Part shown: positions 1-21,999 of the stretch, one piece after another
How positions within the stretch are numbered: position 1 is the stretch's first letter
Layout: the number at the start of each line of letters is the position of its first letter
Virus record (IMG/VR): IMGVR_UViG_3300009545_000065
Coordinates: 1-21,999 of that record
DNA: 21,999 bases
From: a virus
Reading direction: 5' to 3' (one strand)
Translations under genes and position numbers: made by a program
The notes under the pieces: generated by a model
Seen by the model: only the letters and a program-made list of their open reading frames with translations
Databases searched by the model: none
What the model was told of the DNA's origin: nothing

Positions 1-822
1 CACGGTGTTTCGATCGAGGGATCGGGTAATCCGATCAATCTTCTGGATCTCGGCTTGACCGCCAACGGCTCGGGTTCTTCCGGTACGAACTACGAGATCA
101 ACTGGTCTGGGACTTCTACCGGTGTCATCAGCGATTGCCGATTCTCCTCGAGCATCGTGGCTTCTGGTTCGAATGGCGTGCAGAAAAGCATCAACATCGC
201 TGCGTCCGGCCAGAAAGTTCGTTGCATCAACACCCGTTTCGAAGGAAGCGGTGCGGCTGCCTCGAACTGGGTGACCAACACCCCATCGGTGGTGGCAGAT
301 GTCAGTAGCACGAATCTGAACTACACGTCTACCCCGAACTATACGGCCGGTCTCACGGCTCAAGCTGCGCTCGCAGCTCAGCCCAGTTCTTCGGCCAACA
401 CGATCCTGAGTTCAAACCAAGGTGGCGTGGCTGCGAACGACAACTTCCGCCTCGCTGGTGACGGAACCATGACTTATGGTATCGGCACCTCTGCTCGTGA
501 CACGACGTGGAAGCGTTTGGGTACTGCACAGGTCGGTACCTCCGATTCCGACATCATCATCGGACTCGCAGGCAAGGGTCTCCGAGTCAAGGAGGGCACC
601 AACGCCCGCCAGGGCACTGCCACTCTCGTGGCCGGAACCGTGACCGTCAGCAACACCTCGACGACAGCCAACACCAGGATCATCTTGGGGTCGGTGACCC
701 CCGGAGGAACTCCCGGCGCGTTGTTCGTCAACGCTCACACGGTCGGTACGAGTTTCGTGATCAAGAGCACATCCTCTACCGACACGTCTGTCGTTTCCTA
801 CCTGTTGGTCGAAGCCGCGTAA
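1..822 (+). CDS. Beta-rich phage fibre or decoration-like structural protein, 3' part
   Basis: The reading frame is open from the first base of the window, so the gene starts upstream; 273 residues are visible. A TTG at 55 is only an internal codon. The visible part is rich in Ser, Thr, Gly and Asn with short alternating beta strands, as in right-handed beta-helix fibre proteins. The C-terminal part from about residue 195, with ATLVAGTVTVSNTSTTANTR and the ending SYLLVEAA, resembles the compact C-terminal domain found on many phage fibres, head fibres and minor tail proteins. It lies just upstream of tail-completion and tape-measure genes, so a virion surface role is likely. Whether it sits on head or tail cannot be told. 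No catalytic motif is visible in this part. Confidence 0.6.
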   Translation, partial: HGVSIEGSGNPINLLDLGLTANGSGSSGTNYEINWSGTSTGVISDCRFSSSIVASGSNGVQKSINIAASGQKVRCINTRFEGSGAAASNWVTNTPSVVADVSSTNLNYTSTPNYTAGLTAQAALAAQPSSSANTILSSNQGGVAANDNFRLAGDGTMTYGIGTSARDTTWKRLGTAQVGTSDSDIIIGLAGKGLRVKEGTNARQGTATLVAGTVTVSNTSTTANTRIILGSVTPGGTPGALFVNAHTVGTSFVIKSTSSTDTSVVSYLLVEAA

Positions 823-836
823 AGAAAGGAGCCGCG

Positions 837-1214
837 ATGATATCCTACACTGTCTCTGGTGATTTCAAGTCGACTGAACAGTTCTTGCAGAAAGCTGTGA
901 AACTGAACATCCTCGATATTCTGAAGTCGGCAGGACAAGAAGGCGTCGCGGCCCTTTCCTCGGCCACGCCGACAGACACTGGACTCGCTGCGGGTTCGTG
1001 GAGTTTCGACGTGTCGGCCAGAAACGGTAGGTACACGATCTACTGGACCAACACCGACGTAGAGTCAGACTTCCCAGTAGCGATCATGCTCCAGTATGGA
1101 TACGGAACCGGCACTGGAGGCTACGTTCAAGGCCGGGACTACATCAACCCGGCGATGGCACCGATATTTGACCGAATCGCCGAAAGGGTATGGAGGGCGG
1201 TGACTTCCGCATGA
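837..1214 (+). CDS. HK97 gp10-like tail-completion / head-tail connector protein
   Basis: Encodes 125 residues. The ATG at 837 follows a good ribosome binding site (AAAGGAG) located directly after the previous stop. An initial helical part (SAGQEGVAALSSATPTDTG) leads to a beta-rich core ending with YGYGTGTGGYVQGRDYINPA and a C-terminal helix. The pattern P-x-DTG-x-L-A-x-S followed by hhYGYGTGTGG and GRDYINPA is typical of the HK97 gp10-like family, which caps or completes the tail at the head-tail joint. The stop overlaps the tape measure start by ATGA, so the two are probably translationally coupled. The family call is by motif recognition only. Confidence 0.75.
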   Translation: MISYTVSGDFKSTEQFLQKAVKLNILDILKSAGQEGVAALSSATPTDTGLAAGSWSFDVSARNGRYTIYWTNTDVESDFPVAIMLQYGYGTGTGGYVQGRDYINPAMAPIFDRIAERVWRAVTSA

Positions 1215-4200
1215 GCAACATCGACCAGCGGGTCGTTCAAATGCTCTTCGACAATACGTCGTTTGAGCACAACGCCGCCGTCACACTCGGCACAATGGAC
1301 AAGCTGAACAAGGGTCTCAGCTTGGAAGGTGCCGCCAAGGGTTTTGCCAGTCTCGGCGAAGCAGTCAAATCCGTCACGATGGATCCTCTTGCCAACGGCG
1401 TGGATCACGTGGCGAGTCGATTCACCGCTTTGTCGGTGATCGGTTACACCGTTCTCTCGAATCTGACAAACAAGATCGTCGACGTTGGCCTGCAGATGGC
1501 CAAGTCCCTCACGATCGACCCGATCAAGGCTGGGTTCCAGAACTACGAAACCCAGATCAACGCGGTTCAGACGATTTTGGCGAACACGGCTTCTGAAGGT
1601 ACGAAGATCGGTGACGTCAACAAGGCCTTGGCTGAGTTGAACACCTACGCGAACCAGACGGTCTACAACTTCTCTGAGATGACTCAGAACATCGGCACCT
1701 TCACGGCCGCCGGTGTGGATCTGAAGACTTCGGTCGAGTCCATCAAGGGTATCGCCAACCTCGCGGCTCTGTCTGGCGCTAGTTCGCAGCAGGCTTCCAC
1801 CGCGATGTATCAGCTGTCCCAGGCCATCGCATCCGGCAAGGTTCAGCTTCAGGACTGGAACTCCGTCGTCAACGCTGGTCTCGGCGGCAAGGTGTTCCAG
1901 ACTGCTCTGGAGAACACCGCTCGAGCCGCTGGCACCAACATCGATGCGATCATCAAGAAGGCTGGAAGCTTCCGCAACAGTCTTCAAGAGGGTTGGTTGA
2001 CATCCGACATCCTCACGAAGACACTCTCTCAGTTCACTGGCGACCTCAGTGCTGCTCAGCTCAAGGCTATGGGCTTCACGGCTCAGCAGGCCAAGCAGAT
2101 TCAGGCTCTGGGTCAGACCGCACTCGGTTCTGCTACGCACATCAAGACGATGACGCAGCTTGCCGACGCGCTCAAGGAGGAGGTGGCAACCGCATATGGC
2201 GCGATCTTCAAGACGATCTTCGGCAACATTGATCAAGCGACAAACCTCTTCACCAAGGTCCACAACGTTGCTGAGAACGCACTCACCGGACCGGTCTACG
2301 CGCTGAACAACCTCCTGGAGGGATGGGCGAAGCTAGGCGGTAGGACCGAACTCATCAAGGCGTTCGGCCAAGCGTTCCAAGATCTCGGCTTGATCATGAA
2401 GCCGATCGGGGAAGCATTCAGAGACGTCTTCCCACCGGCTACCGCCCAGAGTTTGAAGCATCTGACAGACGTCTTCGAGCAGCTGACTGAAAAGTTCAAA
2501 ATAGGAGCGCATACTAGTGCTGATCTGAGGCAGATCTTCGACGGCCTCTTCTCCGCGGTGAAGATCGTCTACGATATTCTCGTGAAGTTGGGCCAGACAT
2601 TCGAAGCTGTCTTTGGTTCCTCCGTTTCCAGGGGATCGAGCAATCTGCTCGACTTCGGAGCTCGGGTTGGCGACTTCCTGGTCCGGCTCAAGGAAGCAGT
2701 GGAGACCGGGCAGAGGTTCAACGAGTTCTTCGTGAAGCTTCAGGAAGTTCTCCAGGTTCCGATCACCTTGGTCAAGGCTCTCGGTCTGCTCCTCAGGGAC
2801 TTGTTCGACAAGCTCGACGTTGGAGACAAGGCACAGAAGTCCATCGGTTCAGTCAAGGATTCTCTAAGTTCAGTTCTGAGCGAGAGCAAGCTTCTCGCCG
2901 CTGCCTTCGATTATGTCCGCGATCACATCGATGCCTTCTACCATGGTGTTCAGCCTTTGGCTGACAAGATCTCAAAAGCTTTTGAGAACATGGCCAAGAG
3001 CTTCACGAACGGATCAGCAGGCATCGACTTCACGGGTTTGTTGCGTGTTGTCGACACTGGTTTGTTCGGCGGCTTGATCGTGCTTCTGAAGAAGTTCGTG
3101 GACTACGTCGGAAGCGGTCACAAGCCTGGTGTCATCAACGGGTTCCTTGACACCATCAAGGAGTCGTTCGAGGGTCTTACCAAGACACTCGAGTCGATGC
3201 AGACAACGCTCAAAGCGGCCACTCTTCTCGAGATAGCCGCAGCGATAGCCATTCTTGCTGTCGCAGCCGACAAGCTTTCGGCCATCAATGGACCCGCTCT
3301 CGAACGGTCCACCACTGCGTTGGCTGTGATGTTCACCCAGCTGATAACTTCCATGGGTATATTCCAGAAGTTCATCGGTTCTGAAGGCTTCGTCAAAATG
3401 CCCGTCATGATGCTCTCTCTGATCTTGTTGGCGGGAGCTATCGATGTTCTTTCGGGTTCGGTCATAAAGCTCGGGAAGGAAGACTGGAACTCCCTCGCAA
3501 AGGGGTTGCTGGCCATCAGCGTCATGCTCACCACTTTGGCCTTCAGTGTCAACTTGATGGGCGATTCGAACCACATGATCGCTGTCGGTTTCGGCGTCGC
3601 GAGTATCGGCAAGGGTGTCAAAATCCTAGGCGATGTTCTGGTGCAACTCGGCGGGATCAGTTGGGAAGAACTCGGCAAAGGCCTCACCGGATTGGCGGGT
3701 GTCCTAGGCGCATTGACGCTTTTCTCGGTCATCGCTGACGCGGACACTGCTGGAGCCGGGACAGGTCTCGGAGTGACGATCCTGGCATACGGGATCTTGA
3801 TTCTGGCAAAAGCAGTAAAGGAAATCGGACAGTACAGTTGGACAACGATCGCCAAGGGACTCGACCTCATGGCGGGCAGTCTGGCTGCTATCGGTCTGGT
3901 TTTGAAGCTTGTTCCTCCGTCGTCGGTCTTCTCCGCTGCGGGGGTATTGATCGTCGCTTCTTCGCTCGGATTGATCGGCAATGCGCTGGACAAGATGGGC
4001 AAGGAAACCTGGAGTCAAGGCGCTCACGGTTTGGCTTTGATGGCTGGTGCTCTGACGCTCATCGCTGGGGCTCTCTACCTTCTTCCGCCGTCGTCGCTTC
4101 TCTCTGCGGCAGCGATCTTCATTGTCGCAGCATCTCTGGGGATGATCACTGACGCTCTCGGCAAAATGGGAGCTCAGAGTTGGACGGAGATAGCCAAGGG

Positions 4201-5668
4201 TCTGACCGAATTGGCGGGAGCACTGGTGCTCATCGCAGGTGCGGCCATACTCATGACGGAAGCACTTCCTGGAGCAGCTGCGCTTCTCGTTATGGCAGCA
4301 GCAATCGACATTTTGGCACCTGCGCTCAAAACCATGGGCGACATGTCGTGGGGGAACATCCTCTCGAGCCTCGTCGAGCTTGCGGGAGTCTTTGTCGTCT
4401 TGGCGCTGGGAGGCGCTCTGATCGAGCCAGTCATTCCGGTACTTTTCAGCCTCGCAGGAGCTGTTGCTCTCTTGGGGTTGGGTGCTTTGTCTGCTGGTTT
4501 GGGATTGGTCTTCCTCTCCACTGGTTATACGGCACTCGCAGTGGGAATGGCTGCGAACACCGCTAGTATGGTGTTTGCTATTACGTCATTCTTGAACCTG
4601 ATTCCCATCGCGGCGAAGCAATTCGCCCTGGGCTTGGTCGTCTTTGTGGAGACCTTGGCTCAATCAGCACCAGCGATCGCCAAGGCGTTCCTGACTCTGT
4701 TCAGCACGATTCTGGACACGCTAGGTAAACTGGTTCCGAAGGTCGTCGACCTCTTCCTCAAGTTGCTCACGCAACTGCTGCAAACTGCTGCCAAGTACAT
4801 TCCGCAATTGATAGACGCGGGTGTCAATCTGATCTCCGGGTTTCTCGAAGGTCTGGCACGCAACATGCCCAAGATCGTGCAGTCTGCTACAGACTTGATT
4901 GTCGCGTTCACCAAGGGCATCAGCGACAACCTGCCGAAGATCGTTCAATCGGCCTTCGACATGACGATCAAGTTCATCACATCGTTGGGGCAAGGGTTCA
5001 AGCAGAACACACCGAAGGTCGTCACCGCTCTCATCCAGATGGGCGGAGACATGATCGACGGGCTCATCCAAGGTCTCGAAGCTGGCGCGAGTAAAGTCGC
5101 TGACACGCTTCTGCAGATCGCCAAAGACTCCATCAAGGCGCCTCTCCACTGGCTGGGGATCAATTCCCCGTCCACGAGGTACGCAGAAATGGGTTTCTGG
5201 TGCATGGCCGGGTGGGGTATGGGTGTAGAGGACAATTCGGGCATAGTGATCGACGCGCATTCCAAGGTTGCGAAGAACGCTTTCGACGTCGTCTCGCAGA
5301 GCATGTCTTTGATTGGCGACCACTTCGACGCAGTGGAATTCAATCCGAAGATCAAGCCCGTTCTCGACATGAGCAACTTCAATGGGTCTGTGTTCGACGT
5401 GAGCGACCCAGCTCATCCGATCAACCTCAGCAACCCCGCTTCGTACTACGGAGCGACAAATGCCTCCGAGGGATATCTTCGAAACAACTCGAGGAACACC
5501 TCCACGGACAATACATTCAACCGGCAACCCACGACGCCGACATACAACTTCACACAGAACAACTACTCACCGAAGGCTCTGTCCGACACGGAAATCTATC
5601 GGCAGACCAACAACCAACTATCCGCTGTAAGGGGCACCCTTGTTTACCAAAGTGGAGGTACGCAATAG
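1211..5668 (+). CDS. Tail tape measure protein
   Basis: Encodes 1485 residues; this is the longest gene in the window and fixes tail length in siphoviruses. The ATG at 1211 overlaps the upstream stop (ATGA), and GGAGG lies 14 bases before it; an in-frame ATG at 1190 is the alternative. Residues about 100-300 (DPIKAGFQNYETQINAVQTI, then a Gln/Ala-rich helical stretch) match the conserved N-terminal tape measure domain. The middle is helical. Residues about 640-1110 are strongly hydrophobic and hold a roughly 57-residue tandem repeat described separately. The C-terminal part has PKIVQSATDLI-type amphipathic helices and the usual tape-measure ending around residue 1317, INSPSTRYAEMGFW. No tail-assembly chaperone pair lies directly upstream, which is unusual for this gene. 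Confidence 0.93.
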   Translation: MSNIDQRVVQMLFDNTSFEHNAAVTLGTMDKLNKGLSLEGAAKGFASLGEAVKSVTMDPLANGVDHVASRFTALSVIGYTVLSNLTNKIVDVGLQMAKSLTIDPIKAGFQNYETQINAVQTILANTASEGTKIGDVNKALAELNTYANQTVYNFSEMTQNIGTFTAAGVDLKTSVESIKGIANLAALSGASSQQASTAMYQLSQAIASGKVQLQDWNSVVNAGLGGKVFQTALENTARAAGTNIDAIIKKAGSFRNSLQEGWLTSDILTKTLSQFTGDLSAAQLKAMGFTAQQAKQIQALGQTALGSATHIKTMTQLADALKEEVATAYGAIFKTIFGNIDQATNLFTKVHNVAENALTGPVYALNNLLEGWAKLGGRTELIKAFGQAFQDLGLIMKPIGEAFRDVFPPATAQSLKHLTDVFEQLTEKFKIGAHTSADLRQIFDGLFSAVKIVYDILVKLGQTFEAVFGSSVSRGSSNLLDFGARVGDFLVRLKEAVETGQRFNEFFVKLQEVLQVPITLVKALGLLLRDLFDKLDVGDKAQKSIGSVKDSLSSVLSESKLLAAAFDYVRDHIDAFYHGVQPLADKISKAFENMAKSFTNGSAGIDFTGLLRVVDTGLFGGLIVLLKKFVDYVGSGHKPGVINGFLDTIKESFEGLTKTLESMQTTLKAATLLEIAAAIAILAVAADKLSAINGPALERSTTALAVMFTQLITSMGIFQKFIGSEGFVKMPVMMLSLILLAGAIDVLSGSVIKLGKEDWNSLAKGLLAISVMLTTLAFSVNLMGDSNHMIAVGFGVASIGKGVKILGDVLVQLGGISWEELGKGLTGLAGVLGALTLFSVIADADTAGAGTGLGVTILAYGILILAKAVKEIGQYSWTTIAKGLDLMAGSLAAIGLVLKLVPPSSVFSAAGVLIVASSLGLIGNALDKMGKETWSQGAHGLALMAGALTLIAGALYLLPPSSLLSAAAIFIVAASLGMITDALGKMGAQSWTEIAKGLTELAGALVLIAGAAILMTEALPGAAALLVMAAAIDILAPALKTMGDMSWGNILSSLVELAGVFVVLALGGALIEPVIPVLFSLAGAVALLGLGALSAGLGLVFLSTGYTALAVGMAANTASMVFAITSFLNLIPIAAKQFALGLVVFVETLAQSAPAIAKAFLTLFSTILDTLGKLVPKVVDLFLKLLTQLLQTAAKYIPQLIDAGVNLISGFLEGLARNMPKIVQSATDLIVAFTKGISDNLPKIVQSAFDMTIKFITSLGQGFKQNTPKVVTALIQMGGDMIDGLIQGLEAGASKVADTLLQIAKDSIKAPLHWLGINSPSTRYAEMGFWCMAGWGMGVEDNSGIVIDAHSKVAKNAFDVVSQSMSLIGDHFDAVEFNPKIKPVLDMSNFNGSVFDVSDPAHPINLSNPASYYGATNASEGYLRNNSRNTSTDNTFNRQPTTPTYNFTQNNYSPKALSDTEIYRQTNNQLSAVRGTLVYQSGGTQ
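3479..4530 (+). repeat. Six-unit hydrophobic protein repeat inside the tape measure gene
   Basis: Six consecutive units each open with a tryptophan, at tape measure residues 759, 818, 877, 934, 991 and 1047, so spacing is 59, 59, 57, 57 and 56. Units share the pattern W-x-x-hAKGL-x-x-hAGxL followed by two hydrophobic helices and a Gly/Lys turn. Units 3 and 4 also share LVPPSSVFSAAG / LLPPSSLLSAAA. The repeat is clear in protein but diverged in DNA, so it is old. It probably forms the membrane-active or coiled segment of the protein. Confidence 0.8.
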
Positions 5669-6476
5669 CCAGGGAGCCCTCCTCACGCTCCAGCTCGGTG
5701 ATACCTCGAATGGTTACAACGTCTTGGATATCACCGGGCTGGACCCCGTGAAGGCCACACTGGTCGGCAGTAGTTTCGCCAACCAGGATGGAGCGGTCTT
5801 CCAGTCTTCCCGACGAGACACTCGTCAGATCGGATTCAAAATAGGATTCGATGTCGACTACTCCACTACCTCGCTCAGGACATTGAGGAACAACCTCTAC
5901 ACGCTCTTCAGGACTGAGACCGAGGTTCAGCTCAAGTTCTACATGGAAGACTTCATCGACGGGCAGGAAGACGGCTACATCATCTATGGCCGTGTCGAAA
6001 GCTGTCAGTCGCCGATGTTCTCTCAGACTCCCGAAGTCGACGTCACCTTGATCTGCTACGACCCGGACTTCGTGGATCCCGTTCCCACCGTGGTCTCTGG
6101 TATGACGACCGGCGACCCGACGGCTACTCTGATCAACTACGCGGGTACAACCGAAACGGGTTACGTCTTCACGATCAACATCAACAGAACGTTGTCTGAA
6201 TTCGTGATCTACAACACGGATGGAAACAACGTGACCACGAGCATGGATGTGGTAAATCCGTTCTTGTCTGGTGATGTGGTCACGATCAGCACCGTTCCCG
6301 GCAACAAGTACGCGACTCTTCTCAGAAGCGGAGTCTCGAGCTCGATTCTCTACGCAGTGTCTCTTCAGTCAAACTGGGCGAAATTTGCTCCGGGGAACAA
6401 CTGGGTCAGAGCTTCTGCAGCGGGTGTCGGTGTTCCTTGCAGCATCTCGTACAACAAGCGGTTCGGTGCGCTCTGA
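5640..6476 (+). CDS. Distal tail (Dit-like) protein
   Basis: Encodes 278 residues and overlaps the end of the tape measure gene by 29 bases. The TTG start at 5640 is chosen because AAGGGG lies 6 bases before it; a GTG at 5652 lacks comparable spacing. The N-terminal half (TKVEVRNSQG, ITGLDPVKATL, a DTRQIGFKIGF strand, then a LRTLRNNLYTLF helix and YGRVESCQSPMF) is typical of the siphovirus distal tail family that forms the hub ring joining the tail tube to the baseplate. The C-terminal half is a beta sandwich ending SISYNKRFGAL. Position directly after the tape measure gene supports the call. The stop overlaps the next start by one base. Confidence 0.8.
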   Translation: MFTKVEVRNSQGALLTLQLGDTSNGYNVLDITGLDPVKATLVGSSFANQDGAVFQSSRRDTRQIGFKIGFDVDYSTTSLRTLRNNLYTLFRTETEVQLKFYMEDFIDGQEDGYIIYGRVESCQSPMFSQTPEVDVTLICYDPDFVDPVPTVVSGMTTGDPTATLINYAGTTETGYVFTININRTLSEFVIYNTDGNNVTTSMDVVNPFLSGDVVTISTVPGNKYATLLRSGVSSSILYAVSLQSNWAKFAPGNNWVRASAAGVGVPCSISYNKRFGAL

Positions 6477-7651
6477 TGGAGATCTACGCCCTGGACCCTT
6501 TGCTCCGAAGAGAATATGTCGTGGACCAATACATCTCTCTTATCTGGACGGAGAGGTTCAACACCCACGGCGATTTCCAACTCTCGATCGTTTCGACGCC
6601 GGGTACTCGACGGTTGTTCACGGCGGACACATATTTGGCCATGGACAAATCGAATTACGTGATGAGGGTGGAATCTGTAGAGGACGACGCTAGCGTCAAC
6701 GGTTCGAGGACTCTGATGGTGAAGGGTCGATCGTACGAAGCCATCTTGATCGATCGCGTGGCCAGAGACAACAACGTCGACTTGACCACCGAACCCACTT
6801 GGAATATCACGATGGCTCCCGCGGATCTCATGCGGAAGCTCTTCCACGATATTTGCGTGACTGGTGTCGGCAACATATATGACATCATACCGGGCGTCGT
6901 CGAGTCTTCGCTGATCTCTTCGAACATTCCGGAACCAGTTGATCCGATCGTCGTGAAACTCAGGCCGGACACGTTGTACAACGGTCTCACGGGGATTGGA
7001 TCCGTGTGGAGTCTTGGTTTCAGGTTCTTGCGACAGGAACCTGGGACTATGTACTTCGATGTATATTCGGGGAGCGACCGAACCAGCTCGCAAACGCTGT
7101 TGACGCCGGTTATATTCTCTCCGAACCTGGACAACCTTCAGAACACCAAAGAGTTGACCACCATCGACCAGTCGAAGAACGTCGCATACGTATATTCGAC
7201 TGATGGTTACCAAACCGTCTACGGTCCGAATGTCGATCCGACGATCTCAGGTCTACAAAGGCGTGTTCTCACGGTCGACGCGAGTGACATCACCACCGCA
7301 GCTGGCTACACTGACGTCCCCAGTGCTCTCATACAGCGCGGTAAGGATGCACTGGCGAAAGCTCAGGTCTTCCAAGGCTTCGATGGTGAAATCAGCCAAA
7401 ACTGTCCGTATATCTACGGGCAGCATTATAACCTCGGAGATCTGGTGGAGCTCCAGAACATTGACGGTGTCGCGATGACCAAACGAGTCACCGAACAGAT
7501 CTTCTCGAGCGACTCAACTGGTGTGAAGTCATATCCGACTCTCACCGCGAACGTGTTCATCAACACCGGCTCATGGATGTCCTGGACCAGTAACAAGGCC
7601 TGGATCGACTTCGACGCCGACACCACATCTGTATGGGGCAACCAACCGTAA
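6476..7651 (+). CDS. ReqiPepy6 Gp37-like minor tail / tail-hub protein
   Basis: Encodes 391 residues. The ATG at 6476 overlaps the previous stop (TGATG) and directly opens the conserved start MEIYALDPLLRREYVVDQY, so I prefer it to an upstream in-frame ATG at 6437. The segment SLIWTERFNTHGDFQL is a hallmark of the siphovirus ReqiPepy6 Gp37-like family, which takes the tail-associated-lysin/hub place after the distal tail protein. The rest holds beta-rich hub-type folds, such as NGSRTLMVKGRSYEAIL and YTDVPSALIQRGKDALAKAQ near residue 290. I see no peptidase or glycosidase motif. It probably forms the tail tip hub to which fibres attach. Confidence 0.82.
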   Translation: MEIYALDPLLRREYVVDQYISLIWTERFNTHGDFQLSIVSTPGTRRLFTADTYLAMDKSNYVMRVESVEDDASVNGSRTLMVKGRSYEAILIDRVARDNNVDLTTEPTWNITMAPADLMRKLFHDICVTGVGNIYDIIPGVVESSLISSNIPEPVDPIVVKLRPDTLYNGLTGIGSVWSLGFRFLRQEPGTMYFDVYSGSDRTSSQTLLTPVIFSPNLDNLQNTKELTTIDQSKNVAYVYSTDGYQTVYGPNVDPTISGLQRRVLTVDASDITTAAGYTDVPSALIQRGKDALAKAQVFQGFDGEISQNCPYIYGQHYNLGDLVELQNIDGVAMTKRVTEQIFSSDSTGVKSYPTLTANVFINTGSWMSWTSNKAWIDFDADTTSVWGNQP

Positions 7652-7660
7652 GGAGGTAAC

Positions 7661-7900
7661 ATGGCCATCGGAGATCAGGCGGCAGCCGCAGGATATCCGC
7701 TAGTCGCCGACACTGGCGAAGAAGGTCGTGTTCGCTGGGGTGGTCGAGAGATCAACCGCACGAGAGACTTCATCGCCGCGGTCAAGTCGATGATTCCGAT
7801 CGGCAAGTCCGGTTTCCGGACGGCATCCGGGATCTCGTCTGGGTACGCCGATCCTTCTGGGGGAAGCGACGGCGACATCTACTTCAAGATCGTCGCCTAG
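7661..7900 (+). CDS. Small conserved tail-region protein
   Basis: Encodes 79 residues. The strong ribosome binding site TAAGGAGGT overlaps the stop of the upstream gene, and the ATG follows at normal spacing. The protein has Gly/Asp-rich turns (VADTGEEGRVRWGGREIN), a helix (RDFIAAVKSMIP) and a C-terminal tail GSDGDIYFKIVA. Proteins of this size and style often sit between the tail hub and fibre genes in actinobacteriophages, but their role is not established. A small structural or fibre-connecting part is a reasonable guess from position. No enzymatic motif is visible. Confidence 0.75.
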   Translation: MAIGDQAAAAGYPLVADTGEEGRVRWGGREINRTRDFIAAVKSMIPIGKSGFRTASGISSGYADPSGGSDGDIYFKIVA

Positions 7901-7908
7901 GCGGAAAA

Positions 7909-8601
7909 ATGACAGACTACACGCACGCTTCCGGTGCTGGGACGATGATGATCCGGGACACCGGAAGCGTCGTGCAGTTCTGGTTCAAGGCCGGATATTC
8001 CAACGACCACTATTCCGGTCTGCATTTCGAAGTCGATGTGAACGGCGTGAACGTCGGTCCGATTTCGGTGAACTACCCGACTGGTGCGAACTGGTTGATG
8101 GTCTATTCAACCACGGTTCACACTACGCAGACCGTGACGTTCAAACTTCTTACAGCCACCGGAATATCAGGTTTCGGTGGTCCGACAACCTTCAGTCAGT
8201 CCATTGGACGAGCAACAGTCCCGGGCCCTCCGCCCTTTCCCGTCGTAAGTAATCCGCGCGTCAATTCGTTGGTGGTTTCATGGGCTGGTCCCATCAACAC
8301 CGGTGGAGCACCCATCCACGACTACGATCTGGCGTACAGCACCAGTCCATCAGGAGCCTTGTCCAACATATATTCGTTTGGCACCTCGGCTCAGTTGATT
8401 GGGCTTGCGACGGGCACAACATATTACTTCTGGGTTCGAGCCGAAAACTCCGTCGGCTGGGGCCCATGGTCCGGTCCTGCATCCGGAAAAACCGACTTGG
8501 GGGCCTACGTAAACGTGGGGGGAGCATGGCACTTGGCAGAGCCATGGGTCAACACCGGAGGTGTATGGCACAGATGCACGACTAGACTGATTGGGCATTG
8601 A
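7909..8601 (+). CDS. Minor tail protein with a fibronectin type III domain
   Basis: Encodes 230 residues. The ATG at 7909 has only a weak purine-rich site (GGCGGAAAA). Residues 1-100 form an unassigned beta-rich domain. Residues about 104-195 are a fibronectin type III domain, shown by the proline-rich linker PGPPPFP, VNSLVVSWAGP, IHDYDLAYSTS, TTYYFWVRAENSVGWGPWS and the closing SGKT. The C-terminal 35 residues contain two short Trp repeats (YVNVGGAWHLAEPW, NTGGVWHRC). Similar Trp repeats end many actinobacteriophage and Firmicute phage tail proteins. Fn3 domains on virions are thought to help weak binding to cell-surface carbohydrate. Likely a surface-exposed tail-tip protein. Confidence 0.8.
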   Translation: MTDYTHASGAGTMMIRDTGSVVQFWFKAGYSNDHYSGLHFEVDVNGVNVGPISVNYPTGANWLMVYSTTVHTTQTVTFKLLTATGISGFGGPTTFSQSIGRATVPGPPPFPVVSNPRVNSLVVSWAGPINTGGAPIHDYDLAYSTSPSGALSNIYSFGTSAQLIGLATGTTYYFWVRAENSVGWGPWSGPASGKTDLGAYVNVGGAWHLAEPWVNTGGVWHRCTTRLIGH

Positions 8602-8613
8602 GAAAGGGAAAAA

Positions 8614-9009
8614 ATGGAATCCTGGCTGCCAGTTCTCGTGGCTACTGTGGGATCAGTTCTGGCGTCGTCAGGATTCTGGTCCTTTATGAAACGCCGGGAT
8701 GACAAGAAGGACGCGATCAGTCAAGTCGTTCTGGGCATCGCCTACGAACGTATCGTGTCTCTCGGCGTGGAATACATCGAGCGAGGGTGGATCACCACCG
8801 GAGAGCTCGGGGAATACGGGAAGTACTTCTTCTACCCGTACCACGCCTTGGGCGGAAATGGTCCTGCGGAGAGAATATGGGATCAGGTGAACATGCTTCC
8901 CATACGACCGCATGACCGCTTCAGGGAAATCTACCAAGAAAGAGAAAGGGTTATCCCGAATGTCCCTGTCATCTCCCGCTTCAACGACGAAGAGACCTCT
9001 CCTCGGTGA
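8614..9009 (+). CDS. Membrane-anchored LGGNG-motif phage protein, lysis region
   Basis: Encodes 131 residues with a good ribosome binding site (GAAAGGG). Residues about 4-24 form one transmembrane segment, followed by a basic patch (KRRDDKKD). The segment LGVEYIERGWITTGELGEY then YPYHALGGNGPAERIWDQV matches a widespread small phage family. In that family an N-terminal membrane helix precedes a soluble Y-I-x-R-G-x-I-T and LGGNG core, and the genes usually sit next to holin or lysin genes. The last 50 bases overlap the holin start, so expression is probably coupled. Its exact role, holin partner or antiholin, is not known. Confidence 0.75.
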   Translation: MESWLPVLVATVGSVLASSGFWSFMKRRDDKKDAISQVVLGIAYERIVSLGVEYIERGWITTGELGEYGKYFFYPYHALGGNGPAERIWDQVNMLPIRPHDRFREIYQERERVIPNVPVISRFNDEETSPR

Positions 9010-9385
9010 CGTCTCATACCAGCTTCTGAAGCACGTCGCGACGACCGGACTTCCCGGTCTGATCACGCTGTACTTCACGCTGGCTCAGATCTGGCACTGG
9101 TCGAACACCGCCCAGGTCATGGGAACCCTCACGGCGATCAACACCGCCGTCGGTGTCCTGCTCGGAGTCTCGAGCTACACCTACCACAACAGCGACGCCC
9201 CCTTCGACGGGGAGATCAGAGTCGCCAACACCGAAGCCGGGAAAACCATCGGAACCCTGGTCTTCAACAACGACCCCGAGAAGATGCTCAACCAGCAGTC
9301 GGCCACGTTGAAGATCATGCCGGACACCGATCAGTCTTCGGGAACGTCCAGTCCGGCGGCGGACGCTCAGCACTTGAATCTGTGA
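8960..9385 (+). CDS. Two-helix holin, r1t-like
   Basis: Encodes 141 residues. I choose the ATG at 8960 because AAAGGG lies about 10 bases upstream and the hydrophobic pattern then fits; an upstream in-frame start at 8912 would add a basic, non-conserved tail. Two membrane segments are visible, about residues 26-45 (ATTGLPGLITLYFTLAQIW) and 51-73 (MGTLTAINTAVGVLLG). The TALPAL-like G-L-P-G-L-x-T-L-Y start and the linker are typical of r1t-type holins. The C-terminal 65 residues are hydrophilic. It would form the membrane lesion that releases the endolysin at lysis. No endolysin gene is recognisable within this window. Confidence 0.78.
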   Translation: MSLSSPASTTKRPLLGDVSYQLLKHVATTGLPGLITLYFTLAQIWHWSNTAQVMGTLTAINTAVGVLLGVSSYTYHNSDAPFDGEIRVANTEAGKTIGTLVFNNDPEKMLNQQSATLKIMPDTDQSSGTSSPAADAQHLNL

Positions 9386-9396
9386 CATTTCGCGAG

Positions 9397-9440
9397 TCGC
9401 AGGAAAAGCATGGGCTATAATGAGACCCCTACTGAAAGGA
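9397..9440 (+). promoter_or_regulatory. Repeated promoter-like leader element, copy 1
   Basis: Contains TCGCAG, then exactly 19 bases later TATAAT (9416-9421), then GAGACCCCTACTGAAAGGA, whose end is the ribosome binding site of the gene at 9446. The same layout occurs at 9814, 10579, 11077 and 14251. TATAAT is a perfect -10 box, but there is no TTGACA-like -35 box at normal spacing in any copy. I read it as a promoter with a short leader of about 20 bases. Confidence 0.8.
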
Positions 9441-9445
9441 CCCCC

Positions 9446-9736
9446 ATGTTCGACCTGAAGATTTTCAACAAGAAGCCCAACCACCTGCAGGACGCTATCG
9501 ACGCGGCCGCGCTCGAGTTGCTGAGCACACCGACGTATTCCGAAGAGTACGCTCGCCTCCTCGACCACCTGTCCAAGCTTACCAAGCTGAACGAAGCCAA
9601 TTCGTCCAAGCCCGTCAGCCGCGACACTCTGGTCCTGGCTGCGACCAACCTCGCTGGAATCGTCCTGATCCTCACGCACGAGCGAGCCCACGTCGTTACG
9701 TCCAAGGCCCTCGGCTTCGTGTTGAAGTCCCGGTAA
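9446..9736 (+). CDS. Conserved small phage protein with hydrophobic C-terminal segment (cassette 1)
   Basis: Encodes 96 residues. The ATG at 9446 is chosen because it follows GAAAGGA of the leader element. The in-frame ATG at 9410 lies inside the promoter core and would make the promoter coding. The N-terminal part is a charged helix; residues 61-77 (TLVLAATNLAGIVLILT) are hydrophobic; the ending HERAHVVTSKALGFVLKSR is basic. The V-S-x-D-T-L...NLAGIhLIL...ER..VhTSKALGFV pattern is one I recognise from many phages of Gram-positive hosts, with no known function. It stands alone between leader copy 1 and a terminator hairpin. Confidence 0.82.
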   Translation: MFDLKIFNKKPNHLQDAIDAAALELLSTPTYSEEYARLLDHLSKLTKLNEANSSKPVSRDTLVLAATNLAGIVLILTHERAHVVTSKALGFVLKSR

Positions 9737-9763
9737 GAACCTGATCGACTTGCAGTAAATCCA

Positions 9764-9802
9764 AACATGGAGGACGTGCTAACCACACGTCCTTTGTGTT
9801 TT
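9764..9802 (+). terminator. Intrinsic terminator after cassette 1
   Basis: A 15-pair stem, 9764-9778 against 9786-9800, with three G-U pairs and a 7-base loop, runs into a short T tract (TTTT) at 9799-9802. Its core is AGGACGTG / CACGTCCT. Its sequence is unrelated to the other four terminators. It ends the single-gene unit that began at leader copy 1. Confidence 0.8.
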
Positions 9803-9813
9803 CGTTTGCTGCC

Positions 9814-9857
9814 TCGCAGAAATAACATGGGCTATGATGAGACCCCTACCTGAAAGG
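9814..9857 (+). promoter_or_regulatory. Repeated promoter-like leader element, copy 2
   Basis: Has TCGCAG at 9814, ACATGGGC, a slightly altered -10 box TATGAT (9833-9838), GAGACCCCTACC and GAAAGG. The -10 change from TATAAT to TATGAT may make it weaker than copies 1, 4 and 5. A small insertion after CCCCTAC changes the leader length. Confidence 0.75.
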
Positions 9858-9867
9858 TACTACGCCC

Positions 9868-10092
9868 ATGAACGACAAGATCGCCGTGTTCGATAGCCCC
9901 TCGATGGTCCCGACCCTGAAGTCCCTCAACGGACGTCCCCTCATCGACTCAACCGCCCAGATGCACGCATTCATACTGCTGACGGGCAGCAAGGTGATGA
10001 GCGTGACGTGCTTCGAGGGCTACCAGGGCATGACCGACGACGAGATCGACATCCACATCTCCAACGTTGTGCGCTACTACGCCAACCGGTAA
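9868..10092 (+). CDS. Small phage protein of unknown function (cassette 2)
   Basis: Encodes 74 residues with no family I recognise. The ATG at 9868 follows GAAAGG of leader copy 2. The protein is soluble and mixed alpha/beta, with a Pro/Ser-rich start (VFDSPSMVPTLKSLNG), a central hydrophobic strand (HAFILLTGSKVMSVTCF) and an acidic helix (MTDDEIDIHISNVVRYYANR). No membrane segment and no metal-binding motif are visible. It is the only gene between leader copy 2 and the terminator at 10098, so it looks like a self-contained expression unit. A small host-directed protein is possible but unsupported by motifs. Confidence 0.75.
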   Translation: MNDKIAVFDSPSMVPTLKSLNGRPLIDSTAQMHAFILLTGSKVMSVTCFEGYQGMTDDEIDIHISNVVRYYANR

Positions 10093-10097
10093 TCCTC

Positions 10098-10131
10098 AAA
10101 CCTGAACTCCCTCACAAGGAGTTTAGGTTTT
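10098..10131 (+). terminator. Intrinsic terminator after cassette 2
   Basis: The stem AAACCTGAACTCC (10098-10110) pairs with GGAGTTTAGGTTT (10118-10130), 13 pairs with one G-U, loop CTCACAA, then T residues. It has nearly the same sequence as the hairpins at 10928 and 11355. Confidence 0.85.
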
Positions 10132-10159
10132 CGTTTCGCTGTCTACAGAAGGACGTTTC

Positions 10160-10318
10160 ATGAAGCGTGCACTCATGTACACCGCCGTCTTCTACGCCGG
10201 ATGCGTTGTCGGCGCCTTCGCAACGCGGCAGGTCGTGTTGTACATGATCGACCTGGTGACCAGTGACGAGTACAACGCCACCAAAGAAGGCGTGACCGAA
10301 GCTCTCTCCGACAAGTGA
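10160..10318 (+). CDS. Small single-span membrane protein
   Basis: Encodes 52 residues: MKRALMYTAVFYAGCVVGAF, then a second hydrophobic patch (VVLYMIDLV) and a hydrophilic tail ending TEALSDK. The ATG follows AGAAGGACGTT, a good ribosome binding site. Residues 5-20 are a probable membrane helix with a basic N terminus. It lies behind the terminator of cassette 2, so it would rely on terminator read-through or an unseen promoter. The next gene starts 10 bases after its stop and uses an almost identical start context (GAAGGACGTT), so the two probably form a pair. Function unknown. Confidence 0.7.
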   Translation: MKRALMYTAVFYAGCVVGAFATRQVVLYMIDLVTSDEYNATKEGVTEALSDK

Positions 10319-10328
10319 AGGACGTTCC

Positions 10329-10571
10329 ATGAAGAAGCTCCGCAAGGCCGCCAAGTACTGCATGGACAACCCGTACGAGATCGCCTACTACACGATGACG
10401 GCGGCGGCGATCGGTTTGATCGTCGTCCTCCGCAAGGAGCAGAAGGCGCATGCGATGTGCCACAGCCTGTCGAAGTGGACCGTGCAGGGCGTGAACCAGG
10501 TCCCCGAGGGCACGAAGCAGTACATCTGGAAGGACGCGACGCACTACTGGATCAGCTCCATCGAGAACTGA
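10329..10571 (+). CDS. Small single-span membrane protein
   Basis: Encodes 80 residues. The ATG at 10329 follows GAAGGACGTT, which overlaps the stop of the upstream gene. A basic N terminus (MKKLRKAAKY) precedes a membrane helix at about 17-34 (YEIAYYTMTAAAIGLIVVL), then a hydrophilic C-terminal domain with CHSLSKWTVQGVNQVPEGTK and an aromatic ending (KDATHYWISSIEN). I recognise no family. By charge the N terminus should stay in the cytoplasm. It ends 8 bases before leader copy 3, so it closes its transcription unit. Confidence 0.75.
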   Translation: MKKLRKAAKYCMDNPYEIAYYTMTAAAIGLIVVLRKEQKAHAMCHSLSKWTVQGVNQVPEGTKQYIWKDATHYWISSIEN

Positions 10572-10578
10572 CGCGGAT

Positions 10579-10623
10579 TCGCAAGAATTACATGGGCTAT
10601 AGTGAGACCCCTACTGAAAAGGA
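10579..10623 (+). promoter_or_regulatory. Repeated promoter-like leader element, copy 3
   Basis: Has TCGCAA at 10579, ACATGGGC, the -10 box TATAGT (10598-10603), GAGACCCCTACTGAAAAGGA. It departs from the common form at one base of the first block and one base of the -10 box. The 19-base distance from TCGCA to the -10 box is kept. Confidence 0.75.
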
Positions 10624-10629
10624 ACGCCC

Positions 10630-10914
10630 ATGTTCAACCGTGAACTCCGCATCCGCACAGTCAAGATCGACCCCCGCACCACCACTGGTGGCGAGCAGGC
10701 AGTCGCTTCTACCAGTCCCGAGCAAATCAACGAGCTCGCGAAGGACTTCGTCACTCACAACGGTGAGACCGCGACGGAAGTCCTCGTGACCGCTGGTGAC
10801 ATTGCCAAGGACATAATGAAGACCACTGCCAAGCTTGCCGTCGGCGTGTTGGTCGTGAGCTTCGTCCTGACCGTCGCCAGCGAGATCATCGCCAAGAGCC
10901 TCGAGCAGAACTGA
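10630..10914 (+). CDS. Small membrane protein (cassette 3)
   Basis: Encodes 94 residues, ATG at 10630 behind the AAAAGGA of leader copy 3. The N-terminal 50 residues are hydrophilic (RIRTVKIDPRTTTGGEQAV, then SPEQINELAKDFVTHNG). Residues about 66-86 (TAKLAVGVLVVSFVLTVAS) form one membrane helix, followed by a short charged tail EIIAKSLEQN. No family recognised. It stands alone between a leader element and a terminator, like the genes at 9446, 9868, 11130 and 14300. A C-terminally placed helix after a soluble domain suggests a protein held at the inner membrane with its main part in the cytoplasm. Confidence 0.78.
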   Translation: MFNRELRIRTVKIDPRTTTGGEQAVASTSPEQINELAKDFVTHNGETATEVLVTAGDIAKDIMKTTAKLAVGVLVVSFVLTVASEIIAKSLEQN

Positions 10915-10927
10915 CCTGTACAGCCTC

Positions 10928-10962
10928 AAAACCCGAACTCCCTAACAAGGAGTTTAGGTTTT
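10928..10962 (+). terminator. Intrinsic terminator after cassette 3
   Basis: AAAACCCGAACTCC (10928-10941) faces GGAGTTTAGGTTTT (10949-10962) across the loop CTAACAA, with one C-A mismatch and one G-U pair. The 3' arm and the T tract are identical to those at 10118 and 11377. Confidence 0.85.
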
Positions 10963-10981
10963 CGACTTTCGGGAGATAGTC

Positions 10982-11050
10982 ATGCTCCGATTCCTGTCTC
11001 TGTTGATCGCTCTCTTCCGTCACAGGATACGCACGTTGTTCAAGCAGTAA
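10982..11050 (+). CDS. Possible 22-residue basic hydrophobic peptide
   Basis: ATG at 10982 opens MLRFLSLLIALFRHRIRTLF plus KQ, then TAA. The peptide is a hydrophobic helix with a run of Arg/Lys/His on one side, as in small membrane-active peptides. It is placed after the terminator of cassette 3 exactly where other units carry a gene, but the ribosome binding site (GGGAGATAGTC) is weak and the length is very short. Chance cannot be ruled out. Confidence 0.4.
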   Translation: MLRFLSLLIALFRHRIRTLFKQ

Positions 11051-11076
11051 GATTCGGTGGACCTTTCAGCGAGGGG

Positions 11077-11122
11077 TCGCAGGAATTACACGGGGTATAA
11101 TGAGACCCCTACCACCGAAAGG
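11077..11122 (+). promoter_or_regulatory. Repeated promoter-like leader element, copy 4
   Basis: Has TCGCAGGAATTACA at 11077, GGGG, TATAAT (11096-11101), GAGACCCCTACC and GAAAGG. Here ATGGG of the other copies is replaced by CGGGG, so no start codon lies in the element. This shows the element is kept for its DNA or RNA sequence and not for a peptide. Confidence 0.8.
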
Positions 11123-11129
11123 TAATACC

Positions 11130-11333
11130 ATGATCAAGTTTCTGAAGACCACCGTCACCCCGGCCGTCGACGAGAACGGGATCGTGCTGGACGTCACCGA
11201 CGACAAGACCGTCGTGAAGAAGGAGCTGAAGAAGGCTTTCTACTACGCGGCCGGGTTCGTCGTCGGTGCCGTCGTCGCCACGATCATCGTCAAGTCCGGC
11301 GCGGACGACGAGTCCACCGAGACCGAGAACTGA
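11130..11333 (+). CDS. Small membrane protein (cassette 4)
   Basis: Encodes 67 residues. The ATG at 11130 follows GAAAGG of leader copy 4; an upstream in-frame start at 11100 lies in the promoter core. The N-terminal 36 residues are charged (VTPAVDENGIVLDVTDDK, KKELKK), residues 37-54 (FYYAAGFVVGAVVATIIV) form a membrane helix, and the tail is acidic (ADDESTETEN). The acidic tail ending in EN recalls the genes at 14300 (DSTEN) and 10329 (SIEN). No family recognised. One gene, one leader and one terminator again. Confidence 0.78.
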   Translation: MIKFLKTTVTPAVDENGIVLDVTDDKTVVKKELKKAFYYAAGFVVGAVVATIIVKSGADDESTETEN

Positions 11334-11354
11334 TATACCTCTCGTTCCAAGGTT

Positions 11355-11391
11355 AAAACCCAAACTCCCCTAACAAGGAGTTTAGGTTTTT
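11355..11391 (+). terminator. Intrinsic terminator after cassette 4
   Basis: AAAACCCAAACTCC (11355-11368) faces GGAGTTTAGGTTTT (11377-11390), 14 positions with one C-A mismatch, loop CCTAACAA, followed by an extra T. Its 3' arm is identical to the terminators at 10118 and 10949. Confidence 0.87.
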
Positions 11392-11416
11392 CGATTTCGC
11401 TTCTACAGGGGGAACC

Positions 11417-11863
11417 ATGAAGGTCAGGAACATCATCGCGTTCAGCATGATGTCTTTCGCACTGGTGCTAGCCACTATCGTGGCTCTCGTATTCTCCACG
11501 CAGGAGAGCCACGGCGAGGTCGTCTTCGCCAAGACACCCACGACTAGCATGACCGGCGTCTGGCATCAGGTCGACGGCACAAAGGATGAGAACATGGTCG
11601 CTATTGTCGACCATGGCGAAATCCAGATCACTCTGTATCTCGGCAACACCAGCGGAGTGTACTGGGACGGCTCGTTCGACTTCGACCAGGCGCATTCGGA
11701 CGCGGTTTCCTTCGACGTGGTTTCCGAATCCAACCACCCTGACGACATCTTCTCCTCGGAGGCGAACGAGAAGAAGTTCTCATACAAGAACGGCATCTTG
11801 AGCTACGAGTTCAAGATCGTGGGGACCACCAGAACCATCCAGCTGCAGAAGGAAGGAAACTGA
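11417..11863 (+). CDS. Membrane-anchored exported phage protein
   Basis: Encodes 148 residues. A basic start (MKVR) precedes a hydrophobic helix at about 6-27 (SMMSFALVLATIVALVF), which acts as signal anchor; no lipobox Cys follows it. The outer domain has MTGVWHQ, the strand VAIVDHGEIQITLYL, GVYWDGSFDF, a SEANEKKFSYKNGILSYEF stretch and the closing TTRTIQLQKEGN. This pattern (MTGVW...hYW.G.F...KKF.YK.G.LS.EF...G.T.TI.L.K) is a small family I recognise from actinobacteriophages, of unknown function. It may act outside the membrane, for example in superinfection exclusion, but that is a guess. It follows terminator 4, and its start has a GGGGGAACC site. Confidence 0.78.
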   Translation: MKVRNIIAFSMMSFALVLATIVALVFSTQESHGEVVFAKTPTTSMTGVWHQVDGTKDENMVAIVDHGEIQITLYLGNTSGVYWDGSFDFDQAHSDAVSFDVVSESNHPDDIFSSEANEKKFSYKNGILSYEFKIVGTTRTIQLQKEGN

Positions 11864-11868
11864 AGAAC

Positions 11869-11961
11869 ATGCCTCAGGGACTGATTCCACGCAAAGTGAT
11901 CAAGATCGCGTGGGTCTTGATCGTGATCGACCTGGTCACCGTCATCATCAAGACCCCCTGA
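11869..11961 (+). CDS. Very small membrane peptide
   Basis: Encodes 30 residues: MPQGLIPRKV, then a membrane helix at 11-28 (IKIAWVLIVIDLVTVIIK) and TP. The gene lies 5 bases after the preceding stop with GGAAGGAAAC upstream, and its stop overlaps the ATG of the next gene (TGATG). That overlap and the exact fit between two good genes support it as real. Function unknown; peptides of this size often bind a larger membrane partner, perhaps the product of the gene it overlaps. Confidence 0.62.
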   Translation: MPQGLIPRKVIKIAWVLIVIDLVTVIIKTP

Positions 11962-12728
11962 TGGACTTCGGACTCATCATCGCCCAGATGAGGAAGAAGG
12001 CTGTCGACAACAGCCCGAGCCTCCTCACGGCGATCGGAGTAACCGGCGTCGTCACAACCGCGGTGCTCTCTTACAGGGCGGGTATCAAGGCGGTGAGGAT
12101 CCTCGACGAAGAGCACCGTCACTTCATCGACCCCGACCATGAGATGTCTAGGGTCGATATCCTGAAGAAGCAGATCGAGTTCACGTGGAAGACGCTGATT
12201 CCGCCCGTCGGATCTGGCATCGCCACAGTCATCTGCGTCGTCATGGCGAATCGCATCGGGGCCAAGCGTTCGGCTGCTCTCGCATCGGCTTACGCTGTCA
12301 CGCAGCAGGCCTACCACGAGTACAAGACGAAGGTGATCGACAAGGTCGGCGAAGCCAAAGAGAAGAAGATCTACGATGAGATCGTTCAGGATCGTGTCAA
12401 TAGGGATCCTCCTTCGGTGCTCATCGCCAGCAACATGACATCACTGTGGAAGGATCTGCATTCCGGTCGCTACTTCGACTGCGACATGGAGACGATCCGC
12501 TCTGCGGTGAACGACATCAACGAGGAGATCTTCAACGGCGGATATCCCTCGTTGACCGATTTCTGGGACAAGATCGGTCTCGCCGGTACTTCTGACTCCG
12601 ACGAGCTCGGTTGGAACACCGACTACCCGCTCAAGATCTACTACGCTGCCGCCGTCCACGATGGACGACCGGTCGGCACGATCGAGTTCCGCACCACCCC
12701 GGTTCGGAATAACTACAAGCTGTACTAG
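11961..12728 (+). CDS. DUF6353-like membrane protein, copy 1
   Basis: Encodes 255 residues. The ATG at 11961 overlaps the previous stop; an upstream in-frame start at 11910 would run through the coding sequence of the 30-residue peptide. Two membrane segments lie at about 20-38 (SPSLLTAIGVTGVVTTAVLS) and 79-97 (PPVGSGIATVICVVMANRI). Between them is a charged loop with RILDEEH. A helical stretch (ALASAYAVTQQAYHEYKTKV) precedes the C-terminal domain with GGYPSLTDFWDKIGL and GWNTDYP. The layout and SP-hhT-x-hGV-x-G motif match the phage DUF6353 family as I know it. A diverged second copy is at 15485. Function is unknown. The C-terminal domain may sit in the cytoplasm. Confidence 0.75.
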   Translation: MDFGLIIAQMRKKAVDNSPSLLTAIGVTGVVTTAVLSYRAGIKAVRILDEEHRHFIDPDHEMSRVDILKKQIEFTWKTLIPPVGSGIATVICVVMANRIGAKRSAALASAYAVTQQAYHEYKTKVIDKVGEAKEKKIYDEIVQDRVNRDPPSVLIASNMTSLWKDLHSGRYFDCDMETIRSAVNDINEEIFNGGYPSLTDFWDKIGLAGTSDSDELGWNTDYPLKIYYAAAVHDGRPVGTIEFRTTPVRNNYKLY

Positions 12729-12751
12729 CGACTGAAAGGCACTCACACACC

Positions 12752-13051
12752 ATGACGAACACCACCAAGGCTTCCGCCACCACGGCCAAGAAGGACGAGG
12801 AGAAGCCGGTGATCGCGGCCGTCCCCAACCCGACCAAGTCCGAGGACAAGTCGGAGGAGACCACCGAGATGCTCGTGGGGGAGGTCGTCGACAACCGCAC
12901 CGCCTTCCAGAAGGCCAAGGACCTGCTGAAGAACAAGAAGACGCTGGCCGGTCTGATCGGGACCGCGGCGGTCGGGTCGCTGGTGCTCATCGTCCGGCTG
13001 CGGAACAGCGCGGACGTCGTCGAGGCCGAGGACGAGACCCTCTCGGCCTGA
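12752..13051 (+). CDS. Small membrane-anchored protein with a disordered acidic/basic head
   Basis: Encodes 99 residues; GAAAGG lies about 12 bases before the ATG. Residues 1-50 are low complexity, rich in Thr, Lys, Glu and Pro, so probably disordered. KAKDLLKNKK leads into a membrane helix at about 64-82 (TLAGLIGTAAVGSLVLIVRL), followed by RNSADVVEAEDETLSA. Codons end almost only in C or G, more strictly than in the neighbouring cassette genes; the next gene shares this trait. That may mean high expression. No family recognised. The stop is followed at once by the structured intergenic region. Confidence 0.72.
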   Translation: MTNTTKASATTAKKDEEKPVIAAVPNPTKSEDKSEETTEMLVGEVVDNRTAFQKAKDLLKNKKTLAGLIGTAAVGSLVLIVRLRNSADVVEAEDETLSA

Positions 13052-13058
13052 TCGGAAC

Positions 13059-13143
13059 TTCCCGGAGGTGCGTCACAGTAGGGGTTCGGTAATGGGTCCT
13101 GGAAGTCCCACTCTTGAACAGGCCAACCTCCTCCGGGAACCCC
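13059..13143 (+). other. Structured leader with two competing long-range pairings
   Basis: TTCCCGGAGG (13059-13068) is perfectly complementary to CCTCCGGGAA (13130-13139), 61 bases apart. GGGGTTC (13081-13087) is perfectly complementary to GAACCCC (13137-13143). The two pairings share bases 13137-13139, so they cannot form fully together. A smaller hairpin TGGG / CCCA lies between them. No T tract follows, so this is not a plain terminator. It sits in the leader of the chaperone-like gene and may control it. Confidence 0.5.
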
Positions 13144-13173
13144 ACTCATCATTCACTCGAAAGGAGCACGACG

Positions 13174-13716
13174 GTGCTCAAGAAAACGATAAAGTACACG
13201 GACTTCGACGGCGTGGAGCGCGTCGAGGACCTGTACTTCAACCTGAGCGAGGCCGAGCTCCTCGAGATGGCCATCCACCACGACCGCGGCGTCGAGGGGG
13301 TCGCGGCCTACTTCAAGGAGCTCGGGGAGAGCAAGGACCCCAAGCTGATCATCCCCGCGGTCAAGAACATGCTCCTGCTGGCCTACGGCGAGAGGTCCGA
13401 GGACGGGCGGCACTTCCGCAAGAGCCCGGAGATCACCGACGACTTCGTCTCCAGTGCGGCATACCAGGAGATGTTCATGCAGATGATGTCCGACCGGGAC
13501 ACCATCATGGGCTTCTTCAAGGGCGCGCTGCCCGCGAAGTACCTCCAGGCCCTGAACGAGCTGGAGCGCGAGCACTCCGTCGAGGAACTGGTCGCCATGG
13601 ACGACGAGCAGTTCGAGCGCGTCGTCGGCACCGACACCAAGCACATGAGCAAGCCCCAGCTCGCCGCACTGATGGCCAGGCACTCCCGCGAGAAGGACCT
13701 GCTCTCGGCCAACTAG
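13174..13716 (+). CDS. Tail-assembly-chaperone-like protein
   Basis: Encodes 180 residues. The GTG at 13174 follows GAAAGGAG at good spacing and opens the conserved start LKKTIKYTDFDGVERVEDLY; an upstream in-frame ATG at 13114 falls in the structured leader and adds unconserved residues. The pattern FNLSEAELLEM, then LAYGERSEDGRHFRKSPEI, DDFVSSAAYQEMFMQMMSD and FFKGALP is one I know from siphovirus tail assembly chaperones of Gram-positive phages. The ending MDDEQFERVVGTD, then HMSKPQLAALMAR is also typical. Such proteins bind the tape measure during tail assembly and usually lie just upstream of its gene, often with a frameshifted long form. Here the gene is about 7.5 kb downstream of the tape measure, and I cannot point to a slippery site. 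Strong C/G codon endings suggest high expression. Confidence 0.7.
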   Translation: MLKKTIKYTDFDGVERVEDLYFNLSEAELLEMAIHHDRGVEGVAAYFKELGESKDPKLIIPAVKNMLLLAYGERSEDGRHFRKSPEITDDFVSSAAYQEMFMQMMSDRDTIMGFFKGALPAKYLQALNELEREHSVEELVAMDDEQFERVVGTDTKHMSKPQLAALMARHSREKDLLSAN

Positions 13717-13736
13717 AACTTGGAGTGGGATCAGCA

Positions 13737-13772
13737 GGTGGTGATTGCTTGAGGGGTCTCGCGAAAGCCACC
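13737..13772 (+). other. Imperfect hairpin after the chaperone-like gene
   Basis: GGTG (13737-13740) faces CACC (13769-13772), GCTT (13747-13750) faces AAGC (13765-13768) and GAG (13751-13753) faces CTC (13758-13760). The three stems nest with bulges. No T tract follows, so it is unlikely to be an efficient intrinsic terminator. The remaining bases to 13866 hold a GCCGG / CCGGC inverted pair near 13797 and nothing else that I can name. Confidence 0.35.
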
Positions 13773-13866
13773 ATGGATGCTCGATCTTAAACGACAGCCG
13801 GACCGCACCCCCCGGCGGAAAAATGCGCCCTCCTTTCCACAACACCGAATAGTAAGGAGAAAGTTC

Positions 13867-14052
13867 GTGTACGACGAGGTTTTGGAGACGCCCACAGGCC
13901 CCTCCCTCTACAAGGCACCGCCCGCCGACGTGTACGCCTGGTTGACCGACCCGGCGAACTCGTCCGAGGTCAACGACACCACGCGCGTGCGCTACGGCAG
14001 CACGCTTCAGCTGGTGTACGCCAGCGAGTACATCGCCAACTACATCCCGTGA
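13867..14052 (+). CDS. Small duplicated-domain protein, first copy
   Basis: Encodes 61 residues from a GTG at 13867, placed 8 or so bases after AAGGAG. It is soluble and starts with a strand (VYDEVLETPTGPSLYKAPP), followed by DVYAWLTDPANSSEVND, then RVRYGSTLQLVYASEYIANY. The gene directly behind it encodes a diverged copy of the same fold in the same reading frame. An upstream in-frame ATG at 13777 lacks a ribosome binding site and adds a basic, unconserved tail. I recall small phage proteins with a TP-x-D/E-x-x-x-WL core, but no function is known for them. Confidence 0.72.
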   Translation: MYDEVLETPTGPSLYKAPPADVYAWLTDPANSSEVNDTTRVRYGSTLQLVYASEYIANYIP

Positions 14053-14060
14053 GGAGGTGA
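14051..14060 (+). promoter_or_regulatory. Strong ribosome binding site that points to an ATC start
   Basis: GAGGAGGTGA begins inside the stop of the first copy. The next ATG, GTG or TTG in the downstream frame is a TTG at 14083, about 25 bases away. At the normal spacing of about 6 bases after GGAGGT lies ATC (14065-14067), exactly where homology with the first copy begins. The site is hard to explain unless translation starts there. Confidence 0.65.
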
Positions 14061-14064
14061 AACC

Positions 14065-14262
14065 ATCTACTTCGACGCCGTTTTGGATGTGAACTGCAAG
14101 CCCATCTTCAACGGAACTCCCAAGGACACGGCCGAATGGCTGATAGCTAACGCTGACAATTGGGAGGTACAGCGAAACTGTGTGGTGTGCGTCGGTAAGA
14201 CATTGGAGACGATGTCTATCGACGACTACCTTCGCGCCTACGACAGGTCCTCGCAGAAATAA
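14065..14262 (+). CDS. Small duplicated-domain protein, second copy, probable ATC start
   Basis: Encodes 65 residues if read from ATC at 14065: IYFDAVLDVNCKPIFNGTPK, then DTAEWLIANADNWEV, VVCVGKTLETMSIDDYLRAY and DRSSQK. It aligns along its length with the gene at 13867 (VYDEVL / IYFDAVL; PADVYAWL / PKDTAEWL; EYIANY / DYLRAY). Both lie in the same frame, separated only by TGA and four codons, so stop read-through to a two-domain protein is the alternative. Unlike the first copy it has three Cys. Its stop codon lies inside leader copy 5. Function unknown. A rare start codon would keep expression low. Confidence 0.6.
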   Translation: MYFDAVLDVNCKPIFNGTPKDTAEWLIANADNWEVQRNCVVCVGKTLETMSIDDYLRAYDRSSQK

Positions 14263-14294
14263 CAGGGGCTATAATGAGACCCCTACTGAAAGGA
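14251..14294 (+). promoter_or_regulatory. Repeated promoter-like leader element, copy 5
   Basis: Has TCGCAGAAATAACA at 14251, GGGGC, TATAAT (14270-14275), GAGACCCCTACTGAAAGGA. Its first 12 bases are also the end of the upstream gene, including the TAA stop. Copy 2 has the same TCGCAGAAATAACA without any gene reading into it, so the block is kept for its own sake. Confidence 0.8.
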
Positions 14295-14299
14295 CCCCG

Positions 14300-14446
14300 A
14301 TGGACGCGAAACTCAAGGCCACCGTCGTCAAACTCGCTCTCGGTCTTGCTACTGCAGCTGTGATTGGTTACATCATCAAGCTGGAGCGCAAGATCGACGA
14401 GCACATTGACGAGCACTACGCCGAGCAAGACTCCACGGAGAACTGA
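14300..14446 (+). CDS. Small membrane protein (cassette 5)
   Basis: Encodes 48 residues. The ATG at 14300 follows GAAAGGA of leader copy 5. The protein is a basic start (MDAKLKATVVK), a membrane helix at about 8-26 (VKLALGLATAAVIGYIIKL), a charged helix (ERKIDEHIDEHYAEQ) and DSTEN. Longer readings upstream pass through the promoter and the previous gene in another frame, so they are rejected. The heptad-like IDEHIDEH may support pairing of two chains. Again it is the single gene between a leader element and a terminator. Function unknown. Confidence 0.78.
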   Translation: MDAKLKATVVKLALGLATAAVIGYIIKLERKIDEHIDEHYAEQDSTEN

Positions 14447-14457
14447 CAACAAATCTC

Positions 14458-14494
14458 AAAACTGAAAGTCCACGAAACACGGACTTTTAGTTTT
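14458..14494 (+). terminator. Intrinsic terminator after cassette 5
   Basis: AAAACTGAAAGTCC (14458-14471) pairs with GGACTTTTAGTTTT (14481-14494), 14 pairs with one G-U, loop ACGAAACAC, ending in a T tract. It follows the design of the terminators at 10098, 10928 and 11355 but with changed bases on both arms. This looks like compensating change that keeps the stem. Confidence 0.87.
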
Positions 14495-14511
14495 CTCTTT
14501 CGAGGGAAAAC

Positions 14512-15156
14512 ATGGAACCTTACCCGGACAACAGCTACAAGTCGAGAGAAGAATCCACCAAGACCAACGGGGAAAAGCCTGCGCTCCGGGTGGTTTCTGA
14601 CAGTTCTCGAGTCATCCGTCGCAGACCTCCCATGGGGCGCCGGTTCAAGGAGACCTTCTTCGGCTCCGACGAGCAGAGCTTCATGGGCGGTCTGGAACAT
14701 CTGATCAGTGACGTCGTCATGCCAACGATCAGCGAGTTCCAGGGCATCGTGCAGGCCGTCGAGACCGTCAACCGGATGCTGCACGGAGAGGGCATACAGC
14801 CGCGACGAACGTCGGCGGGACGTCCCAACAACAACGTCCGTACCATGCCCGTCAACTACGGCCGTTACTCGCAGCGAGACAAGCCTCAGCAGCGTGTGGG
14901 CAGGAACTACGACCGTCACAACTTCGACGACATCATCCTTCCGACGTTCAACGAGGTCCGGGAGATCATCCGGGCCATGGAGGACGACATCGAAGAGTAC
15001 GAGTTCGTCACTCTTCGGGACCTGTACGAGATGATTGGCGTCGCATTCAGCAACGCCGACGAGCGGTGGGGATGGTCGTCTGTCGAAGGCGCCCACCCCA
15101 AGCGGGTGTCCAGCGGATACCTGCTCGTCCTCCCGGCCATCGAGCCCCGAGGATAG
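14512..15156 (+). CDS. Conserved phage protein of unknown function with C-terminal GYLLxLP domain
   Basis: Encodes 214 residues, ATG at 14512 after CGAGGGAAAAC. Residues 1-45 are basic and disordered (RVIRRRPPMGRRFKETFFG). Residues about 50-90 form a helix (LISDVVMPTISEFQGIVQAV). A basic, Asn/Arg-rich linker follows. The C-terminal domain, about residues 137-210, has FDDIILPTFNEVREIIRAM, a YEFVTLRDLYEMIGV segment, WGWSSVEGA and the ending RVSSGYLLVLP. I know this architecture from many phages of Gram-positive bacteria, always unassigned. The basic linker might bind nucleic acid. It is the first gene after the last terminator and leads the run of close-packed genes that ends at the polymerase. 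Confidence 0.78.
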   Translation: MEPYPDNSYKSREESTKTNGEKPALRVVSDSSRVIRRRPPMGRRFKETFFGSDEQSFMGGLEHLISDVVMPTISEFQGIVQAVETVNRMLHGEGIQPRRTSAGRPNNNVRTMPVNYGRYSQRDKPQQRVGRNYDRHNFDDIILPTFNEVREIIRAMEDDIEEYEFVTLRDLYEMIGVAFSNADERWGWSSVEGAHPKRVSSGYLLVLPAIEPRG

Positions 15157-15160
15157 AGCG

Positions 15161-15295
15161 ATGGAACTCTGGAAGGAACGGGAGGCCCTAAAGAAAGCTA
15201 GGCCGACCCGATCGTGGGCGACCAAAGTCAATCGGATGGACCAGATCCAGATACACGCCGTCTACATGAGCTTCAAGAAGCGAGGATTGCTCTGA
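15161..15295 (+). CDS. Small basic conserved phage protein
   Basis: Encodes 44 residues: MELWKEREALKKARPTRSWA, then TKVNRMDQIQIHAVYMSFKK and RGLL. The ATG lies 4 bases after the previous stop with a GAGG site upstream, and the stop overlaps the next ATG (TGATG). The closing pattern K-V-x-x-M-x-x-x-Q-I-x-A-V-Y-x-x-x-K-K-x-G recurs in small phage proteins of Gram-positive hosts, with no known function. It is mainly helical and positively charged. The tight joins on both sides support it. Confidence 0.72.
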   Translation: MELWKEREALKKARPTRSWATKVNRMDQIQIHAVYMSFKKRGLL

Positions 15296-15450
15296 TGCGC
15301 TACGTGGTGGTCTTCACCGTCGGTATCGCGGCGGGCTACACCCTGCACAGCAAGAAGGACCAGACGATCGACTCGGTGGCTACCGGTCTGGTCGGCTTCC
15401 TGCAACGGAGCTCGCAGAAGCTCCAGTCTCGCATCGACAACATCAGCTGA
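15295..15450 (+). CDS. Small membrane-associated protein
   Basis: Encodes 51 residues. The ATG at 15295 overlaps the previous stop. A short hydrophobic segment (RYVVVFTVGIAAGYTL, residues 2-17) is followed by a soluble amphipathic tail, DSVATGLVGFLQRSSQKLQS and RIDNIS. The G-I-A-A-G-Y-x-x-H pattern at the end of the helix is echoed at the start of the gene at 16384 (GVTFAAGYVTCRH), which suggests that both belong to one broad class of short anchors. Function unknown. Confidence 0.7.
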   Translation: MRYVVVFTVGIAAGYTLHSKKDQTIDSVATGLVGFLQRSSQKLQSRIDNIS

Positions 15451-15484
15451 TCCAAGTACTACTAGACCTTTCAAGGAGCAACAG

Positions 15485-16387
15485 ATGAACCTGACGTCCG
15501 TCAGGAACAAGGCCATGGGCAAGGCAGGGAAGCAGATCCTCCTCACCCGCAAGCACTCCCCGGTGGTCCTCTTGGCCGCCGGAACCGTCGGGTTCATCGG
15601 AACCGTGGTTCTGGCCAGCCGCGCGACGCTCAAGATGACCGAGATCTTCGACGAGGCCGACGAGCTCCGCGCCAAGAGCGAGCTGGCCCTCGAGGGACAC
15701 CGCGACAAGTACACCGAAGAGGACGCCAAGAGCGACAGTGTCCTGATCAAGATCCAGACGGCCACCAAGATCGCCAAGCTGTACGCTCCCGCCGCGGCAG
15801 TCGGAGTCCTGACCCTCGCTGCCTTCACCGGCTCGCACGTCATCCTCACACGGCGCAACGCGGCTCTCGGAGCGGCGTACATCGCCGTGGACAAGTCCTT
15901 CAAGCAGTACCGCGACCGGGTCGTCGGCGAACTCGGCAACGACAAGGACCGCGAGTTCCTCTTCGGAACCTTCGAGGAGCAGGTCGAGGTCGACACCGAC
16001 GACGGCAAGAAGACCAAGACCGTCAAGCGACTCGGCGGGGAGGAGAGCGAAATCACCTACGCCCGGTGCTTCAACAAGGAGAACAAGCACTGGAAGTACG
16101 GGAACTACTACAACTTCACCTTCCTGCAGGCTCAGGAGCGGTTCGCGAACGAGAAGCTGAACCTCCACGGCTACCTGAGCCTGAACGACGTGTACAAGTC
16201 GCTGGGGTTCGAGCCGACCAAGGCCGGGCAGATCGTCGGCTGGACCAAGAAGGGCGGCGACGGCTTCGTCTCCTTCGGCATCGTCGAGAACGACGAGAAC
16301 GGCGACTTCTCCAACGGTGACACGGACGACGTCTGGCTGGACTTCAACGTCCAGGGGAACATCCTGGACGCCTACAGCAAGGGGTGA
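15485..16387 (+). CDS. DUF6353-like membrane protein, copy 2
   Basis: Encodes 300 residues, ATG at 15485 after CAAGGAGCAACAG. Membrane segments lie at about 26-45 (PVVLLAAGTVGFIGTVVLAS) and 99-120 (YAPAAAVGVLTLAAFTG), joined by a charged loop with IFDEADELRAKSE. The stretch RRNAALGAAYIAVDKSFKQY matches KRSAALASAYAVTQQAYHEY of copy 1 at 11961. The C-terminal domain has GYLSLNDVYKSLGF, GQIVGWTKKGGDGFVSFG and VWLDFNVQG, against GYPSLTDFWDKIGL and GWNTDYPLKIYY in copy 1. Copy 2 has an extra acidic, Lys-rich insert near residue 180. Function unknown. Its stop overlaps the next start (GTGA). Confidence 0.77.
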   Translation: MNLTSVRNKAMGKAGKQILLTRKHSPVVLLAAGTVGFIGTVVLASRATLKMTEIFDEADELRAKSELALEGHRDKYTEEDAKSDSVLIKIQTATKIAKLYAPAAAVGVLTLAAFTGSHVILTRRNAALGAAYIAVDKSFKQYRDRVVGELGNDKDREFLFGTFEEQVEVDTDDGKKTKTVKRLGGEESEITYARCFNKENKHWKYGNYYNFTFLQAQERFANEKLNLHGYLSLNDVYKSLGFEPTKAGQIVGWTKKGGDGFVSFGIVENDENGDFSNGDTDDVWLDFNVQGNILDAYSKG

Positions 16388-17049
16388 ACGTGAAGGGCCT
16401 GATCAAGACCATCATCGTAGCCGGTGTCACATTTGCCGCCGGTTACGTGACGTGCCGCCACACCCAGGAAACCTACTACCTGGAGATGGCGAACCGCAAG
16501 CTCAAGGAACAAGACGAGGAACACAAGAACTGCGTCGAGGAACTCGAGAAGAGGATCGCGGAACTCTCGGGAACCGTCGTGGGGATGCAGCTCGAGACGA
16601 TCTCCATGATCGCCAACCAAGAGGTCGCTCCCGAGCAGGAGAATCCGGCGGAGGCCGAGATCGCTCTGACGAGCTACCAGAGCGAACCCGCTCAGCTGAT
16701 CGACTACACGCAGTTCTCAGGCAAGTCGGCGGCGACCAACGTCGCTACGGAGATCGCCCACACTCCACGCCACGCGGATGTTCCTGGTCCGCGGCTGATC
16801 CCGGAGACGGAATTCCTGGAGACTCCGACCACGTTCGTCTTCACGTTGTACGTCGGAGACGACACGCTGACCGACGAGAGCGACCAGCCGATCACCGTGG
16901 GCGATCGAAGCAGCATCCTGGGACACCTCGACGGTGGCCTGGTCCAGCATGTCAACCACGAGGGCAACGTCTTCATCTACAACACCGAAGGCAACTACGC
17001 GGCCCAGATCTGCGTCAGCATGGGCTCTTACTCGGAGGTCGGCGGTTAA
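16384..17049 (+). CDS. Membrane-anchored coiled-coil protein of unknown function
   Basis: Encodes 221 residues from GTG at 16384, which overlaps the previous stop (GTGA). A second GTG at 16390 has AAGGGG at better spacing and is an equally good start. Residues 5-21 form a membrane helix (LIKTIIVAGVTFAAGYV), residues about 28-65 a charged coiled coil (KLKEQDEEHKNCVEELEKRI). A loose linker precedes a C-terminal domain from about residue 150 (FVFTLYVGDDTLTDESDQPI, then GNVFIYNTEGNYAAQI). The YxGDDxLTDExDxPI block is common in phage proteins encoded beside DUF6353-like and NRAxDGxxLR genes, as here. The role is unknown; it may hold a soluble domain at the membrane. Confidence 0.77.
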   Translation: MNVKGLIKTIIVAGVTFAAGYVTCRHTQETYYLEMANRKLKEQDEEHKNCVEELEKRIAELSGTVVGMQLETISMIANQEVAPEQENPAEAEIALTSYQSEPAQLIDYTQFSGKSAATNVATEIAHTPRHADVPGPRLIPETEFLETPTTFVFTLYVGDDTLTDESDQPITVGDRSSILGHLDGGLVQHVNHEGNVFIYNTEGNYAAQICVSMGSYSEVGG

Positions 17050-17589
17050 ATGAACCATCAGCAGCTTGACGAGGCGTACTTCGTATGGCTCTACAGTCAA
17101 GTCGCTGACTCGGAAACCACCGATCCGGCCCTGACCAGTTGGAATCTCCTTCGGATCCTCTTTCGCAAGGAATTCGTCTGGCTCATCCCGAACGATGAGA
17201 ATCGTGCCGAGGACGGAAAGGATCTGCGTCGGAAATTCCTAACCTATGAGAGGTTGGAGACCGAGGCAGATCCCGACTGGGTCGATTACGGTTGCTCCTT
17301 CCTGGAGCTGATGGTGGGGCTTGCTCAACGCCTATCTTTCTTGGCTGAGGGTGAGCCCCACTACTGGTTCTGGAAGCTGATGGAGAACATCGGCATTCCG
17401 AGGTATAGCGATAGACGGAAGAGACTTCCGGAGCGGAAAATCAACGAAGTTCTCGATCGGATCATAAACAGGACTTACGAGCGTGACGGATCCGGCGGGT
17501 TCTTCCCCCTACAGAGAACACATCGCGACCAGCGCTCCGTGGAGCTCTGGTACCAACTAAGCGCTTATGTCGTAGAACAGAGCGAGTAA
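17050..17589 (+). CDS. Conserved phage protein with NRAxDGxxLR and DQRxxExWYQ motifs
   Basis: Encodes 179 residues. The ATG directly follows the previous TAA with no gap. Visible blocks are EAYFVWLYSQVAD, the segment RKEFVWLIPNDENRAEDGKD then LRRKFL (NDENRAEDG at residues 48-56), SFLELMVGLAQRLSFL, YWFWKLMENIGI, and GGFFPLQRTHRDQRSVELWY then QLSAYV. This is a well-kept family in phages of Firmicutes and Actinobacteria, helical and soluble, always of unknown function. It lies just upstream of the replication gene with only 14 bases between, and probably shares its transcript. Confidence 0.8.
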   Translation: MNHQQLDEAYFVWLYSQVADSETTDPALTSWNLLRILFRKEFVWLIPNDENRAEDGKDLRRKFLTYERLETEADPDWVDYGCSFLELMVGLAQRLSFLAEGEPHYWFWKLMENIGIPRYSDRRKRLPERKINEVLDRIINRTYERDGSGGFFPLQRTHRDQRSVELWYQLSAYVVEQSE

Positions 17590-17603
17590 GGAAAGGAGGA
17601 CAG

Positions 17604-20600
17604 ATGGATTTCTTTCGTGTGGCTACGAAAGAAACGCGGAACGGGAATGTCGAGATCAGTCCGGACTTCACTGTGGGCCGATCTAAAGATCTCATGGTAC
17701 GGGGCAGTTCGTTCTACGCGATCTGGAACGAAGCTCTCGGGCTTTGGTCTAAGGACGAGTACGACGTAGCGGCTCTGGTCGACCGTGTCCTGAACGAACA
17801 CGCTGACAAACTCCGTGATCAAGGCATCTCGTGCACCGTGAAAACTCTGACCTCCTTCGATTCGAACCGATGGAAGCAGTTCAAGGCCTTCATGAAGAGC
17901 GTGAGTGACAACTCACGTACGCTCGATTCCAGGGTCATGTTCGCCAGCACTCCTATAAAGCGGAGTGACTACGCGAGTCGTCGCCTCAACTACGACATGG
18001 CCGAGGGCAGCATTGCGGCCTACGAGGAGTTGGTGAGTCTTCTCTACATCCCCGAGGAGCGAGCCAAGTTCGAGTGGGCCATCGGTGCCATCATCGCCGG
18101 GGACGCCAAGAAGATCGAGAAGATGCTGGTCTTCTTCGGTGCCCCCGGCACTGGCAAGTCGACGGTGATGAATCTCGCGATCAAGCTGTTCGGTGGGTTG
18201 GTCGAATTTGGGGGCTACGTCTCTACGTTCGACTGTTCGGCTCTGGTCAGCGGCGGCAGCGCTTTCGCCATGGATGCGTTCAGGGATGAACCGTTGTTGT
18301 CGATCGATCAGGACACCGACCTGTCCGGGATCAGGGACAACAGCACGCTGAACTCGGTGATCTCGAAAGAGATTCTTCGAGTGAACGAGAAGTTCAAGCC
18401 GACATACAACTCGCGCATCCAGTCGTTTCTGTTCGTCGGCACGAACAAGCCAGTCAAATTCTCGGACGCGAAGAACGGGTTGATTCGTCGCATCATCGAT
18501 GTGAACCCGACTGGCGAGACGCACGAGGTGAACCGGTACCACACCTTGGTGCAGCAGACGGAGTTCGAGCTGGGCGCTATCGCGCAACACTGCTTGAATG
18601 TCTATCGATCGATGGGCAAGAACTACTACAACTCGTACAAGCCCGTCGCGATGATGCTGCAGACGGACGTGTTCTTCAACTTCGTCGAGGCGTACTTCGA
18701 CGTCTTCAAGGCGCAGGACAACACGACCCTCAAGCAAGCGTACGCGATGTACAAGCAATACTGTGTCGACGCTGAGATCGAGAAGGTCCTGCCGCAGTAC
18801 AAGTTCCGGGAGGAATTGAAGAACTACTTCTCGGAGTTCGTCGACAGAAAGTACATGGACGGGGCAGAGGTTAAGAGCTTCTACCAAGGGTTCACAGCTC
18901 AGCCGTACAAGGCTCCGTTGAAATCGAATCCGACGGTGTACTCGTTGGTCCTCGAGGAGACGTCGTCCGTCTTCGACACCACCTACGCGGACCTACCGGC
19001 GCAGTACGGTAAAGAAGACGAGACCCCTTCGAAGTACTGGACTGACGAGGAACGCGTGATCCGCGGCAAGTTGCAGAAACCTCGTCCGGATCAAGTCGTC
19101 AACACCGTCCTGGGAGACCTGGACACCTCTCGGCTGCATTTCGTGAAGCTTCCCGAGAACCACATCGTCATCGACTTCGACTTGAAGGGCGACAATGGCG
19201 AGAAGGACCTACAGCGCAACCTGGAAGCAGCAAGCCTCTGGCCTGCCACCTATGCCGAGCTTAGTAAGTCCGGCAGCGGCGTGCACCTCCACTACATCTG
19301 GACAGGAAGTGACGCTGCAGATCTTGCTCCTGAATATTCACCGGGAATTGAGATCAAGGTATTTCGGGGTGGATCTTCGCTGCGACGAAAACTATCGAAG
19401 TGTAATGCGGTGGCTGTCGCATCTCTCGGTAGTGGACTCCCCTTCAGAGAGAAGAAGCCCGTGATCGAAAACAAGACCCTGCAGAGCGAGAAGGGTCTGA
19501 GGGATCTCATCGAGAGGAATCTCAGAAAGGAGATCCATCCCGGCACGAAGCCGTCCATCGAGTTCATCGGAAAGATTCTCGATGAGGCTTACGAGAGCGA
19601 CTTGCCGTATGACGTGACGGACATGCGTGGCAGAATCCTCACGTTCGCGAACAACAGCTCTCACCAAGCCGACTTCTGCCTCAAGGCCGTGCAGAAGATG
19701 AAGTTCAAGTCTGACGTCTCGTCCGAGGACATCCCGAACACGAAGCATGGCATCGGAGTCCCGATCGTCATCTTCGACTGTGAGGTCTACCCAAACCTCT
19801 TCGCGATCTGCTGGAAGTACAAGGGTGAAACCGAAGGCGTTCGGATGCTCAATCCGACTCCGGCCGAGGTGGAGCGACTCTTCCAGTTCCGGCTGATCGG
19901 GTTCAACAACCGCGAATACGACAACCACATCATGTGGGCGCGGATGCTCGGATACGACAACATGCAGCTCTATCTTCTGTCGAAGAGAATCCTCGCCAAG
20001 GATCGCGACGCGATGTTCGGGGAAGCCTACTCGCTCTCTTACGCCGACGCCTACGACTTCGCCACGAAGAAGCAGAGCCTCAAAAAGTGGGAGATCGAGC
20101 TCGGGATTCATCACATGGAGATGGACCTTCCGTGGGATGAACCGGTTCCAGACGACCGAGTCGAAGACGTCCTCGACTACTGCATGAACGACGTGTTCGG
20201 CACGGAAGCCGTGGTCGACCACTGCGACGCAGACTTCTTGTCGCGGCAGATCCTTGCCGAGATGAGCGGTCTCACCGTGAACGATCCCACTCGCAAGCAC
20301 GCGGGGCGGATCATCTTCGGGAATGTCAGGGATCCGCAGAAGGATTTCATCTACACGGATCTCAGCGAGATGTTCCCGGGCTACGAATTCGATCCCTACG
20401 CCTTGAAAGACAAGAGTACATACCGGGATGAAGTGGTCGGTGAAGGCGGTTACGTCTACGCCGAACCCGGCATGTACGAGAACGTCGCGCTACTGGACGT
20501 CGCTTCGATGCACCCCACGTCCATCATCCAGCTGGACCTCTTCGGGCCGTACACGGAGAAGTTCGCCAAGCTGTACCACGGTCGACTGGCGATCAAGGGC

Positions 20601-21533
20601 GCGATGAACGCCTGGAAGAACGGATGGGACGATCAGGCGGCGAGGCTCATCAACGAGGCTTCCCAGCATCTGCCAGGTCTGGTGGTCACGAAGGCCAACG
20701 CCCACGCCCTGTCCGATGCGCTGAAGCTCGTGATCAACTCCATCTACGGCTACACCGCGGCGTCGTTCCCGAACCTGTTCAGGGATCTTCGCAACAAGGA
20801 CAACATCGTCGCCAAGCGCGGTGCACTGTTCATGATCGACCTGAAGAACTACATCCAGAGTCTTGGCTACTCGGTCGTGCACATCAAGACCGACTCGGTC
20901 AAGATCCCCGATGCCGACGACGACATCATCGCGAAGGTGATGGAGTTCGGGCGTCGTTACGGATACGACTTCGAGCACGAGAAGACTTTCGAGAAGTTCT
21001 GCCTCGTGAACGACGCCGTGTACATCGCCAAGATGCAGGAGCCGGACGAGAAGACCGGCCAGATCTGGACAGCCACCGGTGCTGAGTTCGCTCATCCGGT
21101 GGTCTTCAAGGCACTGTTCAGCGGAGAGGAGATCACGTTCGACGACTTGTGCGAAACCAAGTCGGTTCAAGCAGGCGCCATGTACCTCGACTTCGGAGAC
21201 GGCGAATCCACCCCCGCATCTCCGAGGAAGGGTCTGTACCACGTCGGGCGGGTCGGCCGTTTCGTGCCGGTCTACGAAAGCTGCGGCGGAGGAAAGCTTC
21301 TCCGGATCAAGGACGATCGTAGCTACGCAGTGACCGGAACCAAGGATTACTGCTGGCTCGAGTCTGACATGGTCAAAGACCGCGAAGGTCCGGTTCTCGG
21401 AAAGTTCAAGGACGTGATGGAGTTGCCGATCACCGACGGCTCGTTCATCGCCATGGACTACTACGAGGAACTCGTGTTCAACGCGCAGGAGACGATCGAG
21501 AAGTTCGGCGACTACCACGAATTCGTGAAGTGA
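17604..21533 (+). CDS. Fused helicase, primase-like and family B DNA polymerase replication protein
   Basis: Encodes 1309 residues; the ATG follows AAAGGAGG. Residues about 1-400 are a D5/SF3-type helicase: Walker A GAPGTGKST at 179-187, acidic block DEPLLSIDQD at 228-237, LFVGTNKP with sensor N281, and an arginine finger GLIRR at 295-296. Residues about 490-625 resemble an archaeo-eukaryotic primase: IVIDFDL with D524 and D526, SGSGVHLHY with H561, and GIEIKVF with E583. Residues about 715-880 are a DEDDy exonuclease: FDCE (D725, E727), NNREYDN (D773) and YCMND (Y859, D863). The polymerase has motif A DVASMHPTSII (D965), motif B KLVINSIYG (1041-1049) and motif C KTDSV (D1097). It should unwind, prime and copy phage DNA with proofreading. 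The middle domain is the least certain. Confidence 0.9.
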   Translation: MDFFRVATKETRNGNVEISPDFTVGRSKDLMVRGSSFYAIWNEALGLWSKDEYDVAALVDRVLNEHADKLRDQGISCTVKTLTSFDSNRWKQFKAFMKSVSDNSRTLDSRVMFASTPIKRSDYASRRLNYDMAEGSIAAYEELVSLLYIPEERAKFEWAIGAIIAGDAKKIEKMLVFFGAPGTGKSTVMNLAIKLFGGLVEFGGYVSTFDCSALVSGGSAFAMDAFRDEPLLSIDQDTDLSGIRDNSTLNSVISKEILRVNEKFKPTYNSRIQSFLFVGTNKPVKFSDAKNGLIRRIIDVNPTGETHEVNRYHTLVQQTEFELGAIAQHCLNVYRSMGKNYYNSYKPVAMMLQTDVFFNFVEAYFDVFKAQDNTTLKQAYAMYKQYCVDAEIEKVLPQYKFREELKNYFSEFVDRKYMDGAEVKSFYQGFTAQPYKAPLKSNPTVYSLVLEETSSVFDTTYADLPAQYGKEDETPSKYWTDEERVIRGKLQKPRPDQVVNTVLGDLDTSRLHFVKLPENHIVIDFDLKGDNGEKDLQRNLEAASLWPATYAELSKSGSGVHLHYIWTGSDAADLAPEYSPGIEIKVFRGGSSLRRKLSKCNAVAVASLGSGLPFREKKPVIENKTLQSEKGLRDLIERNLRKEIHPGTKPSIEFIGKILDEAYESDLPYDVTDMRGRILTFANNSSHQADFCLKAVQKMKFKSDVSSEDIPNTKHGIGVPIVIFDCEVYPNLFAICWKYKGETEGVRMLNPTPAEVERLFQFRLIGFNNREYDNHIMWARMLGYDNMQLYLLSKRILAKDRDAMFGEAYSLSYADAYDFATKKQSLKKWEIELGIHHMEMDLPWDEPVPDDRVEDVLDYCMNDVFGTEAVVDHCDADFLSRQILAEMSGLTVNDPTRKHAGRIIFGNVRDPQKDFIYTDLSEMFPGYEFDPYALKDKSTYRDEVVGEGGYVYAEPGMYENVALLDVASMHPTSIIQLDLFGPYTEKFAKLYHGRLAIKGAMNAWKNGWDDQAARLINEASQHLPGLVVTKANAHALSDALKLVINSIYGYTAASFPNLFRDLRNKDNIVAKRGALFMIDLKNYIQSLGYSVVHIKTDSVKIPDADDDIIAKVMEFGRRYGYDFEHEKTFEKFCLVNDAVYIAKMQEPDEKTGQIWTATGAEFAHPVVFKALFSGEEITFDDLCETKSVQAGAMYLDFGDGESTPASPRKGLYHVGRVGRFVPVYESCGGGKLLRIKDDRSYAVTGTKDYCWLESDMVKDREGPVLGKFKDVMELPITDGSFIAMDYYEELVFNAQETIEKFGDYHEFVK

Positions 21534-21571
21534 GTGGTGGAGAGGGGTGGGAAAGGAGAAAAAAGATCATC

Positions 21572-21817
21572 ATGGCTTCCAAGCCGAAGGACACGAATCA
21601 CAACATCCGAAGGCGGAAAGTTCCTCTCGTCGCCTACGTGGATGACAAGAGGAAGGTCATCGGAACCGCTGTGATCGAACAGGACTTCAGCACCGAAGCC
21701 TGCGAAGTCTCCGTCGTCATCGAGCTCCTCGCCAACACTCCGCTGGTGAATCAGCTCGGTATCATCCTCACAGCTCTGAACCGACCAGAAGTCGACGAAG
21801 GGAAAGGGGAGACCTAA
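21572..21817 (+). CDS. Small basic protein of unknown function
   Basis: Encodes 81 residues. The ATG at 21572 is preceded by AAAGGAG at a rather long spacing of about 13; a GTG at 21530 overlapping the polymerase stop is the alternative start and would add 14 residues. A basic N terminus (KPKDTNHNIRRRKVP) leads into a strand-turn-strand core (VAYVDDKRKVIGTAVIEQDF), EVSVVIELLANTP and a helix NQLGIILTALNRPE. No family recognised. Its TAA overlaps the ATG of the next gene, so the pair is likely co-translated, probably as part of the replication operon. Confidence 0.7.
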   Translation: MASKPKDTNHNIRRRKVPLVAYVDDKRKVIGTAVIEQDFSTEACEVSVVIELLANTPLVNQLGIILTALNRPEVDEGKGET

Positions 21818-21999
21818 TGCCGAACGAGGAAACCGAGTACCCGAAGTACTCGGAACGTCTCAAGAAGAGCGACAAAGTGGCCGCTCTCGATACGACCGTG
21901 TTGCTCACGGAGCTCTCGACCAAGGGCGCCGAAGAGAGCTGGACGGATCGCGACATCGCCGCCTGGACCGGCATTGACCTGCGCAACTTGAGGCAGGAG
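21817..21999 (+). CDS. Start of a possible helix-turn-helix protein, cut by the window edge
   Basis: The ATG at 21817 overlaps the preceding stop (TAATG) with GGAAAGGGGAGA upstream; 61 residues are visible and the frame is open at the edge. After a charged start (PNEETEYPKYSERLKKSDKV) comes a helical part, then SWTDRDIAAWTGIDLRNLRQ. The spacing of D-I-A-x-W-T-G-I-D-x-x-N-L resembles a helix-turn-helix, which would make it a DNA-binding protein. That reading rests on a short segment and is tentative. Confidence 0.68.
   Translation, partial: MPNEETEYPKYSERLKKSDKVAALDTTVLLTELSTKGAEESWTDRDIAAWTGIDLRNLRQE

Follow-up and report, generated by a model that had tools for sequence, protein, structure and literature searches.

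The 21,999-nucleotide stretch of viral DNA analysed here (the window, positions 1 to 21,999 of IMG/VR record IMGVR_UViG_3300009545_000065) encodes a tape measure protein (TMP) as its longest listed ORF, with a tail completion/Neck1-like gene overlapping its start and a distal tail protein (Dit)-like gene downstream (Table 1). The TMP was matched to Pfam TMP_3 at 63.8 bits (cut-off 41) and to phrog_4372, tail length tape measure protein, at 1474 bits, while the residues of the upstream product encoded from 861 to 1193 matched phrog_5 (E 3e-9). TMP residues are numbered throughout from the ORF start at 1190; an alternative start is Met8 at window position 1211, which would give 1485 aa and whose equivalent is the start of the annotated relatives. 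Nine named relatives, 31-42% identical to the TMP in full-length alignments, belong to phages of Streptomyces (Bingvirus, Rimavirus), Arthrobacter (Mudcatvirus, Gordonvirus, and one unclassified), Gordonia, and Bifidobacterium. At the sequence level, the whole TMP showed weak similarity to two solved tail proteins: its N part resembled 9m8o_M (E 0.00048), and residues 871-1370 resembled the 80alpha TMP 6v8i_CF (E 0.0013). Elsewhere in the window, a promoter-like element near GGCTATAATGAGACCCCT is found in five copies before small ORFs (9413, 9830, 10595, 11093, and 14267, + strand; 0.02 expected by chance) and, when read through, encodes a GYNETPTERTP-like start common to several listed ORFs. 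At the nucleotide level, RosaAsantewaa shares 75% identity in three pieces covering 9% of the window.

Table 1. Coordinates of the genes, domains, and repeat units described in the window
Feature	Position	Strand	Evidence or remark
Tail completion/Neck1-like gene	837..1214	+	125 aa, ATG at 837; overlaps TMP start
Tape measure protein (TMP)	1190..5668	+	1492 aa from ORF start; Pfam TMP_3, phrog_4372
N-terminal TMP_3 domain	1604..2095	+	Residues 139-302; Pfam match
Unit 0, without Trp	3251..3445	+	Residues 688-752; unit HMM
Unit 1, W766	3446..3622	+	Unit HMM
Unit 2, W825	3623..3799	+	Unit HMM; extra copies in L025 resemble this unit
Unit 3, W884	3800..3967	+	Unit HMM
Unit 4, W941	3968..4138	+	Unit HMM
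Unit 5, W998	4139..4309	+	Unit HMM
Unit 6, W1054	4310..4480	+	Unit HMM
Second TMP repeat	4604..5077	+	Pro every 22 residues (P1139, 1161, 1183, 1205, 1227, 1249), then P1275
Distal tail protein (Dit)-like gene	5640..6476	+	phrog_33, E 1.6e-23
1309-aa ORF	17604..21533	+	Matches phage DNA primase/polymerase genes

The central part of the TMP carries a repeat marked by six Trp residues, whose codons run from 3485 to 4349 and whose spacings of 59, 59, 57, 57, and 56 residues agree with the original prediction. A 6-step Trp chain with steps of 55-60 residues occurred in 0 of 100,000 random placements of the 12 Trp of the protein, the longest chain being 5, seen twice. Comparison of residues 688-1105 with themselves gave a peak at lag 57, the best lag between 50 and 65 scoring 0.150 against a mean of -0.425 (sd 0.071, maximum -0.106) in 500 shuffles. 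The hydrophobic character claimed for the stretch was likewise confirmed, with 70% AILMFVWG and 10% charged residues. Its extent had to be revised: the six Trp units stand, but a seventh unit lacking Trp (unit 0) precedes the point at which the repeat had been taken to begin. Identity between units within the window's array is 18-48%, which makes the repeat an old one and not the product of a recent tandem duplication. The Pro-repeat segment that follows the array in the same protein has 22 additional residues in three out of four relatives from Arthrobacter.

Two structure predictions, one of residues 600-1311 from 83 sequences (pLDDT 61.5, pTM 0.34) and one of residues 676-1103 from 102 sequences (pLDDT 54.5, pTM 0.36), are of low confidence and agree in their helix boundaries, with two helices per unit except for unit 6 of the second model, which is one long helix. 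In both models, the first helix of units 1-6 begins with the Trp itself. The units could thus tentatively be described as helix pairs, the Trp, where present, opening the first helix, and the expectation that helix phase would follow the repeat was upheld in both of these low-confidence predictions. Residues 1138-1310, after the array and including the 22-residue Pro repeat, were predicted as a single long helix. A Foldseek search of the first model yielded no PDB match at E 0.001 or better. A Foldseek comparison with viral models yielded 13 matches at E 0.001 or below, nine of them named tape measure proteins and four nameless. With VIA-align, the top fold match of the second model reached Z 6.9 with an rmsd of 11.6 for 299 aligned residues, which the notes of that tool describe as common for helical repeats; overall, no fold match was firm.

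Relatives of the TMP were gathered by scans for conserved patterns, taking the best 80 matches of each scan. The N-terminal part was matched by 206 ORFs from 209 listed loci, of which 41 incomplete at the 3' end, one incomplete at the 5' end, and another 12 that were duplicates were dropped, leaving 152 complete and distinct TMPs; this set includes near-identical phages (L015-L017 are one phage), two ORFs as short as 521 and 560 aa, and several host names that are metagenome bins. The array occurs across several bacterial groups, both in phages and in prophages. By direct counting, 91 of the 152 listed TMPs have seven units, 25 have six, 7 have eight or nine, and 29 have between zero and five. 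The units at both ends could be recognised in 127 of them (one or both being missing in 25), and the span between these ends gave seven units in 97, six in 21, eight in two, nine in three, and five in four. The last class is not trusted, as direct counts of its members gave nine (L047), six (L190 and L198), and four (L187). Most spans fell at whole-unit steps, namely 290-299 (21 TMPs), 345-358 (95), 429 (2), and 470-471 (3) residues, the remainder lying at 331 (1), 364 (1), and 233-248 (4). After removal of near-duplicates, 81 of 108 listed TMPs had seven units by span. The Lactococcus phage CHPC971 TMP (1998 aa) gave six unit matches, two of them above 20 bits. L047, from Bifidobacterium phage BitterVaud1, has a post-array segment of 435 rather than 194 residues.

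The 91 TMPs with a direct count of seven, a group selected for regular spacing, have a span of 353.5 aa with an sd of only 2.0, their mean unit spacings being, in order, 64.2, 59.5, 59.1, 57.2, 57.2, and 56.4 residues; the unit-0 segment measured 63 residues in every one of 26 aligned TMPs. The Trp is kept less strictly than this length. It lies within two residues of its column in 415 of the 546 units 1-6 of the same TMPs (76%) and in unit 0 of none of the 91; a count over all 906 units, unit 0 included, gave 63%. The regular spacing of the units described as Trp-led holds, but the Trp is not their best-kept feature. This pattern bears in both directions on the main rival to the interpretation developed below, chaperone binding during assembly, in which a tail assembly chaperone would wrap each unit with the Trp-led loop as its landmark, and the stoichiometry of the chaperone would fix the number of units. 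Its frequency in units 1-6 agrees with such docking sites and its absence from unit 0 does not. The discussion in the phage TP901-1 study (PMC5099701) and Belcaid 2011 (PMC3271669) tie hydrophobic regions and aromatic landmarks of TMPs to the binding of chaperones or auxiliary proteins, and so hydrophobic a stretch would presumably require shielding before assembly. Docking as the reason for the repeat is a real if minority possibility, and one compatible with later insertion into a membrane.

The individual units also differ by position. When unit profiles trained on 24 prophage TMPs were applied to 67 phage TMPs, and the reverse, the unit was assigned to its own position in 329 of 469 phage units and in 142 of 168 prophage units (chance 1/7). 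Units 0 and 6 were placed correctly in 91 of 91 held-out TMPs and unit 5 in 89, whereas the inner units of phage TMPs were often misplaced, unit 1 being correct in 38, unit 3 in 15, and unit 4 in 17 of the 67. End units that are always placed correctly and inner units that often are not indicate fixed ends and a shifted middle. A few lineages have gained whole units. For instance, units 3 and 4 are 71, 61, and 68% identical in L069, L025, and L073, respectively, as after a tandem duplication, each of these TMPs having nine units; extra units in the middle of the array are seen in L047 and L157 too.

The original prediction was that unit number sets tail length, so that gain or loss of a unit would change the tail in fixed steps. 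Array length does change mostly in whole units; the dependence of tail length on them was not supported. Total TMP length ranges from 1400 to 3182 aa among the 127 listed TMPs with both end units, and the seven-unit class by span (97 of these) covers 1466-3182 aa, largely the constancy of number across differing lengths that speaks against such a role, with TMP length taken as a proxy for tail length and some of the extra C-terminal length possibly globular. The array accounts for 0.6% of the variance in TMP length (1.1% without the four doubtful five-unit rows), the N part for 8%, and the C part for 91%, and unit number correlates with TMP length at 0.06 (0.13 without those rows). Most relatives retain about seven copies while the rest of the TMP doubles in length, so the array probably does not provide the adjustable section of the tail ruler.

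Published tail lengths can be set beside these values. Seven units are present in the TMPs of Scarif (1830 aa), GoblinVoyage (1742 aa), Doxi13 (1742 aa), and TaidaOne (1828 aa), whose tails are reported as 254 +/- 10 nm (PMC11536984), 261 nm and 248 nm (both PMC11385150), and 158-163 nm (n = 2; PMC9670994), respectively. With a rise of 0.15 nm per residue the TaidaOne tail should reach 274 nm, far above the value from its two measured particles. At the same rise, a tail of about 224 nm would be predicted for the phage of the window. A reading of the units as tape marks, perhaps with each unit covering roughly two rings of the tube (87 A, from 57.8 aa at 1.5 A each, the tube rise being 38-43 A; PMC9022992), would gain from the whole-unit steps, from the duplicated units 3 and 4, and from a TP901-1 deletion of Tm2-3 in a hydrophobic region, reported to shorten the tail from 118 to 107.6 nm (PMC5099701). 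The Douge TMP, reported to extend over 64 rings with 1699 aa, or 26.5 aa per ring (PMC13033339), corresponds to about 2.2 rings per unit and gives no exact ring match, and the two-ring phase was left unsupported. With the array contributing about 1% of length variance and the same seven units accompanying tails of such different lengths, a ruler made of countable units has largely failed already on the length proxy and appears improbable.

The composition of the array sets it apart from the remainder of the protein, charged residues making up 0.10 of the array against 0.19-0.20 in the rest of the 91 seven-unit TMPs. A median of 13 of the 14 helix zones (range 9-14) have a best 19-residue window above KD 1.6; by this measure, which consists of Kyte-Doolittle windows only, the helices are hydrophobic enough to span a membrane. 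Both helices were shown, on sequence grounds, to carry Type 2-like heptads, with large a/d and small e/g residues (0.89/0.71 in helix A and 0.83/0.77 in helix B in the best register), a pattern described for helical barrels (PMC11288890, PMC6175849), although Type 2 sequences are reported to collapse as well (PMC6175849). The best-register score was 0.835 for helix A and 0.934 for helix B against 0.62 in shuffles, the 546 helices of each kind coming from 91 related TMPs and not being independent. The pattern did not rise above shuffles in 51 hydrophobic stretches taken from six Nuo subunits of E. coli (0.616 against 0.612 when shuffled), the margin over shuffles being 0.21-0.33 for the array and 0.004 for Nuo. 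Pieces of other helices from the same TMP scored 0.60-0.62, which is 0.11-0.12 above shuffles, indicating that the pattern is stronger in the array without being unique to it. The outward b/c/f positions are 61-69% hydrophobic (A and G counted), compared with 11% of 18 positions in a single helix of a designed soluble barrel. A profile of the array matched designed barrels at E 1.3e-10 in a loose alignment (accuracy 0.51), scoring 43.4 bits where 120 permutations of its columns reached no more than 2.8; the order of columns therefore matters, although any heptad profile could behave in this way.

These heptads count against chaperone docking as a full account, as binding alone does not require them on both helices. 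They would suit hydrophobic helix pairs that merely pack copies of the TMP inside the tail with no role at a membrane, as would the strict length (sd 2.0 of 353.5), and the TMP of Douge is reported to be a trimer (PMC13033339). Hydrophobic outward positions would nevertheless be disfavoured by a negatively charged inner tube wall such as that described for Douge (PMC13033339), and elsewhere in the TMP more charged helices suffice (0.19-0.20), which makes a simple filler of the lumen unlikely.

The near-constant number and length, the position identity of the end units, the membrane-like hydrophobicity, and the heptads suggest instead one working assembly. We hold with moderate confidence that the array is a fixed-number module of seven two-helix units that is membrane-active at DNA entry, its number (six, eight, and nine also occur among the listed TMPs) and length being held nearly fixed because it would work as a single membrane-active assembly. 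In the virion, the array would lie inside the tail tube along with the remaining TMP, its own length presumably adding to the tape, although most of the difference in length between relatives lies C-terminal to it. At ejection, the TMP would leave the tube and the array could enter the host cytoplasmic membrane as helical hairpins, which may help to form or line the path of the DNA; the array may in this manner help to push viral DNA through the bacterial membrane. By analogy with published accounts of TMPs, the membrane is the likeliest site of action. In phage Douge, a channel-like structure crossing the envelope is assigned to the trimeric TMP by its authors (PMC13033339), the first hydrophobic TMP region of TP901-1 is reported to be required for infectivity (PMC5099701), and a TMP-related effector has been found with lipid membranes (PMC11126660). 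The TP901-1 authors, however, could not tie the hydrophobic regions to membrane insertion and suggested chaperone binding (PMC5099701).

A more specific form of the membrane-active module, in which 14 helices, as seven hairpins from a single TMP or from its copies combined, would close into an antiparallel Type 2 barrel in the host membrane that could pass double-stranded DNA, is speculative and rather unlikely. Simple geometry, assuming 9.5 A between helix axes and a helix radius of 5 A, puts the lumen at roughly 33 A with 14 helices, 27 A with 12, and 21 A with 10. Trusted counts are at least six units among the listed relatives with both end units, and six units would be close to the smallest such ring admitting B-DNA. 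If the barrel were real, repeat number would be set by channel width and not by tail length. How long-tailed phages move DNA across the cytoplasmic membrane is an unsolved problem for which the TMP is the usual suspect, its active part being undefined. The array offers a precise segment for study and separates the ruler part of the TMP from its probable membrane part.

No constant-number array of 57-residue units in a TMP was found in a literature search conducted mostly at the level of titles and the beginnings of abstracts, with few subscription journals. The closest systems are the TMPs of TP901-1 (PMC5099701) and Douge (PMC13033339), which are likewise long, have a length tied to that of the tail, and contain hydrophobic regions thought to meet a membrane or a chaperone. 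They differ in that TP901-1 is described with two separate hydrophobic regions of three predicted spans each (PMC5099701) and Douge with two transmembrane regions (PMC13033339), whereas the array described here is one block of seven like units whose spacing hardly varies. The TMPs of Belcaid 2011 (PMC3271669), which have Trp/Phe repeats of 11 residues, are similar in their aromatic-marked units and in the reported duplication and loss of units, but here the unit measures 57-59 residues, is predicted as a hydrophobic helix pair, and is nearly constant in number. The consecutive Trp spacings in the TMP of the window (46, 110, 387, 59, 59, 57, 57, 56, 267, 16, and 5) include none of 11 or 18, considering Trp only. 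In addition, the Streptomyces effectors Tme and Sle1 (PMC11126660, PMC13277306) are TMP-like, with predicted transmembrane helices and reported membrane association, and differ in belonging to bacterial contractile-injection systems rather than serving as phage tail rulers. The designed single-chain barrel sc-apCC-6-SLLA (PDB 8qae; PMC11288890) shares large a/d residues, small e/g residues, and antiparallel linked helices with the array. It is soluble and has charged b/c/f positions (PMC11288890) where those of the array are mostly hydrophobic, and the likeness is one of pattern, not of ancestry.
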